64,000 bases of DNA from Alkalicella caledoniensis (lineage in GTDB: Bacteria > Bacillota > Proteinivoracia > Proteinivoracales > Proteinivoracaceae): contig NZ_CP058559.1 in NCBI RefSeq assembly GCF_014467015.1, positions 682,001 through 746,000 on the forward strand, read 5' to 3'. The notes below the pieces were generated by a model. That model made no database searches. It saw nothing but the letters and a program-made list of their open reading frames with translations, and was not told where the DNA came from. Shown piece after piece: positions 1 through 64,000 of the stretch. A program made the translations under genes and the position numbers. How positions within the stretch are numbered: position 1 is the stretch's first letter; each line of letters begins with the position of its first letter.

Positions 1-283
1 CTGTCCAACATACATACTCAGCATAGGTTTCTCCTGCGTAAAGTATCATATTAATTTTTTTAGGATCAACATTAGTTTTTTCAAGTAAGGATTTTGCTGC
101 CTTTGTTGCCATCATACCAGCATGATCCTCAGGGCCACCTACGTACTTCCTATTGATACCTAACTTATTTCGCAAGATATCGGGACTTATATTAACTTGT
201 TTTGAAAGTTCCTCAGCAGAAATGGTCTGCTCGGGCAAGTAAATGGAGTAGTCCATTATACCTACTCTAAAGTCATGTCCCAT
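1..283 (-). CDS. KAS-III-like (3-oxoacyl-ACP synthase III family) enzyme, C-terminus off window
   Basis: The first 94 codons of a thiolase-fold condensing enzyme are present; the rest lies beyond the left edge. The translation starts MGHDFRVGIMDYSIYLPE, then shows an early helix with RNKLGI and RKYVGGPEDHAGMMATKAA, and a strand reading MILYAGETYAEY. This is the usual N-terminal layout of FabH and HMG-CoA-synthase-like proteins; the catalytic Cys is not in view. The ATG at 281-283 follows a strong AAAGGAGGT site at 291-299. It lies 78 bp downstream of the MaoC hydratase and probably shares its sigma-54 promoter, suggesting an acyl-CoA carbon-chain reaction rather than housekeeping lipid synthesis. 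Substrate unknown. Confidence 0.75.
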   Translation of the reverse strand, partial: MGHDFRVGIMDYSIYLPEQTISAEELSKQVNISPDILRNKLGINRKYVGGPEDHAGMMATKAAKSLLEKTNVDPKKINMILYAGETYAEYVCWT

Positions 284-361
284 AGTTGAAACCTCCTTTA
301 TTAATTCTTTCATCCATTTACAAAATCCTTTATTTTGTTATATACGGTATTATATTCCACT

Positions 362-778
362 TTATTTAGGAGGCATTACAGAAGCAACACCATCAAGAAC
401 CATATCACCTTTTTGATTTGTGCAGGTAGTTCTTAGCTTTATTCGGTTTTTTTCCTCAATAATCTCAATAACTTCAACTTCTGCTTTTACTGTATCCCCT
501 ATTAATACTGGCGCTGTAAATTTAAGTTCTTGGCCAAGGTAAATGGTTCCACATCCAGGAAGCTTCATACCAAGAACTGCTGATATAAGACCTGCCGTTA
601 GCATACCATGGGCAATCCTAGTCTTAAAAAAGGTATTTTTAGCATGTTCTTCATTTATATGTGCAGGGTTCAAATCACCTGTTATTCCTGCGTATAGATA
701 AACATCTGTTTCTGAAATTGTTTTCTCTACAAAAGCTTTGTCCCCAATTTTTAGTTCTTTAATAGTTAGACCTTTCAT
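362..778 (-). CDS. MaoC-like hot-dog-fold dehydratase ((R)-specific enoyl-CoA hydratase type)
   Basis: A 138-residue single hot-dog protein. It carries the MaoC/PhaJ signature: an acidic Asp followed by NPAHINEEHAKNT at about 36-48, where the catalytic Asp and His are expected, then FKTRIAHGMLTAGL. Such enzymes hydrate or dehydrate short acyl-CoAs. An upstream reading-frame extension exists to 835, but the GGAGGGAG site at 784-791 selects the ATG at 778, and the sigma-54 promoter at 819-834 lies inside the apparent extension, ruling out the longer form. It is the first gene of a sigma-54 operon that continues into the KAS-III-like gene. Substrate not deducible. Confidence 0.85.
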   Translation of the reverse strand: MKGLTIKELKIGDKAFVEKTISETDVYLYAGITGDLNPAHINEEHAKNTFFKTRIAHGMLTAGLISAVLGMKLPGCGTIYLGQELKFTAPVLIGDTVKAEVEVIEIIEEKNRIKLRTTCTNQKGDMVLDGVASVMPPK

Positions 779-818
779 TATAAAACTCCCTCCACAACTT
801 TGATTTGCTATTATTAAA

Positions 819-834
819 TGCAAGTGTCGTGCCA
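819..834 (-). promoter_or_regulatory. sigma-54 (-24/-12) promoter of the maoC operon
   Basis: On the minus strand the sequence is TGGCACG-ACAC-TTGCA, matching the sigma-54 consensus TGGCAC-N5-TTGC with the invariant GG and GC at the correct spacing. Transcription should begin about 12 bases after the GC, leaving a short leader before the ATG at 778. The adjacent activator gene (1083-2510) supplies the required AAA+ protein. Confidence 0.85.
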
Positions 835-974
835 AAAAAAATATTAATTTGTCTTATGATAGTTTTGCAACACCTTTTATGTGTGTTAGTACAATGTTTT
901 ATTAGATTTTAGTACACACTTATTTTTTATATTTAGATACGTTAAATCCATTAGAATATAAAACTTGTAATCAT

Positions 975-1017
975 AAAAAAGACCGATAATGTACAATTAA
1001 TGTACATTATCGGTCTT
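975..1017 (-). terminator. Rho-independent terminator of the sigma-54 activator gene
   Basis: A perfect 17-bp stem (979-995 with 1001-1017) and a 5-base loop, followed on the minus strand by T6. It ends the activator transcript before the maoC operon. Confidence 0.85.
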
Positions 1018-1054
1018 AGTTAGTAGATTTCGCCTATTTAATTGTTTAAAATGC

Positions 1055-1066
1055 GGACACGTGTCC
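1055..1066. promoter_or_regulatory. Palindrome GGACACGTGTCC, candidate upstream activator site
   Basis: A perfect 12-bp palindrome about 220 bp upstream of the maoC sigma-54 promoter, a normal distance for an enhancer-binding protein. The half-site CGGACAC recurs at 9119-9125 upstream of the second sigma-54 promoter. Binding by the neighbouring activator is an inference. Confidence 0.45.
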
Positions 1067-1082
1067 ATTATCCAGACATTTT

Positions 1083-2510
1083 TTATTCTAAGCCATACTT
1101 TTCTATTTTATCATATAAACTTGAGCGACTTATGTTTAAAAGTTTTGCCGTTTTAAGCTTGTTACCTTCAGTATATTCTAAACATCTTGCTATAGCTTCC
1201 TTTTCAGTGTCCTCTATGACATCCTTAAGAGTTCTTATTGGCCCTTTAGCAACCTTTTTGGTATTTTGAGTGATATAAACTGGCAAATGTACAGGCAATA
1301 TAGAATCCGATTCTGTTAAATTGATTGCCCTTTCCAAAACGTTTTCCAGTTCCCTTACATTACCTGGCCAGTTATGGCCTCTTATATATTCCATGGCATT
1401 TACAGAAATCTTACTTACATATTTACCCATCTGACTTGATAGTTTCCTAAGCAAACTATAGGATAAGCCTTCCACATCGTTATCCCTTTCCTGTAGAGAG
1501 GGAATCTCTATGCTCATAACATTCAGCCTATAGTACAAGTCCTCCCTAAATTCACCTTTTTGAACAAGTTCTTTTAGATCTTGGTTGGTGGCTGCAATAA
1601 CTCTAATATCGATTTTAGTGGTTTTATTGCTACCTACCCTTTCAACTTCTTTTTCTTGTAGTATTCGTAAAAGTTTAGCCTGCATCTTAATTGGCATATC
1701 ACCAATTTCATCAAGGAAGATACTTCCTCCATTGGAAAGTTCGAACTTACCGATTTTTCCACCTTTTTTTGCCCCTGTAAATGCGCCTTCCTCGTAACCA
1801 AATAGTTCTGATTCAAGAAGTTCTGCAGGTATGGCAGCACAATTTACCTTTACAAAAGGATTATGGTTACGATTACTACCACTATGTATTGCATGGGCAA
1901 AAAGCTCTTTACCAGTACCACTTTTTCCCAATAAAAGTACGTTGGAATTACTTTGGGCAGCTCTTCTTGCCATGTATTTTGCTTGAACCATCCTCTCGCT
2001 CTCGCCTATAATGTTGTCCCAAGAGTACTTGGCACCTTGCATTTCTTTTAATTGGTTTTTGTAGAGGGAAAGCTCCGATTCTAAAAGTTTATTTTTTTGT
2101 ATAATATCTTTGAATTCTTCTACATTTTGAAAAAGCACCATCCCAAACCCATAAAGAACCTCGCCTTGATCATCTAGTATGGGAATCCGATGCACAATGG
2201 CTGTGTGTCCATTTTCGAATTTGTGCTTCCATGCAATTTCAGATTTCTTATTTTTGAATACGTAAGGGAAGCGTGAGTACTTATCTACTTTCTGAACTTC
2301 TTCACCGATGATTTCACTTTTCGGGTGTCCTAAAAAATCGGCAAATACCTGGTTGATCATTATTACCCTAGTATCTTTTCCTACTAAGATGATGGGTACA
2401 GGTATTGGGTCAAAAATCCTATTCAGCATAGAAACCATGGTTTCACCAGATGCTTGTAACTCATTTAGCACCATATCTTGTAAATTTTTTCCCTTGATTA
2501 AATCATTCAT
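1083..2510 (-). CDS. PAS-AAA+-Fis sigma-54-dependent transcriptional activator
   Basis: 475 residues in the order N-terminal PAS-like sensor (about 30-130), short coiled linker, AAA+ domain (about 165-390) and C-terminal Fis-type helix-turn-helix ([20 protein letters not shown]). Walker A is GKSGTGKE (about 195), the sigma-54 contact loop GAFTGA is intact (about 242-247), and Walker B is SIFLDE (about 263-268). There is no receiver domain, so the signal is probably sensed directly by PAS. It lies between two operons that each have a -24/-12 promoter and faces the same way, so it is the obvious regulator of both. Its own promoter looks like sigma-A type. The start follows a GGGGGTG purine run; ATG at 2510 is the first of two near-adjacent ATGs. 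Confidence 0.92.
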
Positions 2511-2545
2511 TATGGAAAGACACCCCCACTTAATCTTCTAATTAT

Positions 2546-2573
2546 ATTATAACTGATAATTTAATATAGTAAA
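2546..2573 (-). promoter_or_regulatory. Possible sigma-A promoter of the activator gene
   Basis: On the minus strand TTTACT (2568-2573), 16 bases, then TATAAT (2546-2551), 35 bases upstream of the ATG. The -10 is perfect, the -35 only moderate. Confidence 0.4.
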
Positions 2574-2603
2574 TGAGTATTTGGTTCATGCTATAAGTTT
2601 TTG

Positions 2604-2654
2604 AGGGTTAGAGGTTAGGGTTAGAGGTTAGGGTTAGGAGTTAGGAGTTAGGGG
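2604..2654. repeat. G-rich heptad array (GGTTAGA/GGTTAGG)
   Basis: About seven tandem 7-base units of GGTTAGR and variants, lying just past the terminator of the etf operon and upstream of the activator promoter. It looks telomere-like by chance but is internal and short. Confidence 0.75.
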
Positions 2655-2686
2655 AAAAAACAAGCCATGAGCAAAACCCATGGCCT
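2655..2686 (-). terminator. Terminator of the crt-etfA operon
   Basis: On the minus strand GCCATG (2679-2684 side) pairs with CATGGC (2664-2669 side) around a 9-base loop, followed by GTTTTTT. It lies about 240 bases past the etfA stop, after the heptad array. Confidence 0.7.
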
Positions 2687-2690
2687 TCAT

Positions 2691-2931
2691 ACCTCTTATC
2701 TCTTATCTATTATCTATTACCTATTCTCTATTCTCTATTCTCTATTCTCTATTCTCTATTCTCTATTACCTATCATCTATTATCTATTATCTCTTATCTA
2801 TTATCTATTATCTCTTATCTATTATCTATTATCTATTACCTATTATCTATTATCTATTATCTATTATCTATTATCTATTATCTATTATCTATTATCTATT
2901 ATCTATTATCTATTATCTATTATCTATCTAA
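2691..2931. repeat. Heptanucleotide tandem array, about 34 units (TCTATTA / minus-strand TAATAGA)
   Basis: A nearly uninterrupted 7-bp array. The etfA-proximal half is almost pure; the distal half contains TTCTCTA, TTACCTA and TTATCTC variants. It starts at the etfA stop codon and fills the 3' UTR up to the terminator. Read on the minus strand, UAAUAGA puts stop codons in every frame. Copy number should vary by slippage. Confidence 0.95.
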
Positions 2932-3920
2932 GCTAATTCTTGCAATAACGCTGGGATGATTTTGTTTGCATCCCCCACTATTCCTAGATCTGCTACATCA
3001 AAGATCGGTGCATCTGGGTTTGAGTTTATGGCAATTATGAACTCCGCTTCTTCCATACCTGCCACATGCTGTATAGCACCAGAGATCCCTGCTGCTATAT
3101 ATAAATTTGGTCTTACAGTCTTACCCGTCTGCCCAACCTGAATGCTTTTATCTACCCAGCCTGCGTCAACGGCAGCCCTTGATGCAGATGTTAATCCATT
3201 TAGTCTATGGGCCAATCTTCCTAAAGCCTCAAAACCATCCTTAGCCCCTATTCCTCTGCCACCTGAAATCAGCACATCAGCATCTTCTATCTTGATTTTC
3301 CCCTTTTTCTCCACTACTTCTTCTACTATTTCCACATTCACATCCATTTCATCAATTTCTGCTTCAATTATACTTACTTCACCTGTCCTACTTATATCCT
3401 TATTATGAAGCACCATAACACCAGGTCTCACAGAGGACATCTGAGGTCTATGTTCTGGGCAAATGATTGTTGCCATTATATTTCCTCCAAAGGCAGGTCT
3501 TGTCATTAGGAGATTGTTTGTTTGTGGGTCAATATCAAGGATTGTACAATCTGCCGTAAGTCCAGTTTTCACCCTAGCTGCAACCCTAGGAGCTAGGTCT
3601 CTCCCTATTGTTGTAGCACCTATTAGCATTATTTCAGGTTTTCCTTCAATAATTGCACTGGATAAAATCTTAGTGTATGGCTCTGTAATATACTTCTCTA
3701 ACCTTTTATTTTCAAAACCCTTTACCATATCCGCCCCGTAGTGAATAAGTTCATTTGCTAATCCCTCAACTTCAGCTCCTAAAATCACTGCAGTTACTTT
3801 TCCCCCTATTTTATCTGCTATTTCCCTTGCCTTACATATTAATTCCAAAGACACCTTTTGTATAGTTCCATTCCTTTGTTCAACGAAAACCCAAACACCT
3901 TTATATTCATTTAAACTCAT
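2928..3920 (-). CDS. etfA: Electron transfer flavoprotein alpha subunit
   Basis: 330 residues, normal for EtfA. The N-terminal half is the ETF alpha/beta fold (LNEYKGVWVFVEQRNG) and the C-terminal half is the FAD domain with SGGRGIGAKDGFEALGRLA, ASRAAVDAGW, QVGQTGKTVRPNLY and GISGAIQH. With EtfB it carries electrons to or from the acyl-CoA dehydrogenase encoded upstream. No extra ferredoxin domain is fused. In Bcd-Etf complexes of clostridia this pair can bifurcate electrons from NADH to crotonyl-CoA and ferredoxin; whether it does so here cannot be seen. The stop codon lies at the edge of the 7-bp repeat array, so slippage there could alter only the 3' UTR. Confidence 0.95.
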   Translation of the reverse strand: MSLNEYKGVWVFVEQRNGTIQKVSLELICKAREIADKIGGKVTAVILGAEVEGLANELIHYGADMVKGFENKRLEKYITEPYTKILSSAIIEGKPEIMLIGATTIGRDLAPRVAARVKTGLTADCTILDIDPQTNNLLMTRPAFGGNIMATIICPEHRPQMSSVRPGVMVLHNKDISRTGEVSIIEAEIDEMDVNVEIVEEVVEKKGKIKIEDADVLISGGRGIGAKDGFEALGRLAHRLNGLTSASRAAVDAGWVDKSIQVGQTGKTVRPNLYIAAGISGAIQHVAGMEEAEFIIAINSNPDAPIFDVADLGIVGDANKIIPALLQELA

Positions 3921-4037
3921 CTTTCTCCCTCCAATTTATATAACAAATTTCAAGTTGTAGACAAACCTTAGACAAAGTCATTGTACCGAATGGCATATTA
4001 AAAAGCAGCACAATTAGACTTTGTTATCAATCTATAT

Positions 4038-4823
4038 TTATATAATAAATTTTTCCCTTAGACGTTCTGCTATAAGTTTAGCTGCTTCATTAGGGGAGAG
4101 GTCTTGGAAAATCTCACCCTTTCCCTTAACTCCCTTAGTAAATGACTTTTTCACCTTCGTTGGTGAGCCTTTTAAACCTATGTTTGCCAGGTCAACTTCT
4201 ATATCACCTAAATTCCAACGAATAATTTCTTTTTCCCTAAATGCATCGAAAACACCACCAACAGACATATATCTAGGCTCATTCATTTCCTTTAAAGTGG
4301 TTATTAAACAGGGTGTGGAAACCCTAATCCACTGGAAGCTATCCTCAAAAATCCTTTTTACCAAAAGCTTATGGCCCTCTAGCTTTAAATCCTCAACATA
4401 ACTTACCTGAGTTAACTTAAGGTGCTCAGCAATCTGCGGTCCCACTTGGGCAGTATCACCATCTATAGCTTGACGTCCAGCGATTATCAAATCAAAGTCT
4501 AATTTCCTAATGGCTGCAGCTAATGTTTGTGATGTAGCCCAGGTATCTGCACCAGCAAAAGCTCTATCCGTTAGAAGTATTCCCCTATCTGCACCCATGG
4601 CCAGGGCCTCTCTCAAAGCATTTTCAGCTTGGAGTGGCCCCATGGTAAGAACAGTAATTTCTCCTCCAACCTTTTCCTTTATTCTAATTGCTGCCTCCAA
4701 CCCACTTTTATCATCTGGATTTATTATACTTGGCACACCGTCCCGTATAAGTGTACCGGTCTTTGGATCAAGTCTAACTTCAGTTGTATCTGGCACTTGT
4801 TTAATACAAACAACTATTTTCAT
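4038..4823 (-). CDS. etfB: Electron transfer flavoprotein beta subunit
   Basis: 261 residues beginning MKIVVCIKQVPDT, the standard EtfB start. It shows the nucleotide-binding segment (ITVLTMGPLQAENALREALAMG), AGRQAIDGDTAQVGPQIAEHL and the C-terminal recognition loop. It sits between bcd and etfA in the same direction; a GGAGGAG site precedes the ATG. The gap to etfA is 117 bp and holds no clear signal. Confidence 0.95.
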   Translation of the reverse strand: MKIVVCIKQVPDTTEVRLDPKTGTLIRDGVPSIINPDDKSGLEAAIRIKEKVGGEITVLTMGPLQAENALREALAMGADRGILLTDRAFAGADTWATSQTLAAAIRKLDFDLIIAGRQAIDGDTAQVGPQIAEHLKLTQVSYVEDLKLEGHKLLVKRIFEDSFQWIRVSTPCLITTLKEMNEPRYMSVGGVFDAFREKEIIRWNLGDIEVDLANIGLKGSPTKVKKSFTKGVKGKGEIFQDLSPNEAAKLIAERLREKFII

Positions 4824-4896
4824 ATGTTATCTCCTCCTTAAATCTTTATCAATACAAATTAATTCCGTACCTATTACGCCCTTAAAACAAAATTCT

Positions 4897-6036
4897 CTAC
4901 TTCAACAAGTTCGCAGCAATAACCATGCGTTGCACTTCTGACGTCCCCTCATATATCTCAGTGATTTTTGCATCTCTCATCATTCTTTCAATAGGATATT
5001 CCCTAGTGTAGCCATACCCACCATGTAATTGAACCCCTTGAGTTGTAACTTCCATGGCTGTTTCTGAGGCATAAAGCTTTGCCATGGCAGCCTCTTTACT
5101 ATATGGCAGCTTACTATCTTTGTTAATAGCCGCTTTGTATACCAATAGCCTAGATGCCTCTGTTTTTGTTTCCATTTCAGCAAGTCTAAATTGGGTGTTT
5201 TGGAACAAGCTTAATGGTTTGCCAAACTGTTTCCTTTCCTTAACATACTTTACTGTTTCATCTATTGCCCCCTGGGCAATCCCTAAGGCTTGGGCGGCGA
5301 TCCCAATCCTACCACCATCTAATGTTTTCATGGCGATTTTATAACCTTGCCCCTCTTTGCCCAAAAGGTTTTCCTTTGGAATTCTACAGTTTTCAAAAAT
5401 AAGTTCACATGTTGCAGAACCCTTGATACCTAGCTTCTTCTCTTTTTTACCCACAGTAAAACCTTCGGTGGTGGCTTCCACTATAAAAGCTGATATACCA
5501 CGGGTGCCTTGGGTCTTATCTGTCATAGCCATAATAATATAGATATCTGCGTAACCTGCATTGGTTATAAATATCTTGTTACCATTTAAGATATAGTGAT
5601 CTTTTTCTAATATGGCAGTTGTTTGTTGATTACCTGCATCTGTTCCAGCATTAGCCTCTGTAAGACCAAAGGCACCTAATTTACTTCCCTTTGCCAATGG
5701 GACTAAGTACTTCATTTTTTGCTGGTCAGTTCCAAACTCATATATGGGGCTTGCACATAAGGATGTATGAGCTGACACAATAACCCCTGTAGTTGCACAA
5801 ACCTTAGATAATTCCTCAACAGCCATGGCATAAGCTAAATTATCTCCCCCTTGACCGCCATACTCTTTAGGAAATGGAATACCAAGAAAGCCATATTTAG
5901 CAAGTTTCTCAACTGTCTCCACTGGAAACTCTTCCTTTTCATCGAGATCTTGAGCCAGGGGCCTTACCTCTTTTTCAGCAAACTCCTTATACAACTTTTG
6001 TACCATTTCGTGTTCCTTTGAAAAACTAAAATTCAT
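4897..6036 (-). CDS. bcd: Short-chain (butyryl-type) acyl-CoA dehydrogenase
   Basis: 379 residues from the ATG at 6036, chosen because AAGGAGG stands eight bases upstream; a longer frame to 6075 lacks a ribosome site. All acyl-CoA dehydrogenase landmarks are present: FGLTEANAGTDA, flavin-contact ITNAGYADIYI, QLHGGYGYTREYPIERMMRDA, and the catalytic-base Glu in IYEGTSEVQR near the C-terminus, its position in short-chain enzymes. It probably reduces crotonyl-CoA to butyryl-CoA, or runs in reverse, with EtfAB as partner. Branched-chain substrates are also possible. Confidence 0.93.
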   Translation of the reverse strand: MNFSFSKEHEMVQKLYKEFAEKEVRPLAQDLDEKEEFPVETVEKLAKYGFLGIPFPKEYGGQGGDNLAYAMAVEELSKVCATTGVIVSAHTSLCASPIYEFGTDQQKMKYLVPLAKGSKLGAFGLTEANAGTDAGNQQTTAILEKDHYILNGNKIFITNAGYADIYIIMAMTDKTQGTRGISAFIVEATTEGFTVGKKEKKLGIKGSATCELIFENCRIPKENLLGKEGQGYKIAMKTLDGGRIGIAAQALGIAQGAIDETVKYVKERKQFGKPLSLFQNTQFRLAEMETKTEASRLLVYKAAINKDSKLPYSKEAAMAKLYASETAMEVTTQGVQLHGGYGYTREYPIERMMRDAKITEIYEGTSEVQRMVIAANLLK

Positions 6037-6113
6037 TTCTTTTTCCTCCTTATTTGTGAAAGTTTTATTTTTCACTAATTCTTTTCAATTTTTAGAAAAC
6101 TCCCCAATAACAC

Positions 6114-6143
6114 ATCAGACAGCACTCATTTGTGCTGTCTGAT
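6114..6143. other. Perfect 12-bp stem-loop between thl and bcd
   Basis: Stem 6114-6125 with 6132-6143 and a 6-base loop. No T-run follows on either strand, so it is unlikely to be a full terminator. It could be an mRNA-processing or stabilising hairpin setting the ratio of upstream and downstream operon products. Confidence 0.6.
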
Positions 6144-6160
6144 TGATCTATTCTTTGTTC

Positions 6161-7339
6161 CTAACGTTCTACTACCAATGCTATTCCCTGTCCTCCACCT
6201 ATACACAGTGTGGCAAGACCTGTTTTTGCATCTCTTTTTTCCATCTCGTAAATCAGGGTTGTCAAAACCCTGGCACCAGATGCACCGATTGGGTGACCTA
6301 GGGCTATTGCTCCACCATTTACGTTTACCTTCTCAGGATCTAAACCTAAATCTTTAACTACAGCCAGTGACTGTACAGCAAATGCTTCATTTGCCTCAAC
6401 TAAATCAAGATCTTTCACTGTCAAGCCAACCTTCTCTAAGGCAAGTTTAGTTGCAGGCACTGGTCCATATCCCATAATTTTTGGGTCTAAACCTGCTGAA
6501 GCATAGGATTTGATAGTTACCAATGGTTTTAGTCCTAGAGCTGTAGCTTTCTCCTTGGACATAACAATCAACATGGCTGCACCATCATTGATACCAGATG
6601 CATTGCCAGCTGTAACTGTACCATCTTTTTTAAATGCAGGCCTTAGCTTAGCTAATTTTTCAAAAGTAATTCCATGCTTTGGATACTCATCTGTGTCCAC
6701 AACCTTTGGTTCTCCTTTGCGTTGTGGTATAACAACTGGTGCTATCTCATCTGTGAATTTACCTGCCTTTTGCGCTGCTTCAGCCCTGTTTTGACTTAGT
6801 GTTGCATACTTATCTTGCTCTTCTTTGGAAATGTTCCATCTCTCAGCAATGTTTTCAGCTGTAATTCCCATATGGTAGTTGTTGAATATATCCGTTAATC
6901 CGTCATGAATCATTGTGTCTAATATTTCACCATGCCCCATTTTTTGTCCCCATCTAGCTTTAGGAAGGAAATACGGTGCATTACTCATACTCTCAATTCC
7001 ACCTGCTAAAATAATCTCAGCATCACCAAGTGCTATAAATTGGGCAGCCATGGTTACTGCTCTTAGTCCAGAACCACATAATTTATTTATGGTCATAGCC
7101 GGGGTAGTTTCAGGAATCCCCGCATGTATTGCAACTTGTCTAGCAGGGTTTTGACCTAAACCTGTGGATAGAATATTTCCTATTATAACATCATTTATAT
7201 CTTCAGGGTATACACCTGCTCTTTCCATAGCAGCTTTGGCAGCAACAACCCCTAGCTGTATGGCTGAAACTTCAGATAGTGCTCCACCGAAATTTCCCAC
7301 TGGTGTTCTAGCTGCACCTACAATAACTACATCTCTCAT
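6161..7339 (-). CDS. thlA: Acetyl-CoA C-acetyltransferase (thiolase)
   Basis: 392 residues, the usual biosynthetic thiolase size. The active-site set is complete: nucleophile Cys88 in NKLCGSG, His349 in [10 protein letters not shown] and Cys379 in CIGGGQG. It condenses two acetyl-CoA to acetoacetyl-CoA or cleaves beta-ketoacyl-CoA. It lies 19 bp downstream of hbd and 124 bp upstream of bcd, a gap holding a stem-loop. Confidence 0.95.
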
Positions 7340-7358
7340 TTTCTAACCTCCCTAATTT

Positions 7359-8198
7359 TTAGTAAGTATAGAAACCTTTTTTAGTTTTTCTACCTAATTG
7401 TCCGCCTCTAACCATCTTTCTCAATAGTGGGTGTGGTCTGTATTTGGTATCACCATACTCATTGAAAAGTACTTCCATAACAGCTAAACAAACATCATTA
7501 CCTACTAAATCAGCTAGAGCCAATGGACCGATTGGGTGGTTTGCACCCAGTTGCATTGCAGCATCAATATCTTCAGCTTTAGCTACACCATCAGCTAACA
7601 CACCAACTGCTTCGTTAATCATGGGGATAAGAATTCTATTTACCACAAAACCAGGTGCCTCTTCAACCTCCACAGGTGTTTTCCCAATTTCTTTTGTGAG
7701 CTCAATTATGGTTGTCTTTGTTTCTTCAGATGTGGCGATACCCTTTATAACTTCCACAAGCTTCATCACAGGAACTGGATTGAAAAAATGCATACCTATC
7801 ACCTTATCTGGCCTGTTTGTTGATGCAGCAATTTCAGTTATGGAAAGTGAAGATGTGTTTGTTGCAAAAATAGTATCTTCTTTACAAATTCCATCAAGCT
7901 CACAGAAGATTTTCTTTTTAATATCCATGTTTTCCACAACTGCTTCTATAACTAGGTCTACATCGCTAAGTAAAGTAATATCAGTTGTTCCAGATATTTT
8001 TTCTAAAATATCTACTTTCTTTTCTTGGGTTATTTTTTCCTTTTGAACTAGGCGATCTAGGTTTTTACCTACAGTTGCAATGCCCTTTTGAACAAATTCA
8101 TCCTTTAAATCCCGTATGATAACTTCGTGTCCAGCTTGTGCCAAAATTTGGGCAACACCTGCCCCCATGGTTCCTGCTCCTAGTACACTAATCTTCAT
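7359..8198 (-). CDS. hbd: 3-hydroxybutyryl-CoA dehydrogenase
   Basis: 279 residues. The Rossmann motif GAGTMGAG is at 7-14, the catalytic His is H137 in [15 protein letters not shown], and NTSSLSI and [10 protein letters not shown] are conserved. The C-terminal domain ends [11 protein letters not shown], typical of clostridial Hbd. It oxidises or reduces 3-hydroxybutyryl-CoA with NAD(H). It is 20 bp from crt and 19 bp from the thiolase gene, so translation is probably closely linked. Confidence 0.95.
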
Positions 8199-8218
8199 AA
8201 ATGCTCATCTCCCTTTTT

Positions 8219-8995
8219 CTAATTCTTAAATTCTGGCTTTCTCTTTTCGGTAAAAGCCGACATACCTTCCTTTTGATCAGAGTTTGCAAAACATAGACCA
8301 AAAAGATTTGCTTCTATATCCATGGCAGTATCAATATCAGTTTGCATACCTGTATTTATAGCTTCTTTTGAGTATCTTACGGCTACCTGGCCTTTACTGG
8401 TGATCTTATCTGCCATTGCCATTCCTTCCTTTATCAGTTCATCCAAAGTAGTAATTTTATTAACTAACCCTATATTTAAAGCCTCAACTGCGCCGATCAT
8501 ATCACAGGTGAAAATAAGTTCTTTAGCTTTGGCAAGCCCCACTAATCTTGGGAGTCTTTGTGTTCCTCCGAACCCTGGAGTTATACCAAGCCCTACCTCA
8601 GGTTGACCAAACTTAGCTTTTTCAGATGCTATCCTGATATCAAAGGACATGGCAAGCTCACAACCCCCACCTAGGGCAAATCCATTAACCAGTGCAATGG
8701 TTGGAATAGTTAACTCTTCAATTTTTCTAAATAGCTCCATCCCTTTCTTAGCAAAAGATTTTGCTTCTTCAGGAGTTTTACTACTCATTTCACCAATATC
8801 CGCTCCCGCAACAAATGCTTTGCCTTCGCCAGTCAAAAGAAGTACGTAGATATCCTTGTCCTTTTTTACCCCTTCAATAGCTGCATCAAGCTCTGTAAGC
8901 ACTTGTGAATTCAGTGCATTCATGGCCTGAGGTCTATTAATAGTTATAATACCTATGTTTCCTTCTTTCTTAAATACAATGCTTTCGAAGTTCAT
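8219..8995 (-). CDS. crt: Enoyl-CoA hydratase (crotonase)
   Basis: 258 residues from the ATG at 8995, which has a GGAGGG site at 9001-9006. A longer frame to 9085 is excluded because the sigma-54 promoter (9030-9045) lies within it. The oxyanion-hole segment AFVAGADIGEM and the two catalytic glutamates E113 (GGCEL) and E133 (QPEVGLG) are present. It interconverts crotonyl-CoA and 3-hydroxybutyryl-CoA. First gene of the six-gene crt-hbd-thl-bcd-etfB-etfA operon. Confidence 0.95.
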   Translation of the reverse strand: MNFESIVFKKEGNIGIITINRPQAMNALNSQVLTELDAAIEGVKKDKDIYVLLLTGEGKAFVAGADIGEMSSKTPEEAKSFAKKGMELFRKIEELTIPTIALVNGFALGGGCELAMSFDIRIASEKAKFGQPEVGLGITPGFGGTQRLPRLVGLAKAKELIFTCDMIGAVEALNIGLVNKITTLDELIKEGMAMADKITSKGQVAVRYSKEAINTGMQTDIDTAMDIEANLFGLCFANSDQKEGMSAFTEKRKPEFKN

Positions 8996-9029
8996 GGAAT
9001 CCCTCCTAAAATTATATAGTTTAATACAA

Positions 9030-9045
9030 AGCAAAAACCGTGCCA
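9030..9045 (-). promoter_or_regulatory. sigma-54 (-24/-12) promoter of the crt-etfA operon
   Basis: On the minus strand TGGCACG-GTTT-TTGCT, again an exact match to the sigma-54 core with correct spacing, about 35 bases upstream of the crt ATG. Together with the one at 819-834 it defines a small two-operon regulon around the activator gene. Confidence 0.85.
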
Positions 9046-9099
9046 TATTTCTCTTTCCCCTATTTTCAGGGTTTGTTGTTTTCACTATTTTATTATTAT

Positions 9100-9131
9100 G
9101 TTAAAGTGTTCACTTATTCGGACACTTTAAC
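9100..9131. promoter_or_regulatory. Inverted repeat upstream of the crt promoter, candidate activator site
   Basis: Ten-base arms GTTAAAGTGT and ACACTTTAAC separated by 12 bases, starting 55 bp upstream of the -24 element. The inner edge carries CGGACAC, as at 1054-1060. A further GGACAGTTTTCC lies at 9182-9193. Either could bind the sigma-54 activator. Confidence 0.4.
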
Positions 9132-9246
9132 GTAATATCAAGAAATAAATAATGTGCTAAAACCCGACATGTACAATTTTTGGACAGTTTTCCAGACCAT
9201 TTATAACCACTATTTTTTATTATCTTAACAAGTGCAAATTCTTTTA

Positions 9247-10155
9247 ACCACTACTTTTCACTAAAATGCTCTACACTATTAAAAGCAAACTTAAGAAATG
9301 TTTTTAGTCATCAGCCTATAGCCATTAGAAAGTTCTCGTTTATCTTTTTGTATCCGTGAAAATCAGTGTTAATCCGTGGCTATGAACTTGAATTTGCCTT
9401 TGCCTTTTAGATCATATAGATCATATAGATCTGTGGCTAGGGGTTTAAAGAAATTTACCACTACCTTGCACTAAAAAGCTCACACTATAAAAAGCAAACT
9501 TTAAAATATTAATTAGCTATCCTTTAGAAAGTTATCTTTTTTTATATCCGTTAAAATCAGTGAAAATCCGTGGCTAAGCCCTTGAATTTGCCCTTGCCCT
9601 TAAGATCATATAAATCATGCAGATCTGTGGCTAGGGGTTTAAAGAAATTTACCACTACCTTGCACTATAAAGCTCACACTATAAATAGCAAACTTTAACA
9701 ATATTAATTAGCTATCCTTTAGAAAGTTATCTTTTTTTTAAATCCGTTAAAATCAGTGAAAATCCGTGGCTAAGCCCTTGAATTTGCCCTTGCCCTTAAG
9801 ATCATATAGATCATGTAGATCTGTGGCAAAGGGTTTCATGGTTAGTTTTGAAGGTCCGGGCAGGTTCGGAGCCCTGCACCCTACAATATTTTTGTAAATT
9901 TCGTGGGTCCCAAGGCTGAAGCCTTGGCTACTATTTTCACAAAATGCCCTACACTATTAAAAGCAAACTATAAAAAATGTCTTTAGCCATCAGCCTATTG
10001 CCATTAGAAAGTTCTCGTTTTTTTTGTATCCGTGAAAATCAGTGTTAATCCGTGGCTAAGCCTTTGACTCTACGCCTTTTCCTTTAAGATCACATAGATC
10101 ATGTAGATCTGTGGCCAAGGTTTATAGAATAATATAATTCCTATAGATCCGTGGC
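9247..10155. repeat. Dispersed non-coding repeat cluster 1 (four units and one palindromic block)
   Basis: Non-coding. Units of about 190-220 bp at 9247-9456, 9457-9650, 9651-9835 and 9936-10155. Each runs: GCACTAAAAAGC and AAAAGCAAAC, TAGAAAGTT, ATCCGTGAAAATCAGTG, AATCCGTGGCTA, then reiterated AGATCATATAGATCATG and GATCTGTGGC. Between units 3 and 4, 9850-9931 holds a different block with GGGCAGGTTCGGAGCCCTGC and the palindrome CCAAGGCTGAAGCCTTGG. No coding potential was seen. Confidence 0.9.
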
Positions 10156-10192
10156 AAAAAAAACAAAACCCACAGGCTTATCTCTGTGGGTT
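10156..10192 (-). terminator. Terminator of the PadR/DUF1700/DUF4097 operon
   Basis: Perfect 9-bp stem (10167-10175 with 10184-10192), 8-base loop, followed on the minus strand by TTG and T8. It lies just downstream of the DUF4097 gene. Confidence 0.85.
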
Positions 10193-10209
10193 GCTTGTAT
10201 CTATAACGC

Positions 10210-10959
10210 CTATCTAATAACTATTTCTCCAGTTCCTACTTTAAGTGTGACTCTAGCTGAACCTTCACCACTATATCCTTTGAAAGATTGGGCTATGAAT
10301 TTTGAACCTGTTTCTTTAGTATCAAAGTTAGCCCTGTTAGTTATTTCACCAACTCCTGTATTAGCTCGAAGATCTACATCAGCACCATCTGGCAGGTTAA
10401 ACTGAAGAGCTCCTACACCAACTTCCGCAACCACAGTTCCTTCCACTAAAGACTCAAGATATATCTTCATCTCCCCTACGCCAGCATCTACATCTAAGCT
10501 ACTGTAAGAACCCAGCTTAAGAACTGATTCCCCTACACCATTTTTAATCTCTAATTTATCACTAAAGCTTCTTGGTAACTTAATATTTAAAGACACAGGT
10601 ATATTAGAAATGTTTATGTTCGTAAATGAGCCTCTTTCAGAAACCTTTCCTTCTATTTTAATACTATTTCTACCTTCGTTAATATTCAGTACTGATTTCT
10701 TATAAGCTTCATAAACAACCTCAATTTCTTCACTGTCCACCAGCTCCACATTAAGCTCACCAACAGAGTTCACAATAGTTATCTTTGTTACATCTCCCAG
10801 GTCTATTGTGGCTTCCCTTACTTCACGTCCCCCAAGATTGGAAGGATTAAATGTTACTGTACCTGGGTTTGCCAGTATGATAATTGTACCTATTCCAAAT
10901 CCCAAAACTACTAATAATACTAAGGATAATATCAACTTTCTACTAAAATTAAACCTCAT
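10210..10959 (-). CDS. DUF4097-type beta-helical membrane-anchored protein
   Basis: 249 residues. An N-terminal Arg/Lys-rich segment and one membrane helix (about 8-30, LILSLVLLVVLGFGIGTIII) are followed by a repetitive beta-rich region with recurring GVGE motifs (KNGVGESVLK, DAGVGEMKI, EVGVGALQF, NTGVGEI, KVGTGEIVI), typical of the DUF4097 right-handed beta-helix. ATG at 10959 is preferred over GTG at 10968 because GGCGG is correctly spaced from it. It overlaps the DUF1700 gene by 11 bp. PadR-DUF1700-DUF4097 trios are common in Firmicutes and linked to envelope stress; the exact job here is unknown. Confidence 0.85.
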   Translation of the reverse strand: MRFNFSRKLILSLVLLVVLGFGIGTIIILANPGTVTFNPSNLGGREVREATIDLGDVTKITIVNSVGELNVELVDSEEIEVVYEAYKKSVLNINEGRNSIKIEGKVSERGSFTNINISNIPVSLNIKLPRSFSDKLEIKNGVGESVLKLGSYSSLDVDAGVGEMKIYLESLVEGTVVAEVGVGALQFNLPDGADVDLRANTGVGEITNRANFDTKETGSKFIAQSFKGYSGEGSARVTLKVGTGEIVIR

Positions 10960-11554
10960 TAAATTCACCCGCCTTTTTAATTATTGAAATATTGGCCTGA
11001 AGGTATTTAAGTGTAAGGTTATATACCCCTTGACCTATTTTTACAAATATAACTGTCATCAATAATCCCAGAGCTGTTGTACCTAATCCAAAGAAAAATA
11101 ACGCAGCTTTAGGTAGTAGCCCCTCTAAAATGAATGGCACAGTGACCAAACCTATTGTAAATGGCAAAAATGATTGAATTATTAGTACTGTACCCGCAAA
11201 GGCAATAGCTATGGATGAAACAAAAAATGCAAAGATACTAGCAACTATACCAATATATATACCAAGTACAAAAACAAGATTGAAAAATCCCAGCCCCACC
11301 CCAGCCAAGATAGCCTTCAACAGATTTACTGGCCTTCTATTGGTTTCAGCAGTTTTAACAGCATTTTCATACTTGTACTGTGCGGCTATGGCCTCAGGGT
11401 CTCCTAGGCTTGCAGATATTTCTTCCTCTGTTTTTCCATTTTCCAAACCAATTGTAAAATGTTCCTCATAATCATACATAATTTCCTTTAGCGAATCTCC
11501 ATCTACACCTCTGAGGTTATCCCTAAGCCTAGATAGGAATTGATTCTTATTCAT
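10949..11554 (-). CDS. DUF1700 (HAAS-domain) membrane protein
   Basis: 201 residues. An N-terminal soluble HAAS domain (MNKNQFLSRLRDNL, MYDYEEHFTIGLENGKTEEEI, LGDPEAIAAQY) is followed by four hydrophobic segments (about 78-180). Start ATG at 11554 overlaps the padR 3' end by 8 bp, indicating translational coupling. The HAAS domain is usually paired with PadR regulators. Probably an inner-membrane partner of the DUF4097 protein; function not established. Confidence 0.85.
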   Translation of the reverse strand: MNKNQFLSRLRDNLRGVDGDSLKEIMYDYEEHFTIGLENGKTEEEISASLGDPEAIAAQYKYENAVKTAETNRRPVNLLKAILAGVGLGFFNLVFVLGIYIGIVASIFAFFVSSIAIAFAGTVLIIQSFLPFTIGLVTVPFILEGLLPKAALFFFGLGTTALGLLMTVIFVKIGQGVYNLTLKYLQANISIIKKAGEFNEV

Positions 11555-11885
11555 GTTCTTTGTCCCCCTTCAAATCTATATCCAAGATATAGTTAACGTT
11601 ATTATGAAAATCTTTCCATTGTGATAGTAAGTCTTCATAATAATCTATTCCTTCATCAGTAATTGTATAATATTTTCTAGGTGGTCCTTCATTGGATTCT
11701 TTTAGATAAGTACTACAGTAATCTTCCTTTGTTAGCCTCCTCAAAAGTGGGTATATAGTTCCCTCTGATACCTCTATCCCTCGAGAAATTATTTCTACAA
11801 TTTCGTACCCATAGCAATCCTTTTTATTAAGTAAGGATAGGACACAAATCTCCAATGCTCCTTTTTTAAATTGTGTTATCATCAC
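11547..11885 (-). CDS. PadR-family transcriptional regulator
   Basis: 112 residues with the PadR winged helix: KGALEICVLSLLNKKDCYGYEI, VSEGTIYPLLRRLTKE, and the wing PPRKYYTITDEG. The short C-terminal helix suggests the small PadR-s2 type that dimerises through one helix. The ATG at 11885 (or the next at 11882) follows AGAAGGTG. It is first in an overlapping three-gene operon, and its promoter is covered by inverted GTAC repeats, so autorepression is likely. Confidence 0.9.
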   Translation of the reverse strand: MMITQFKKGALEICVLSLLNKKDCYGYEIVEIISRGIEVSEGTIYPLLRRLTKEDYCSTYLKESNEGPPRKYYTITDEGIDYYEDLLSQWKDFHNNVNYILDIDLKGDKEHE

Positions 11886-11914
11886 TTACACCTTCTCTTT
11901 CCTGTTCTAACCAA

Positions 11915-11943
11915 ATTGTACTACATTGTACTGTGTTTTGCAA
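11915..11943 (-). promoter_or_regulatory. padR promoter with overlapping operator-like repeats
   Basis: On the minus strand TTGCAA (11938-11943), 17 bases, TACAAT (11915-11920). GTAC-N6-GTAC lies in the spacer/-10 region, and GTACTGTGT occurs twice near the -35, a plausible PadR operator. Confidence 0.6.
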
Positions 11944-11992
11944 GGTACTGTGTATTACTTTTATATTAACAATTTATTAACTAACTGTTAAT

Positions 11993-12018
11993 AAAAAAAA
12001 GCCTTAAACAACAAGGCT
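11993..12018 (-). terminator. Minus-strand terminator upstream of padR
   Basis: AGCCTT (12000-12005) pairs with AAGGCT (12013-12018), followed on the minus strand by T8. It insulates padR from transcription entering across the repeat cluster from the gene at 12916-14649. Confidence 0.75.
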
Positions 12019-12284
12019 CAGCTTCGCAATTTTTTTATCTCCGTCAAAATCAGTGTTTAACCATGGCTAAGTATTTGAACTGCCGCCCTTGCTTCTAAGA
12101 TCATAAAGATCATGCAGATATGTAGCTAAAGGTCTGATGAATTTTACCACTACCTTGCACTAAAAAGCCCACACTATAAAAAGCAAGCTTAAAAATATTC
12201 ATAGCTATCCTTTAGAAACTTTCTTTTGCCTTTAAGATCATATAGATCATATAGATCATGTAGATCTGTGGCTAAGTTTTTGGT

Positions 12285-12411
12285 TTTGCCTTCTAGACGT
12301 ATATGGCTAAACCAGAATGCTCTTTGTGAAGGCCCGGGCAGGTTCGGAGCCCTGCACCCTACATTATAGTGTTATTTTCGAGGGTCCCAAGGCTGAAGCC
12401 TTGGCTACAAC
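12285..12411. repeat. 127-bp perfect duplicate, copy A
   Basis: Identical base for base to 12580-12706, 295 bp away, while the surrounding repeat units have diverged. This implies a recent duplication or gene conversion. It contains TTCTAGACGTATATGGC, the GGGCAGG/CCCTGC element and the 18-base palindrome. Confidence 0.95.
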
Positions 12412-12579
12412 GTTGTTAGGAGATACTTCTTGGTGGCCAATAATAAGCTTTTAGTCTCCAATCCCTATCCTATCCGTGAAAATCAGTGAAAATCCGTGGC
12501 TAAGATTTTGAACTTTCGCCCTTGCCTTTAAGATCATATAGATCATATAGATCATGTGATCTGTGGCTACGGTTTTGGC

Positions 12580-12706
12580 TTTGCCTTCTAGACGTATATG
12601 GCTAAACCAGAATGCTCTTTGTGAAGGCCCGGGCAGGTTCGGAGCCCTGCACCCTACATTATAGTGTTATTTTCGAGGGTCCCAAGGCTGAAGCCTTGGC
12701 TACAAC
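12580..12706. repeat. 127-bp perfect duplicate, copy B
   Basis: Second copy of 12285-12411, same orientation. Confidence 0.95.
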
Positions 12707-12915
12707 TTTTCAAAAAAATGGTCTACACAATTAAAAGCAAACTTAATAAGTGTCTTTAGTCATCAGCTTATAGCTATGTGAGTTCTCGTTTATCTTTTTA
12801 AATCCGTGAAAATCAGTGTTAATCCGTGGCTATGAACTTGAATTTCGCCCTTAGCCCTTAAGATCATGTTGATCATGTAGATCTGTGGCTAAGGGTTTAA
12901 ATAAAATCTTACCAA

Positions 12916-14649
12916 TTACACCATAAAAGTAGTAGCCATAATAGGATAGTTCAGTAAGAAGTAGTAGCCGAAGAGCCATACCACCATGCCCATAAGTACA
13001 TTCATTGATGAGCTAGGGGTTAGTTTTGCTAGTTTTAGTATTCCTATGGATACTGCTCCCATGAACAGTCCTGCTCCTAAATGGTATCCTTGGGATATGT
13101 CCATTATCACGTGGGAGAGTTCAAGTTTTGGTGCTAGGAGCCATATTACCACAAGTACCATTTGAAACAATGCATAGGGTTTGTCCTGTAAAAGGTATAA
13201 TAGCCCAATTTTATTCATGGCTGCAAATACTAACAGTATGACTATTATTAGCCCACCATTTTTTATTACTTCCATTACGCTAGTAAGTAACGACATACCT
13301 ACAAAATATGCAAATTGCCCTATTACACTTTCTTTTGTGTATGGATTAACCCCTAGTTTTAACCAAAGGGAGTTAGGTGCACTTTCTATATTGTTCCTAT
13401 AGTTTAGGTGATACAGTGAAGATGTCTCTCTATTCAACCAGATGGCGTGGATGTTTCCTTCTTTATCAGATAAAACTTGAGGAAATTTAGTATAGCTCCT
13501 ATCCCATGTAATCCTTTGTTGGTTGATACTCAGCTCTCCTGCGCTATTTATTTTACTAAAATAACCTTCACCATTTTCGTGTCTATCGTCTTCCCATGCA
13601 ATATATAAATTATCACTTCCATCTATGTTTATCGTTGGAAAGTGTGAGATGCCCCGCTCATTTGATATAATCCTTTGATCCACCAGTTCACCTGTTGGGC
13701 TTACTTTCAAATATCCTACATCCATTACAAAGGGCACCCCCAAGCCTGGTCCCATGGTATGATGTGTATAAACTATATGATGATACCCCTTTGAATCTGT
13801 AACCATCAGTGGTGCTATGTCTCCATAGGCATATGTGGTAATTTCCCCCCCATCTCCTATACGATGGGGCGCCGACGCTATTTCTTTATGACTTAGGTTG
13901 TTTTCAACATCTATTTCAGCCATGATAAGTGCATCAACTCTTTTGTAGAATATCTTTGTACCTAAGTTATCATCTGTTGAAAATTGGAAATATGGTAGTA
14001 CAGTGGTCCTTGTTGCTGTGCTACTAAAATCAAGAAAAGATTTGGATTGCAACAATTCCCCTTCTAGTGTCCTTCTTTCATAGAAGGCCAGTGGATTACG
14101 ATTTGCTATCATTGAAAATACCATGAACAGTTCATGACCATTTGTTTGCAAGTTAACTATAGGTATGGTGGCAAATCTTTCTGCCCCTTCTGTACCTGAT
14201 AATTTTTGTTCCCGTAACATCTCCCCAGTAAAATCGAAGGTATATAAATATAAATCACTGTTATACTCCTTCGCTCTAGATGTAACTATATATATTTTTT
14301 CGTCTAATATAACAAAATCAATGCCTGTTGTTCGGTGATTCTCTACAGTTGTTATAACCTGTCCCATATCCCCAGGTTGACCATAGCTAATTTTATATGT
14401 CATGGTTTTTTCTGTTTCTTCCCAAAATCCATGGTAATAAACTCCGTTAATCTCCTTAAATATTGGAGGCAGATTTAGGTTTACACCGTGTATTTGCCCT
14501 TGATTTTCAGGCACTGACCAATCAAACCGTTCTAGGTATTGCCATTGATTTTCTGAGTCTTGAGCTAGGACACTCTTTGTGGCTAGGGAAAGCACCATAA
14601 CAACAACAATAACTAGAGTTGCAGCCAATGAGCTTATAGTTCTACGCAT
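12916..14649 (-). CDS. Exported beta-propeller-like protein with C-terminal membrane domain
   Basis: 577 residues, not recognised as a named family. It has a signal peptide (about 1-29, ending SVLAQD), a 400-residue extracytoplasmic region with propeller-like repeats (DSKGYHHIVYTHH, DGSDNLYIAWEDDRHENGEG, DKEGNIHAIWLNR), then about five hydrophobic helices from residue 445 onward. The start overlaps the 3' end of the upstream permease gene by 8 bp, so the two are co-translated. The repeats resemble BNR/sialidase-like blades but no catalytic set is apparent. It may present a ligand to, or sense through, the permease; that is inference. Confidence 0.7.
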   Translation of the reverse strand: MRRTISSLAATLVIVVVMVLSLATKSVLAQDSENQWQYLERFDWSVPENQGQIHGVNLNLPPIFKEINGVYYHGFWEETEKTMTYKISYGQPGDMGQVITTVENHRTTGIDFVILDEKIYIVTSRAKEYNSDLYLYTFDFTGEMLREQKLSGTEGAERFATIPIVNLQTNGHELFMVFSMIANRNPLAFYERRTLEGELLQSKSFLDFSSTATRTTVLPYFQFSTDDNLGTKIFYKRVDALIMAEIDVENNLSHKEIASAPHRIGDGGEITTYAYGDIAPLMVTDSKGYHHIVYTHHTMGPGLGVPFVMDVGYLKVSPTGELVDQRIISNERGISHFPTINIDGSDNLYIAWEDDRHENGEGYFSKINSAGELSINQQRITWDRSYTKFPQVLSDKEGNIHAIWLNRETSSLYHLNYRNNIESAPNSLWLKLGVNPYTKESVIGQFAYFVGMSLLTSVMEVIKNGGLIIVILLVFAAMNKIGLLYLLQDKPYALFQMVLVVIWLLAPKLELSHVIMDISQGYHLGAGLFMGAVSIGILKLAKLTPSSSMNVLMGMVVWLFGYYFLLNYPIMATTFMV

Positions 14650-15721
14650 TTTCCTTCACCTCCATAGCTCCCCTTAAAGCTTCACCAATGATATTTACAC
14701 TTATAATCAGTACGAATATTAATAGCCCAGAAATAGCCACTGTCCAAGGTGCCACCCTTACTACATACCCTTGATATCTTCTAAAGAGGCCTCCCATAAC
14801 CTGTGCCCATCCACTACCACCAAACCCTAAAAATGCAAGCATTGCATCATACATAAGAACTTGACCTACAAAATTTGAGGTTTGGAGAAGAATGGACGAA
14901 ATACAGTTTGGCAGCAAGTGTCTAAATATAATCTCAAATTCACTACACCCCGCAGCCTTTGCCTGCTGTACAAATTCTCTCTCCCTTAAGGAGAAAAGCT
15001 CTGCCCTTATAATCTTGGCCAAAGTGCATCCACCGAAAATGGAAAACATCCATATCCTTATGTCTGGATGGCGAAAAACCATTAGCACCAGTAAAAACAG
15101 CATAATGGGAGCAAAGGCCAGCATGCTTTCAACAATTAACATCAAAATTTTATCCACAAATCCCTTAAAATAACCAGCTATGGTTCCTAGCATTACACCT
15201 ATTATTACGCTATATAGTGCTGCCAAAAGGGGCGTGTTTAATACATTTCTAGCATTAATAGCCATTATTGTAAGGTTATCATATCCAGATGGGTGTAAGC
15301 CAAAGGGGTGTGTTAAAGATGGGGCAAAGCTCATATCCCTAAGCTCCGTATAGCGATATAGAATTTCGTATGGATGTTTCATAAATATTTCTGGTCTATA
15401 TGCCATAATTGTAAAAATCACCAGGACAAATATTGCAAACCACACCGCTTTATATTTAAAAAATTTTCTAATAAATATCTTTGATTTTCGTTTTAATGTT
15501 CCCTGATCAACACCAAAGTTATTTTTCAGTGTCTCTAACACCTTTATTTTTTTCTCTCTTATGTTTTTAATTATTTGGTAAAGGGCTACTAAAACTATCC
15601 CACATATAACAGCCACTTCAATATTAGAAATATAGCCTATGACTACCTTTCCTCCGTAAACATAAAAAACTAAAAATGATAAAAGCGTAAGTACATATAG
15701 TGCAAATTTTATTACTCCCAT
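14642..15721 (-). CDS. Orphan DppC/OppC-type ABC transporter permease
   Basis: 359 residues. Two extra N-terminal helices (about 5-47) precede a charged linker and a standard BPD_transp_1 permease core with the EAA loop EFVQQAKAAGCSEFEIIFRHLLPN at roughly 255-278. The NPL-like N-terminal segment (PYEILYRYTELRDMSFAPSLTHPFGLHPSGYD) matches DppC-type proteins. A DppC normally needs a DppB partner, two ATPases and a binding protein, yet none is nearby: upstream is a divergent regulator. Only the propeller-membrane gene is co-transcribed. It is either served by distant subunits or repurposed. Confidence 0.85.
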   Translation of the reverse strand: MGVIKFALYVLTLLSFLVFYVYGGKVVIGYISNIEVAVICGIVLVALYQIIKNIREKKIKVLETLKNNFGVDQGTLKRKSKIFIRKFFKYKAVWFAIFVLVIFTIMAYRPEIFMKHPYEILYRYTELRDMSFAPSLTHPFGLHPSGYDNLTIMAINARNVLNTPLLAALYSVIIGVMLGTIAGYFKGFVDKILMLIVESMLAFAPIMLFLLVLMVFRHPDIRIWMFSIFGGCTLAKIIRAELFSLREREFVQQAKAAGCSEFEIIFRHLLPNCISSILLQTSNFVGQVLMYDAMLAFLGFGGSGWAQVMGGLFRRYQGYVVRVAPWTVAISGLLIFVLIISVNIIGEALRGAMEVKENA

Positions 15722-15960
15722 GGAATCCCCCCTGTTTATTAGACAACCAAAATAATTCTATAAGTTATTTTTCTATAAATATGTTTAGATTCCTTCATTT
15801 AAATATTAAATAACATTAAAAAGAATTTGATGTTTGTTTACTAAGCTGGCAATATATCATAAAAGGTAAATTTTTTTCCTCTTTTTGCAAATATATTATT
15901 TTATAATGGTTTTCTTATGATATTATAGTTAGTAAAATAAAGCAAAGAGTAGGGATAAAC

Positions 15961-17280
15961 ATGACACTAAGTGTAGGAGAAAATCTATATTATATTAGAA
16001 GAAAGTATAAATTAAGACAACACCAAATTGTAGAAGGTACTGTATCTAGGAACCTTATTAGTATGATAGAACATGGTAAGACACCCCTCCTTGAATCTGT
16101 TGCCAAAACCATCGCCACTAATATAAATAAGTTGATTAGGGACAAGCATCCCTCAGTATATATCGACTCCGATGATTTACTCAACCCTTCTAGATACCAA
16201 GCAAAAAATGTTGCTGATATCTATGCAGCTAAGATAAGAAATGCCATAGCTGAGAAATGGGAGTTAAGTGATTCTACGGTCTTAGAGATGGAAGAATTTT
16301 TAAACCTTTGGAATCTAACAGATAAAAAGGTTGCTATTTATGAGCTTTTAGGAGATTTGTATTATTCTTTAAATGATGTAGAGAAAGAGTACCTTTACTA
16401 TAATAAGGCTTTTGACAATGCTTTAGCTTATAAAGGGATAAAGGAAAAGTACAAAATTGTAGGGAAGTTGATACATAACTGTATAGTTAGTGAGAAGAAC
16501 CGGGAAGTGATCAGACTTGCATCTTTAATTACTTCTATAGAGAAAGATATTTCTCCCCCTTATCTAAAGTCCATCTACTATAATTCAGCCATAGCTTACA
16601 AAAGAGTAAGGGAATTTAACAATTCTATATTGTCATTAGAAAAAGCTAAACACTATACCTCACTAGAAGAAACAAAACTTTTATATGGGATATATCTGTT
16701 AGAAGGCAATTGTTATAAAGAGAGAGGAGAATTTGCAAAGGCAATAGAGTGTTACAAAGAAGCTTTGACATTTGACCTAGATGTTGAAAGCAAATGCCAT
16801 ATTTATACTAATATAATTGATATCTACATAAAGGAAGATAAACCCCATGAGTACTATAAATATATAGAAAACGTTTTAAAGTTAGAAAGTACTGAAGAAT
16901 TCATAACACATACAGGTGTTAAGGTTTACTACATGATGGGTAGCTTCTTTAGAAAACTAAGTGATGTAGTAAAAGCAGAAGAGTATTTTTTAAAAGCAAT
17001 GGAGCTCATCAAGAAAAAAAACAATAGAAGTCTTCATTTTAAACAAACATTGATAGACCTTTTCGAGCTTTATAATCAAACAGGTGACAATAAAAAACAA
17101 ATCGGTTTAATTAATAGTGTTAAGGAAATTATTGACTCCGGCCATGTTGAGATAAACTCCGATACTGTTTTACTAATGAAATATGTTCTTTTGCTCTTAG
17201 AAAGACAAGATGGTGCCACTGCTAAAGAACTTATTTTAAAAACCATAGATAAGGGAGGTGTTTTGGATGTCCTTTCTTAG
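15961..17280 (+). CDS. HTH-TPR (RRNPP-type) peptide-responsive transcriptional regulator
   Basis: 439 residues. An N-terminal XRE-type helix-turn-helix (about 5-55: GENLYYIRRKYKLRQHQI, SRNLISMIEHGKTP) is followed by about seven TPR-like helical hairpins from about 120 to 425 (LLGDLYYSLNDVEKEYLYY, YNSAIAYKRVREFNNSI, LEGNCYKERGEFAKAIECY, MMGSFFRKLSDVVKAEEYF). This is the architecture of PlcR, NprR and related receptors of secreted peptides. A small gene for an exported peptide overlaps its last codons. The promoter region upstream is very AT-rich; no confident -35 was chosen. The ribosome site (AGTAGGG) is modest. It probably controls the peptide gene, itself, or the divergent permease operon. 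Confidence 0.88.
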   Translation: MTLSVGENLYYIRRKYKLRQHQIVEGTVSRNLISMIEHGKTPLLESVAKTIATNINKLIRDKHPSVYIDSDDLLNPSRYQAKNVADIYAAKIRNAIAEKWELSDSTVLEMEEFLNLWNLTDKKVAIYELLGDLYYSLNDVEKEYLYYNKAFDNALAYKGIKEKYKIVGKLIHNCIVSEKNREVIRLASLITSIEKDISPPYLKSIYYNSAIAYKRVREFNNSILSLEKAKHYTSLEETKLLYGIYLLEGNCYKERGEFAKAIECYKEALTFDLDVESKCHIYTNIIDIYIKEDKPHEYYKYIENVLKLESTEEFITHTGVKVYYMMGSFFRKLSDVVKAEEYFLKAMELIKKKNNRSLHFKQTLIDLFELYNQTGDNKKQIGLINSVKEIIDSGHVEINSDTVLLMKYVLLLLERQDGATAKELILKTIDKGGVLDVLS

Positions 17281-17404
17281 AAAAACCCTTGCAACACTAC
17301 TGGTTTTTGGAGTAGTATTCTCAGTAATTATTGCCCCATTGTCTGGCAGCCCAGATGATCCTGAGGGACACAGACCAGACTACATTGTCACTGAAACTTC
17401 TTAG
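17267..17404 (+). CDS. Small exported signalling peptide precursor, candidate partner of the HTH-TPR regulator
   Basis: 45 codons starting ATG at 17267, with a very strong GGGAGGTG site (17253-17260) inside the end of the regulator gene; the genes overlap by 14 bp. The product begins MSFLRKTLATLL: a basic residue pair, then a hydrophobic stretch (about 8-24), then a polar tail with SGSPDDPEGHRP and ending PDYIVTETS. This is the form of Phr/NprX/PapR-type pro-peptides, exported by Sec and trimmed to a short C-terminal signal. The overlap, strong ribosome site and terminator just after make it a real gene. The mature peptide and its import route are unknown. Confidence 0.8.
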   Translation: MSFLRKTLATLLVFGVVFSVIIAPLSGSPDDPEGHRPDYIVTETS

Positions 17405-17424
17405 AAAAGATGCCTTTACACAAA

Positions 17425-17464
17425 AATAATCCAAGGACAGAAATCTGGACTTGGATTATTTTTT
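17425..17464. terminator. Bidirectional terminator between the peptide gene and mmdB
   Basis: Stem AATAATCCAAG / CTTGGATTATT with an inner CAG/CTG helix, spanning 17425-17460, with T6 on the plus side and T5 on the minus side. It serves the convergent regulator-peptide unit and the propionate operon. Confidence 0.85.
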
Positions 17465-17465
17465 A

Positions 17466-18587
17466 TTACCCCAGTAAACTTAACAGTATTCCTGCTGCCA
17501 CTGCTGACCCTATAACACCAGCCACGTTAGGACCCATGGCATGCATTAATAGGTAGTTTTCTGGGTTGGCTTTTTGACCCACCTGTTGGCTTACCCTAGC
17601 GGCCATGGGTACTGCAGATACTCCTGCAGACCCTATAATAGGGTTTATCTGACCTTTTGTTAATTTACACATAATCTTACCCATAATCACACCAAAGGCA
17701 GTACCTACAGTAAATGCAACTAGCCCAAGTAAGATAATTTTTAGTGTGTCTATGTTTAAAAACCCTTTGGCTGTGGCAGTCGCTCCCACTGATAGCCCCA
17801 AAAAAATTACAACTATGTTATTAAGTTGATTTTCCGCTGTATTTGCAAGCCTTTGGGTTACTCCACTTTCCTTTAAAAGATTCCCAAACATCAAACAGCC
17901 CACCAAAGGCAGAGATTGAGGAATTATAAATCCACAAATTAGGGCAACTGTCAGGGGAAATACAATTCGCTCTTGTTTAGACACTTCCCTAAGCTCTTGC
18001 ATCTTGATTTTTCTTTCTTCTTTACTGGTTAAAAGCTTTATGACAGGAGGTTGTATTATGGGAACCAAAGCCATATAGGAGTATGCAGCTATAGCGATTG
18101 AACCGATAAGATGGGGTGCTAAGGCGTTCGTTAGAAATATGGCAGTTGGTCCGTCAGCCCCACCGATTATCCCTATTGCTGCAGCTTCTTTAATATCAAA
18201 GCCTAAAAAGATTGAACCAATTAATGTAAAAAATATTCCGAATTGGGCCGCGGCTCCTAAAAACATAGTCTTTGGATTAGCTATCAATGGTCCGAAGTCT
18301 GTCATGGCACCTACCCCTATAAATATCAATGGTGGATATATATTTAATCTTACCCCTTGATACAAAATATACAAAAGCCCTGGGCTTTCACCATCGGCCA
18401 TCAAGTTGCTTAAGGGGAAGTTAGTTAAAAACATTCCAAAGGCAATGGGAAGAAGAAGTAGAGGCTCATATTTTTTATATATGGCCATATACATAAGTAG
18501 CAATGATATGATTAGCATGATAATCTCTTTAGAAGAAATATTTAGTAATGCTGTTTGGTTAAAAAAATCCAGTAAATGGTCTAACAC
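17466..18587 (-). CDS. mmdB: Na+-pumping decarboxylase beta subunit (OadB/MmdB)
   Basis: 373 residues, a polytopic membrane protein. It has the conserved IGGADGPTAIFLTNALAP segment, with the Asp needed for Na+ coupling, and PIIGSAGVSAVPMAARVSQ with NYLLMHAMGPNVAGVIGSA near the C-terminus. It decarboxylates carboxybiotin and exports sodium. Last gene of the twelve-gene operon, 16 bp after the biotin carrier gene. Confidence 0.95.
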   Translation of the reverse strand: MLDHLLDFFNQTALLNISSKEIIMLIISLLLMYMAIYKKYEPLLLLPIAFGMFLTNFPLSNLMADGESPGLLYILYQGVRLNIYPPLIFIGVGAMTDFGPLIANPKTMFLGAAAQFGIFFTLIGSIFLGFDIKEAAAIGIIGGADGPTAIFLTNALAPHLIGSIAIAAYSYMALVPIIQPPVIKLLTSKEERKIKMQELREVSKQERIVFPLTVALICGFIIPQSLPLVGCLMFGNLLKESGVTQRLANTAENQLNNIVVIFLGLSVGATATAKGFLNIDTLKIILLGLVAFTVGTAFGVIMGKIMCKLTKGQINPIIGSAGVSAVPMAARVSQQVGQKANPENYLLMHAMGPNVAGVIGSAVAAGILLSLLG

Positions 18588-18602
18588 ATCATCTCCCCCT
18601 AC

Positions 18603-18974
18603 CTATTCTTCAAATTCCAAGAGGGGCTGCTTTGTCTTAACAATATCACCTTCCTGTACCAGGACCTTTTTTATGGTTTTGTTGACATTTGCTGTTATTT
18701 CATTTTCCATTTTCATGGCCTCTAGAATGAATAACACATCTCCCTTATTTACTTTATCTTGGGGCTTGAATTCCACTTTTAAAATATTTCCTGCCATGGG
18801 TGCTGTAACGATGTTTTTGCTAGTATCAACTTCACTATGATTGTTTGATTCAGTGACGGGACTCTCACTGAGCATAGGTTTTTCTTGGTGTTGGCTTTCT
18901 ACAACAGCCTCATCCATCTCCTCTATTTCCACTATATACTCCTTACTATTAACCTTAACTTTGTATCTTTTCAT
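18603..18974 (-). CDS. mmdC: Biotin carrier subunit of the Na+-pumping decarboxylase
   Basis: 123 residues. The N-terminal MKRYKVKVNSKEYIVEIEE, an acidic/polar linker (about 28-52) and a biotinyl domain with the attachment Lys in LEAMKMENE (about residue 89). The carboxyl group removed by MmdA is carried on this biotin to MmdB. The short linker lacks the long Ala/Pro hinge of some homologues. Confidence 0.95.
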   Translation of the reverse strand: MKRYKVKVNSKEYIVEIEEMDEAVVESQHQEKPMLSESPVTESNNHSEVDTSKNIVTAPMAGNILKVEFKPQDKVNKGDVLFILEAMKMENEITANVNKTIKKVLVQEGDIVKTKQPLLEFEE

Positions 18975-18993
18975 TTTTACCCCCTCCCTAAAA

Positions 18994-19302
18994 CTAGTTT
19001 CTATGAAAATAACTTGCCCAACCTTTAAAATTCCACTTTGGTGATTCTAAGGATTCATTTACATATATTCTATTTACTTGAAAATTATTATGTTTAAGCT
19101 GATGGATTAGGGCTGCTGTAATAGCGGCCACCTCTTCACCTTTTTCATCTATATCTATTGGGACTAGCTCCCCATTTGAGATATCTTCATTTTTATTAAG
19201 TAGTTTCAGTAAATTTGTCAAAACGTACAGTAGTAGCAAAACACAAAACACTACGAAGAACCCAACTAAACTAATACTAACCGTTTTCGTCAACACATTC
19301 AC
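18994..19302 (-). CDS. mmdD: Decarboxylase membrane-anchor subunit (OadG/MmdD)
   Basis: 102 residues with one N-terminal membrane helix (about 8-32) and a soluble tail containing EEVAAITAALIHQLK, the OadG signature, and ending WNFKGWASYFHRN. It assembles the carboxyltransferase with the membrane beta subunit. It begins 4 bp after the mmdA stop. Confidence 0.9.
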   Translation of the reverse strand: MNVLTKTVSISLVGFFVVFCVLLLLYVLTNLLKLLNKNEDISNGELVPIDIDEKGEEVAAITAALIHQLKHNNFQVNRIYVNESLESPKWNFKGWASYFHRN

Positions 19303-19306
19303 CTAC

Positions 19307-20818
19307 CTACAAAGGGATATTGCCATGTTTTTTGGATGGTTTAGATGTTTGTTTTTTTGCTAAAAGCATTAGGGAGTTTAAAATATAGTCCCTTGTTTCA
19401 TCAGGATTGATCACTTCATCTACCATCCCTTTAGACGCAGCAACAAAGGGGTTAGCAAATTTATCTATATACTTTTTAAGTAGTTCATCTCTCTTAATTT
19501 CTTGTTCTTGTTTATTTAGGTTTTTTAGCTCTTCTTTATATAGTATATTCACTGCTCCCTTTGGTCCCATGACAGCTATTTCTGATTGTGGCCATGCGTA
19601 CACCATATCTGCCTTCAGAGCTTTACTACCCATTGCCACAAAGGAGCCCCCATAACCCTTGCGAACAACAACAGTTATTTTAGGAATTGTGGCGTCTGCG
19701 TAACTATAAAGAACTTTTGCCCCATGTCTTATAATTCCTTGGTGTTCTTGCCCCACACCAGGCAAGTACCCTGGGACATCCACAAAAGTCAAAAGGGGTA
19801 TGTTAAAGGAGTCTAAAAATCTAACAAATCTTGCTATTTTATCAGAAGAATCTATATCTAGGCAACCAGCCATAAATTTAGGTTGGTTTGCAACTACCCC
19901 TACTACATTTCCTTCCATTGTGGCGAATCCTACCACAGCGTTTTTAGCAAATCCCTTATGAATCTCCAAAAAACTTGTATCATCAACAATGGATTCAATT
20001 AACTCCACAACATCATAGCCTTGGTTGGGATTTTTGGGGACAACTGCCGATGCTTTTTTTCGTGGCCGTGTAAAACCCATTTTAGCAGGAACTTCTAAAT
20101 TATTTTGAGGAATATATCTTAGGAGTTTTTTAAGTAGATTTAACGTTGCCCGTTCATTATCTCCTACTAGGTGAGCCACTCCGCTTAAACTACTGTGAAC
20201 ATCGGCCCCCCCTAATTCTTGGAAATTCACTTTTTCCCCTGTCACTGATTTTATAACCTCCGGACCTGTTATAAACATCTGGGATGTATCCCTTGACATA
20301 AGAATAAAGTCCGTGATGGCAGGTGAATAGACAGCTCCTCCTGCACATGGACCCATAATAACAGATATTTGTGGTATCACCCCTGAGAATATTGTGTTTC
20401 TGTAAAATATTTCTCCATATCCATGCAGAGAGTCCACACCTTCTTGAATCCTTGCTCCGCCGGAGTCGTTTAATCCTATTATGGGGCAACCACTTTGTGC
20501 AGCTAGATCCATAACATTACATATTTTCTGTGCGTGCATTTTGCCAAGGGCCCCACCAGATACAGTGAAATCTTGGGCGAAGATATACACCATCTTGCTG
20601 TTTATAGTTCCGTACCCTGTTACAACCCCTTCCCCTGGCAATTCACCTAGATCAGGATTTTGGTGTGTCACAAATGTATTTAACTCCACAAAGGATTTTT
20701 TGTCTAATAGGAATTCTATTCTTTCCCGTGCTGTCATTTTTCCTTTTTGGTGTTGTTTTTCAATCCTCTTTGGCCCTCCACCTTGATGAATCTTTTCCCT
20801 AAGGTCATTTAGATCCAT
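19307..20818 (-). CDS. mmdA: Methylmalonyl-CoA decarboxylase alpha (carboxyltransferase) subunit
   Basis: About 503 residues of the acyl-CoA carboxyltransferase fold, with both crotonase-like halves: GGARIQEGVDSLHGYG and GPCAGGAVYSPAITDF in the first, VDVPGYLPGVGQEHQGIIRHGAK and RKGYGGSFVAMGSK in the second. It transfers CO2 from (S)-methylmalonyl-CoA to biotin on MmdC. Starts at 20827 (GTG), 20824 and 20818 (ATG) are possible; the last has the best spacing to GGTAGGTG. In a biosynthetic context this would be propionyl-CoA carboxylase, but no biotin carboxylase is present and OadB/OadG partners are, fixing the decarboxylase role. Confidence 0.95.
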   Translation of the reverse strand: MDLNDLREKIHQGGGPKRIEKQHQKGKMTARERIEFLLDKKSFVELNTFVTHQNPDLGELPGEGVVTGYGTINSKMVYIFAQDFTVSGGALGKMHAQKICNVMDLAAQSGCPIIGLNDSGGARIQEGVDSLHGYGEIFYRNTIFSGVIPQISVIMGPCAGGAVYSPAITDFILMSRDTSQMFITGPEVIKSVTGEKVNFQELGGADVHSSLSGVAHLVGDNERATLNLLKKLLRYIPQNNLEVPAKMGFTRPRKKASAVVPKNPNQGYDVVELIESIVDDTSFLEIHKGFAKNAVVGFATMEGNVVGVVANQPKFMAGCLDIDSSDKIARFVRFLDSFNIPLLTFVDVPGYLPGVGQEHQGIIRHGAKVLYSYADATIPKITVVVRKGYGGSFVAMGSKALKADMVYAWPQSEIAVMGPKGAVNILYKEELKNLNKQEQEIKRDELLKKYIDKFANPFVAASKGMVDEVINPDETRDYILNSLMLLAKKQTSKPSKKHGNIPL

Positions 20819-20827
20819 AGTCATCAC

Positions 20828-21229
20828 CTACCCTTGCTGACATATTTCAGTCAGGACCCCAGCTGTACTTTTTGGGTGTATAAAGGCTATTTTCTTGTTG
20901 TTTGCACCTATCTTTGGAGTCTCGTTTATCATTTCTAACCCTTGTTCTTTAAGTTCTTGTATACTGTTTTCAATGTCACTGACCTTGTATGCTATATGGT
21001 GAAAACCTGGCCCCTTTTTCTTTAAAAACTTAGCCACTGTACTATCTTCGTCAATGGGAGCTATAAGCTCAATTTTTACTGAGCCAATCTCAAAAAAGGC
21101 AGCCTTTATCCCCTGATCTTCCACTACCTCTATTTTCTTCAACTCCATCTGTAATTTATCTGAGTAAAACTCTACCATTTTGTCAAAATCATCTACAGCG
21201 ATTGCAACATGATCAATCTCCTTTAGCAA
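20828..21229 (-). CDS. mce: Methylmalonyl-CoA epimerase
   Basis: 133 residues of the glyoxalase/VOC fold. Metal ligands are visible: His7 in IDHVAIAVDD, the Glu in KIELIAP, His in GPGFHHIAYKV and the Glu in GVLTEICQQ. It interconverts (R)- and (S)-methylmalonyl-CoA between mutase and decarboxylase. The start is TTG at 21229, well placed behind GGAGGGG; the gene overlaps the end of meaB by 17 bp. Confidence 0.93.
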   Translation of the reverse strand: MLKEIDHVAIAVDDFDKMVEFYSDKLQMELKKIEVVEDQGIKAAFFEIGSVKIELIAPIDEDSTVAKFLKKKGPGFHHIAYKVSDIENSIQELKEQGLEMINETPKIGANNKKIAFIHPKSTAGVLTEICQQG

Positions 21230-22106
21230 AAATATCCCCTCCTTTAAATTTCTCCTTTATTAAATTGATGGTATCTATAATAGTATTGGAACCATCTGAT
21301 TCTACTGGTTGAAGCTCTTTTTGCAGAAATCTCTCTATTTGTTCTTTCAATATATTTATTTGATAATACTTAGCTAGCTTCTTTCTTTTGGAAACTTTGT
21401 CAGTTGAGTTTAATGTAGCTTCTATATGCTCAAATATTTCTGCTAGTGAACTGTCCCTACCCTTTTGATGTTTAACAATCCGAAGAGTCCCTCTATTACC
21501 TAAAAGATTTGTATTTCTTTTTAGCAGTGCTTCTGTTCTGTTAGAACCATGTATGTCACTTTTGTTAATAACTATAATGTCAAAATTGTTCATACTTCCA
21601 CCCTTTAGTACTTGTATACTATCACCTATGTCTGGAGATGTGATATATAAACTAGTGTCAGCAATTGTATAAATGTCTACTTCGTTTTGCCCAGACCCTA
21701 CAGTTTCTATGAATATCTTATCAAATCCCAATTTAATAAATGCCTTAATATACAATGGCGTATACAAAGATACACCACCTAAGAATCCCCTTGATGCTAC
21801 ACTTCTTATAAATAAGTTAGGGTGTAGGGGTAGATTATTAAACCTTATACGGTCACCTAAAAATGCCCCTCCCGTAATTGAGTCAGAAGGATCAATCAAT
21901 AATACAGCTATTTTTTCACCGTGGGCTAAATAGTTCTTTAACATATCTGCCAACAGGGTACTTTTCCCTGCTCCTGGAGGTCCGGTTATACCTATTACTG
22001 TACTTTTGTGAGTTACCAATTCTTCCTTATCAATTTCTAAAATTGTTCCTTGATCATCCTTTTCTATACCATTAAGAATCTTAACTAGGGGCATATATTT
22101 ATGCAT
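21213..22106 (-). CDS. meaB: MeaB/ArgK-type G-protein chaperone of methylmalonyl-CoA mutase
   Basis: 297 residues. P-loop GPPGAGKSTLL, SVASRGFLGGVS and the NKSD guanine-specificity motif (IVINKSDIHG) identify the MeaB GTPase, which protects and reloads the B12 cofactor of the mutase. It overlaps the small mutase gene by 8 bp, the usual pairing. It is slightly short compared with typical MeaB (about 310-330 residues), with a reduced N-terminus. Confidence 0.93.
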   Translation of the reverse strand: MHKYMPLVKILNGIEKDDQGTILEIDKEELVTHKSTVIGITGPPGAGKSTLLADMLKNYLAHGEKIAVLLIDPSDSITGGAFLGDRIRFNNLPLHPNLFIRSVASRGFLGGVSLYTPLYIKAFIKLGFDKIFIETVGSGQNEVDIYTIADTSLYITSPDIGDSIQVLKGGSMNNFDIIVINKSDIHGSNRTEALLKRNTNLLGNRGTLRIVKHQKGRDSSLAEIFEHIEATLNSTDKVSKRKKLAKYYQINILKEQIERFLQKELQPVESDGSNTIIDTINLIKEKFKGGDIFAKGD

Positions 22107-22488
22107 TTAATTTCCCCTTGATAAAGTCCACCATCTCTTTTATGGATGTTCCAGGGATGAATATTTTATCTAAACCTTGATCCAGTAGGTAAGGTATATC
22201 TTTTTTGGGGATTATCCCCCCTCCTACTACTAGGCATTGGTATTGGCTTTCTTGTAATAGCATCATTATCTTACTAAAGAGGTGGTTATGGGCTCCAGAT
22301 AAACAGCTTAATCCAATTACATCCACTCCTTCTTGAATGGCTGTGTTTACGATTTTTTCAGGTGTTTGCCTTATACCTGTATATACCACTTCCATGCCAT
22401 GTTCCATCAACCCCCGAGCTACAACCTTAGCTCCCCTGTCATGACCATCTAACCCAGGCTTTGCCACTAGAACTTTGATATTTGTCAT
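22099..22488 (-). CDS. Methylmalonyl-CoA mutase, cobalamin-binding chain
   Basis: 129 residues from ATG at 22488, set by GGAGGGG immediately upstream; a frame extension to 22548 overlaps the large-chain gene and is not needed. The B12 motif is LDGHDRGAKV (DxHxxG), followed by IGLSCLSGAHNH and VVGGGIIPKKD. It supplies the cofactor-binding half of a split mutase. Confidence 0.93.
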   Translation of the reverse strand: MTNIKVLVAKPGLDGHDRGAKVVARGLMEHGMEVVYTGIRQTPEKIVNTAIQEGVDVIGLSCLSGAHNHLFSKIMMLLQESQYQCLVVGGGIIPKKDIPYLLDQGLDKIFIPGTSIKEMVDFIKGKLNA

Positions 22489-22528
22489 ACTACCCCTCCT
22501 TTGACAACACTTTAAAAAGCTCAAAACC

Positions 22529-24022
22529 TTAAGGCACATACTCCCCATATACCTCTTTGAGGGTTGAGGTTATCTCCCCTATTGTGCAATATTTTTTCAC
22601 TGCCTCCAGTATTTGTGGGAAGATGTTTATATTATCAAGGCAAGCTTGTTTTAGATTTATAAGGATCTCTTTAACTTCATCTTCGTTTCTATTATTCCTT
22701 ACTTGCTGCAATTGCTCAATTTGTTCTTGGGTTCCATCTGGAAACTCACCCCCTTGTATTTCCACATCCTCTTCATTGGCAAACTTATTTAAACCAACTA
22801 CAATTTTCTCTTTGTTCTCCAATTCCAGTTGATATTTGTAGCTACTGTCTTCTATCATTTCCTGGGGAATTCCTAATTCAATTGCCTTTACAGCACCTCC
22901 TACCTCCTCAATCTTTCCTATAACTTCCTTTATTTTCTCTTCTAGTTCATCGGTCATTTTTTCTATGGCATAGCTACCACCAAAGGGATCCACTGTCTTA
23001 GTAACTCCACTTTCATAGGCTATCATCTGTTGAGTTGCTAGGGCAATCTCCACTGCTTGTTCTGATGGTAGACTTAGTGCTTCATCCATGGAATTTGTAT
23101 GAAGTGATTGGGTTCCTCCTAGTACCGCAGCTAAAGCCTGTAGGGTAACCCTCACAATATTGTAATGGGGCTTTTGTTGGGTAAGAGTAGATCCTGCTGT
23201 TTGGGTGTGAAACCTAAGCATCATGGATTTAGGGTTTTTAACTCCAAATCTTTCCTTCATGATTTTTGCCCACAACCTTCTAGCTGCTCGAAATTTCGCT
23301 ATTTCTTCTAAAAAATCTAAATGGCAATTAAAAAAGAATGAAATCCTAGGAGCAATTACATCTAGGTCTAACCCTAGTTTTTTAGCATTTTTTAGGTACT
23401 CTATGGCATTTGCGAAGGTAAGGCCAATCTCTTGCTCTGCTGTGGCGCCAGCTTCCCTTATGTGGTAGCCACTAATGCTTATTGTGTTAAACTTCGGTAC
23501 ATTTTTGCTGCAGTAGGAAAATATATCGTTGATTATTTTCACTGAAGGGCCAGGGGGGAACACATATGTTCCCCTTGCCACGTATTCCTTTAAAATATCA
23601 TTTTGTATGGTTCCACTTATTTTATCTGCTGGCACCCCTTGTTTTTCACCAACTGCTATATACATGGCCAAAAGAATCATAGCTGTACTATTTATGGTCA
23701 TTGAAGTACTTATTTTATCTAGTGGTATGCCATCTAAGAGGATTTCCATATCTGCAAGGGAGTCAATGGCTACCCCAACTTTACCAACTTCTCCGTAGCT
23801 TAATTGATCGTCTGAGTCTAAACCTAGCTGTGTGGGAAGGTCAAAGGCTACACTTAGGCCTGTTTGGCCCTTTTCTAGGAGGTATTTAAATCTTTGGTTA
23901 GTTAGTCTGGCAGATGAAAAACCTGCATACTGCCTCATTGTCCAAAGCCTTCCCTCATACATATTGGGATATATTCCCCTAGTATATGGGTATTGGCCTG
24001 GTTTACCTATCCTATCTTCCAT
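22529..24022 (-). CDS. mcmA: Methylmalonyl-CoA mutase, catalytic chain (short N-terminus)
   Basis: 497 residues of the mutase TIM barrel: [25 protein letters not shown] at the start, [54 protein letters not shown] and [10 protein letters not shown]. It converts succinyl-CoA to (R)-methylmalonyl-CoA with the cobalamin chain. The usual N-terminal segment of about 50 residues preceding the YPYTRG motif is missing; GGAGGT upstream of the ATG and the abutting korC stop show this is the real start. Whether activity is affected is unknown. Confidence 0.93.
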
Positions 24023-24544
24023 TTATATGACCTCCTTTCCCATACGGTATCCAATCTTAAAGGCTTCTTTGTTTTTCTCCATGGCTGCAGGTATTAAAAG
24101 CTCTAATGCTTGATAGAAATATTCTTTTTCTGCCAAGTTAAATCTTGCAGCCAAATAACCAAGTAATATGGAATTTGCAAATAACTCTGTGTCAAAATAT
24201 TGCCTACATGTCCCCCTAAATGGCACTGACTCCCCTTTTCCCCTAGCTAGCCCATCCATTAGTACTAAAGTGTTTTCTTTGATAGATCCTACGAATTTCT
24301 CATATGATGCAGTAGTTAAAAAAACTGCTATATCGGGCTTTGTTACCTTTGGGAAAGCTATATCCCTCATACTAATTATAACTTCACATTTACTAGAACC
24401 GCCCCGGGCCTCTGGTCCGTAGTTTTGAGTTTGAGTTACCTTTAACCCTTTTAGGCTTGCTGCTTTAGAGAGAATATGACCTGCAAGTATTATTCCTTGC
24501 CCTCCGGAACCGGCAATGAATAATTCCTTTCGTTTACGATTCAT
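24023..24544 (-). CDS. korC: 2-oxoacid:ferredoxin oxidoreductase gamma subunit
   Basis: 173 residues with GSGGQGIILAGHILSKAA at the N-terminus and NYGPEARGGSSKCEVIIS, both typical of the gamma domain. It completes the four-subunit enzyme with korD, korA and korB. Abuts korB and the mutase gene without a gap. Confidence 0.92.
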   Translation of the reverse strand: MNRKRKELFIAGSGGQGIILAGHILSKAASLKGLKVTQTQNYGPEARGGSSKCEVIISMRDIAFPKVTKPDIAVFLTTASYEKFVGSIKENTLVLMDGLARGKGESVPFRGTCRQYFDTELFANSILLGYLAARFNLAEKEYFYQALELLIPAAMEKNKEAFKIGYRMGKEVI

Positions 24545-25342
24545 TTATTCTTCCTCCTTTATCCCACTTATAAATCTATGGTAGGTCTCACAATATTCGG
24601 GGATGGAAGAGTTACTTTCAAATACTCCTAGGGGAATTTTATTTTCGTCCATCTTTGCAGTGCTTATATTGAACTGGGTATTATCCTTTTGCCACCTTAA
24701 CATATCTGCTGCAGTTTTAAATCCGTTTCTCCTACCGTAGAATGTTGTGCATTGGCTCAGGGCATCTATAATTGAAAATCCCTTATGCTTTAAGCCTTGA
24801 GCTAACATTTTATCTAAGTGAAAAGGGTGAGCTGACCCGGACCTTGCTACAAACGTTGCCCCAGCACCCATGGCTAATTTACACGCATCAAAATTTCTTT
24901 CTAAGTTTCCAAAAGGAGTGGTTGCTGATTTACTATCGACTGGGCTAGATGGGGAGTTTTGACCACTGGTCATACCGTACACAGAATTGTTAAATATAAT
25001 CACAGTTAAATCAATATTTCTTCTAGCAGCGTGTATTAGGTGATTTCCTCCTATGGCTAAGCTATCTCCATCGCCTGTTAAAACTATAACATTTAAGTGC
25101 GGGCTAGAAGTTTTGACACCTGTTGCAAAAGCTATGGCTCTACCATGGGTTGTGTGAAGAGTGTATAAGTCCATATAACCAGGAGCCCTAGAAGAACACC
25201 CGATTCCCGAAACAACCACAGTGTTTTTAGGATCTAGGCCTACCTCTTTAATACATCTAACTACAGAAGAAAGTATTGTACCATGACCACACCCTGGACA
25301 CCATATGTGGGGGAGTTTTTCATTCCTTAGTAATTGCTCCAT
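24545..25342 (-). CDS. korB: 2-oxoacid:ferredoxin oxidoreductase beta subunit (TPP-binding)
   Basis: 265 residues from ATG at 25342 behind GGAGG; a GTG 18 bases earlier has no ribosome site. It carries WCPGCGHG near the N-terminus and the thiamine-diphosphate motif GDGDSLAIGGNHLIHAARRNIDLTVIIFNN. With KorA it decarboxylates a 2-oxoacid and passes electrons to ferredoxin. Similarity is to 2-oxoglutarate rather than pyruvate enzymes; substrate assigned by context. Confidence 0.93.
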   Translation of the reverse strand: MEQLLRNEKLPHIWCPGCGHGTILSSVVRCIKEVGLDPKNTVVVSGIGCSSRAPGYMDLYTLHTTHGRAIAFATGVKTSSPHLNVIVLTGDGDSLAIGGNHLIHAARRNIDLTVIIFNNSVYGMTSGQNSPSSPVDSKSATTPFGNLERNFDACKLAMGAGATFVARSGSAHPFHLDKMLAQGLKHKGFSIIDALSQCTTFYGRRNGFKTAADMLRWQKDNTQFNISTAKMDENKIPLGVFESNSSIPEYCETYHRFISGIKEEE

Positions 25343-25343
25343 G

Positions 25344-26402
25344 CTAATAGCCTCCTTCACTAAGGGTCTTTACTATCTCCCAAGGTTCTATTAACTGACC
25401 ACTGGTTTTTGTTATAGACAAAATCTTCTTATGGTCAATGTATTTCTTACACTCATCGCTAATCATTCCTAAATTAAGTTCTATAAATACCACCACTTGT
25501 GCATTTCTTGAGAATTCTTGGATTTGTTTATACGGTAGGGGCCATAATGTTAGTAGGTTTAATACTGCAACTTTTTTGCCTTGTTCTTCTAGCTCTTCCA
25601 TGGCTGCCAATGCTGATCTATGACTTATGCCGTATCCCACCAATAGGATTTCATAGTCTTCATTACCCATAATCTCAATCTTGGTGAATTTCTCTGTATT
25701 TTCCTCTACTTTTTTATGCAGTCTCCAGGTTAACTCTGCAATTTTTGAATTGTTATTAGTTGCAGGAAAGCCAAACTCATCATGACTTAGTCCTGTTGTG
25801 TGAAATGGGTCTCCCTGCCCTATTATCCTATTTTGCTGCCGAGTCACCAATGGTATCTCTTTTAGTACCACGGATTCCTTTAAGTGTGCTATTGTTTCAT
25901 CTAGCAACAGTATCACAGGCATTTTAAGTTGTTCCGCTACGTTTAGGGAATGAATTGTCATTTCATAGACTTGTTGTACGCTAGAGGCTGTAAATACAAT
26001 CATTGGGTGATCACCATGGGTTCCCCATCTAGATTGCATTACATCACCTTGGGCAGGCGATGTGGGTGCACCTGTACTTGGACCTACTCGCTGAACATTA
26101 ACCACTAAAAGTGGTATTTCAGCCATTATTCCGTAGCCGATATTTTCTTGTTTTAAGGAAAACCCTGGGCCACTTGTTGCAGTCATGGATTTCACCCCAC
26201 AGGCTGAAGCACCTAAAGCTGCAGCTATGGAGGCGATTTCATCTTCCATCTGTATAAAAACCCCACCTCTTTTGGGTAGTTTTAAAGCCATATGACCTGC
26301 TATTTCTGTGGAAGGAGTTATTGGGTAACCTGCATAATATTTTACTCCTCCGTTAAGACCAGCTAATGCACAGGCTTCATTCCCTTGTAAAAAAAATCCC
26401 AT
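25344..26402 (-). CDS. korA: 2-oxoacid:ferredoxin oxidoreductase alpha subunit
   Basis: 352 residues. GNEACALAGLNGGVKYYAGYPITPSTEI and TATSGPGFSLKQENIGYG define the KorA-type alpha subunit. The later LLLDETIAHLKE segment fits 2-oxoglutarate or branched-chain oxoacid enzymes. It overlaps korD by one base. Because succinyl-CoA mutase follows in the operon, 2-oxoglutarate is the most sensible substrate. Confidence 0.93.
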   Translation of the reverse strand: MGFFLQGNEACALAGLNGGVKYYAGYPITPSTEIAGHMALKLPKRGGVFIQMEDEIASIAAALGASACGVKSMTATSGPGFSLKQENIGYGIMAEIPLLVVNVQRVGPSTGAPTSPAQGDVMQSRWGTHGDHPMIVFTASSVQQVYEMTIHSLNVAEQLKMPVILLLDETIAHLKESVVLKEIPLVTRQQNRIIGQGDPFHTTGLSHDEFGFPATNNNSKIAELTWRLHKKVEENTEKFTKIEIMGNEDYEILLVGYGISHRSALAAMEELEEQGKKVAVLNLLTLWPLPYKQIQEFSRNAQVVVFIELNLGMISDECKKYIDHKKILSITKTSGQLIEPWEIVKTLSEGGY

Positions 26403-26623
26403 TATACTACCACCCCACTGATAATTTTTTCTATTTTTATGGCAAAATCAGGACATAAGTACTGACATAACATACAGGCAGTACATTTCTCTTCAGCTAC
26501 AACTCTTGGCCTACCAATTTTTTTGTACTGGTAAACCTTTCTTGGGCAAGATGAGGAACAGATTCCACATCCCTTACATCTTTTGTAGTTGATATTGACC
26601 TTCCCCCTCTTAGGCTGAGACAC
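26402..26623 (-). CDS. korD: 2-oxoacid:ferredoxin oxidoreductase delta subunit (2[4Fe-4S] ferredoxin)
   Basis: About 73 residues with two ferredoxin motifs, CKGCGICSSSCPRKV and CTACMLCQYLCPDFA. GTG at 26623 is preferred because AGAGGTG lies eight bases upstream; GTG at 26632 overlaps that site. First gene of the operon; no convincing promoter was identified in the 95 bp upstream. Confidence 0.9.
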   Translation of the reverse strand: MSQPKRGKVNINYKRCKGCGICSSSCPRKVYQYKKIGRPRVVAEEKCTACMLCQYLCPDFAIKIEKIISGVVV

Positions 26624-26717
26624 AAGTATCACCTCTTTTGTTTTTTTCTTTCAGCGCTATATTTGTATGAGAAAAATCTCGGAAATAGAAGAAAAAAAGG
26701 GAAAAAACTACCTATAC

Positions 26718-26760
26718 AAAAAAACCTCATGAACATTTTTGCAAAAGTTCATAAGGTTTT
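26718..26760 (-). terminator. Terminator of the CofE-like gene
   Basis: Fourteen-base arms (26721-26734 with 26747-26760, one mismatch), 12-base loop, minus-strand T-run. It separates this gene from the kor-mmd operon. Confidence 0.8.
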
Positions 26761-26776
26761 TATATATTATATTTTA

Positions 26777-27508
26777 TTACGCTGTTGTTCTTGTTTGCTC
26801 CTCAGCTGGTCTTATTAGTATCAAAGGTGTTTGCTGTTTCTCTTGTCCTGCTGGATTATCTAATATGATATTTTTTAAATGTATTGTTAGACCAGACAAT
26901 TCTTTATTAGTACCTAAAATCTCCACTCCAAGGTCATTGGCATCTACAATCATAGTGTTTATACCGTAGGTATCTTTTATGCTTTGGCATGCTTTTTCTG
27001 GGTTTGAAGGGGCTAGGGTACCCATATCAGAATAATACTCAAAACCTTCGTCGCCAAACCCATCAATATTTGCCACACCATTACCTAGAAATTCATAGAA
27101 AACACCTTTTTTCCCGATGATTTTTCCCAATACCGAAACTACAGCAGCCATTATTACTTTAAAAGGTCCAACTATGTCGATAACTGCTTGCATTTTATAT
27201 ACATTTCTTAGACCATAACAATGTTTATTTTTCACAACAAATTTTGATAAAAACTTAGCTAGAAAGCCAACTTTTAAATCCTTTTTATATATAACATCCC
27301 TCTGACAAAGGGCTACGATTTTCTCACTTATTGAGAGTATGTCTCCCTCCTTATAAATAGGAACAATATATTTCTCTATGATTTCGTGCAGGTTTTCCCC
27401 TTCCTTTACGAAGTGAGTCTTAATTGCATATCTGTTATATCTAGTTCCATCTACTGACCTTTCTACATGCTTTCCTTCATTTGCTTCCAAAGTAATATAG
27501 GGATTCAT
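26777..27508 (-). CDS. CofE-like (F420-0:gamma-glutamyl ligase family) protein
   Basis: 243 residues from ATG at 27508, behind AAAGGAGC. It has NRYAIKTHFVKEGENL, EGDILSISEKIVALCQ, GVANIDGFGDEG and MIVDANDLGVEILG, the pattern of the CofE family, which adds glutamate to coenzyme F420. No other F420 gene is in view and many Firmicutes carry such stand-alone relatives, so the substrate may differ. Monocistronic. Confidence 0.7.
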   Translation of the reverse strand: MNPYITLEANEGKHVERSVDGTRYNRYAIKTHFVKEGENLHEIIEKYIVPIYKEGDILSISEKIVALCQRDVIYKKDLKVGFLAKFLSKFVVKNKHCYGLRNVYKMQAVIDIVGPFKVIMAAVVSVLGKIIGKKGVFYEFLGNGVANIDGFGDEGFEYYSDMGTLAPSNPEKACQSIKDTYGINTMIVDANDLGVEILGTNKELSGLTIHLKNIILDNPAGQEKQQTPLILIRPAEEQTRTTA

Positions 27509-27671
27509 AAAAAGGCTCCTTTCAAATTTACAGTTCTTATGATGTATTATATTCATATGATATGAAATTATTATTATTAACTATAAATAATTAATAATTC
27601 TATTTTGTTACATCATATTAATTTTCATTTAACCTTTATTAATGATAGTTAAAAATCACCTATTCTTGGGC

Positions 27672-27698
27672 AAAAAAAAAAGTGCCATTTAGGCACTT
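27672..27698 (-). terminator. Terminator of the antiporter gene
   Basis: AAGTGCC/GGCACTT stem (27680-27686 with 27692-27698), 5-base loop, ten Ts on the minus strand. Confidence 0.9.
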
Positions 27699-27704
27699 GA
27701 TATA

Positions 27705-28880
27705 TCAGTCTAACAGTCGTTCTCCAAAGGTTTTAATACCTATGGCTCCTAGGGGGGCAGTTATTATTATAGCCATAACTGCTATGGCTAGGATTAGGTC
27801 ACCTGCAGGAACACCCATGGCAAGGGGTACACCACCTATAGCAGCTTGAACTGTTGCTTTTGGGCTATATGCAATGGCGCAAAAAATCTTTTCTTTTATG
27901 TTTAAGTGACTTTTGTAAAGGGCGATAAAAACACCTATACTCCTAGCCAGTAAGCCAGCAAGGATAATGGCTATACCTAAAAAACCAGCTTCTTTAGCTA
28001 AGTAAATATTAACTTCTGCTCCTACTAAGACAAATAAAAGTAGTTCTGCAAAAACCCAGATCTTATTTAGCTTCATTGAAAGTCTTTGACCCACCATAGG
28101 TTTTTTCTCCAAAATTACAAAGCCTATGGTCATAACTCCAAGCAATCCTGCAATCTCTATTTTATGTGCCATATTATGTTCTAAGGTTATTATTAGAAAA
28201 CTTAGAGCTAACATAAATAGTACTTTTTTAGTATCCCTAATGCTAAACCTTTTAAAAAACCACAAAAGAATATATGCTATTATAACTCCTATTAGTATTC
28301 CTAGGGCTATTGCAATAAATATATTAGATAATTGCTGTAACACTCTAAATTGCTTTCCTCCATATAAACCTACAAAGGATGAAAATATAGTTATTGCCAT
28401 TACGTCATCGATACTTGCTCCTGCTAAAATCAGTGTAGGAACACCATTTTTTTCACCTTTGCCTTGGGACATTATTTTTAGCATAGAGGGTACAACCACT
28501 GCTGGTGAAACTGCTGCTATGATAAATCCTAGCATCCCGGCTTCCACCCTATCTAATCCTAAAAGCAAACTTGATATAAATAACACAGAAAAACCTTCAA
28601 ATAGTGCTGGAACAAAACCCAAGAGTATAGCTGGTCTCCCTACTTTTTTCAAAGTATCTTTCTTTACTCCCAGGCCAGCCCTTAACAAAATTATTATTAA
28701 GGCCATCATACGTAAGTCAGAGGATATGGCTAAAATATTTGGGTGTAGGACATCTAAACCATATGGTCCCATTACAATGCCAATTAAAAGCATTCCTAAA
28801 AGACCTGGCAAACGCATTTTTTCCATAACTACATAAAATAAAGATCCGAAAATTATAATTATTGCTAAACTTGTGAGCAT
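27705..28880 (-). CDS. Cation:proton antiporter (CPA family)
   Basis: 391 residues, about twelve membrane helices, of the Na+/H+ exchanger (CPA) fold: RLPGLLGMLLIGIVMGPYGLD near the N-terminus, LRAGLGV, the helix AAVSPAVVVPSML and the discontinuous-helix segment GASIDDVMAITIFSSF with the paired Asp residues expected at the ion site. There is no C-terminal TrkA/RCK domain. It would exchange Na+ or K+ for protons and fits the sodium-based energetics seen nearby. Confidence 0.88.
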   Translation of the reverse strand: MLTSLAIIIIFGSLFYVVMEKMRLPGLLGMLLIGIVMGPYGLDVLHPNILAISSDLRMMALIIILLRAGLGVKKDTLKKVGRPAILLGFVPALFEGFSVLFISSLLLGLDRVEAGMLGFIIAAVSPAVVVPSMLKIMSQGKGEKNGVPTLILAGASIDDVMAITIFSSFVGLYGGKQFRVLQQLSNIFIAIALGILIGVIIAYILLWFFKRFSIRDTKKVLFMLALSFLIITLEHNMAHKIEIAGLLGVMTIGFVILEKKPMVGQRLSMKLNKIWVFAELLLFVLVGAEVNIYLAKEAGFLGIAIILAGLLARSIGVFIALYKSHLNIKEKIFCAIAYSPKATVQAAIGGVPLAMGVPAGDLILAIAVMAIIITAPLGAIGIKTFGERLLD

Positions 28881-28953
28881 TTTACACCTCCTTCTTAGTT
28901 ATTTCAAACATTACAAACACAGGGAAGCAAGCACACCCGCAGTTTGTACTCCC

Positions 28954-28992
28954 AAAAAACAATAGACTCCTACCCCAGTTTGGGGTAGGAGT
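28954..28992 (-). terminator. Terminator of the mutT unit
   Basis: Perfect 12-bp stem (28966-28977 with 28981-28992) with a 3-base loop, followed on the minus strand by CTATTG and T6. The T-run is offset, so strength is uncertain. Confidence 0.7.
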
Positions 28993-29070
28993 CATTAGCT
29001 TTTATAGCGATTTTAGTGAACTCCATCACTATATATTCCTTTTTCATTTATACTACATTATTTCCCTTAA

Positions 29071-29466
29071 CTAGTCAACGTCAATTGCAAATGTTTCTAG
29101 TTTTCTTATAAATGGAATATCTGCTGGTGCAAAAAGGTATTCTGCTAAACCTGCTACGGGGACCCAAATAATCTTTTGATGAAACTCATTTGTTGGCTGT
29201 CCGTCTACTACAGAACACAGATAACTTCTTAGGCGAATCTCTTTGTCAGGATATTTATGAATGTTCTCTGAAAAAAAGTCACCAACAATGATTTCTATGC
29301 CTAATTCTTCTAAAATCTCACGCCTCAGTGATTGCTCTGGAGTCTCACCTTCTTCTATCTTACCCCCTGGGAATTCCCACATGTTTTCTAAGGAATCACC
29401 TTCTGGCCTTTGGGCTATTAGTATTCTTCCTTCATGTATAATAATGGCTGCACATACCTCAATCAT
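29071..29466 (-). CDS. mutT: MutT-type NUDIX hydrolase (8-oxo-dGTP diphosphatase-like)
   Basis: 131 residues from ATG at 29466, behind GGGAG. The Nudix box reads GGKIEEGETPEQSLRREI plus LEELGIE, an exact GX5EX7REUXEEXGU match. AAIIIHEGRILIAQRPEG and WEFPGGK match MutT, which removes oxidised nucleotides. It follows the 77-codon gene by 10 bp. Confidence 0.9.
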   Translation of the reverse strand: MIEVCAAIIIHEGRILIAQRPEGDSLENMWEFPGGKIEEGETPEQSLRREILEELGIEIIVGDFFSENIHKYPDKEIRLRSYLCSVVDGQPTNEFHQKIIWVPVAGLAEYLFAPADIPFIRKLETFAIDVD

Positions 29467-29476
29467 TTTGATCTCC

Positions 29477-29710
29477 CTAAGTTGTTTTAATTGCTGTATA
29501 GTAATACTCCTGTTCATGCCCACCATGGGGCTGATAATCAAAACCAAATTTTTCTAGTTCTTTTACTATTCCTTCGGATTGAGTGGCATCTGCAGCTTCT
29601 AATCTTATAACTATCCTATCATTTAGTTTCATGTTTTGAAGTTGTTCCCTTAATCGGTATAAGTCATTGCGTGTAATTTCACTTCCACAGTTAAACGCAA
29701 ATTCTGCCAT
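29477..29710 (-). CDS. Small protein of unknown function upstream of mutT
   Basis: 77 residues, soluble, beginning MAEFAFNCGSEITRNDLY and ending HEQEYYYTAIKTT; predicted alpha/beta. The ATG is preceded by AAGGAGG and the gene is tightly linked to mutT, so it is probably real. No family recognised. Confidence 0.65.
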   Translation of the reverse strand: MAEFAFNCGSEITRNDLYRLREQLQNMKLNDRIVIRLEAADATQSEGIVKELEKFGFDYQPHGGHEQEYYYTAIKTT

Positions 29711-30094
29711 ATATTAACCTCCTTAGATTAGCTTTTATTTTATATAGTCTTTTTAGTATTTAACTAGTTTGATGTTTTTATTAAAACATTTTCACACTAA
29801 CCTCTAAATTTATATTGGTTTTCCAATTAAATCAAACTCCATTTATCCTTTCAAAAAAAAAAATGTAATAATTTTGTCATAAAAAGAAGGTTTTTAGCGA
29901 ATAGTGTCGAAATAATAAATAAAGAAATTTTCTTTACATTCACCCTAATATGTTAATTTTGATGTTTTCTTCACATGAACATGTATTAGGACGATGCCCT
30001 AGGAAAGGAGGTAATTTACTGAATGTAAAGAAGCATTTGTTAGTCAGTGAGCTGTTGCATTTATTATCTAATACTAAAAAGAGAGGTGCTAACA
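29711..30094. other. 384-bp intergenic region upstream of the NSS transporter
   Basis: AT-rich. It includes TGTCGAA at 29905-29911 (like a Spo0A box), a strong AAAGGAGGT at 30003-30011 followed by ATG-TAA at 30022-30027 (a start codon immediately followed by stop), and the real transporter ribosome site GAGAGGTG at 30081-30088. No known riboswitch fold was recognised. Confidence 0.5.
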
Positions 30095-31438
30095 ATGGAA
30101 AAACAAAGAGAGCAATGGGGATCTAGAATTGGTTTTATTTTTGCTGCAGCTGGTTCGGCAATTGGCTTAGGAAATATCTGGCGTTTCCCCACCGAGGTAG
30201 GTAGAAATGGTGGTGGAGCTTTTGTGCTATTATATTTATTGATTATTTTTGCCATAGGTATTCCTGTAATGATTTCCGAGTTGTCTGTAGGTAGAAAGGG
30301 ACAAAAAAATATCGTAGGCTCCTTCACATCTATAAAAAATACTCCTTTATGGCACGTGGTTGGTTTCATGGGAGTTTTAGCTGGGTTTATTATTCTAAGT
30401 TTTTATTCTGTAATTGCTGGATGGGGCGTTAGTTATATATTTAAATTTCTAAACGGAACCTTTACTGGTGGATTATCCGGCAGCGAAGTAGAAGCTGTTT
30501 TCGCTGGCCTTTCTGGTAACGCCATTCAACCTCTATTTTGGCATTTAGTCTTCATGGCTATGACAACCTACATTGTAGTTAAGGGTATTGGTAACGGAAT
30601 AGAAAAGTATAGCAAACTTTTAATGCCTGCACTTTTTGGTCTATTGTTTATCCTTGCAATACGTGCAGTTACTTTAGACGGAGCTATGGAAGGGGTTATC
30701 TGGTTTTTAAAGCCTGATTTTACGGAAATAGGTATCAAAACCATATTTGGTGCTTTGGGTCAAGTTTTCTTTAGTTTAAGTTTGGGTATGGGTGCCATCT
30801 TGACCTATGGTAGTTATTTAGGTAAAAAAGAAAATATCCCTTCAAACGCAATGCTAATTTCTTTTGCTGACCTTTCAATTGCAATATTGGCAGGACTAAT
30901 CATTATCCCAGCAGTATTTGCTTTCGGCCTGGAACCTAACGCTGGTCCAGCTTTAATCTTCATTACTTTACCTGCTGTATTCGGAGCAATGCCATTGGGC
31001 AACCTGTTTGGTGGCTTATTCTTTATACTATTAACCATAGCGGCCTTAACTTCCTCTATATCACTGTTGGAGGTAGTTGTTGCTTACTTTATTGATGAGT
31101 TGAAGTGGGATAGAAAAAAATCTGCTATACTAGCTGGTATTGCTATATTTGTATTAGGTATACCTTCCTCACTATCCCAAGGATTATGGAGTGGAATATC
31201 AATCTTCGGAATGGATTTCTTAGACCTAGCAGATAGTTTTACCGCTAAAATTCTATTACCTTTAGGTGGGTTAATGACAGTAATCTTCGTTGGATGGGTT
31301 TGGGGTGGAAAGAACGCCCTTGAGCATATTCGTCAAGAGGGTGTTAAGTTTAAGCTAGGTGGTATATGGATTAACCTAGTGAAGTACGTAATGCCATTTG
31401 TATTGCTTTATATTCTTATAAGTGGATTCCTAAATTAA
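30095..31438 (+). CDS. Neurotransmitter:sodium symporter (NSS/SLC6) family transporter
   Basis: 447 residues, about eleven to twelve helices. The N-terminus reads WGSRIGFIFAAAGSAIGLGNIWRFP, the TM1 Na+/substrate site of LeuT-like transporters, followed by GRNGGGAFVLLYLL. A LeuT-like Na+-coupled amino-acid importer is expected; the substrate is unknown. ATG at 30095 is set by AGAGAGGTG; an upstream in-frame start at 30047 has no site. It fits amino-acid fermentation by the neighbouring 2-oxoacid pathway. Confidence 0.93.
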   Translation: MEKQREQWGSRIGFIFAAAGSAIGLGNIWRFPTEVGRNGGGAFVLLYLLIIFAIGIPVMISELSVGRKGQKNIVGSFTSIKNTPLWHVVGFMGVLAGFIILSFYSVIAGWGVSYIFKFLNGTFTGGLSGSEVEAVFAGLSGNAIQPLFWHLVFMAMTTYIVVKGIGNGIEKYSKLLMPALFGLLFILAIRAVTLDGAMEGVIWFLKPDFTEIGIKTIFGALGQVFFSLSLGMGAILTYGSYLGKKENIPSNAMLISFADLSIAILAGLIIIPAVFAFGLEPNAGPALIFITLPAVFGAMPLGNLFGGLFFILLTIAALTSSISLLEVVVAYFIDELKWDRKKSAILAGIAIFVLGIPSSLSQGLWSGISIFGMDFLDLADSFTAKILLPLGGLMTVIFVGWVWGGKNALEHIRQEGVKFKLGGIWINLVKYVMPFVLLYILISGFLN

Positions 31439-31453
31439 GGTAATATTTAATCT

Positions 31454-31488
31454 AAATGCCCCATTTTATAAAAATGGGGCATTTTTTT
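31454..31488 (+). terminator. Terminator of the NSS transporter gene
   Basis: Perfect 14-bp stem (31454-31467 with 31471-31484) with a 3-base loop and T7. Confidence 0.92.
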
Positions 31489-31524
31489 ATTATTAATTTC
31501 CTTTAACTCTTTTGCTTAAATGAA

Positions 31525-32736
31525 TTATGCAATCAAAAGGGTAGCACTCCATATGCTTGCTTGTAAATACATTTGTAGTATTTCATCTAAATTAATACTA
31601 AGACCTTCACAATAGTGGTGAACTAATTCCCAGTCACCTACTTCGTATGCCAGTATAAGTCCATATAGATCTGATAATGGCCCTTTATCTCCAACATATG
31701 CATTTTTTATATCTGATGAAATAGGTAGGTGTTCCAATAACACATTCCATTGCACATTCATAAAGCCATCTAACATAGACATCAAACCCAATAAAAAGCA
31801 TTCTTTACTTCTATAATTAAGCTCGCATTTCAATGAAATTAATTCGGCAAATCTAGCCCTTGTAATTGACACTCTAGTGAGTTCTTGAGGTTTATCCTCA
31901 CCTATTTCCCTCAATGATATAATTGTTACCCAGTTTTTTATTTCGTCTATTCCAAGTAACGCTAGTGCGTGCTTAATAGACTTAATTTCAGAAACAAATG
32001 TGAAAGCAGCGGAATTTAAAAGTCTTAGAAGCTTGTATGATAAAGCAACATCTTTTTCAATAATGTTGGTGATTTTATCAAAAGTTGGGTTATCTTCGTT
32101 TATTTCATTTAAAAGTTGTAGAACAGACAGCCTATGTGGAGATATGTCTTTGTAAGTAATAACCTCCGGCTTACTAAAAAAATATCCCTGAAAGTAAGAA
32201 AAGCCATGATCAACAGCCCAGTTAAAGTCCTCCATGGTTTCAACTTTTTCTGCCAAGAACCTTATTTTTCCGTTGCGTGTGTTCTTTATTATATTAATGC
32301 ACTCATTTTTAGACGTATTAAATAAATCAATCTTTATTATATCTACATGATTTTTTATTAGTTCAAATTCCTCATAGTAAGTAAAGTCATCCATTGCTAC
32401 TGTATACCCTGATTCTTTAAGCTTGATTATGGCAGCGACTACATCATAATCAAGAGTTATGTTTTCCAAAACCTCAATTGCAATTAAGTCTTTTCTAAAT
32501 AGTAATGGCGTATTGTTTAATAATAAGTTTTTAGTAAAGTTTATAAATGCTTTTTTTCCTGAGGTTATTGTTTCTATGTTATTGATTAAAATACTGTTGT
32601 TTATAACATCGGATGTGGCAAAATCACCATCAATCATTCCACTATAGTTTTTATTGCTAAAACGATATAAGAGTTCATATGATACAACTTCCTTTAGTTT
32701 GTTAAAAATTGGTTGACGTGCCAAAAATACATCCAT
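31525..32736 (-). CDS. EAL-HDOD signalling protein (YuxH type)
   Basis: 403 residues from ATG at 32736 (AGAGGTG nine bases upstream). The N-terminal half is a degenerate EAL domain: YELLYRF replaces EAL, IAIEVLENI and AMDDFTYY (not DDFGTG), IIKIDLF, LAEKVET and YFQGYFFSKP are retained. The C-terminal half is an HDOD domain (LSYKLLRLLNSAAF, IKHALALLGIDEIKNW). Metal ligands are partly kept, but the altered DDFG loop makes cyclic-di-GMP hydrolysis doubtful; it may bind without cleaving. Confidence 0.88.
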   Translation of the reverse strand: MDVFLARQPIFNKLKEVVSYELLYRFSNKNYSGMIDGDFATSDVINNSILINNIETITSGKKAFINFTKNLLLNNTPLLFRKDLIAIEVLENITLDYDVVAAIIKLKESGYTVAMDDFTYYEEFELIKNHVDIIKIDLFNTSKNECINIIKNTRNGKIRFLAEKVETMEDFNWAVDHGFSYFQGYFFSKPEVITYKDISPHRLSVLQLLNEINEDNPTFDKITNIIEKDVALSYKLLRLLNSAAFTFVSEIKSIKHALALLGIDEIKNWVTIISLREIGEDKPQELTRVSITRARFAELISLKCELNYRSKECFLLGLMSMLDGFMNVQWNVLLEHLPISSDIKNAYVGDKGPLSDLYGLILAYEVGDWELVHHYCEGLSINLDEILQMYLQASIWSATLLIA

Positions 32737-32959
32737 TATGTCGTACACCTCTAATCATAATTTCTATTGTTGCATTATTCTACATTTATTTCCACAATCC
32801 CTCCATAAAAAATCAATAATAGTATTTTTTCTTATTTTCTCCCGTTCAACCTAGGGAAAAGTTTTAGTTTAATTAAAAAAAATATATACTAAAATGATTT
32901 TATCTAATGTATAATATTTATAGTACAGAAATAATTTACACATTAAAGGAGTAGTATAA

Positions 32960-33625
32960 ATGCTTAGAGATTTTAAAACACAAACTATATCTAAACTTCC
33001 TAATCTTTTTTTTGGTTTCTTTCTATGTAGCTTTGGTATCACAATGATGTACAAAGCCCGCGATTTAGGTTTAGGTCCTTGGGACGTTTTCCATACGGGG
33101 GTTATGAATTTTGTCCCTTTAACCTTTGGTCAGATTTCACAATTGGCTGGCTTTATTGTTATTTTGCTAAGTATGTTTCTAGGGATTATGCCTGGTTTAG
33201 GAACATTGCTTAACATGATTTTTGTGGGACTATTTATCGATTTAATAGATCACAGCCCATTACTTTTTACCCCGGGTACATTTTGGGGTAAACTAATAAT
33301 GTTGCAAACAGGAGTGTGGATTTTGAGTTTGGGGATATTCTTTTATTTAAAAAGTGGATTAGGTGCAGGACCTAGGGATGGATTAATGCTAGGTTTAGTA
33401 AGAAGACTTAATCTAAAGGTTGCTACTGTTAAAACAACAATAGAAGTCTTAATTCTAGTCCTAGGCGCTTTATTAGGTGGAAAAGTAGGATTAGGAACAG
33501 TTGTGGTCGCTTTGTCCATGGGCTACGCTATCCAAGTTGTTTTTAAAATTGGTAAATATGATGTTAAGACAGTAAACCATAGAACACTAAAAGATGAGTT
33601 TGTATTATTGAGAAAAACAGCTTAG
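32960..33625 (+). CDS. YczE/YyaS-type integral membrane protein
   Basis: 221 residues, five to six helices. The family pattern is clear: LGLGPWDVFHTGV in the first half and SGLGAGPRDGLMLGL in the second, an internal duplication. In Bacillus, YczE influences lipopeptide synthesis, but the molecular role is not established. GGAG precedes the ATG. The Sec-containing gene starts 44 bp downstream and is probably co-transcribed. Confidence 0.85.
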   Translation: MLRDFKTQTISKLPNLFFGFFLCSFGITMMYKARDLGLGPWDVFHTGVMNFVPLTFGQISQLAGFIVILLSMFLGIMPGLGTLLNMIFVGLFIDLIDHSPLLFTPGTFWGKLIMLQTGVWILSLGIFFYLKSGLGAGPRDGLMLGLVRRLNLKVATVKTTIEVLILVLGALLGGKVGLGTVVVALSMGYAIQVVFKIGKYDVKTVNHRTLKDEFVLLRKTA

Positions 33626-33669
33626 TAGAAGAGTTTATTAGGAAGCAAGAAATAAAAGGTGGTGAGGTT

Positions 33670-33957
33670 ATGTCAGATATTAAAATATCTTCTGAAGCCA
33701 AAGAGTATATAAAGCAAAAAGGGATAAATGCAATCTCAATAAATGTTGTTGTTTCAGGTTCATCTTGATGTGGTACAACGTATAGGTCTGAGGTTCAGAC
33801 TAAAGCACCGAAAAATACCACCAGCTACAATTTACACCAAGTTGATGGTATAGATGTTTATATTAACCGCAACGTACCCATTAAACCTGACAAAGGTTTG
33901 AGTGTTGTTTTGTCTGGTTTATGGATTATAAAAAAGTTAACAATAGATGACGAGTAG
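33670..33957 (+). CDS. HesB/IscA-like selenoprotein with in-frame UGA (Sec33)
   Basis: 95 residues if the UGA at 33766-33768 is read as selenocysteine. The sequence runs MSDIKISSEAKEYIKQ, then strand INVVVSGSS, then Sec-Cys, then GTTYRSEVQT, and ends KKLTIDDE. It is HesB-like but lacks the C-terminal CGC of IscA, as in the CC/Se-motif group where Cys-Cys homologues have Sec-Cys relatives. Codon structure, hydrophobic pattern and stop position are intact on both sides of UGA. A SECIS-type hairpin lies 14 bases after it. GGTGGTGAGG precedes the ATG. Role unknown; a redox or Fe-S/persulfide function is plausible. The alternative, a nonsense-mutated pseudogene, is disfavoured by the hairpin. Confidence 0.87.
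33781..33802 (+). promoter_or_regulatory. Bacterial SECIS element
   Basis: Immediately downstream of the UGA, GTCTGA (33786-33791) and TCAGAC (33795-33800) form a perfect 6-bp stem capped by GGT, extended by two outer pairs with one bulged G. A short helix with a GGU apical loop at this distance is what SelB recognises in bacterial mRNAs. Confidence 0.85.
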
Positions 33958-33999
33958 AAAACTACTTTTTCCACTGACTTAGAAATGAATTTCATAAAA

Positions 34000-34043
34000 A
34001 ATAACTAAAGCCGTCACTAGTCACAGTGATGGCTTTAGTTATT
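34000..34043. terminator. Bidirectional terminator between selenoprotein and glucan synthase genes
   Basis: A 19-base stem (34000-34018 with 34025-34043, one G-U pair), T-rich on both sides. The two genes converge here. Confidence 0.9.
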
Positions 34044-34088
34044 TTGCTTTGTATTTTTATCTTATATTCTTAAGGTGGCATGGCATAT

Positions 34089-37000
34089 TTATCCCATTAT
34101 AACCTCAACAACATGCTCCACACCATCATCTACCATGTTTATTTCTTTATCTACTTTTTCTCCATCCACATATATCTCATCAACGCCTTTGTTAATTCCT
34201 TTAGGATTTCTGATGGTTATCTGATATGGAGTATTACCATGAACGTAGCTAATGTGGTACTTGTTCCATTCTTTAGGTATACATGGGTTAAACATGAGTT
34301 TATCCCCATATGTTTTTAATCCTAGAATATGTTCAATACCAACACGGTACATCCATCCAGCTGCACCTGTATACCATGTCCAACCTCCTCTACCTACATG
34401 GGGAGATACCGCGTAGACATCCGCTGCTAAAACATATGGTTCAACTTTATAGGTGTTACTTTCTATTGGTGTACGGGAATGGTTTATTGGGTTTACCATA
34501 TTATATAGTTCCCAGGCTTTATCACCATCACCATACATGGCATAAGCATTGATTACCCAAATTGCTGCATGGGTATATTGCCCTCCATTTTCTCGAACAC
34601 CAGGAACATATCCCTTGATATAACCTGGTTTTTGGTCACTGTTGTCAAAGGGTGGTGTAAAAAGTTGTATCAAGCCTTGATCCCTTTTAACTAGATATTT
34701 TTCTACAGATTCCATGGCCTTATCAATTCTTTCTTTGTTCTTACCGCCGCCTGAAATTATTGACCAAGTCTGTCCTAGGGAGTCTATGATACACTCTGTG
34801 TTTTTAGATGAGCCCAGTGGACTACCATCATCATAAAATGCCCTTAAGTACCATTCACCATCCCAGGCATTTTTCTCTATGTTTTCAGCGATTTCTTCAG
34901 CAACTTTGATGTAACGAATTCCCCTTTCCTCGTCACCCATATGCTTAAGTATTGGCAGAAAGTCTTTAAGTATTTTGTGTATAAACCAGCCCAGCCAGAT
35001 ACTTTCTCCCTTCCCTTTGTTGCCCACTGTACTCATACCGTCATTCCAGTCTCCCGAACCCATAAGTGGTATGCCATTTTCACCAAATCTTAGTCCACGC
35101 TCAATGGCTCTGATGCAGTGTTCGTAAACAGTGGCCTTTTCAGTTGAAATCCTTGGTATGCCGTAACGTTCATCCTCTTTTCCCAGTGGTTCATCTTCTA
35201 AGAAATGGGTTTCTTCGTTAAGCAAATCGAAGTCCCCTGTATTTTTCACATAATCTGCTGTAACCAGTGGCAACCATAAAAGGTCATCGGAGAATCTAGT
35301 CCTGATTCCTTTATCCCCAGCACCAGGATGCCACCAGTGTTGAACATCACCTTCCACAAATTGATGCTCACAATGGAGAAGTATCTGCTTTCTTGTTGCC
35401 TCTGGTAGATTATAAACTACATTCATGGTGTCTTGTAGCTGATCCCTATAACCATAGGCTCCACCAGATTGATAAAAGGCAGATCTTGCCCATACCCTAC
35501 ACGCCAATGTCTGATATAAAAGCCAACCATTTAGCATATAGTCCATTGACTTGTCAGGTGTATCTACTTGTATCTTAGTAAGTACTTCCTTCCAAAACCT
35601 CTTCACTTGCTTTAGTTCTGTATTACAATTTGCCAGTGATTTATATTTAGGAAGAATATCTCCTAAATGCCCCTCTTCTTCTTTCACATGTCCCATTACA
35701 AATGAAATTTCTTTTTCAGCCAGTGGCTTTAGTTCTATATTCACTTGTAAGGCCACACATGGATCAAGCCCTCCTCCCACTTTGTTACTTAGTGACCTAT
35801 ACTTTAGAGCTTGGGGGTTATCCATTTCCTTTTCCCCTATAAATTCTCTTCTACTACCTGTGTAAGATAATACCCTTTCGGAAGTAGTAACATAGGTTGC
35901 ACGGTTAGGAAAATCGATGCTATAGGGGTTTCTAACTATCATTGCATCGGCCCCCTCTTCAAAAGAAGTTGAGATATAATTCTTTGTCATTTGCTCATTT
36001 ACACCCATGACAGGTCTCATATAGTAGGTAAGTGTAAGCTTCCTTGCTTCCTTAGAGTTGTTTTTCAGTTTTAGCAAGTTAACTTTAACACTGTCATTAC
36101 GAGGTACGAACATGGTTAATTCCTGGTGGATTCCGTAACTATCATGGGAAAAAATTGAATAACCCATACCATGTTTAACAGTGTAACTATTATTTTCTCT
36201 AATTGGTAGAGCTGTTGGTGTAAACAACTTTCCTGTTTCGTCATCCCGAATATATATAACTTCTTCTGGGGGATCTGATACGGGGTCATTAGACCAAGGG
36301 GTTAACTTATTTTCCCTACTGTTTTCTGCCCAAGTAAACCCTGCTCCACTTTCAGACACCTGAAATCCAAATTTCTCATTGGAAATTACATTTATCCATG
36401 GTGCTGGTGTCTTCTTACCTTCTTTAAGCCTTATAATATACTCTAGGCCATCATGGGAAAAACCTCCATAGCCATTATAAAACTCTGTGTTTAGTGGTTC
36501 ATCATAGCTCTGATAGCTTTCATCCTTTTGTTTAAATTCCATTGGCGGCTTCTCTTGTTCAATTATTGGTGATTCTATCTGCTTACTTAATGGCCCACCA
36601 TCAGCATGAATTATAATTTTAGCCACTGTGTAAAGAAGTGTTTTATCTTCTTGGGGTATCTGCCCTCCGTTTTTGATAAATACCCCACCTGGAACATCTA
36701 GTATGTGTTTTCCATGACTGGTTGCAATTATGTCATTTAGCATGCGTTGAAGGGGTTGCAGGTAGCTATTTTCGTCTTCATTTAGTACAACAAAATCAAC
36801 TTTTAGTCCCTTGGCAGACCAATATTCATGGGCCTTTAGTAGATTCTGAAATACGTCTATGTCCTCAGTCTTTTTTATGGAAAGTAGTACTATTGGCAAA
36901 TCACCGGAGATTCCATAGCTCCATAAGGCAGACTGATTTTTTTTGTTGTTACTTATTATGTCACGGTATTTCTCTTTGGTGGGACTTTGATAGATCAAAG

Positions 37001-40000
37001 AAGAAATCATGTCTTGATATACTTTTAACTCTTTAGGCTTAATGTCTAAATAGGCCATTTCTACCTGGCTTTTTGTATATGCAAGTTCAAATCCCCTCTC
37101 AACTGTTTGTTCATCCTTGTATTTTTTAGATAGTTCTATGGCTTCTTGTCTATCTTCACCAACACCTGTTACAAAATGTATTATTATAGATTGACCTGCT
37201 GGTATGCGAACAGTTTTCCTTAAGCTCAGTATTGGGTCTAAAACTATACCCGCTGAGTTTGATAGAGGCTTATACAGAGCATCTGCGCTTTTTAAGGTAT
37301 TCCCTCGTCCTATGAAGTTGCCCCTCATTGTTTCATATTGAGTAACTCCTATGGAATTTCCATTTATACTTACACTATGAAATCCCCAGTTGGTATCTTT
37401 GCCTTCTTCCCTAGGTCGCCTGGATGCTAGAAGAGTTTCATACTCTGATAGGTACTCCGTTCTCACAAACAGGTTGCTAAATGTGGGGTGTGCCAAATCA
37501 GCTGCATGGTTGCCTAATACCGTTTCCATGAAACTTGTTATTTCAAGGGTCACTTCTGTTGTTTCATGGTTTGATAGGGTAACCTTGCGTATTTCCACAT
37601 TATCTTCTGAGGATATGGTAACCTCTGTCTTTGTTGTTATGTTCTCATCATAACGCTGATACTCAACTTTATCTTGATAAAACTTTACTTTATAGCTATC
37701 ACCTTCGTCCAATAGTGGTTCAAAGGTGTTTGACCAAACTTTGTCAGAATTTGCTTTTTTAATAATTATATAGGTTCCATGTTTACCTAATATACTATCT
37801 TCCCTCCAACGGGTAATTTGTATATCGTTACATTTACTGTATCCACCACCTCGTTCAGTGATCATAACAGAATATCTGCCATTTGAGAGTATGTGACACT
37901 TTGGCAAAACAGGCTCTATACCCTCATATTTACGAACAAGCTCTTGTGGTTTTTCTGTATATATTGGAACAGTGTCCTCTACTTCCTTAAATTCTTTAGT
38001 TACAATTGCCCGTAGGGGAATTTTCTCTTGTAACAACAATTCTCCTGCCCTAATCAAAGGATTACCATGGAACCTTTTTTGTAAAATATTATCATTTAAA
38101 AAGTTGTCCAAAGCCATCAAAATCATTCCTTGATGGTGAGCCATAAAACTTTTTACAATTTTCTTGTCTGATCCATGAACTAGTACCCTGGCAGGTGTAT
38201 AATCAACTGCCTCGTACAATCCATAGGTCCCCTCAAGACCTTGCTCTATAAGTGATGTAAGATTATCTAAGCTTCCCTTAGGGTCAATGGATATTCCTAG
38301 TATTGTTGAATAAGGAGAAACTACCATATCATTTGACAGACCTCTTTTTAGCCCAAGATCTGGTATGCCGAATGCTCTGTATTGGTAATTTAACAGCATA
38401 TCAAAGGTGTAATACCCAGATTCTGAGACACCCCAAGGATTTTTTCTTTTTTCACCATATTTTTTTTGTGCCATCACTACACCTTTATATGATTCTTCCA
38501 TCAATGTATGTGTATAGTTTTTCATTAGGAGATTAGGCATAAAATACTCAAACATGGTTCCTGTCCATGATACTAAGGACCTGAAACCTTCTACCACTGT
38601 TAGGCCTCTTCCTAGTTTAAACCAGTGTTTTTTGGGTATCTCTCCCTTGGCAATGGCTATGTAGCTAGTTGTTCTGGCCTCTGAAGCTAGTAGATCATAG
38701 TAGGAATTTGTTAACCTTTCTTCCTCTACATTATAGCCTATGGAAAAAAGGTTTCTTTTTTTATCATAAAGATGCCTAAAATCTGTGTTCTCAATAATAC
38801 TATCAATCCTTTGTACTAGACTATCCCTTTGCTGTTCTAAGTCATAAATTTTAACGATAGTTCTCTGTGCAGATTCTTTAAGGGTTACGAGTTTTTCGTC
38901 TTGTTTATTTTTTTCTATCTTTACTATTTGGGTAATGATATCCTTGTAGATTTCCTTTAAATGGCTTAATGAAATGCTTTTATTTAATTGCTGCAACGAC
39001 TCGTGAATCTTTTTATACTCACTATAATCTTCAAACAACGTATCAGGAAGGAGCTGAGTTACTTCTTCCTTAAAACCAACTAAGCTTTCATTGTATTTTT
39101 GTTGCCACAGCCCTTCTTCTTCAGTGCCAAGTAGACCCTGTATAATTTCTTTATACTCCCTTGGGTCTATATCACTTTGTTTTACATTAAATAGATGTTT
39201 TATATCATGTTCTGCATTTGCTAGGACTGCCGTGTCTCTGATACCTAAGATATTGTTATATGTAAAAATCTTATCATTGGACAAATCCTTTAGGCCTTCC
39301 TTTAGTGTGATTAGATAACTGATAAAGTTGCCATTGTCCACTGTAGAAACATAGGATGGTCGTAACACCTCAAGGGTAGATGTCTCATACCAGTTGTAAA
39401 GATGCCCTTTCCATGTTTCTAACCTATCAACAGTGTCCAAGGTGTTGTTAACTCGGATCAATGTATCGCCATGGGTTATATAACCGAAATCTTTAGCTGC
39501 AAGTATACCCATGAACATACAACCTATATTAGTAGGAGATGTTCTTTGAGCAATTCCCCTAGGGGGATAAACCTGATAATTATCAGGGGGGAGATAATTA
39601 TTAAAGGCATTGCCAAAATCGTCATAATATCCCCAAGTCTTTCTAGCAATTCTCCTTAGGTTTTCTGTGTCATGGTCTGTTAGCTTATATTTATCCCTTT
39701 TAATCCCTTGACTTGTTTTATATGCTGCAAAAGGTGCAAATAGCCATACAACACATATGGGTAGCGCCCAAAATGTATTTGCTGCAGTTATTATAAGGGT
39801 GGCTCCTAAAACAATCATGGTAAGGAATATACCTGACTTCATTCTCTTGATATAGCTACCTAAATCATTTTGCAGGTTTTTTTCAGCATCTGCAGCTGTA
39901 ACCCATTCAAGCATTTTCCTCTTGGAAAAACAAACCCTATATAGTGTGCGGCAAATTGCATCCGCCAACATGTAACTTTGATATGGCAGAAAAACAAAGT

Positions 40001-42620
40001 TTAACAGTACTTGATACCATAAAGCTGTCACACCGTAAAATTTCCTTACATTATTTTTTACATATCCCACTTGATTTTGTCCTACTTTAAAATACTCAAA
40101 GGTATTTAAAATAGCAGGGAAAAATAAAGTTAGTAACCCTAGTAATATGGGTATCCACACATGATTGTCCAAGAAAATCATACATAAGGAAATTAACGAA
40201 AAAACAAGAACTGGTACTAGGCTCCTCCTTAGGTTGTCTGCAATTTTCCATTTAGATAGAGCAGAAAGGGGATTTTTTTCCTTCTTATTTTCTCTTGTTT
40301 TTACTTTACTGAACAGCCAAGGGGCAAGCTGCCAGTCACCCCTCACCCATCTGTGTAAGCGCATACTATATGAACTAAACTTAGCTGGGTAACCATCAAC
40401 TAATTCAACATCTGTAACTAAGCCTGCTCGAAGATATGACCCCTCAAGTAAATCATGGCTTAAGATGGCATTTTCAGGCATGGAATTATGTAAAGCCCTT
40501 GAAAATGTCCTTATGTCATATATTCCTTTACCTGTGAATATGCCTTCTGAAAACAAGTCTTGATAAATATCAGAGCTGGCTGTGGTATATGGATCAATAC
40601 CCCCTTGACCTGCGTAAATCTTAGTAAATAGTGTTTTATTTGCACTTTCCAAATCTACACTGATTCGCGGCTGAATCAATCCATGCCCCTCTGTTACAAT
40701 TCCTTTTTCTTCATCAAATACTGGCCTATTTAATGGATGTGAAATTATACCCACCATTTTTTTTGCTGTTTCAATGGGCAAGTTTGTATCTGCATCTAGT
40801 GTAAGGATATATTTTATATTCTGTGGGGGACTAGATGAAGTGATGTAGTATGATGTTTTTTGATCTCCAAGGAATAGGTTGTTAAGCTCTTGTAATGCTC
40901 CTCTTTTACGTTCCCAGCCCATCCATCTTTTTTGTTTTTCACTGAATTGCCTTTTACGGAGGAAAAAATAAAATCTATTATCCCCTGACGCTGTTGGATA
41001 TCTTTTATTCAAGTCCTTTATACCTTTTAATGCAATTTCTATAAGCCTATTATCACCTTTTTCTTTTTCCTGCTTGGAGTCCTTAAAGTCTCCAACGAGG
41101 GCAAAGTAAAGATTTTCTTCCTTGTTCCCTTGATAATGTACCTCTAACTGGTCTAATAATTCTTGTACTCTGCTTTCGCTAGGTAGTAGTGTGGGCACCA
41201 CAACAAAGGTACTACTATCTTTAGGTATGCCCGTCTTCATCTCCAGCCTTGGGAGCATTTTCGGTGGATTAATCTTCAGCATTATATAGTTTACTAGATG
41301 AACTGCCACATCACTAAAAGGGATTACCAACAGCATTGTGAGTGTTGCACCTATTAAGATGTTGTTAGTTATGGTACCTATTAAAAAGCCTGTAGCTAAG
41401 GGAAACAAAATAGCAATAAGTAGTATTGGTGTTAGGTAGTACCCTAGGGTTTTATCTGTAGGTTTGTAAAGGTTCTTTCTGTCCAAACTGCTCAATAACT
41501 CTTCTTTCCCTTTATCTAGAAGATAATAACCAACATGGGCTTTTTTTTCTCTATTTCCTTGTTGATAATACTTATTTGCTAAGTCTAGTGCCATTTGGGC
41601 TACTTTTGTTTCAGAACGCTTTGTCAGTATGGATAATTTCTCAACTTGAATCCTATAGTAATCCCTAGATTCAAAGTCCATCAGTTTATAAATGTTCAAT
41701 GGATCTTTACTTAGAGTTTTCTCAACGATATTAATGCTTTCAAAAACATCATTCCAATCAAGGGTCGAAACAGTATTTAAACTGATTATGGAGTTACCTA
41801 TGGAAATTTTTCTAGTAGCCTGATCGTGATGTTCAAATTCAATGATTTCCTTTATAGAGGTATTTACCTCAGATAGCTTTTTACTAAGATAGCTTACAAC
41901 ATCCCCTGTTTCTGTTTCTGCTCTTCTAAGTTGTCTGAGGAGGTGCTCCACAAAGGAGGAGTTTATATTTTCACTATACTCTAAGTTCTCTTTAAGATAT
42001 TTAATTATTTCGTTAGGCTCTTTTTCAGCTAAATCTTCTGCTAATTGCCAATATCCTTGATTTGTATAAATTTTTTCACATATCAAGCTTATGTTTTTGA
42101 CTAAAGCAATTCTAGCCATAAGAGAAATAGACCATATCTCAGCTATGGATAACACCCTTTGGGTTTGATAGGATTTTATAAATTTTATCAGACTTTCTTC
42201 TTCAATATTTCCATCGGTGTGGGATATGTAGTCTAAAATTATAGCGTAAACCCTAGGGTAGCCCTTATATAATCCCCTACGTATTGTATAAAGTTTCATG
42301 AACCTATCTTTAAGTAAACTTAGTCTTACATCTTTAACCTGCTCCTCAACTTTATAAAAATTGTCTAATAGCCACTCAGATGCTGGAGAAAGTGGTTTTT
42401 TCTCCTTTGCGTCTTTACTCATCCGCTTATATACTTTTACTATTGTTTCAAAGTTCTCATCAAGTCTTCTTACAAGTGGCTTAATGGGTAATGGTTCTTC
42501 GTATGTGCTATGCTGCCTGGCTAGCTCCTTAGCATGATACTCAAGTTCCTCTTGGCTCAATAGCACATCCTTTAAGCTATCTATATTTAGAAGTTCTAAT
42601 TCTTTTTTTGCTAAAGACAT
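34089..42620 (-). CDS. Giant cyclic beta-1,2-glucan synthase-like protein (GT84 + glycoamylase-like + GH94)
   Basis: 2843 residues. Order: helical N-terminal region (about 1-390), two membrane helices (about 395-455), a GT2-like glycosyltransferase with LTLDADTNLP (about 608) and HRWVRGDWQ (about 762), further membrane helices (about 800-1000), a glycoamylase-like domain (LYNWYETSTLEVLRPSYVST, about 1075), and a GH94 phosphorylase-like C-terminus with the catalytic Asp in GSGDWNDGM (about 2525). This is the layout of NdvB/ChvB, which make and ring-close beta-1,2-glucan, or of long GH94 phosphorylases. AAGGGG precedes the ATG. The upstream sugar-nucleotide gene may supply its donor. Confidence 0.9.
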   Translation of the reverse strand: MSLAKKELELLNIDSLKDVLLSQEELEYHAKELARQHSTYEEPLPIKPLVRRLDENFETIVKVYKRMSKDAKEKKPLSPASEWLLDNFYKVEEQVKDVRLSLLKDRFMKLYTIRRGLYKGYPRVYAIILDYISHTDGNIEEESLIKFIKSYQTQRVLSIAEIWSISLMARIALVKNISLICEKIYTNQGYWQLAEDLAEKEPNEIIKYLKENLEYSENINSSFVEHLLRQLRRAETETGDVVSYLSKKLSEVNTSIKEIIEFEHHDQATRKISIGNSIISLNTVSTLDWNDVFESINIVEKTLSKDPLNIYKLMDFESRDYYRIQVEKLSILTKRSETKVAQMALDLANKYYQQGNREKKAHVGYYLLDKGKEELLSSLDRKNLYKPTDKTLGYYLTPILLIAILFPLATGFLIGTITNNILIGATLTMLLVIPFSDVAVHLVNYIMLKINPPKMLPRLEMKTGIPKDSSTFVVVPTLLPSESRVQELLDQLEVHYQGNKEENLYFALVGDFKDSKQEKEKGDNRLIEIALKGIKDLNKRYPTASGDNRFYFFLRKRQFSEKQKRWMGWERKRGALQELNNLFLGDQKTSYYITSSSPPQNIKYILTLDADTNLPIETAKKMVGIISHPLNRPVFDEEKGIVTEGHGLIQPRISVDLESANKTLFTKIYAGQGGIDPYTTASSDIYQDLFSEGIFTGKGIYDIRTFSRALHNSMPENAILSHDLLEGSYLRAGLVTDVELVDGYPAKFSSYSMRLHRWVRGDWQLAPWLFSKVKTRENKKEKNPLSALSKWKIADNLRRSLVPVLVFSLISLCMIFLDNHVWIPILLGLLTLFFPAILNTFEYFKVGQNQVGYVKNNVRKFYGVTALWYQVLLNFVFLPYQSYMLADAICRTLYRVCFSKRKMLEWVTAADAEKNLQNDLGSYIKRMKSGIFLTMIVLGATLIITAANTFWALPICVVWLFAPFAAYKTSQGIKRDKYKLTDHDTENLRRIARKTWGYYDDFGNAFNNYLPPDNYQVYPPRGIAQRTSPTNIGCMFMGILAAKDFGYITHGDTLIRVNNTLDTVDRLETWKGHLYNWYETSTLEVLRPSYVSTVDNGNFISYLITLKEGLKDLSNDKIFTYNNILGIRDTAVLANAEHDIKHLFNVKQSDIDPREYKEIIQGLLGTEEEGLWQQKYNESLVGFKEEVTQLLPDTLFEDYSEYKKIHESLQQLNKSISLSHLKEIYKDIITQIVKIEKNKQDEKLVTLKESAQRTIVKIYDLEQQRDSLVQRIDSIIENTDFRHLYDKKRNLFSIGYNVEEERLTNSYYDLLASEARTTSYIAIAKGEIPKKHWFKLGRGLTVVEGFRSLVSWTGTMFEYFMPNLLMKNYTHTLMEESYKGVVMAQKKYGEKRKNPWGVSESGYYTFDMLLNYQYRAFGIPDLGLKRGLSNDMVVSPYSTILGISIDPKGSLDNLTSLIEQGLEGTYGLYEAVDYTPARVLVHGSDKKIVKSFMAHHQGMILMALDNFLNDNILQKRFHGNPLIRAGELLLQEKIPLRAIVTKEFKEVEDTVPIYTEKPQELVRKYEGIEPVLPKCHILSNGRYSVMITERGGGYSKCNDIQITRWREDSILGKHGTYIIIKKANSDKVWSNTFEPLLDEGDSYKVKFYQDKVEYQRYDENITTKTEVTISSEDNVEIRKVTLSNHETTEVTLEITSFMETVLGNHAADLAHPTFSNLFVRTEYLSEYETLLASRRPREEGKDTNWGFHSVSINGNSIGVTQYETMRGNFIGRGNTLKSADALYKPLSNSAGIVLDPILSLRKTVRIPAGQSIIIHFVTGVGEDRQEAIELSKKYKDEQTVERGFELAYTKSQVEMAYLDIKPKELKVYQDMISSLIYQSPTKEKYRDIISNNKKNQSALWSYGISGDLPIVLLSIKKTEDIDVFQNLLKAHEYWSAKGLKVDFVVLNEDENSYLQPLQRMLNDIIATSHGKHILDVPGGVFIKNGGQIPQEDKTLLYTVAKIIIHADGGPLSKQIESPIIEQEKPPMEFKQKDESYQSYDEPLNTEFYNGYGGFSHDGLEYIIRLKEGKKTPAPWINVISNEKFGFQVSESGAGFTWAENSRENKLTPWSNDPVSDPPEEVIYIRDDETGKLFTPTALPIRENNSYTVKHGMGYSIFSHDSYGIHQELTMFVPRNDSVKVNLLKLKNNSKEARKLTLTYYMRPVMGVNEQMTKNYISTSFEEGADAMIVRNPYSIDFPNRATYVTTSERVLSYTGSRREFIGEKEMDNPQALKYRSLSNKVGGGLDPCVALQVNIELKPLAEKEISFVMGHVKEEEGHLGDILPKYKSLANCNTELKQVKRFWKEVLTKIQVDTPDKSMDYMLNGWLLYQTLACRVWARSAFYQSGGAYGYRDQLQDTMNVVYNLPEATRKQILLHCEHQFVEGDVQHWWHPGAGDKGIRTRFSDDLLWLPLVTADYVKNTGDFDLLNEETHFLEDEPLGKEDERYGIPRISTEKATVYEHCIRAIERGLRFGENGIPLMGSGDWNDGMSTVGNKGKGESIWLGWFIHKILKDFLPILKHMGDEERGIRYIKVAEEIAENIEKNAWDGEWYLRAFYDDGSPLGSSKNTECIIDSLGQTWSIISGGGKNKERIDKAMESVEKYLVKRDQGLIQLFTPPFDNSDQKPGYIKGYVPGVRENGGQYTHAAIWVINAYAMYGDGDKAWELYNMVNPINHSRTPIESNTYKVEPYVLAADVYAVSPHVGRGGWTWYTGAAGWMYRVGIEHILGLKTYGDKLMFNPCIPKEWNKYHISYVHGNTPYQITIRNPKGINKGVDEIYVDGEKVDKEINMVDDGVEHVVEVIMG

Positions 42621-42658
42621 TTAAATCAACCCCTTTATAAGTCATAACCTGTGTTGCT

Positions 42659-42692
42659 AAAAAATCAAAGGCATTGTTACCTTTGATTTTTT
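42659..42692. terminator. Terminator hairpin overlapping the stop of the nucleotidyltransferase gene
   Basis: Perfect 13-base arms (42659-42671 with 42680-42692), T6 on the minus strand. The last codons and the stop at 42677-42679 lie in the hairpin. It probably limits read-through into the glucan synthase gene. Confidence 0.85.
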
Positions 42693-45130
42693 AACTTAGA
42701 TTTCACTTTTTCTGTGAACAAATCACACAGTTCTTGAGCGTATTCCTCATTATGCCCTTGTGTGTATATATTAAATACAGGGAGCTCGTGGTCAGGTAGT
42801 ATTAGTCCCCAACCCCTTTCATCTTTAATGCGAACTCCTTCAAACAACTCTAAATCTTCCTCTTTATTTTCCATTATCAATTCCTTGATAATACGCCCTT
42901 TATCCTCCCAATCACAGGGGATCTCTTGTTTTTTGTAGAAATATACGGGAAGCTCGCTAATTAGTTGTGAAAGGGTTATTGTATTATTCACTAAATAGTC
43001 TACTATAATCCCTAAGCCCCAAATTGCATTATAGTTTAGGATAAACTGTAAGTAGTTACCTGTAATTTTGTCTTCCTTTAGCATCTCGTTCATGACTGAT
43101 GCAGGGTTAGACTTTGTTCTAACAACTTGTCTGTTATAAGTTTTCCCTAAGTTCTCAAACACTGTGGGGAATGTATGTGGAGCTATTAGATTAATATCTT
43201 CACCTTTCTTAAGTAGTAGTAGTGATACTAAAAAAAAGTAGTTTTCCTTTTCCACTACTCTACCTTTACCATCTACTAATGACAAACTTTCTCCATTACC
43301 TTGCATCAATGCTCCAAAGGAATATTTTCCTTCCCACACCCTTGCTCTAATTCTATCTAAAGAGGGTTTCGAGGTTATTTCCACATCCACCTTACAGCCT
43401 ATACTTTTTAATAACGCTGTGGCTAATTCTAACTCTTGTTGGGAAGAAGAAGTTAAAAAAATCTTTGGACTGTTTTTTTTGATTTGGTTAATATCTTGTA
43501 ATAGTTTTTTACATTCTTCTCCATAGAAATAAGATAGATTGTCTACTTCTATTACATCTTTTATATCTTCTACACTACATCTGTTTATCCCCTCTGTACA
43601 AAGGGTGTTTTCTATGTCTCTTTCCACATTTTTAGGTATATTGGCACCTTTATTATTTAGAAATTCAATGTTGACCCTATTATTACTTGTGGGATCTTTT
43701 TTTACATGTATACCACCTAGTGCATTATAATACCTAATGGCAAAGCGGGACATGGGTAGAAGACAGTTGTTCACCTTTATTGGCCTTGTACCCGTGGATT
43801 GAACACCTGCTATTAGTGCATTTTTTATAAGGCATGTGCCTTTACTTTCATCGCCGCTTATTATAAGAGCCCCTTCATCTTTAAAGATACTAGCAAATGC
43901 TGCGCCAAGTTTTGTAGCGAATTCTGGTGTTATATCAGTATTTAAGTCACCTGAAATATTTCTTACACCAAATACATTTTTCTTAGCAGATGTACCCCAA
44001 ATCAAGTTTTGAGTAAGTGTAGCATTTTTTTCCACTGTCTTTTGTGGCCAAATTTTTATATCTTGCTTGATGGTAGAATTGTCTTTTATTATTGAACCTT
44101 CACCTATAACAGAGTTTTCGTAAAGTTTTACCTTCGACCCAATAGTTACCTTGCTACAAATTACAGTTCCCCTGGCCTCACTTAGGCTTCCAAAAGTACA
44201 GTTATTCCAAAGAGTTGTATTTTTTAGTGAGGCACTTGGCCCAATTTTACAGTCATTTCCTATAACTGTAAAAGGCCCTATACTGGAATTTTCATTTATA
44301 ACACAGTTCTTTCCAATATAAACAGGTGGTATGAGCTTTGCATTATTTGAGACTAGTGTCCCTTCATCAATCCAAACACCTTTTTCTATTTCTTTGACTC
44401 CCATTGGTAAATTAACCTTTTGAGATAACAAGTCAAACTGAGTTTGCTTATAAGGTTCTAGGGCACCTATATCACACCAGTAGTCATCTGTAACATATCC
44501 GTACATTGGTATCTTATCATTTAAAAGTCTTGGAAAAAGGTCTTTGCTGAAGTCAAAATTTTCACCTTTAGTGTAATACTCCATAACCTCTGGCTCTAAT
44601 ATATAAATCCCTGTATTTATGGTATTGCTGAATACTTCACCCCAGCTTGGTTTCTCCAAAAACCTTATTACCTTACCATTGTCATCAGTTATAACAACTC
44701 CGTATTCTAAGGGGACCTTTTCCTTTCTTAGAACAAGGGTAGCTTTTGAGTTATTAAATTGATGAAACTTAATGGCAGCATCTAAGTCCAAGTCTGTCAA
44801 TGCATCACCACTTATAACTATAAAAGTTTCATCTAGGAAATCACCGGTGTTTCGCACACTACCTGCAGTGCCCAGGGGTACATCCTCAATAAAATAGTTT
44901 AGATTTACCCCCCATTTTTTTCCTGTTTCAAAATAGCCTTCTATATTTTCTGGAAGATAAGCCATTGTGACAGCTATATCTGTGATTTCGTGTCTTTTTA
45001 ATAAATTAATACCGTGCTCCATTACTGGTTTATTAATTATAGGCACCATTGGTTTTGGTAAACCACATGTCAAAGGTCTTAACCTAGTACCTTTACCTCC
45101 CGCCATTATTACAGCTTTTATGACAATCAC
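42677..45130 (-). CDS. Fused sugar-1-phosphate nucleotidyltransferase / phosphomannomutase-like protein
   Basis: 817 residues. N-terminal NTP-transferase (1-240) with AVIMAGGKGTRLRPLT and VPLGTAG; left-handed beta-helix repeats (about 250-390); then an alpha-D-phosphohexomutase region from about 400. The mutase phosphoserine loop is altered (ALIAGVQSTGTRPIKVN in place of the usual Ser-His), and the domain is otherwise divergent, so mutase activity is doubtful. Homologues begin MKAVIMAGG; here that Met position is ATA (45119-45121), exactly eight bases after AGGAG. Either GTG at 45130 adds four residues or AUA is the start. Confidence 0.85.
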   Translation of the reverse strand: MIVIKAVIMAGGKGTRLRPLTCGLPKPMVPIINKPVMEHGINLLKRHEITDIAVTMAYLPENIEGYFETGKKWGVNLNYFIEDVPLGTAGSVRNTGDFLDETFIVISGDALTDLDLDAAIKFHQFNNSKATLVLRKEKVPLEYGVVITDDNGKVIRFLEKPSWGEVFSNTINTGIYILEPEVMEYYTKGENFDFSKDLFPRLLNDKIPMYGYVTDDYWCDIGALEPYKQTQFDLLSQKVNLPMGVKEIEKGVWIDEGTLVSNNAKLIPPVYIGKNCVINENSSIGPFTVIGNDCKIGPSASLKNTTLWNNCTFGSLSEARGTVICSKVTIGSKVKLYENSVIGEGSIIKDNSTIKQDIKIWPQKTVEKNATLTQNLIWGTSAKKNVFGVRNISGDLNTDITPEFATKLGAAFASIFKDEGALIISGDESKGTCLIKNALIAGVQSTGTRPIKVNNCLLPMSRFAIRYYNALGGIHVKKDPTSNNRVNIEFLNNKGANIPKNVERDIENTLCTEGINRCSVEDIKDVIEVDNLSYFYGEECKKLLQDINQIKKNSPKIFLTSSSQQELELATALLKSIGCKVDVEITSKPSLDRIRARVWEGKYSFGALMQGNGESLSLVDGKGRVVEKENYFFLVSLLLLKKGEDINLIAPHTFPTVFENLGKTYNRQVVRTKSNPASVMNEMLKEDKITGNYLQFILNYNAIWGLGIIVDYLVNNTITLSQLISELPVYFYKKQEIPCDWEDKGRIIKELIMENKEEDLELFEGVRIKDERGWGLILPDHELPVFNIYTQGHNEEYAQELCDLFTEKVKSKLKNQR

Positions 45131-45206
45131 TCCTAACCTTTATTTTTCTCATATGGTTATTTTGTGAAAAAATGGATTATCTCATTCATTTTTTTATTGT
45201 ACCCCC

Positions 45207-45247
45207 AAAAAAAGCATGGGCCCTTTGGAATTGGCCCATGCTTTTTT
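45207..45247. terminator. Terminator of the MORN lipoprotein gene
   Basis: A-run/T-run flanked stem GCATGGGCC / GGCCCATGC (45207-45222 with 45233-45247), 10-base loop. T-rich on both sides, so probably bidirectional. Confidence 0.9.
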
Positions 45248-45971
45248 ATTCGTAAACTGGACGATCTTCTATCCAGTCTCCCTCCCATACTAAGTTTCCG
45301 TTTTGATACCAACTACCACGCCCGTGACGTTTGCCTTGCCTAAATTCTCCTTCGTATATGAGATTTCCATTTTCATTATAAAGAAGGCCTAGGCCGTGGA
45401 AAAGACCTTCTACAAAATCCCCCTCATAGTTCAGTTCACCGTTATCAAAGTACAACGCTCCTACACCGTAGTACTTACCATCAACGTGTTCACCTTGATA
45501 CTTTATTCTTCCCCCTTGGGTGAATTGGGTGCCATAACCGTTAAAATTATTATTTCTCCAGTAACCTTCATACCAAAGTTCGCCATTTTCGAAGTACCAC
45601 TTGCCTTCTCCTTCAGGGGTTCCGTTTACAAATTGACCTTCATATCTTAAACTTCCATCATCCCTAAAGCTTCTACCTTGTCCATGTTGGTTACCATTTA
45701 AAAATTCACCTTCGTAAGATAGATTACCTTGGTTGAACAGCTTACCTTCACCTTGAGGCTGTCCCTCTACAAATTCCCCTTCATACTTTAACTCACCATC
45801 TTCAGAAAATAGTTTTCCAAAACCATGATATTCACCACTTTGAATACCACCCTCGTATTGCAAAGTACCATTATCATAATATATCTTCTGCTCACCACAT
45901 CCCCCTTGTACGAATATCAAAAAAAATACTAATATTAGCATCGTTATTTTAGATAGGTTTATTTTTTTCAT
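45246..45971 (-). CDS. MORN-repeat lipoprotein
   Basis: 241 residues. Signal peptide with Cys at the cleavage site (LIFVQGGCG, about residue 26; the -3 Gln makes the lipobox atypical), then about nine MORN repeats (YEGEFVEGQPQGEGK, YEGEFLNGNQHGQGR, YEGQFVNGTPEGEGK and so on) of 20-23 residues to the end. Such beta-hairpin arrays bind phospholipid or protein. Probably anchored outside the membrane. Single gene; function unknown. Confidence 0.88.
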   Translation of the reverse strand: MKKINLSKITMLILVFFLIFVQGGCGEQKIYYDNGTLQYEGGIQSGEYHGFGKLFSEDGELKYEGEFVEGQPQGEGKLFNQGNLSYEGEFLNGNQHGQGRSFRDDGSLRYEGQFVNGTPEGEGKWYFENGELWYEGYWRNNNFNGYGTQFTQGGRIKYQGEHVDGKYYGVGALYFDNGELNYEGDFVEGLFHGLGLLYNENGNLIYEGEFRQGKRHGRGSWYQNGNLVWEGDWIEDRPVYE

Positions 45972-46136
45972 ATTGCAGCCCCTCCTATTTCATTTTGTTT
46001 ATTCTATTATATTATAACATATGGGGAAAATGCTATTTTTTTACCGGTTTTGTACAAATCCCATATTCCCCCCGAAAAACCATCAGCGTCAAATCCCCTA
46101 CAACTCAATAAGGGCATTTGCATCTAATAAAGTTAG

Positions 46137-46162
46137 AAAAATCATGGATTTTAAATCCATGA
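46137..46162 (-). terminator. Palindromic terminator after the helicase gene
   Basis: TCATGGATTT/AAATCCATGA stem, a 21-base near-palindrome (46142-46162), then TTTTT on the minus strand. It starts at the stop codon. Confidence 0.65.
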
Positions 46163-46163
46163 C

Positions 46164-48493
46164 CTATCCCCAAAACTTATCTAGTTTTTCTGTCAACTGC
46201 TTTGAATTTGATATATATTCTAGGCTCTGCCAATGGGTAGGAAACAGCTTGCGATAGCGAAAATCCCCATACCTCTTATCCATTAGTAGTATGACTCCTT
46301 CATCATTTTCTGTACGTATAACCCTTCCCACACCTTGTAAAACCTTGTTGAAACCAGGGTACATATATGAATAATCAAACCCCCTATGTCCGTGGCTAAA
46401 GTGATCCATGATAAGATCCCTTTCTAAACACATCTGCGGCAATCCCACCCCAACTATGGCAGCTCCGATAAGTCTTCTGCCCACTAAGTCAATTCCTTCT
46501 GAGAAAATACCTCCAAGGACTCCGAAAGCTAAAAAATGTTTTTCATCTTGGGATTGGAAAAGTTCTAAAAATTCCTCCCTCATTTGCTCTCCCATTTCAC
46601 CTTTTGTATAGCAGTTTCAATATCAGGGTAGCTTTCTATAAACAAATCGTACACTCGATTCATAAAGGCGTAGGATGGGAAAAAAGCGAAATAATTGCCT
46701 TTCTTGCTATTTATAAAGTTATATAGATTTTCTGATATCTTTAAATAGTTATCTTCCCTATCTTTATAATAGGTGGAGATAGTTTTATCTACTATAACTT
46801 TCATGTTATTTTTATCAAATGGGGAAGAAAGCCCTAAGATATAATCGTCTTCATTTCCGCCTAATAGATCTTTATAGTACTCTGTAGGGTTTAAAGTTGC
46901 AGAAAAAAATACAGTACCTGATGCCCTGTCAATGGCTTCCTTTAATAGTTCTGTGGGGTTTAGGCAAAACATCTTGATTTTCATGTCTGAACCCAATACT
47001 TCCCAATAAGTAACATGATTTTTAGAGTAGTACTCACTTATCTTGATGAATTGATATACTTTAAAAAATAAATCTAACAACAAACTATTTTCCTCTTCAT
47101 TTTCCATAAGATACTTTTCCGTAACCGTTAGAAATCCATGCAACATAGGATATAGTTCTTTAGGCTCTTCCTTTTGAGTATAATTTTCCTTTTCTCCACA
47201 ATTGTTCTTTAACTCTAAAAAGTAGGAATTTATTTTATTTAAAGCCTTAATTATCCCTTTGTCCTTCTTATCTAATGATTTTTTGACATCTAAGAAGTTT
47301 CTTTTGAATAATTCCGCCGAAAACATTTCCCTGGCTCTATCCACAAGGTTGTGTGCTTCATCAACTAAAAAAACGTAGTTTTTATCATTGTCTTGAAAGA
47401 AGCGTTTTAAGTAGACCCTAGGATCGAAGGCATAATTGTAGTCACATATAACTAGGTCTGCCCAAATAGCAACATCTAATCCATACTCAAAGGGGCAAAC
47501 CTTATGCAAAATGGCATACTTTTGAATTATATCCCGTGTTATAATGCTCTCTTTTTCTAGAATTTGCAAAATTGCGTCATTGACTCTATCGAAGTGTCCC
47601 TTAGCATAGGGGCAGTAATCAGGGTTACACTTAGTTTCATCCATAAAGCATATCTTATCCTTTGCAGTTAAGGTTATGGACTTTAACTTTAAACCCTTAT
47701 GAGACATTTTGTCCACAGCTTCTTCTGCCACCTGCCGAGTAATGGTTTTTGCTGTAAGATAAAATATTTTCTCAACTCTATCTTCTCCCATGGCTTTAAC
47801 TGTTGGAAAAAGTGTTGAGATGGTTTTACCGATACCAGTAGGTGCTTGAAAATAGCCTTTTTTACCATCTTTAATAGTTTTATAAACAGCTACTGCAAGC
47901 TCCCTTTGGCCTTTTCTATAGGTTTGAAATGGGAATTGTGCAGCTGCAATGGAGCTATTTCTAATTACCTGCCATTTTGACATCAGCTCAACCCACTGGG
48001 AGTATTTACCTATCAGGTCGTAAAGAAAGTTTTTTAGTTCTTCTTTACTATGTGTTTGTATTATTTTTTTTGTTTCACCTGTGTCGATATTGTAGTAGGT
48101 TAACTGTAGGTCTACACCACTTAATCCCTGGACATGACAGTAAATGTAACCGTAACATTTTACTTGGCCCCAATGTAAAGGATTATCACCTTTAACGTCA
48201 TCAAGATCTCTAGTGGTTGATTTTATTTCATCTACAATTATCCTGTCACCTTCAAGTAGTATGCCATCAGCTCTACCTTCTAAGGATATTTGGAAGTCTT
48301 TATAGGCAGTATTATATTTTAAGGTAACCTCTGGTGTGTAGTTTTCTTTATAAGATTTCTGCACTTTTTGATGAGCCCGGGTTCCTTCCACTGCCCTAAC
48401 TGAACTTCCTATAGCCTTCGTGTCTAAATCTCCAGCTCTACCCACAAATTCTACAAGATTACGTATGGATATTTTTATTTCCCTATTACTCAT
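46164..48493 (-). pseudogene. Nuclease-fused DinG/XPD-type DNA helicase split by a -1 frameshift
   Basis: Two frames read as one protein of about 775 residues. The first (to 46580) has an N-terminal RecB/Cas4-like nuclease segment (GRADGILLEGD, VDEIKSTTRD), Walker A APTGIGKT, Fe-S-type cysteines (CFMDETKCNPDYCPYAKG and CPFEYG), box DEAHNL and the second RecA fold. It ends in KVKWESK. The second (46164-46595) gives the rest (FLAFGVLGGIFSEGIDL, QGVGRVIR). Restoring one base in the A4 run at 46602-46605 rejoins them as KGEMGEQ. Motif VI is lost from the first piece, so it is probably inactive unless the shift is programmed or a sequencing error. Confidence 0.82.
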
Positions 48494-48640
48494 ATTAAGA
48501 CCCACTTTACTTTTTCTTAACCTTTATTTTAGCAGAAATCCTATCTTTTTGTTCATCTGTTTTTTTCCTTAATTCTCAATTGTAGTATCTAGGGTCAATG
48601 TATCTGGAAACTCCCTTAATTCCACAAAAGTACCGAAAAT

Positions 48641-49318
48641 TTATTTAAAGTCCACGTGCTTACTTATATACAAGCTATTCCCACTGTATTTAAACTGAAA
48701 TATCAACTCATCTACATATTCCGCCCAACGGTCCACCCTTTTACTTCCCGATAAATTTTCATTTTCTATTTTATAATTAGCTTCTGATATTAAATCTAAG
48801 AGAGCTTTAGTATCATGGGAAATTGCGTACATCTCATCAATCATTGACTGGGGTATATTATTGTTATTTCCATTGAATAATACGCTATTTATATGCCAAA
48901 TTAACTGTGAATTGAATCTATAAAAAGATTTCTGTTTATCCCAGTTATAGTCAAAAAGTATTCTTTCATAGCTGGCCATGGAAAAAGTTACGGCTTGCAC
49001 TTCCTCTAGCTTTTGAATTTTCGTTTCATGGCTATGTTGGTCCCAATCTGTCATAAGGTCATCGATACTTAGCACAAGTGCCTCCATATCTTCTATTATT
49101 CTACTTGTTACATAACTATGGTTTTTATCTATAATGAGCATGATCTGCTCTCTAGAGTAGAGCATGTAAGCATTTATTCCCAGTGTACAAAATAACAAAA
49201 TTATTAATGATGTCATAATAACTTTAAATTTCTCATGAAACATTTTTTTCTCAATGCTAATTCCTATGTAATTGAGTACTAAGAATAAAAGGATTGCTGG
49301 GATTATATAGTATAACAT
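48641..49318 (-). CDS. Membrane protein of unknown function (downstream member of a pair)
   Basis: 225 residues. Two hydrophobic helices near the N-terminus (about 2-19 and 36-56) followed by a helical extracytoplasmic region with many charged residues; no family recognised. Its start is 3 bp after the stop of the 240-residue gene, so they are co-translated and probably work together. Confidence 0.65.
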   Translation of the reverse strand: MLYYIIPAILLFLVLNYIGISIEKKMFHEKFKVIMTSLIILLFCTLGINAYMLYSREQIMLIIDKNHSYVTSRIIEDMEALVLSIDDLMTDWDQHSHETKIQKLEEVQAVTFSMASYERILFDYNWDKQKSFYRFNSQLIWHINSVLFNGNNNNIPQSMIDEMYAISHDTKALLDLISEANYKIENENLSGSKRVDRWAEYVDELIFQFKYSGNSLYISKHVDFK

Positions 49319-49321
49319 CTA

Positions 49322-50044
49322 TTATCCCTCCCTTTTTATTGATAAATATTTTTCGTGTATTTCCCTAAGCATTTCAGGTGTAACAGTTCTACCAGCGGAA
49401 ATGGTTTCTCCCAGTGGAGAAAATACTTCCTTTATCTTCTTAAATTCCCCTTGAACATATTCAATAGACGTTATATCATTGTAGTCTAATTTTGAAGTTA
49501 TTACTTGCCACTTATAGGAAAGATCTGCAGAAAAATTACTAAAGTCTAGGGATTGGTAGTCTTTATTGGTATTTATATAGTATTGATTTAAATCAATTGC
49601 CATCTGTTCAAGTCTTTGCATATCCCTAATAGTGGGGTTTAGCTCACTCACTAATTCTTGTCTAAGCACCAAAATTCTAGGATTCTCCACTCCTGGATTA
49701 TCATTTATTCGCTTTACCACATTGGCAGTTCTTACAACCACATTTTCAGCAGCTTTATTAAACTCACTAGAGATATAGTTTCTATATCTTTGGTTATATC
49801 CTTCTTTAGCTTCAGTGTGTAAATGATAATTGAATCCTATGGAAATAATGACAACAATCAGTAGAAATAGCATGTACTTTGACTTATCACTAATATAGGA
49901 TATAATCTTCCCTATACTAACTTTTTCTTTGTGCAATTCCCCTGTATATAGATTTGCAATGGCGTATATTGCCAACACTATAAACAAAAAAGGTATAATA
50001 GTAATAACAGTCAAAAACAAATCAAAAACTGGGTAAAGATTCAT
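49322..50044 (-). CDS. Membrane protein of unknown function (upstream member of a pair)
   Basis: 240 residues with two N-terminal helices (about 9-31 and 53-70), followed by an extracytoplasmic alpha-helical domain. Same plan as the next gene (two helices and a helical ectodomain), suggesting an old duplication, although identity is low by eye. GGGGGGC precedes the ATG. No known domain. Confidence 0.65.
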   Translation of the reverse strand: MNLYPVFDLFLTVITIIPFLFIVLAIYAIANLYTGELHKEKVSIGKIISYISDKSKYMLFLLIVVIISIGFNYHLHTEAKEGYNQRYRNYISSEFNKAAENVVVRTANVVKRINDNPGVENPRILVLRQELVSELNPTIRDMQRLEQMAIDLNQYYINTNKDYQSLDFSNFSADLSYKWQVITSKLDYNDITSIEYVQGEFKKIKEVFSPLGETISAGRTVTPEMLREIHEKYLSIKREG

Positions 50045-50215
50045 CTTTTGCCCCCCCTTAGTAATGCTTCATAGTTTGTATTTCGATAAAGGGGTTAGAA
50101 TTACCTGCCATAGTCTAAAATATTGTAAGTAATCAGATTCTCAGTCCTTGTGTTTTGTAAGGTATGTTATAATTACAGTATAGTTAATTTAGCTTTTTAT
50201 AGGAGGGAATTTTTT

Positions 50216-50917
50216 ATGGATTGTGGTTGTGATAGATGTAGGAATAAGCTCTGTGCTAGCAAGGTACCTATATTTGCCAATTTAAATGATAACGAGTTAT
50301 TAGATATAATCAAGATGACTGGTCACAGGGAGTTTTTAAAGGGTGAAAGTATTTTTTTTGAAGGTGATAGTGCAAATACTCTCTATATAATCAATCAAGG
50401 TAAGATAAAGCTATCTAAATTTACAAGGGATGGCAAACAACAAATTCTTCATATATTATCTGACGGGGACTTCTTCGGAGAGCTCAATTTACTTAAAGGT
50501 GGGCAGTATAATTTTGATGCCGATGCAATCACAAAGGTTAAACTTTGTACAATAACTAAAGAGCAACTTAAGGATTTAATACTGACTAGACCAGAAATAG
50601 GCCTTAAAATTCTTGAAGTTGTAGGGGAGCGCTTAGCTGGTGTGGAAAGTTTGGCGCAACACCTAGCCACTAACGATGTGGAGTCAAGAATAGCTTTTTT
50701 ACTATATGAACTAAAGGATAGACACGGTAAAAAAACCCCAGATGGTACTATGATAGAACTACCCTTAACCCGTGAAGAAATGTCAAACTACACAGGAGTA
50801 GCCAGGGAAACAATAAGCCGTAAACTCCAAAAAATGCAATCAGACGGAGTAGTAAAACTAGAAGGTACCCGCAAAATCCTAGTCATAGACGAAGACGCCC
50901 TCGAAGATCTGATTTAA
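50216..50917 (+). CDS. CRP/FNR-family regulator with N-terminal Cys cluster
   Basis: 233 residues from ATG at 50216, set by AGGAGGG. The N-terminus MDCGCDRCRNKLC has four closely spaced Cys, suited to an Fe-S cluster or metal. A cyclic-nucleotide-type beta-barrel (about 20-135: FFEGDSANTLYIINQGKIKL, DGDFFGELNL) precedes a winged helix with TGVARETISRKLQKM. The recognition helix is FNR-like. The next gene is the di-iron repair protein Ric, so sensing of oxygen, nitric oxide or redox stress is likely. The long frame start at 50150 has no site. Confidence 0.88.
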   Translation: MDCGCDRCRNKLCASKVPIFANLNDNELLDIIKMTGHREFLKGESIFFEGDSANTLYIINQGKIKLSKFTRDGKQQILHILSDGDFFGELNLLKGGQYNFDADAITKVKLCTITKEQLKDLILTRPEIGLKILEVVGERLAGVESLAQHLATNDVESRIAFLLYELKDRHGKKTPDGTMIELPLTREEMSNYTGVARETISRKLQKMQSDGVVKLEGTRKILVIDEDALEDLI

Positions 50918-50922
50918 GGAAA

Positions 50923-50979
50923 CGGGGTAAGGCTACAGTTATCCAATAATGGATAACTGTAGCGACCCCCTATTTTTTT
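50923..50979. terminator. Palindromic terminator family member 1
   Basis: CGGGGTA-A-GGCTACAGTTATCC and its partner enclose AATAAT; the stem spans 50923-50968 with small mismatches, followed by TATTTTTTTG. Same family as 51769, 62524 and 63401, but with TA where the IS110 copies have core TC. Confidence 0.85.
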
Positions 50980-51062
50980 GACGTTTTTTGACCCCAGTCA
51001 CAGATAATTATGTTCTCCTATCTTATAATTAAGTTAACAAAATAAATTAGGAGATGATTTTA

Positions 51063-51761
51063 ATGACAACTTTCAATAAAAAACAAAAAATTGGTAGAAT
51101 CGCAGGAACTTTTTCTAAGGCTAAAGAAATATTAAAGGAGTTTGAAGTGGATTTTTGCTGTGGTGGTGATAGACTTCTTGAGGTAGCCCTTGTGAAGCAA
51201 AACATAGATGAAAATGCTATTATATCTAGGCTAAACGCTGAGTATGATAAGTTTATCGCATCAATGGAGAAAGAAACTAATTGGAGGGAAGCTAGCTTAG
51301 CTGATTTGATCCAATACATCGAAGATAAACACCATACATTTATGAAGCAAGAGCTTCCAGTAACAGACGCTTATCTAAAGAAAATCTTAGCTGTTCACTT
51401 TGAGGAAAATGGAGAGATGCTATTGCAACTAAACAAGATGTTCAGTGCACTTAAAGCTGAGCTTGAGGAACATTTAATCAAAGAAGAAGTAAGCCTTTTC
51501 CCATTGATTAAGAAGTATGAGCAAGATCCAACCCAAGAAAATCTAGATAAAGTTTTTAAGGTAATGGAAGAAACGGAAAGTGAACATGATGCAGCAGGTG
51601 ATATTCTTAAAGCCATGAGAAAGATCACTGAAGGCTACAAAGTGCCAGAAGACACCTGCCCAACATTTGAAACAACATATGCCAAAATAAAAGCTATAGA
51701 AAACGACTTATTCAACCACATTCACCTAGAAAACAATGTTTTGTTTGATAGATTGAAGTAA
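51063..51761 (+). CDS. ric: Ric/ScdA-type di-iron repair protein
   Basis: 232 residues from ATG at 51063 (AGGAG nine bases upstream). An N-terminal ScdA-type domain with FEVDFCCGGDRLLEVAL (about 23-39) is followed by a hemerythrin-like four-helix bundle with HHTFMKQELP, EEHLIKEEVSLFP, ESEHDAAGDIL and HIHLENNVLF supplying the di-iron His/Glu ligands. Ric proteins repair Fe-S clusters damaged by oxidants or nitric oxide. Its original terminator is now broken by IS110 copy 1. Confidence 0.92.
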   Translation: MTTFNKKQKIGRIAGTFSKAKEILKEFEVDFCCGGDRLLEVALVKQNIDENAIISRLNAEYDKFIASMEKETNWREASLADLIQYIEDKHHTFMKQELPVTDAYLKKILAVHFEENGEMLLQLNKMFSALKAELEEHLIKEEVSLFPLIKKYEQDPTQENLDKVFKVMEETESEHDAAGDILKAMRKITEGYKVPEDTCPTFETTYAKIKAIENDLFNHIHLENNVLFDRLK

Positions 51762-51768
51762 ATATTTT

Positions 51769-51813
51769 CGGGGTCAGGCTTCAATTATCCAATAATGGAT
51801 AATTGAAGCCTGA
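51769..51813. terminator. Palindromic terminator family member 2, interrupted by IS110 copy 1
   Basis: CGGGGTCAGGCTTCAATTAT opens a palindrome with loop AATAAT and the right arm to CCTGA at 51813. The missing CCCCG and T8 lie at 53401-53413, beyond the IS. Rejoined, it is a perfect 22-bp-arm terminator between ric and hydA. Confidence 0.85.
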
Positions 51814-51946
51814 ACATCCCGTTGATTTTGTCAAGTATAGATACTAATTTTCATATTTTTGAATTGCTTACTTTATATGTAATTATGTAGGTAAACATAT
51901 CCTACCATTGAAAATCACTGTTTAAATTTTTAAATTTTAGCAGTGG

Positions 51947-53146
51947 TTATTTTTCTATTTCTTTTTGTATATACATACGATCATTCTTAACCATACTCCA
52001 TATGACCCTTGTTAAATGGCGTCCCAGTGATCTTAGTGCTTGATTATATTTCTTGCCCTCAGCCCGTTTTTTTTCATAGTATTTCTTCGATTGGTCAACC
52101 GACCGTATGTGAATACCTAGTGCAGCCATCATCGCTTTTTTTGCCCTCTTATTGACCTGTCTCGGTGTTTTGGTACCTTGGTAGTCTCCAGAACTATTGT
52201 CCACTGGTGCCATCCCTAGATAGATTGCAAGACCAGCTTCAGATGTAAACCTTTGCATTGTACCAATTTCTCCTGCGATTTCACAAGAGGTTACTATGCC
52301 AAAACCAGGTATGCTCTCAATGATTGTCGCTAACCGAGATTGCTCAAGTAATATCTTCATCTGACTTTCCATCAGTTCTATCTTTTTCTTTAGTTCTAAT
52401 ATTCGTTTAGCATCATCATATATCATTGGACCTACCCAATCTACTTCTTTGCCAAAAGAAGCTATTTCTTGCCAAGAGACAATCTTTTCTGAAAGCGCTT
52501 TACCAATACCAGGTAGCTTCTGTAAGGTTGTTCTCCTTACTTTCGCTGTTTTTCTAAGGTCAGATTTTAAGCTTAAAAGCCTTAATACATAATCTGCACT
52601 AACATCCTTAAATACATCAATAAATCCAGGGCATACAGATTGTAAATCTGCTTGCATACGATTAAGTAATGTCACTTTTTCATCAACTAATTGGCGCCGT
52701 CTACGACTTATGCGTTTAAGTTTGATTTGAGTTTCTTCTACATCATAAACTTCTTGAAGCGTTTCTTTAGCTTGTCCCATAAATGGTACCATGTTCATCA
52801 AGGTTACGATTTCTTTAGCATCAATACTATCGGTTTTAGCAGGGGCTGAAAATATTTCTTTAAAACGAGCTAGCTTTAGATTATTAACATTTAAGAGTTT
52901 ATACCCTTTTCCTTTAATCATCTGATCAAGGGGCCTTGCGTAACCATTTGTACCTTCCATTCCTACTGCTACATTAGATACCTTAAGTTGGCGCGCTTGG
53001 TTAGCAATACGACTAAAAAAGTATTTGAACCCATCTTCGTTATGGGGAATCTCAAATTGGTCCACAATACCTTTAGCGCCTCCAATTGCTACATGATGTT
53101 TGCGATAACCTACATCTACACCAACTAAAAGTTGTTGCTGTTGCAT
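51947..53146 (-). CDS. IS110-family (DEDD + serine) transposase/recombinase, copy 1
   Basis: 399 residues. The N-terminal RuvC-like DEDD domain begins LLVGVDVGYRKHHVAIGG, with EGTNGYARPL, KTDSIDAKEI and later acidic residues. A coiled-coil region follows (about 130-290), then Transposase_20 with SIPGFGIVTSCEIAGEIG and the catalytic Ser region APVDNSSGDYQG. ATG at 53146 follows GGAGGG; an in-frame GTG 15 bases earlier overlaps that site. The protein is identical to copy 2. It would use the bridge RNA encoded just upstream. Confidence 0.94.
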   Translation of the reverse strand: MQQQQLLVGVDVGYRKHHVAIGGAKGIVDQFEIPHNEDGFKYFFSRIANQARQLKVSNVAVGMEGTNGYARPLDQMIKGKGYKLLNVNNLKLARFKEIFSAPAKTDSIDAKEIVTLMNMVPFMGQAKETLQEVYDVEETQIKLKRISRRRRQLVDEKVTLLNRMQADLQSVCPGFIDVFKDVSADYVLRLLSLKSDLRKTAKVRRTTLQKLPGIGKALSEKIVSWQEIASFGKEVDWVGPMIYDDAKRILELKKKIELMESQMKILLEQSRLATIIESIPGFGIVTSCEIAGEIGTMQRFTSEAGLAIYLGMAPVDNSSGDYQGTKTPRQVNKRAKKAMMAALGIHIRSVDQSKKYYEKKRAEGKKYNQALRSLGRHLTRVIWSMVKNDRMYIQKEIEK

Positions 53147-53174
53147 GTTTTTCCCTCCCACCTAATTTTTGCAC

Positions 53175-53345
53175 CCAAGTGTGTTGTAATCCAACGTTAC
53201 GTCTACCAACAGAGCCACTTCCCGTAGGACGGCATCATCCCGGTCAACTTTACGGATACAACAAAAACGAGGGCGGCATTTCAGGACCGAGTTAACTCAT
53301 AAATGAGCAACTAACCCCAGGAGCCACACCCTCGTTTAGTTATAT
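53175..53345 (-). ncRNA. Predicted IS110 bridge RNA, copy 1
   Basis: Same sequence as 60990-61160 in opposite orientation. Target-binding loop stem and donor-binding loop stem as described for copy 2. Limits are approximate. Confidence 0.75.
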
Positions 53346-53411
53346 TTTAACATATATTGATTACTTTTTCGAGGGTATGACCATATATTTCTATGGTAGA
53401 CCCCGTTTTTT

Positions 53412-55160
53412 TTAGATTCTTTCTTTAGGTGTATATGTGGTATGCAGTAGTTTGTGTGCTTTTTCGCTATATGGTTTATCGAAGTATTCCTCGTACATTT
53501 TTAATACTTCTTTGTTTAGATGTGATTTCCTTACGTTCTTTCTTTGATCTTCTTGGTAAATGGCCTTTTGTCTTGCTTTTACTACCTCTTCGTTGCCGTA
53601 GTGATATGGCTGACCTCCACCACCGATACATCCACCAGGGCATGCCATTATTTCTATTGCATGGTATTGGGATTGGCCATTTCTTATATCCTCAAGCAGC
53701 TTGCGGGCGTTTCCTAAACCATGGGCTATTCCTATGTTTAGCTCCATGCCGTTTACTTGTACTTTTCCTTCTCTAAGCCCTTCAATACCTCGTAATTGCT
53801 CATACTCAATCTGCTCTAGCTCTTCACCAGTTTTCCACTCGTGAACAGTCCTTACTGCGGCCTCTATAACTCCACCAGTTGTTCCGAAAATTACTGATGC
53901 ACCTGTAGTTACTCCAAGTGGGTGATCATAATCTTCATCGGGTAGTTTATCAAAATCAATGCCTGCTTCTTTAAACATCATAGCAAGTTCTCTCGTTGTT
54001 ATAACTATATCTACATTTTCATGGTCGTCGATGGAAAGCTCAGTCCTTGCAGCCTCTGCTTTTTTCGCAACACATGGCATTATTGACACTACAGTTATAT
54101 CTTCTGGGTTTATATTATGTTTTTCTGCATAGTAAGTCTTTATAATTGTTCCCACCATTATATGGGGTGATTTACAAGATGAAGGTATGTCAACGAGATC
54201 AGGAAATTGATGCTCTATAAAACTTACCCAAGCTGGGCAACAGCTTGTAAGCATGGGTAAGGTTCCTCCATTTTCTAGACGATGAAGTAGTTCACTAGCT
54301 TCCTCTAATATAGTTACATCGGCACCGAAGTCTGTGTCAAATACTTTATCAAATCCTATTCTCCTAAGACCTGCCGCTAGTTTGCCAGTAACAATGGTCC
54401 CTGGTTTCATTCCAAAGAGTTCTCCTAAAGCCACACGTATGGCTGGAGCTGTTTGAACAACAACATATTTTTTCGGGTTTCTAAGGGCTTCCCAAACCTT
54501 TGGTACATGGTTCACTTCAGTTAAGGCTGCAGTGGGACAAACTGCCACACAGCCACCACAGTAAGTACATGAAGTTTCTACCATTGGTAGGTTAAAAGCT
54601 GGTCCCACAGTTGTTTCAAATCCGCGATTTAGGGCAGAAAGTATTCCACATGTTTGAACAGCGTTACAAGCTGTTTCGCAACGTCTACACAAAATACATT
54701 TATCCTGGTTCTTTATAACTGCCTGACTAGATGTATCTAGATGAAATGAGTTTCTTTCTCCAGAGTAATGAATTTCCCTTATACCTAATTCATGGGCCAG
54801 TGCTTGAAGCTCACATTGCAAGTTCTTTTGACAAACCAAACAATCTGTAGGATGATTCGATAAAAGTAACTCCACTGAAAGCCTTCTAGCAGTAATTGCT
54901 TTCATAGTATCTGTTCTTATATTCATGCCATCATTTACAGGTGTGGCACAAGCGGGAGCTAGCCGTGGACTTCCTTCTACATCAACCATACATACCCTGC
55001 ATGATGCTGTTCTATTGACCATCTTTAAATCGTGCAAATCTAAGTGACACAGTGTAGGAATCTTAACTCCTGCCTCCACTGCAGCATTTAAAATTGTATA
55101 CTCCCGGGGCACAGTTACCTCTTTATCATTTATTGTAACTGTCACTTTTTTTCCTTCCAT
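53412..55160 (-). CDS. hydA: [FeFe]-hydrogenase catalytic subunit (NAD-linked, multi-subunit type)
   Basis: 582 residues. N-terminal [2Fe-2S] domain (CHLDLHDLKMVNRTASCRVC), His-ligated cluster (NHPTDCLVCQKNLQC), two [4Fe-4S] motifs (CILCRRCETACNAV and CTYCGGCVAVCP), then the H-cluster motifs TSCCPAW, MPCVAKK and ACPGGCIGGGG, and the small-subunit-like tail. It lacks the extra C-terminal [2Fe-2S] domain present in some trimeric bifurcating enzymes. With HydB and HydC it exchanges electrons between H2 and NAD(H), possibly ferredoxin. Last gene of the operon; the stop lies on the T-run of the broken terminator. Confidence 0.94.
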   Translation of the reverse strand: MEGKKVTVTINDKEVTVPREYTILNAAVEAGVKIPTLCHLDLHDLKMVNRTASCRVCMVDVEGSPRLAPACATPVNDGMNIRTDTMKAITARRLSVELLLSNHPTDCLVCQKNLQCELQALAHELGIREIHYSGERNSFHLDTSSQAVIKNQDKCILCRRCETACNAVQTCGILSALNRGFETTVGPAFNLPMVETSCTYCGGCVAVCPTAALTEVNHVPKVWEALRNPKKYVVVQTAPAIRVALGELFGMKPGTIVTGKLAAGLRRIGFDKVFDTDFGADVTILEEASELLHRLENGGTLPMLTSCCPAWVSFIEHQFPDLVDIPSSCKSPHIMVGTIIKTYYAEKHNINPEDITVVSIMPCVAKKAEAARTELSIDDHENVDIVITTRELAMMFKEAGIDFDKLPDEDYDHPLGVTTGASVIFGTTGGVIEAAVRTVHEWKTGEELEQIEYEQLRGIEGLREGKVQVNGMELNIGIAHGLGNARKLLEDIRNGQSQYHAIEIMACPGGCIGGGGQPYHYGNEEVVKARQKAIYQEDQRKNVRKSHLNKEVLKMYEEYFDKPYSEKAHKLLHTTYTPKERI

Positions 55161-55178
55161 TATTACACCACCTTAAGT

Positions 55179-56831
55179 TTACTGAACTGTGTGTTGCTCT
55201 ACGGGTTCATGCTTCAAATGTTTGCATACACCAGCAGGACAGTTTTTATTTTGTACATGCTCTAAGTATTCGTCACGGAAGAATTTTAGTGTACTTAGTA
55301 TAGGATTAGGGGAACTTTGTCCCAATCCACAAAGGGAGCTACTTTTTATCATTTCCCCTAGGTCCACTAGTCTTTCTAGATCTTCCTCGGTGCCGTTACC
55401 TTCAGTAATCTTATTGAGCATCTCATGGAGTCTTTTATTTCCTATACGGCAGGGTGTGCATTTCCCACAGGATTCCTCTTCAGTGAATTCAAGATAAAAT
55501 TTAGATATGTTTACCATGCAGTCATCCTCATCCATTACTATCATTCCACCTGACCCCATCATAGAACCAATTGATTGGAGGCTCTCGTAATCGATTGTTA
55601 TATCTAAGTTGTGTTCGGGGATACAACCCCCAGATGGTCCACCTGTCTGCACCGCCTTTATCCTTTTGTTATCCCTAATTCCACCACCAATATCATAAAT
55701 AATCTCACGGAGTGTTATACCCATGGGTACTTCCACTAAACCAACATTGTTGACCTTTCCAGCTAATGCAAAAACCTTGGTGCCTGGGCTCTTTTCAGTA
55801 CCAATACCCCTATACCAATCCCCTCCTTGTAAAATTATAGGTGGTATATTAGCAAAAGTTTCTACATTGTTTACAGATGTGGGTTTGTCATATAACCCGC
55901 TTTCTGCTGGAAACGGTGGTTTGGCATTTGGCTCTCCCCTTCCACCTTCTATGGAATTAATTAGGGCTGTTTCTTCACCACATACAAATGCACCAGCGCC
56001 CAACTTAATATCCACATCAAAGTTAAAGCCTGTATCAAATATGTTGGTACCTAAAAGGCCATACTCCCTTGCTTGCTTTAAGGCTTTGGTGAGTCTTTCT
56101 ATTGCCAGTGGATACTCTGCTCGAATATATACATATCCTTTACTTGCACCAATTGCGTAGCCTGCAATAGCCATGGCTTCTATCACACTGTGAGGATCAC
56201 CTTCTAAAATACTTCGATCCATAAAAGCTCCAGGATCTCCTTCATCTGCATTGCATATTATGTACTTTTTTTCACTTTCATTTCTATAGGTGAGCTCCCA
56301 TTTGAATCCTGTTGGAAAACCTCCGCCACCTCTACCACGGAGACCACTATCTTTTACTATATTGATTACTTCTTCTTGGGACATTTCTGTTAAGACCTTT
56401 CCCAGTGCTTCATAACCTTCTAATGCTATGTATTCTTCAATATTTTCAGGATCAATTAGACCACAATTTCTTAGGGCTATACGAATTTGCTTTTTATAAA
56501 AGGACATGTTTTCTTGAAACTCTATCTTTTCTACTTTATTGGGTTCGCTAAATAGTAGATCCTCTACAATCCTACCCTTTATAACATGCTCCTCAACAAT
56601 GGTTTTGGCGTCCTTGGGAGATACTTCTACGTAAAAAACATTGTCAGGCAAAACTTTAACTATAGGTCCTTTTTCACAAAATCCGAAGCAGCCTGTCTTT
56701 ATTACTTGTACTTCATCTTTATATCCCTTTTTATCTATTATCACCTGTAAGAAGTTGGTCAGTTTGCTACTGTCTTGGGATTCACATCCTGTCCCACCAC
56801 AAACTAAAAGATGCATTCTGTTTTTTTTCAC
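55179..56831 (-). CDS. hydB: NADH-binding hydrogenase subunit HydB (NuoF-like), lacking a C-terminal ferredoxin domain
   Basis: 550 residues. Thioredoxin-like [2Fe-2S] domain (about 1-95: CGGTGC, KTGCFGFCEKGP), NuoF FMN/NADH region (GLRGRGGGGFPTG, NADEGDPGAFMDR, GAFVCGEETALI) and the [4Fe-4S] ligands SCGKCTPCRIG. The protein ends shortly after CPAGVCKHLKH, where bifurcating HydB proteins usually continue into two [4Fe-4S] clusters; here these are absent. The start is GTG at 56831 behind GGAGGG. Confidence 0.93.
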   Translation of the reverse strand: MKKNRMHLLVCGGTGCESQDSSKLTNFLQVIIDKKGYKDEVQVIKTGCFGFCEKGPIVKVLPDNVFYVEVSPKDAKTIVEEHVIKGRIVEDLLFSEPNKVEKIEFQENMSFYKKQIRIALRNCGLIDPENIEEYIALEGYEALGKVLTEMSQEEVINIVKDSGLRGRGGGGFPTGFKWELTYRNESEKKYIICNADEGDPGAFMDRSILEGDPHSVIEAMAIAGYAIGASKGYVYIRAEYPLAIERLTKALKQAREYGLLGTNIFDTGFNFDVDIKLGAGAFVCGEETALINSIEGGRGEPNAKPPFPAESGLYDKPTSVNNVETFANIPPIILQGGDWYRGIGTEKSPGTKVFALAGKVNNVGLVEVPMGITLREIIYDIGGGIRDNKRIKAVQTGGPSGGCIPEHNLDITIDYESLQSIGSMMGSGGMIVMDEDDCMVNISKFYLEFTEEESCGKCTPCRIGNKRLHEMLNKITEGNGTEEDLERLVDLGEMIKSSSLCGLGQSSPNPILSTLKFFRDEYLEHVQNKNCPAGVCKHLKHEPVEQHTVQ

Positions 56832-56846
56832 TTTATTCCCTCCTTA

Positions 56847-57176
56847 CTAGTTTTGTAAACTATTTACTATTTCCTTAGCTTTAGCTGGGTCTACCTTAGT
56901 ATAAACTATAGGTTCTGCCCCTTGATGGATAACTCTAACAATGGGCTCTTCGAAACAATTTCCCATACACCCCACCTGTGTTAGACGTATATTTTCAATA
57001 TGTTTATCATTGATTTCGTCAATCATAGCCATAAGTATCTCTCTAGCTCCTGCTGATATACCACAGGTGCCCATACCTACATGCACTTTTACTGTCTTCT
57101 CATCAGAAGCATTTCTGACCTTTAGGTTAACCAATGCCTTTTCCTTTAGCTCACGTAATTCCTTTAGAGATTTCAT
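56847..57176 (-). CDS. Thioredoxin-like [2Fe-2S] ferredoxin subunit of the hydrogenase operon
   Basis: 109 residues, with the cluster ligands in GMGTCGISAGA and QVGCMGNCFEEP, spaced as in the NuoE-type [2Fe-2S] fold. It lies between hydC and hydB with 5-15 bp gaps. Small proteins of this kind are frequent in hyd operons and may be an extra electron relay. Confidence 0.88.
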   Translation of the reverse strand: MKSLKELRELKEKALVNLKVRNASDEKTVKVHVGMGTCGISAGAREILMAMIDEINDKHIENIRLTQVGCMGNCFEEPIVRVIHQGAEPIVYTKVDPAKAKEIVNSLQN

Positions 57177-57181
57177 CTAGT

Positions 57182-57697
57182 TTACTTCCTTTCATATTTC
57201 GCTAGGATATCGTCTAATTCATCAACTTTAACCCTTCCGTAAACCTTTTCTCCTACTATAACTACAGGGGCTAAGCCACACGCACCTACACAACGAACAG
57301 CATTTAATGTAAACCTACCATCTTCTGTTGTCTGCCCAGAGGCAATACCCAGCCTTTCTTCATATTGAGCCATAATCTTATCTGCGCCCTTTACAAAGCA
57401 TGCAGTGCCTGTACAGATATTTATAATTACATCACCAGGTGGCTTATCATTGAAATAATTATAAAAACTTACTACACCATAAACCTTTGCACCAGGTATA
57501 TCGAGCCTTCGTGCAATAAAAAGCTGTACATCCCTAGGTAAATAGCCAAATATGTGTTGAGCTTTATGAAGAACCTGTATTAATGTCCCTTCACTTTCTT
57601 CTAAACCGTCTATATATTGCTCTAGCTCATCAAACTTTTCCTTTGGCAATTCCTTTTCCATATCATTTTTGGGTTGCAATACTAACTTTTCGCTCAT
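57182..57697 (-). CDS. hydC: NuoE-like hydrogenase subunit HydC
   Basis: 171 residues from ATG at 57697, set by AAAGGAG; a longer frame exists to 57781 but has no site. It shows ALHKAQHIFGYLPRDVQ-like helices and the four [2Fe-2S] ligands in CTGTACFVKGAD and CVGACGLAPV. First gene of hydC-ferredoxin-hydB-hydA. The region upstream is shared with the divergent TetR promoter. Confidence 0.93.
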   Translation of the reverse strand: MSEKLVLQPKNDMEKELPKEKFDELEQYIDGLEESEGTLIQVLHKAQHIFGYLPRDVQLFIARRLDIPGAKVYGVVSFYNYFNDKPPGDVIINICTGTACFVKGADKIMAQYEERLGIASGQTTEDGRFTLNAVRCVGACGLAPVVIVGEKVYGRVKVDELDDILAKYERK

Positions 57698-57819
57698 AGG
57701 AACTCCTTTCATATCACTTTTATGTAAAATGAGAAATAACAAATCTATATTAGTATTTTTATATTTGCAATTTTTATACAAATTTTCTTGTTAATTTTAA
57801 AAGTATATCCATAAATCAG

Positions 57820-57848
57820 TTGACATTGTGACACCATCGTCATATAAT
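57820..57848 (+). promoter_or_regulatory. Consensus sigma-A promoter of the TetR/ABC operon
   Basis: TTGACA (57820-57825), 17 bases, TATAAT (57843-57848): both hexamers and the spacing are ideal. The spacer contains operator 1. Confidence 0.9.
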
Positions 57849-57906
57849 TAAAGTACAAGTGACATAAACGTCATATTTTTTTAGCATACTAATGACAGTA
57901 CTGTCA
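57829..57906. promoter_or_regulatory. Three phased TGAC-N6-GTCA operators (TetR autoregulation)
   Basis: Palindromic half-sites TGAC and GTCA with six bases between occur at 57829-57842, 57860-57873 and 57893-57906; the third extends to ATGACAGTACTGTCAT. Starts are 31 and 33 bp apart, about three helical turns. Site 1 lies between -35 and -10, site 2 near the start of transcription. The adjacent TetR protein is the likely ligand. Confidence 0.85.
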
Positions 57907-57932
57907 TATCAAATAGAAGGGTTGGTGCAATC

Positions 57933-58562
57933 TTGCCTAGTCAAACGTTTTTAAATTTACCTGAAGAAAAAAGACAGCGTATTTTGAACGCTGCCGTGGA
58001 AGAGTTCGCTAAATATTCATTCAACGATGTTTCCATAGCAGGAATCATTGAACTTGCTGAAATCCCTAGGGGTAGCTTCTATCAATATTTTAGTGATCTT
58101 AAGGACTTGTATAAGTATTTATTCCACACTATTGCTGAGAGAAAAATGGTTTACTTGCATAGAGCCATGCAGAATAATCCAATGGATGATTTCTTTGAAA
58201 CAATCAAAAAATTATATGTTGCTGGCTTACAGTTTGCAATGGATGAACCTCTTCTTACTAAAATTGCTAGTAAGTTCATGAAAGAAAAGGAAGATTTTCG
58301 TAAGGAAATAGTTGGCTCACTGGAGGGAAGTGCATCTGACTTCTATCTCAAATTACTTATTGCAAGTAAGGAAAAGGGAGAGATAGACCCTAATGTAGAC
58401 TTAGAAATGGCTTCTTTTATATTTACCACAATGAACTTATCTTTGATTGATTATTTCCTTGCGAAAACCCAAAGTAATGATTTGCTTAAGGATAAAGAAA
58501 ACCTACTTAACATTGTTGAAAGCATGTTCTATATATTAACTAATGGTGTTAAAAAGAAGTAG
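57933..58562 (+). CDS. TetR-family transcriptional regulator
   Basis: 209 residues. The N-terminal HTH reads RILNAAVEEFAKYSFNDVSI, AGIIELAEIPRGSFYQYFSDLKDLYKYLF; a helical ligand domain follows. The start is a TTG at 57933 (purine-rich GGTTGGTG upstream); a downstream start would cut the HTH. First gene of an operon with an ABC exporter, and three operator-like palindromes overlap its promoter, so it is a self-repressing exporter regulator responding to an unknown compound. Confidence 0.9.
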   Translation: MPSQTFLNLPEEKRQRILNAAVEEFAKYSFNDVSIAGIIELAEIPRGSFYQYFSDLKDLYKYLFHTIAERKMVYLHRAMQNNPMDDFFETIKKLYVAGLQFAMDEPLLTKIASKFMKEKEDFRKEIVGSLEGSASDFYLKLLIASKEKGEIDPNVDLEMASFIFTTMNLSLIDYFLAKTQSNDLLKDKENLLNIVESMFYILTNGVKKK

Positions 58563-58622
58563 TTTTGATACTGAGCTTCTAGTATCATTTAAATAACCCT
58601 AAATTTGGGGAGGAGGATTCTT

Positions 58623-59480
58623 ATGTTTTTAGTAAAGGATTTAAAGTTTAAATATCCTAAAAATCAAGAAAACACCATCAAAGGAATCTCATTTGAGATT
58701 AAAGAAGGTGAGATTTTCGGTCTTTTAGGACCCAGTGGTGTAGGAAAAAGTACTACTCAAAAAATCCTTATTAAGCTTTTAGACGATTTCCAGGGGGAAG
58801 TGAAGTACAATGGTAAAGATTTAAGGTCATTAGGCAAAGATTTTTACCACGATATTGGTGTAGGATTTGAAATGCCAGTACATTTTTCTAAACTTACAGC
58901 CCAAGAAAACATAAACTTCTTTAAAAAGCTTTATCGCTCATCTGCAGACACAGATGCACTGTTAAAGAGAGTTGGCCTTTATGAGGATAGAGATAAACAA
59001 GTTAACGAGTATTCTAAAGGTATGAAAGCCAGGCTAAATTTTGTAAGGGCAATGCTAAACGATCCAAAAATTCTTTTCTTAGATGAGCCTACTAACGGAC
59101 TAGATCCTAAAAATGCTAGAATTATCAAGGATATTATAAGGGAATACAAGGAAAAAGGTGGTACTGTTCTGCTTACTACACATTTGATGAATGATGTTGA
59201 TGAGTTGTGTGACAGGGTTGCATTTATGGCAGATGGTAAAATTGCTGAAATTGATACTCCTAAAAACTTAAAACTAAAGCATGGTCAGCGAAATGTAGAA
59301 GTTGAGTATAGTAATGATGATAATGAAATTATTAAAGAGTCCTTTGAGCTTGATAATTTGGGAGAAAATGCTGATTTCTTAAATATCATCAAGACAAAAA
59401 ACATATTAACCATTCACAGTAAAGAAACAACCCTTGATGATATATTCATCAAAACGACTGGGGTGGAGAAGCATGAATAA
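58623..59480 (+). CDS. ABC transporter ATP-binding protein (ABC-2 export type)
   Basis: 285 residues from ATG at 58623, with GGGGAGGAGG before it. Walker A GPSGVGKST, signature YSKGMKARL (a variant of LSGGQ), Walker B ILFLDEPTNGLD and H-loop TTHLM. It powers the two permeases that follow; it overlaps the first by 8 bp. Likely a drug or peptide exporter. Confidence 0.93.
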   Translation: MFLVKDLKFKYPKNQENTIKGISFEIKEGEIFGLLGPSGVGKSTTQKILIKLLDDFQGEVKYNGKDLRSLGKDFYHDIGVGFEMPVHFSKLTAQENINFFKKLYRSSADTDALLKRVGLYEDRDKQVNEYSKGMKARLNFVRAMLNDPKILFLDEPTNGLDPKNARIIKDIIREYKEKGGTVLLTTHLMNDVDELCDRVAFMADGKIAEIDTPKNLKLKHGQRNVEVEYSNDDNEIIKESFELDNLGENADFLNIIKTKNILTIHSKETTLDDIFIKTTGVEKHE

Positions 59481-60198
59481 CTTCAGCGTATTATTAAAAG
59501 GCGAGCTTGATAGAATGCAAAAATACCATATACTAGGAGCCAGTGTTCTAGTTTCCCTTATATGGGTGGCAGTGATGCATTTTACTGCTATTGATAATGT
59601 GGACTATATTTTCCCCCTTCTACTTTTTTTTGACGCTACAATGATGGCCATGTTAATGGTTGGTGTTACTATGTTCTTTGAAAAACAAGAGGGTACATTA
59701 AAAACCCTGCTTGTCTCTCCAATTAATAAAGTGGAGTACATCTTAGCTAAGTCTATGGCCAACGTACTTTCTAGCATTATCTCACTGGTTATCTTGTATG
59801 CTTACGCCTGGTTCTTTAAGGATTTGAGTGTAAACCTTATTGGGATTTTCGCAGCAGTTTTCCTTATTGCTTTCTTCCACGCTCTTTTCGGTTTTATATT
59901 GATGTACAATACTAGGGATTTCACTTCCCTTCTAATGGGAATAATGGCATATGCTTTTATAGTGATGATACCAGTTGTTTTAAATGAAATTGGTGTATTA
60001 ACAGGTGATATTGTGGAAAAAGCATTATATATTTTACCTACAAAAGCATCATCAACGCTGTTATTTGCAACCACTGGAGTTGGAGAAACTTGGGAGATAG
60101 TTTTCTCAATGTGCTATTTATTAGTGGCTATTGCTGTACTTTATCATATAGTAAAATCCAAGTTTGATGAGTTTGCTGTGAAAGAAAGTGGGGTGTAG
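59473..60198 (+). CDS. ABC-2 type permease 1
   Basis: 241 residues with about six helices, an ABC-2 permease (EKQEGTLKTLLVSPINKVEYILAKS between helices 2 and 3, typical of the family). ATG at 59473 overlaps the ATPase gene. It pairs with the next permease to form the channel. Confidence 0.88.
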   Translation: MNNFSVLLKGELDRMQKYHILGASVLVSLIWVAVMHFTAIDNVDYIFPLLLFFDATMMAMLMVGVTMFFEKQEGTLKTLLVSPINKVEYILAKSMANVLSSIISLVILYAYAWFFKDLSVNLIGIFAAVFLIAFFHALFGFILMYNTRDFTSLLMGIMAYAFIVMIPVVLNEIGVLTGDIVEKALYILPTKASSTLLFATTGVGETWEIVFSMCYLLVAIAVLYHIVKSKFDEFAVKESGV

Positions 60199-60201
60199 CA
60201 T

Positions 60202-60924
60202 ATGTTTAGTAGTTTTTTTGTAAGTGAGCTAAAGAAATGGGTCAGAGACCCTATGATGGCTTTTATGATATTCTATCCTATGCTTTTTGGACTTCTAGGT
60301 AGGTATGCTCTACCTACGATAGCTGAGAATAGTGGGTTCATGATTGACGCTTATGCAGACTTTATATTAGCGGTCCTTGCCCTAATTACACCTTTTGCTT
60401 ATGGGGCCATTGTTGCATTTTCCATACTAGATGACAGGGATGACCATATACTAACTGCAATTAGTGTAACTCCATTGAGTTTGAATAAATTCTTGTCATT
60501 TAGAATGGTGATGGCAACTACCCTTACATTTTTCGCAACATGGTTTATACTATGGTTTGCAAATGTAGGTGACCTAAGTCTAGGCATAATGGCATCCCTT
60601 GCATTTCTAAACTGTTTAGCAACACCCATGGTAGGTTTTTTCATAAACGCCTTCGCCACAAATAAAATTGAAGGCTTTGCAGTAATGAAGGGTTTCGGTA
60701 TGATCATAATCCTTCCTGTTGTGTCACTAATTTTCACAGACGCCAAAGAATTTATCTTCGCACTGGCCCCTGGCTTTTGGCCAGCCAAAGCCATAAGTAC
60801 ATTGGTCCGAGGCGAAGAATTATTAAACCTAAACTACAACTTATACTATTTGATAGGATTGGCATACATCTTAGTATTGCTAGTGTTCTCATATAGAGTG
60901 TTCTTAAAAAGAACCAAGGTGTAA
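60202..60924 (+). CDS. ABC-2 type permease 2
   Basis: 240 residues, about six helices, with WVRDPMMAFMIFYPMLFGLLG at the N-terminus and ILDDRDDHILTAISVTPLSLNKFLSFR in the cytoplasmic loop. Starts 3 bp after permease 1. Its terminator palindrome at 60930 is split by IS110 copy 2. Confidence 0.87.
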   Translation: MFSSFFVSELKKWVRDPMMAFMIFYPMLFGLLGRYALPTIAENSGFMIDAYADFILAVLALITPFAYGAIVAFSILDDRDDHILTAISVTPLSLNKFLSFRMVMATTLTFFATWFILWFANVGDLSLGIMASLAFLNCLATPMVGFFINAFATNKIEGFAVMKGFGMIIILPVVSLIFTDAKEFIFALAPGFWPAKAISTLVRGEELLNLNYNLYYLIGLAYILVLLVFSYRVFLKRTKV

Positions 60925-60989
60925 AGATTCGGGGTCTACCATAGAAATATATGGTCATACCCTCGAAAAAGTAATCAATATATGTTAAA

Positions 60990-61160
60990 ATATAACTAAA
61001 CGAGGGTGTGGCTCCTGGGGTTAGTTGCTCATTTATGAGTTAACTCGGTCCTGAAATGCCGCCCTCGTTTTTGTTGTATCCGTAAAGTTGACCGGGATGA
61101 TGCCGTCCTACGGGAAGTGGCTCTGTTGGTAGACGTAACGTTGGATTACAACACACTTGG
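60990..61160 (+). ncRNA. Predicted IS110 bridge RNA, copy 2
   Basis: Non-coding left end of the element with two nested hairpin domains. Target loop: 9-bp outer stem (60998-61006 with 61062-61070), GGC/GCC, then open strands carrying TGGGGTT (61016-61022) and CCTGA (61050-61054) around an apical hairpin. Donor loop: closing GTTGTA/TACAAC (61073-61078 with 61147-61152), open strands with CGGGATG (61093-61099) and TGGTAGA (61127-61133) around a CCGT/ACGG hairpin. These match respectively the left target (with two G-U pairs), the right target with core, the IS right end, and the IS left end with core. Exact RNA ends are not known. Confidence 0.8.
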
Positions 61161-61188
61161 GTGCAAAAATTAGGTGGGAGGGAAAAAC

Positions 61189-62388
61189 ATGCAACAGCAA
61201 CAACTTTTAGTTGGTGTAGATGTAGGTTATCGCAAACATCATGTAGCAATTGGAGGCGCTAAAGGTATTGTGGACCAATTTGAGATTCCCCATAACGAAG
61301 ATGGGTTCAAATACTTTTTTAGTCGTATTGCTAACCAAGCGCGCCAACTTAAGGTATCTAATGTAGCAGTAGGAATGGAAGGTACAAATGGTTACGCAAG
61401 GCCCCTTGATCAGATGATTAAAGGAAAAGGGTATAAACTCTTAAATGTTAATAATCTAAAGCTAGCTCGTTTTAAAGAAATATTTTCAGCCCCTGCTAAA
61501 ACCGATAGTATTGATGCTAAAGAAATCGTAACCTTGATGAACATGGTACCATTTATGGGACAAGCTAAAGAAACGCTTCAAGAAGTTTATGATGTAGAAG
61601 AAACTCAAATCAAACTTAAACGCATAAGTCGTAGACGGCGCCAATTAGTTGATGAAAAAGTGACATTACTTAATCGTATGCAAGCAGATTTACAATCTGT
61701 ATGCCCTGGATTTATTGATGTATTTAAGGATGTTAGTGCAGATTATGTATTAAGGCTTTTAAGCTTAAAATCTGACCTTAGAAAAACAGCGAAAGTAAGG
61801 AGAACAACCTTACAGAAGCTACCTGGTATTGGTAAAGCGCTTTCAGAAAAGATTGTCTCTTGGCAAGAAATAGCTTCTTTTGGCAAAGAAGTAGATTGGG
61901 TAGGTCCAATGATATATGATGATGCTAAACGAATATTAGAACTAAAGAAAAAGATAGAACTGATGGAAAGTCAGATGAAGATATTACTTGAGCAATCTCG
62001 GTTAGCGACAATCATTGAGAGCATACCTGGTTTTGGCATAGTAACCTCTTGTGAAATCGCAGGAGAAATTGGTACAATGCAAAGGTTTACATCTGAAGCT
62101 GGTCTTGCAATCTATCTAGGGATGGCACCAGTGGACAATAGTTCTGGAGACTACCAAGGTACCAAAACACCGAGACAGGTCAATAAGAGGGCAAAAAAAG
62201 CGATGATGGCTGCACTAGGTATTCACATACGGTCGGTTGACCAATCGAAGAAATACTATGAAAAAAAACGGGCTGAGGGCAAGAAATATAATCAAGCACT
62301 AAGATCACTGGGACGCCATTTAACAAGGGTCATATGGAGTATGGTTAAGAATGATCGTATGTATATACAAAAAGAAATAGAAAAATAA
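61189..62388 (+). CDS. IS110-family (DEDD + serine) transposase/recombinase, copy 2
   Basis: 399 residues, identical in protein sequence to copy 1 (RuvC-like DEDD domain, coiled coil, Transposase_20 with SerGly in NSSGDYQG). ATG at 61189 follows GGAGGG. It lies downstream of and in line with the TetR exporter operon, whose terminator is now broken, so it may be read by host transcription. Confidence 0.94.
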   Translation: MQQQQLLVGVDVGYRKHHVAIGGAKGIVDQFEIPHNEDGFKYFFSRIANQARQLKVSNVAVGMEGTNGYARPLDQMIKGKGYKLLNVNNLKLARFKEIFSAPAKTDSIDAKEIVTLMNMVPFMGQAKETLQEVYDVEETQIKLKRISRRRRQLVDEKVTLLNRMQADLQSVCPGFIDVFKDVSADYVLRLLSLKSDLRKTAKVRRTTLQKLPGIGKALSEKIVSWQEIASFGKEVDWVGPMIYDDAKRILELKKKIELMESQMKILLEQSRLATIIESIPGFGIVTSCEIAGEIGTMQRFTSEAGLAIYLGMAPVDNSSGDYQGTKTPRQVNKRAKKAMMAALGIHIRSVDQSKKYYEKKRAEGKKYNQALRSLGRHLTRVIWSMVKNDRMYIQKEIEK

Positions 62389-62500
62389 CCACTGCTAAAA
62401 TTTAAAAATTTAAACAGTGATTTTCAATGGTAGGATATGTTTACCTACATAATTACATATAAAGTAAGCAATTCAAAAATATGAAAATTAGTATCTATAC

Positions 62501-62506
62501 TTGACA
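62501..62506 (+). promoter_or_regulatory. -35 element for an IS110 circle-junction promoter
   Basis: TTGACA at the right end of the element. If the excised circle joins right to left ends with one core TC, TACCAT at 60937-60942 falls exactly 17 bases downstream and can act as -10, driving bridge RNA and transposase. The same is true of copy 1. Confidence 0.65.
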
Positions 62507-62523
62507 AAATCAACGGGATGTTC

Positions 62524-62568
62524 AGGCTACAATTATCCATTACTGGATAATTGTAGCCTGACCCCCCT
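62524..62568. terminator. Palindromic terminator family member 3, left arm cut by IS110 copy 2
   Basis: AGGCTACAATTATCC (62524-62538), loop ATTACT, and GGATAATTGTAGCC with TGACCCCCC and T6. The missing CGGGG-TC is at 60930-60936 across the IS. A shortened hairpin with T-run remains on the plus strand, perhaps still functional there for read-through from the transposase gene. Confidence 0.85.
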
Positions 62569-62571
62569 TTT

Positions 62572-62925
62572 TTATTTCGGCTCTATTTCTTTTTCGCTCA
62601 TTAGGTATGAGTGGAAGAAGTACTCTATGGCTGCCACTATCAATGCAAATATCAGTACTCCTATGAGGTTTGGGTTAAACTGTGGGACCAATAGGCTTAC
62701 GATATATGCCGATGCAAATGTTAATATGAAGTCTGCTGCTGTTGTCATCAAACTACTTCTTGATGGCAGGATGATTATATCTGCTACATAGTTGAGTACA
62801 AATGCCAGGGCTGCTGAAAAAAAGATGGACATTCCGGGGTTTGTGTCTATATATCTTAATGCAATCCATGCCGCTCCCATTGTGTAGATGAACTTTACAA
62901 ATAATGCTGAAACTGTTTTTCCCAT
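62572..62925 (-). CDS. DUF2512 (YndM-like) membrane protein A
   Basis: 117 residues from ATG at 62925, behind AAGGAGG. Four hydrophobic helices with FVKFIYTMGAAWIALRYID, NYVADIIILPSRSSLMTTAADF and AIEYFFHSYLMSEKE, the DUF2512 pattern of Bacillus YndM-like proteins. Function unknown. Paralogue of the gene at 63021. Confidence 0.85.
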   Translation of the reverse strand: MGKTVSALFVKFIYTMGAAWIALRYIDTNPGMSIFFSAALAFVLNYVADIIILPSRSSLMTTAADFILTFASAYIVSLLVPQFNPNLIGVLIFALIVAAIEYFFHSYLMSEKEIEPK

Positions 62926-63020
62926 TTCAATCCTCCTTGTAAATTTTAAATTATATCTTATTTCACACACATATTCCCTTATATGCTTAAAAATTAGAAC
63001 AACCCATATTCTTGTTGTGC

Positions 63021-63383
63021 CTATCTTTTTTTGTTTTCCACATTATCTGTTTCAAGGATGTAAATATGAAAGTAGTACTCAGCGAATATGATCAATGCTC
63101 CAAAAGCTAGTAATCCCGAAAAACTTGTTTCAGAGTTTGGTGTCAGTATATCTAAGATAAAAGCTAACAAAATTGCCATCAGACCATCACCCACAGCAGC
63201 AACAACAGCTCTAAATGGTGCAAGAATAATTAAGTCACCTATTAGATAGTTCACTATTGTGCCAATAACAGCTAATACTAACACCCATCCAAAGTGATTA
63301 TTGTCAACCAGTGCAAATGCCATCCATGCTGCTCCGAACGTAAGTACAAATTTTATAACTAGTGCCGTTGTTGTCTTATTCAT
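63021..63383 (-). CDS. DUF2512 (YndM-like) membrane protein B
   Basis: 120 residues from ATG at 63383, behind AAGGAGC. Same plan as gene A: VIKFVLTFGAAWMAFALVD, NYLIGDLIILAPFRAVVAAVGDG, and FAEYYFHIYILETDN. A tandem duplicate, about 95 bp upstream of A. A palindromic hairpin of the terminator family lies in its leader. Confidence 0.85.
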   Translation of the reverse strand: MNKTTTALVIKFVLTFGAAWMAFALVDNNHFGWVLVLAVIGTIVNYLIGDLIILAPFRAVVAAVGDGLMAILLAFILDILTPNSETSFSGLLAFGALIIFAEYYFHIYILETDNVENKKR

Positions 63384-63400
63384 TTTCCGCTCCTTCTTCC

Positions 63401-63458
63401 GGGGGTCTTGCTTCAATTATTCAATAATAGATAATTGAAGCAAGACCCCCTATTTTTA
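63401..63458. terminator. Palindromic terminator family member 4
   Basis: Perfect 20-bp arms (63401-63420 with 63431-63450), GGGGGTC...GACCCCC, T-rich tail on the plus strand. On the minus strand it separates the dehydrogenase gene from the DUF2512 genes, though no T-run follows there. Its core is GGGG-TC-TTG, so it does not match the IS110 right guide. Confidence 0.8.
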
Positions 63459-64000
63459 TTAAGGCTTTAAGATAACTTTGATGCAATCATCCTTTTTTGC
63501 ATCAAATATCTCGTAGGCGTGTTCTCCCTGGTCTAGGGGAAGTTTATGTGTGATTATGTCTGTGGCGTCAAATTTTTCGTTCTTAATGAGATCTAAAATT
63601 GGGTCAACGTAAGCGTGTGCAGGACATTGTCCCATTTTCAGTGTTATATTCCTTGAGAAAAAATCACCTAGTGGAAACATATTATATCTTGCGCCATATA
63701 CACCTACCATGGATACTGTACCAGCTTTTCTAACTGCTTGTGTTGCAATTTCGATGGCAGATTTTGAACCACCCTGAAGCTTCAGTGCACTTTCAGCCAT
63801 TTCCACATAGCTCATTTTTCCATCCATACCGACACAGTCAATTACCACATCGGCACCGCCACCGGTAATTTCTTTAATGTACTCACCAGTATTTTTCAAT
63901 TTATCAAAGTTAATTGTCTCTACTTGATTGTGTTTTTCTGCATGTTTTAGACGATAGTCTATATAATCCACAGCTATAATCCTACTTGCCCCTTTATATG
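63459..64000 (-). CDS. Zinc-type alcohol/formaldehyde dehydrogenase, C-terminal part (N-terminus off window)
   Basis: 180 residues are visible to the right edge in one open frame; an apparent GTG start at 63971 is internal. The segment begins within the Rossmann fold (GASRIIAVD), continues EYIKEITGGGADVVIDCVGMDG, AVRKAGTVSMVGVYG, NMFPLGDFFSRNITLKMGQC, and ends DAKKDDCIKVILKP. This is the FdhA-like medium-chain dehydrogenase group. The catalytic zinc ligands are upstream and cannot be checked. Confidence 0.88.
   Translation of the reverse strand, partial: YKGASRIIAVDYIDYRLKHAEKHNQVETINFDKLKNTGEYIKEITGGGADVVIDCVGMDGKMSYVEMAESALKLQGGSKSAIEIATQAVRKAGTVSMVGVYGARYNMFPLGDFFSRNITLKMGQCPAHAYVDPILDLIKNEKFDATDIITHKLPLDQGEHAYEIFDAKKDDCIKVILKP

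Follow-up and report, generated by a model that had tools for sequence, protein, structure and literature searches.

Does the gene for an HTH-TPR receptor in Alkalicella caledoniensis, overlapped at its 3' end by a short open reading frame (ORF), form a peptide quorum-sensing pair with that ORF, as the initial annotation of the locus had proposed? The stretch of DNA analysed, hereafter the window, covers 64,000 nucleotides, and the features on which the question turns are listed below.

15961..17280, + strand: HTH-TPR receptor gene, 439 aa
15976..16116, + strand: HTH domain of the receptor, residues 6-52, missing from the two closest homologues (L005 and L006)
16810..16812, + strand: codon of Asn284, the residue that pairs with TPR asparagines in the alignments to NprR and Rap(pLS20)
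17253..17260, + strand: Shine-Dalgarno (SD) sequence of the small gene, GGGAGGTG, within the receptor 3' end
17267..17404, + strand: putative pro-pheromone gene, 45 aa (MSFLRKTLATLLVFGVVFSVIIAPLSGSPDDPEGHRPDYIVTETS), its first 14 bp lying within the receptor gene
17422..17463, + strand: terminator-like hairpin with a T-rich 3' side (-21.9 kcal/mol, z -5.0)

Several TPR models of Pfam matched the receptor above their cut-offs (the best being TPR_1, E 2.9e-11), and residues 6-52 matched HTH_19 with an E of 0.0024, which is under the Pfam curated cut-off. The HTH motif is clearly common to the HTH-bearing homologues L004, L007 and L008. A single-sequence structure model of low confidence (mean pLDDT 59.8) was all-helical, and its comparison with the PDB matched generic TPR proteins, with RapF and PlcR among the tied rows. 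The HTH and the TPRs reported by the initial annotation were recovered, and its count of seven TPR-like units is approximate, about 8-9 helix pairs being modelled past the HTH. In NCBIfam, neither the receptor nor the 45-aa protein had a match over the cut-off.

The small ORF begins with an ATG at 17267, 6 nt after GGGAGGTG, and its stop codon ends at 17404. In a simple hydropathy scan, the small protein runs from a basic start through a hydrophobic stretch to a polar tail, SPDDPEGHRPDYIVTETS, whose C-terminus is PDYIVTETS. The 14-bp overlap, the strong SD, the hydrophobic leader and the PDYIVTETS end had been described before and were all found as described. At 439 aa and with TPRs, the receptor falls within the range for RRNPP(A) receptors (250-500 aa with TPRs), and the 45-aa product, at -14 bp and with a 7-base SD match, falls within that for their propeptides (10-100 aa, -60 to +400 bp, strong SD). 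The pair also agrees with the length, distance and RBS criteria of RRNPP_detector (PMC10075063). The hairpin sits directly 3' of the small-gene stop, which fits a single transcript for the receptor and the small ORF, and probably also serves the convergent gene at 17466-18587. It was missed by the consensus terminator scan, which permits loops of 3-8 only. Promoter matches in the window were no more numerous than in shuffles.

To estimate how often this arrangement arises by chance, we examined the window and 20 further stretches of its genome, 464 kb in all. For each of the 330 ORFs there that were 150 aa or longer, we asked whether a 30-80 aa ORF preceded by an SD match and encoding a hydrophobic leader lies downstream. 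When the SD had to match at 7 bases or more, the combination was found at 1/330 genes, the small ORF of the window receptor alone; when 5 bases sufficed, it was found at three of the 330, the window locus included. One of the other two is a 35-aa ORF (L040, 5744-5851) that has a hydrophobic leader and a strong SD and lies 60 bp past a FAD oxidoreductase gene; we rejected it as a comparable pair, the preceding gene being an oxidoreductase and no receptor.

The nearest homologues of the receptor come from the same bacterial family (L005 in genome G004 and L006 in genome G002) and show about 28% receptor identity. Further homologues occur in two other genomes (L004 and L008 in G063, L007 in G017), and a phylum-wide search of 398 genomes added distant receptor homologues and nothing closer. 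The scan of the relatives, slightly wider than that of the background (ORFs of 20-100 aa, SD of at least 5), revealed an overlapping, leader-bearing small ORF in L005 (69 aa, -11 bp) and L006 (62 aa, -14 bp), as in the window (45 aa, -14 bp), and these are the only three loci at which the pair is present. All three small ORFs have a strong SD and a basic/hydrophobic leader, and a strong hairpin lies directly 3' of each (3/3). The same arrangement was found in the positive control, Rap-Phr of plasmid pLS20, in which, as in the window, the propeptide gene starts inside the end of the receptor gene (4-bp overlap). At six HTH-TPR homologues (L004, L007, L008, L014, L015 and L018), the same scan detected no such small ORF. 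The initial annotation had held that a small frame not conserved in relatives would speak against the pair; the frame is present in G002 and G004 and absent from the more distant HTH-TPR homologues. When the three small proteins were combined into a profile, only their own three loci rose above background in 21 genomes, matches that are expected by construction. In a tree of the TPR region only, the three peptide-bearing receptors form a group separate from the other homologues, the support being modest (57 and 88).

These data bear on a simpler explanation, in which the receptor would be an ordinary HTH-TPR regulator of the XRE type that has no peptide ligand, and the small ORF would be fortuitous or untranslated. 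The HTH-TPR architecture is common and most homologues outside the family have no small ORF, as this explanation would predict; the background of 1/330 argues against it, as does the finding that two relatives, whose receptors are about 28% identical, repeat the strong SD, the leader and the terminator, and we regard this explanation as quite improbable.

Additional evidence comes from the residue predicted to hold the peptide. The best natural PDB protein found with the receptor profile was NprR, itself an RRNPP receptor (E 8.8e-9), and in a weak alignment Asn284 falls on a TPR asparagine of NprR. In a comparison with Rap(pLS20) by hhalign, also weak (E 0.0036, probability 9%), Asn284 falls on Asn219; in TPR alignments such as these, registers may slip. 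A TPR asparagine conserved in the RNPP proteins, Asn227 of RapF, holds the peptide backbone (PMC3601957), and the asparagines of NprR and Rap(pLS20) aligned with Asn284 would be its equivalents. At this position all three peptide-bearing receptors have N, and three peptide-less ones have H, H and N. The receptor-propeptide pairing made in the initial annotation is supported by the asparagine alignment and by an anatomy that has a low background and recurs in two relatives and the positive control. We consider it probable that the locus encodes a chromosomal RRNPP-type quorum-sensing pair of the nine-TPR kind.

Among known systems, the pair resembles NprR-NprX of the Bacillus cereus group, a nine-TPR 'clan B' RRNPP system, in its receptor with an HTH and a long TPR array and in the small exported-propeptide gene beside the receptor gene (PMC9765709), export being predicted in our case. 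It differs from NprR-NprX in its low identity, in its peptide and in an HTH that is under the Pfam cut-off. Unlike the Rap phosphatase family, the window receptor has an HTH-like domain and no evidence of a response-regulator target, and a search of its genome gave no match to the RapH_N three-helix bundle. The order of an HTH-TPR regulator followed by a short exported-precursor gene, in an anaerobe, is also that of Qsr-Qsp in Clostridium acetobutylicum and QssR in C. saccharoperbutylacetonicum (PMC7376267). The Qsp precursors have C-terminal Leu, Pro and Trp in common (PMC7376267), whereas the window tail SPDDPEGHRPDYIVTETS has Pro and no Leu or Trp, a comparison made by precursor and not by receptor sequence. 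Taken alone, the window pair is probably one more RRNPP system, of a kind already known. We found no report in the literature naming Proteinivorax with 'quorum' or Natranaerobius with 'RRNPP', and the pair, if real, would bring peptide quorum sensing into an anaerobic bacterial family for which the literature searched gave no such report.

From these features we infer a course of export, processing, import and binding, with a DNA target and a direction of regulation. A single transcript, terminated at the hairpin that follows 17404, would yield both the receptor and the 45-aa propeptide. Export of the propeptide would use its putative Sec-type leader, and cleavage would follow, plausibly by signal peptidase between LSG and SPDD. 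Part of the SPDDPEGHRPDYIVTETS tail would return as a short peptide through an oligopeptide permease and bind the concave face of the TPR superhelix, where Asn284 would hold its backbone. Binding would then alter DNA binding by the N-terminal HTH, and gene expression would follow cell density. OppA-like binding proteins are present in all seven genomes searched (three in the window's genome), which makes peptide import plausible.

The long hydrophobic stretch, with a cleavage site that is only predicted, also agrees with a small membrane protein that would act with the receptor in cis, anchoring or inhibiting it, with no secreted pheromone. Poorly conserved tails and differing lengths (45, 69 and 62 aa) point the same way. 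However, the tails past the hydrophobic segment are polar, like that of the Phr control, and peptide binding is the better fit to the asparagine alignment and to a receptor of the NprR/Rap type; we therefore see a cis-acting membrane protein as unlikely. Crosstalk between RRNPP receptors and peptides exists (PMC9765709), and the propeptide could be translated and act on another receptor, the adjacent one sensing a different ligand. The receptor is single-copy in its own genome, however, and the receptor profile found no second receptor of the family there, its other match being a weak HTH match only. Moreover, the two genes overlap and are therefore probably co-expressed. Action on another receptor appears very improbable, and a secreted peptide read by the adjacent receptor is the reading we retain.

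The identity of that peptide was examined through the tails. The window tail showed no significant pairwise similarity to those of the two relatives (p = 0.48 and 0.96), and the tails of L005 and L006 are alike (p = 0.02). The initial annotation had also counted an unconserved tail beside a conserved receptor against the pair; this applies in part, to the window tail and not to the tails of the two relatives when compared with each other. A six-residue end-anchored match (HRPDYI/YAPDPI/NAPFPM) gave p = 0.04 in a test picked afterwards. As the window tail has no pairwise conservation, it does not establish a pheromone, and the mature form is not deducible from it. Fast divergence of propeptides has been published (PMC9765709); an unconserved tail is therefore expected, yet uninformative.

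Of greatest interest is a feature found beyond the window, the loss of the HTH in the two sister genomes. The receptor homologues L005 (1405-2574) and L006 (1423-2574) have no HTH, and each is overlapped by a propeptide-like ORF. Alignment of both homologues to the window receptor begins only near residue 89, and both receptor ORFs start shortly 3' of an 11/12 promoter match with an extended -10. No HTH remnant was found in any forward frame of the short stretch up to the divergent ferredoxin gene. Since the window receptor and the outgroups have an HTH, the simplest reading of these sequences is that the HTH was lost in the sister lineage and the propeptide was kept. Receptors without an HTH are also seen in Rap, and RRNPPA subfamily 17 of Anoxybacter fermentans, whose receptor is of the nine-TPR kind (clan B), is reported to have lost its HTH (PMC12700828). 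By its published description, that subfamily is like L005 and L006 and unlike the window receptor, which retains the HTH. We tentatively propose, at slightly less than even confidence, a lineage-specific RRNPP family whose output changed from an HTH factor to an HTH-less TPR protein while the overlapping propeptide gene was kept throughout. If true, HTH loss as in Rap and Anoxybacter subfamily 17 would have another example, this time within one bacterial family, and the receptor would offer a compact case of a move from DNA-binding to HTH-less output with the pheromone gene retained. This output switch could then be studied directly by setting the window receptor against its two HTH-less homologues.

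As for the target of the receptor, the initial annotation had pointed to a divergent permease/propeller operon about 240 bp upstream. The distance was correct: 239 bp separate the receptor ATG from the permease start codon at 15721. The operon (12916-15721, - strand) consists of an orphan OppC-like permease gene followed by a gene of 577 aa, which had been called a propeller and for which the Pfam search gives no match. In G002 the homologue of this gene and the receptor lie about 63 kb apart, G004 has no such homologue, and between 15700 and 15985 we found no convincing operator palindrome, only short A+T-rich ones. Adjacency alone ties the receptor to this operon, and its role as target, the other half of the original quorum-sensing proposal, is not supported. 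A paralogue of the 577-aa propeller-like gene, 48% identical, lies outside the window (G000:C1:640225-641862).

A phage origin of the locus was considered and rejected: there was no phage match, PHROGs gave no match for the window proteins, and no receptor homologues were found in viral contigs. A plasmid origin was rejected as well, the plasmid collection having given two weak matches, in Ilyobacter and Acetoanaerobium, of which that in Acetoanaerobium has no small ORF. Finally, the intergenic region at 12029-12896 carries repeats with no match in Rfam: a 105-nt element in three copies that are 68-75% alike, a 152-nt element in two copies (97%), and a 36-nt unit of the AGATCATATAGATCAT type.

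Follow-up and report, generated by a model that had tools for sequence, protein, structure and literature searches.

Within the 64,000-nucleotide stretch of Alkalicella caledoniensis DNA that was analysed (the window), an insertion sequence of the IS110 group, here called copy A, has an ABC permease gene on one side and a small convergent ORF on the other (Table 1). Its left end (LE) of ~250 bp carries two covarying hairpins, its right end (RE) spans ~130 bp, and it encodes a transposase. The protein scores 181 bits with the NCBIfam model "IS110 family RNA-guided transposase", above the cut-off of 140, and it matches the Pfam families DEDD_Tnp_IS110, the RuvC-like N-terminal domain, and Transposase_20. 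The DEDD residues are D11, E64, D106 and D109 and the C-terminal serine is S319; in the PDB matches, IS621 and ISCro4, E64, the KTDxxD motif and S319 are aligned. The phmmer match to IS621 has an E value of 1.7e-7 and covers two separate stretches.

Copy A measures 1587 bp from core to core, plus one core, and is identical over its full length to a second element in the window, copy B. The donor sequence of the element is CGGGATGTTCTACCA and the target sequence is CGGGGTCAGG, which around the core read CGGGATGT-TC-TACCA and CGGGG-TC-AGG, respectively, at copy A. When the flanks of copy A are joined, ...ATTCGGGG-TC-AGGCTACAATTATCCATTACTGGATAATTGTAGCCTGACCCCCCTTTTTT gives a stem of 22 bp without a mismatch, together with a T tract; the target lies at the foot of this stem and CCTTTTTT comes after it. 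At copy B, the rejoined empty site gives a stem of 23 bp, after which the + strand reads TTTTTTTT. Joining at TC thus restores an uninterrupted palindrome in both cases, as expected for a short shared core with no other target duplication. The predicted RE-LE circle junction rebuilds TTGACA-17-TACCAT, and the 17-base spacing is the same in the junctions of relatives. A separate promoter-like site stands upstream of the hairpins (Table 1), in a leader region where the number of such sites is near the shuffled mean.

Table 1. Coordinates of the two element copies and of the features assigned to copy A (window positions)
Feature	Position	Strand	Remarks
IS110-group insertion sequence, copy A	60935..62523	+	left core TC to right core TC
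Copy B, 100% identical, inverted relative to copy A	51812..53400	-	different palindrome, same point
Split palindrome, left part CGGGGTC	60930-60936		
Left core dinucleotide TC, then RD TACCA	60935..60936	+	same in relatives
Promoter-like site TCGAAA-17-TAAAAT, TG before -10	60963..60991	+	consensus match; just upstream of RNA
Candidate bridge RNA	61000..61155	+	target-binding hairpin ~61000-61069; donor-binding hairpin ~61072-61155
LTG TGGGGTT	61016..61022	+	would pair with bottom strand of CGGGGTC, two G-U
RTG CCTGA	61050..61054	+	would pair with TCAGG
LDG CGGGATG	61093..61099	+	
RDG TGGTAGA	61127..61133	+	would pair with TCTACCA
IS110 family RNA-guided transposase, 399 aa	61189..62388 (ATG 61189, stop 62388)	+	DEDD + S319
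TTGACA -35-like box in right end	within 62501..62508	+	from sequence
Right core TC, LD CGGGATGT before core	62522..62523	+	same in relatives
Split palindrome, right part AGGCTACAATTATCCA-TTAC-TGGATAATTGTAGCCTGACCCC	62524..62566	+	

Leader hairpins and their guide segments

An earlier note on this DNA had described two nested hairpins upstream of the transposase ORF that carry four guide strings. Both hairpins are present, at ~61000-61155, and all four strings were recovered base for base; the length of the candidate RNA, ~155 nt, is an estimate from sequence. The loop of the first hairpin can pair with both target strands, and this pairing takes in the core, where the LTG forms G-U; the loop of the second can pair with both strands of the RE-LE junction. 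The LDG has two mismatches, one at position 7, immediately before the core, and one at the core's second base. The seven-base donor matches of the earlier note are likewise present, but since only GTAGA of the RDG is conserved in relatives, the other two of its seven matching bases may be fortuitous. The base that follows the RTG, A61055, can pair with T7 of the donor and not with G7 of the target, while the base that follows the RDG, C61134, can pair with G7 of the target and not with T7 of the donor. Read from the sequence, these two bases form a handshake pattern.

Could four such segments arise by chance? With wobble allowed, four guides in this order and spacing were found in 7 of 100,000 Markov shuffles of the leader, which corresponds to a chance below 1e-4. 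Among 18,216 overlapping 250-nt segments covering both strands of the window, 38 qualified, a number (counted as a total, the positions not being individually listed) equal to that expected from two copies of the element. With a z of -2.3, the folding energy of the single strand stands out only mildly, and for this reason the argument rests on the guides together with covariation. With the reservation that the structure was taken in part from the alignment's own consensus fold, so that the figures lean in its favour, a structure of 20 pairs is retained in 93.8% of cells across eight distinct RNAs, eight pairs are changed on both sides (a number reached by 5 of 500 shuffles), and the covariation score of 0.362, against 0.172, collapses once the partners are slid. 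Three of the compensatory pairs (AU to GC, GC to AU and AU to GC) fall in the lower stem of the target hairpin; counts for the target loop of one relative (L063) are unreliable because MAFFT misaligned it at an extra hairpin insert. No Rfam family matches the RNA, and a permissive scan of the leader returned a single chance-level hit.

Relatives and their junctions

The relatives share 47-67% protein identity. One genome (G003) holds seven copies of a 64% identical element, a second (G004) holds two to three, and a third (G209) holds four (60-67%); relatives of 47-51% identity lie on contigs labelled Atribacteria (L063) and Zetaproteobacteria/Ghiorsea (L064, L065, L066). Two phylum draws of genomes added G209 only, and searches at the level of class (13 genomes) and order (5 genomes) added no relatives. 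Plasmids contained no relative at E 1e-40, with only 25-29% identical IS110 proteins at 1e-20, and viral contigs yielded none, whether searched with the single protein or with the alignment. Four more IS110-type transposases in G000 (L042-L045) have 24-27% identity and belong to other lineages. A decayed relative was also seen (L003, G000:C1:1219168-1219390), in which a left end and a bridge RNA, 77% identical, follow the left flank CAGGGTC and carry the guide TCGGGGTA; no transposase was seen in the part read.

The junctions of these elements are nearly uniform. Of 18 distinct left junctions collected by pattern capture, 16 end in GGGG-TC and two are one base off; the standard form is GGGGTC-TACCAT, and the exceptions are the decayed remnant (AGGGTC-TAACAT) and L069 (GAGGTC). 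The left junction of L063, assigned by eye, reads GGGGTC-TACCATT as well. All 19 right junctions read GGGATGTTC-AGG except those of L065 (AAG), L068 (AGA) and L063 (GGG). The right flank TC-AAG of L065 goes with the guide CTTGA of L064/L065, and the right flank TC-AGA of L068 goes with the guide TCTGA of G209, each with U in the guide. Neither AAG nor AGA would pair with the CCTGA guide of the window, whereas GGG would pair by wobble. Because guides and ends are nearly invariant among the relatives, guide-target covariation rests on these two variants. To the right of the element at L060, a sequence beginning GTGCGCCCAGCATG... follows a terminator-like hairpin and resembles the start of a group II intron.

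How, then, is the target recognised? One hypothesis is that a real IS110-type insertion sequence is mobilised by a protein that itself recognises the GGGGTC-AGG repeat end, such that the hairpins serve only in 5' UTR regulation and the matches of the guides are vestigial or accidental. The near invariance of target and guides in the close family, where neither clearly follows the other, would be compatible with this hypothesis. However, four ordered guides are very unlikely to arise by chance, the two target variants follow their own guides, and the layout equals the one experimentally shown for IS621; we therefore regard recognition by protein as highly improbable. Reading the leader as a bridge RNA, as the earlier note had done, is instead supported by the guide geometry, the second copy, the 18 left and 19 right junctions, the stem changes, the junction promoter and the handshake bases.

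Occupied sites and the repeat at the target

The earlier note, which proposed looking for further copies at sites matching CGGGG-TC-AGG, missed copy B in the same window. Copy B is inserted at CGGGG-TC-AGGCT, between the C-terminal ends of two genes whose products, judged from the translations and with no database search behind the names, are a [FeFe]-hydrogenase-like subunit and a hemerythrin/ScdA-like protein. That the copies are 100% identical and only 7.5 kb apart would also suit homologous copying or duplication in place of two targeted insertions, in which case the shared site would say little. This account is extremely improbable, given that the flanks differ in both palindrome (CTACAATTATCC at copy A, CTTCAATTATCC at copy B) and neighbouring genes, and that G003, G004 and G209 contain more copies that share this junction but lie at other sites. 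As inverted identical sequences flanking ~7.5 kb, the two copies are a ready substrate for inversion; the interval contains hydrogenase-like subunit genes and an ABC transporter operon, likewise named from translations without a search.

The earlier note proposed that the RNA programs insertion into terminator palindromes. Both occupied sites are indeed 22-23 bp terminator-like stems between convergent genes, but this description does not extend to the family. For several relatives, the GGGGTC-AGG site contains no palindrome, and the target of the G003 element, found uninterrupted (AACATTGGGGTCAGGCTTTTGATATTTCAATAC) in G004 and nearly so in G003, is not palindromic in either genome; the guide thus reads about ten bases and not a hairpin. 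A repeat in G003 and G004 (L090, L099, L106) begins GGGGTCAGGCTTTTGATATTTCAATACTTGACC, and a repeated ORF (MSVVASLDEIVEAMELQ...) comes after it.

A more fitting description of the target is the end of a REP/RAYT-like repeat. In the genome, GGGGTCAGG occurs 28 times, against 8 for a reversed control pattern; eight of these occurrences are the arms of four uninterrupted palindromes (1480363, 1536568, 1653747 and 3168071), two more are the arms left unbroken at the occupied sites, and one-base variants of the repeat lie at 1054173 and 1538027. The same GGGGTCAGG begins and ends an element encoding a protein like the REP-associated tyrosine transposases, and four genes of this kind (L022, L023, L107, L110) are bounded by it. 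L022 begins GGGGTCAGGCTTGAAGTTTTTCC and the last codons of its gene fit the reverse complement of that sequence, while in both L022 and L023 the gene closes with MEKLQA and a stop, codons that fit the repeat end CCTGACCCC. The protein scores above the cut-off for Pfam Y1_Tnp and below it for NCBIfam REP_Tyr_transpos (69 against 80 bits), so that the RAYT label, which draws on these profile matches, is likely but not certain. RAYT genes have been described as flanked by inverted REPs (PMC2817692), and the presence of IS110-family elements in REPs is already well known (PMC1525189). We lean slightly towards a broader hypothesis, namely that the guide of a TC-core bridge-RNA lineage became fixed on GGGGTC-AGG, the conserved end of REP-associated tyrosine transposase elements, so that in hosts from unrelated phyla one mobile family would home by RNA guide into repeats spread by another.

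Proposed mechanism and comparison with known elements

A role of the hairpins purely in cis, as an attenuator or another regulator of the transposase mRNA, is barely credible: they do stand directly upstream of the ORF, and transposase leaders can be RNA-regulated, as reported for ISPpu9 (PMC8450116), but conservation extends from the stems to the loops, which match the element's ends and its target, and a scan gave no intrinsic terminator between the RNA and the ORF. The hairpins may have a regulatory role in addition to guiding.

We are highly confident that the locus is an autonomous IS110-group insertion sequence with a bridge RNA in its left end, guided to GGGG-TC-AGG. Its anatomy, boundaries, guide complementarity, stem covariation and site specificity over many copies are established at the level of sequence, while expression of the RNA, formation of an RNP and the chemistry would be as in IS621. 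By this analogy, the left end would encode the bridge RNA, the first hairpin would pair with the genomic target GGGG-TC-AGG and the second with GGGATGT-TC-TAC, the junction of the element's own circle, and strands would be swapped at the common TC core by the DEDD/Ser recombinase, resulting in scarless insertion with no further target duplication. Excision as a circle would rebuild the TTGACA-17-TACCAT promoter, which would then drive both RNA and recombinase.

This scheme agrees with the mechanism published for IS621 in 2024, but has a new target and TC as its core. Each loop of the IS621 RNA uses its 5' side to pair with the bottom strand of target or donor and its 3' side to pair with the top strand, core included; after strand exchange, the guide bases beyond the core pair with the other DNA, and the promoter is likewise divided between the two ends (PMC11208160, PMC11208158). 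The present element resembles the E. coli IS621 in its left-end bridge RNA, its LTG/RTG and LDG/RDG loops with the core in the guides, the handshake base at position 7, the split junction promoter, the DEDD and Ser recombinase and REP palindromes as targets. It differs in its core, TC here whereas IS621 favours CT with T second, in the sequences of target and donor, and in that protein similarity is weak. Like ISPpu9, ISPpu10, ISPa11 and ISRm19, which always lie in REP sequences (PMC1525189), it is an IS110-family element inserted in repeated extragenic palindromes, although its host and REP sequence are different. A non-coding IS RNA that guides target choice also recalls the seekRNA of IS1111 and IS110 elements (PMC11187229). 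Elements of the IS1111 type keep this RNA in the right end (PMC11208160), whereas here it lies in the left end and the right end is short, as in the IS110 group. A long right end and subterminal inverted repeats are marks of the IS1111 group.

The known picture is unchanged by this element, which adds a bridge recombinase whose sequence is only remotely similar to that of IS621 and for which a TC core, a defined natural target and numerous natural junctions are available, extends the link between IS110 elements and REPs to another bacterial lineage, and offers a useful test case for the range of core and target choice. Elsewhere in the window, a fluoride riboswitch (RF01734, 50 bits) lies at 28979-29039 on the - strand and was the sole Rfam match in a gathering scan of the window.
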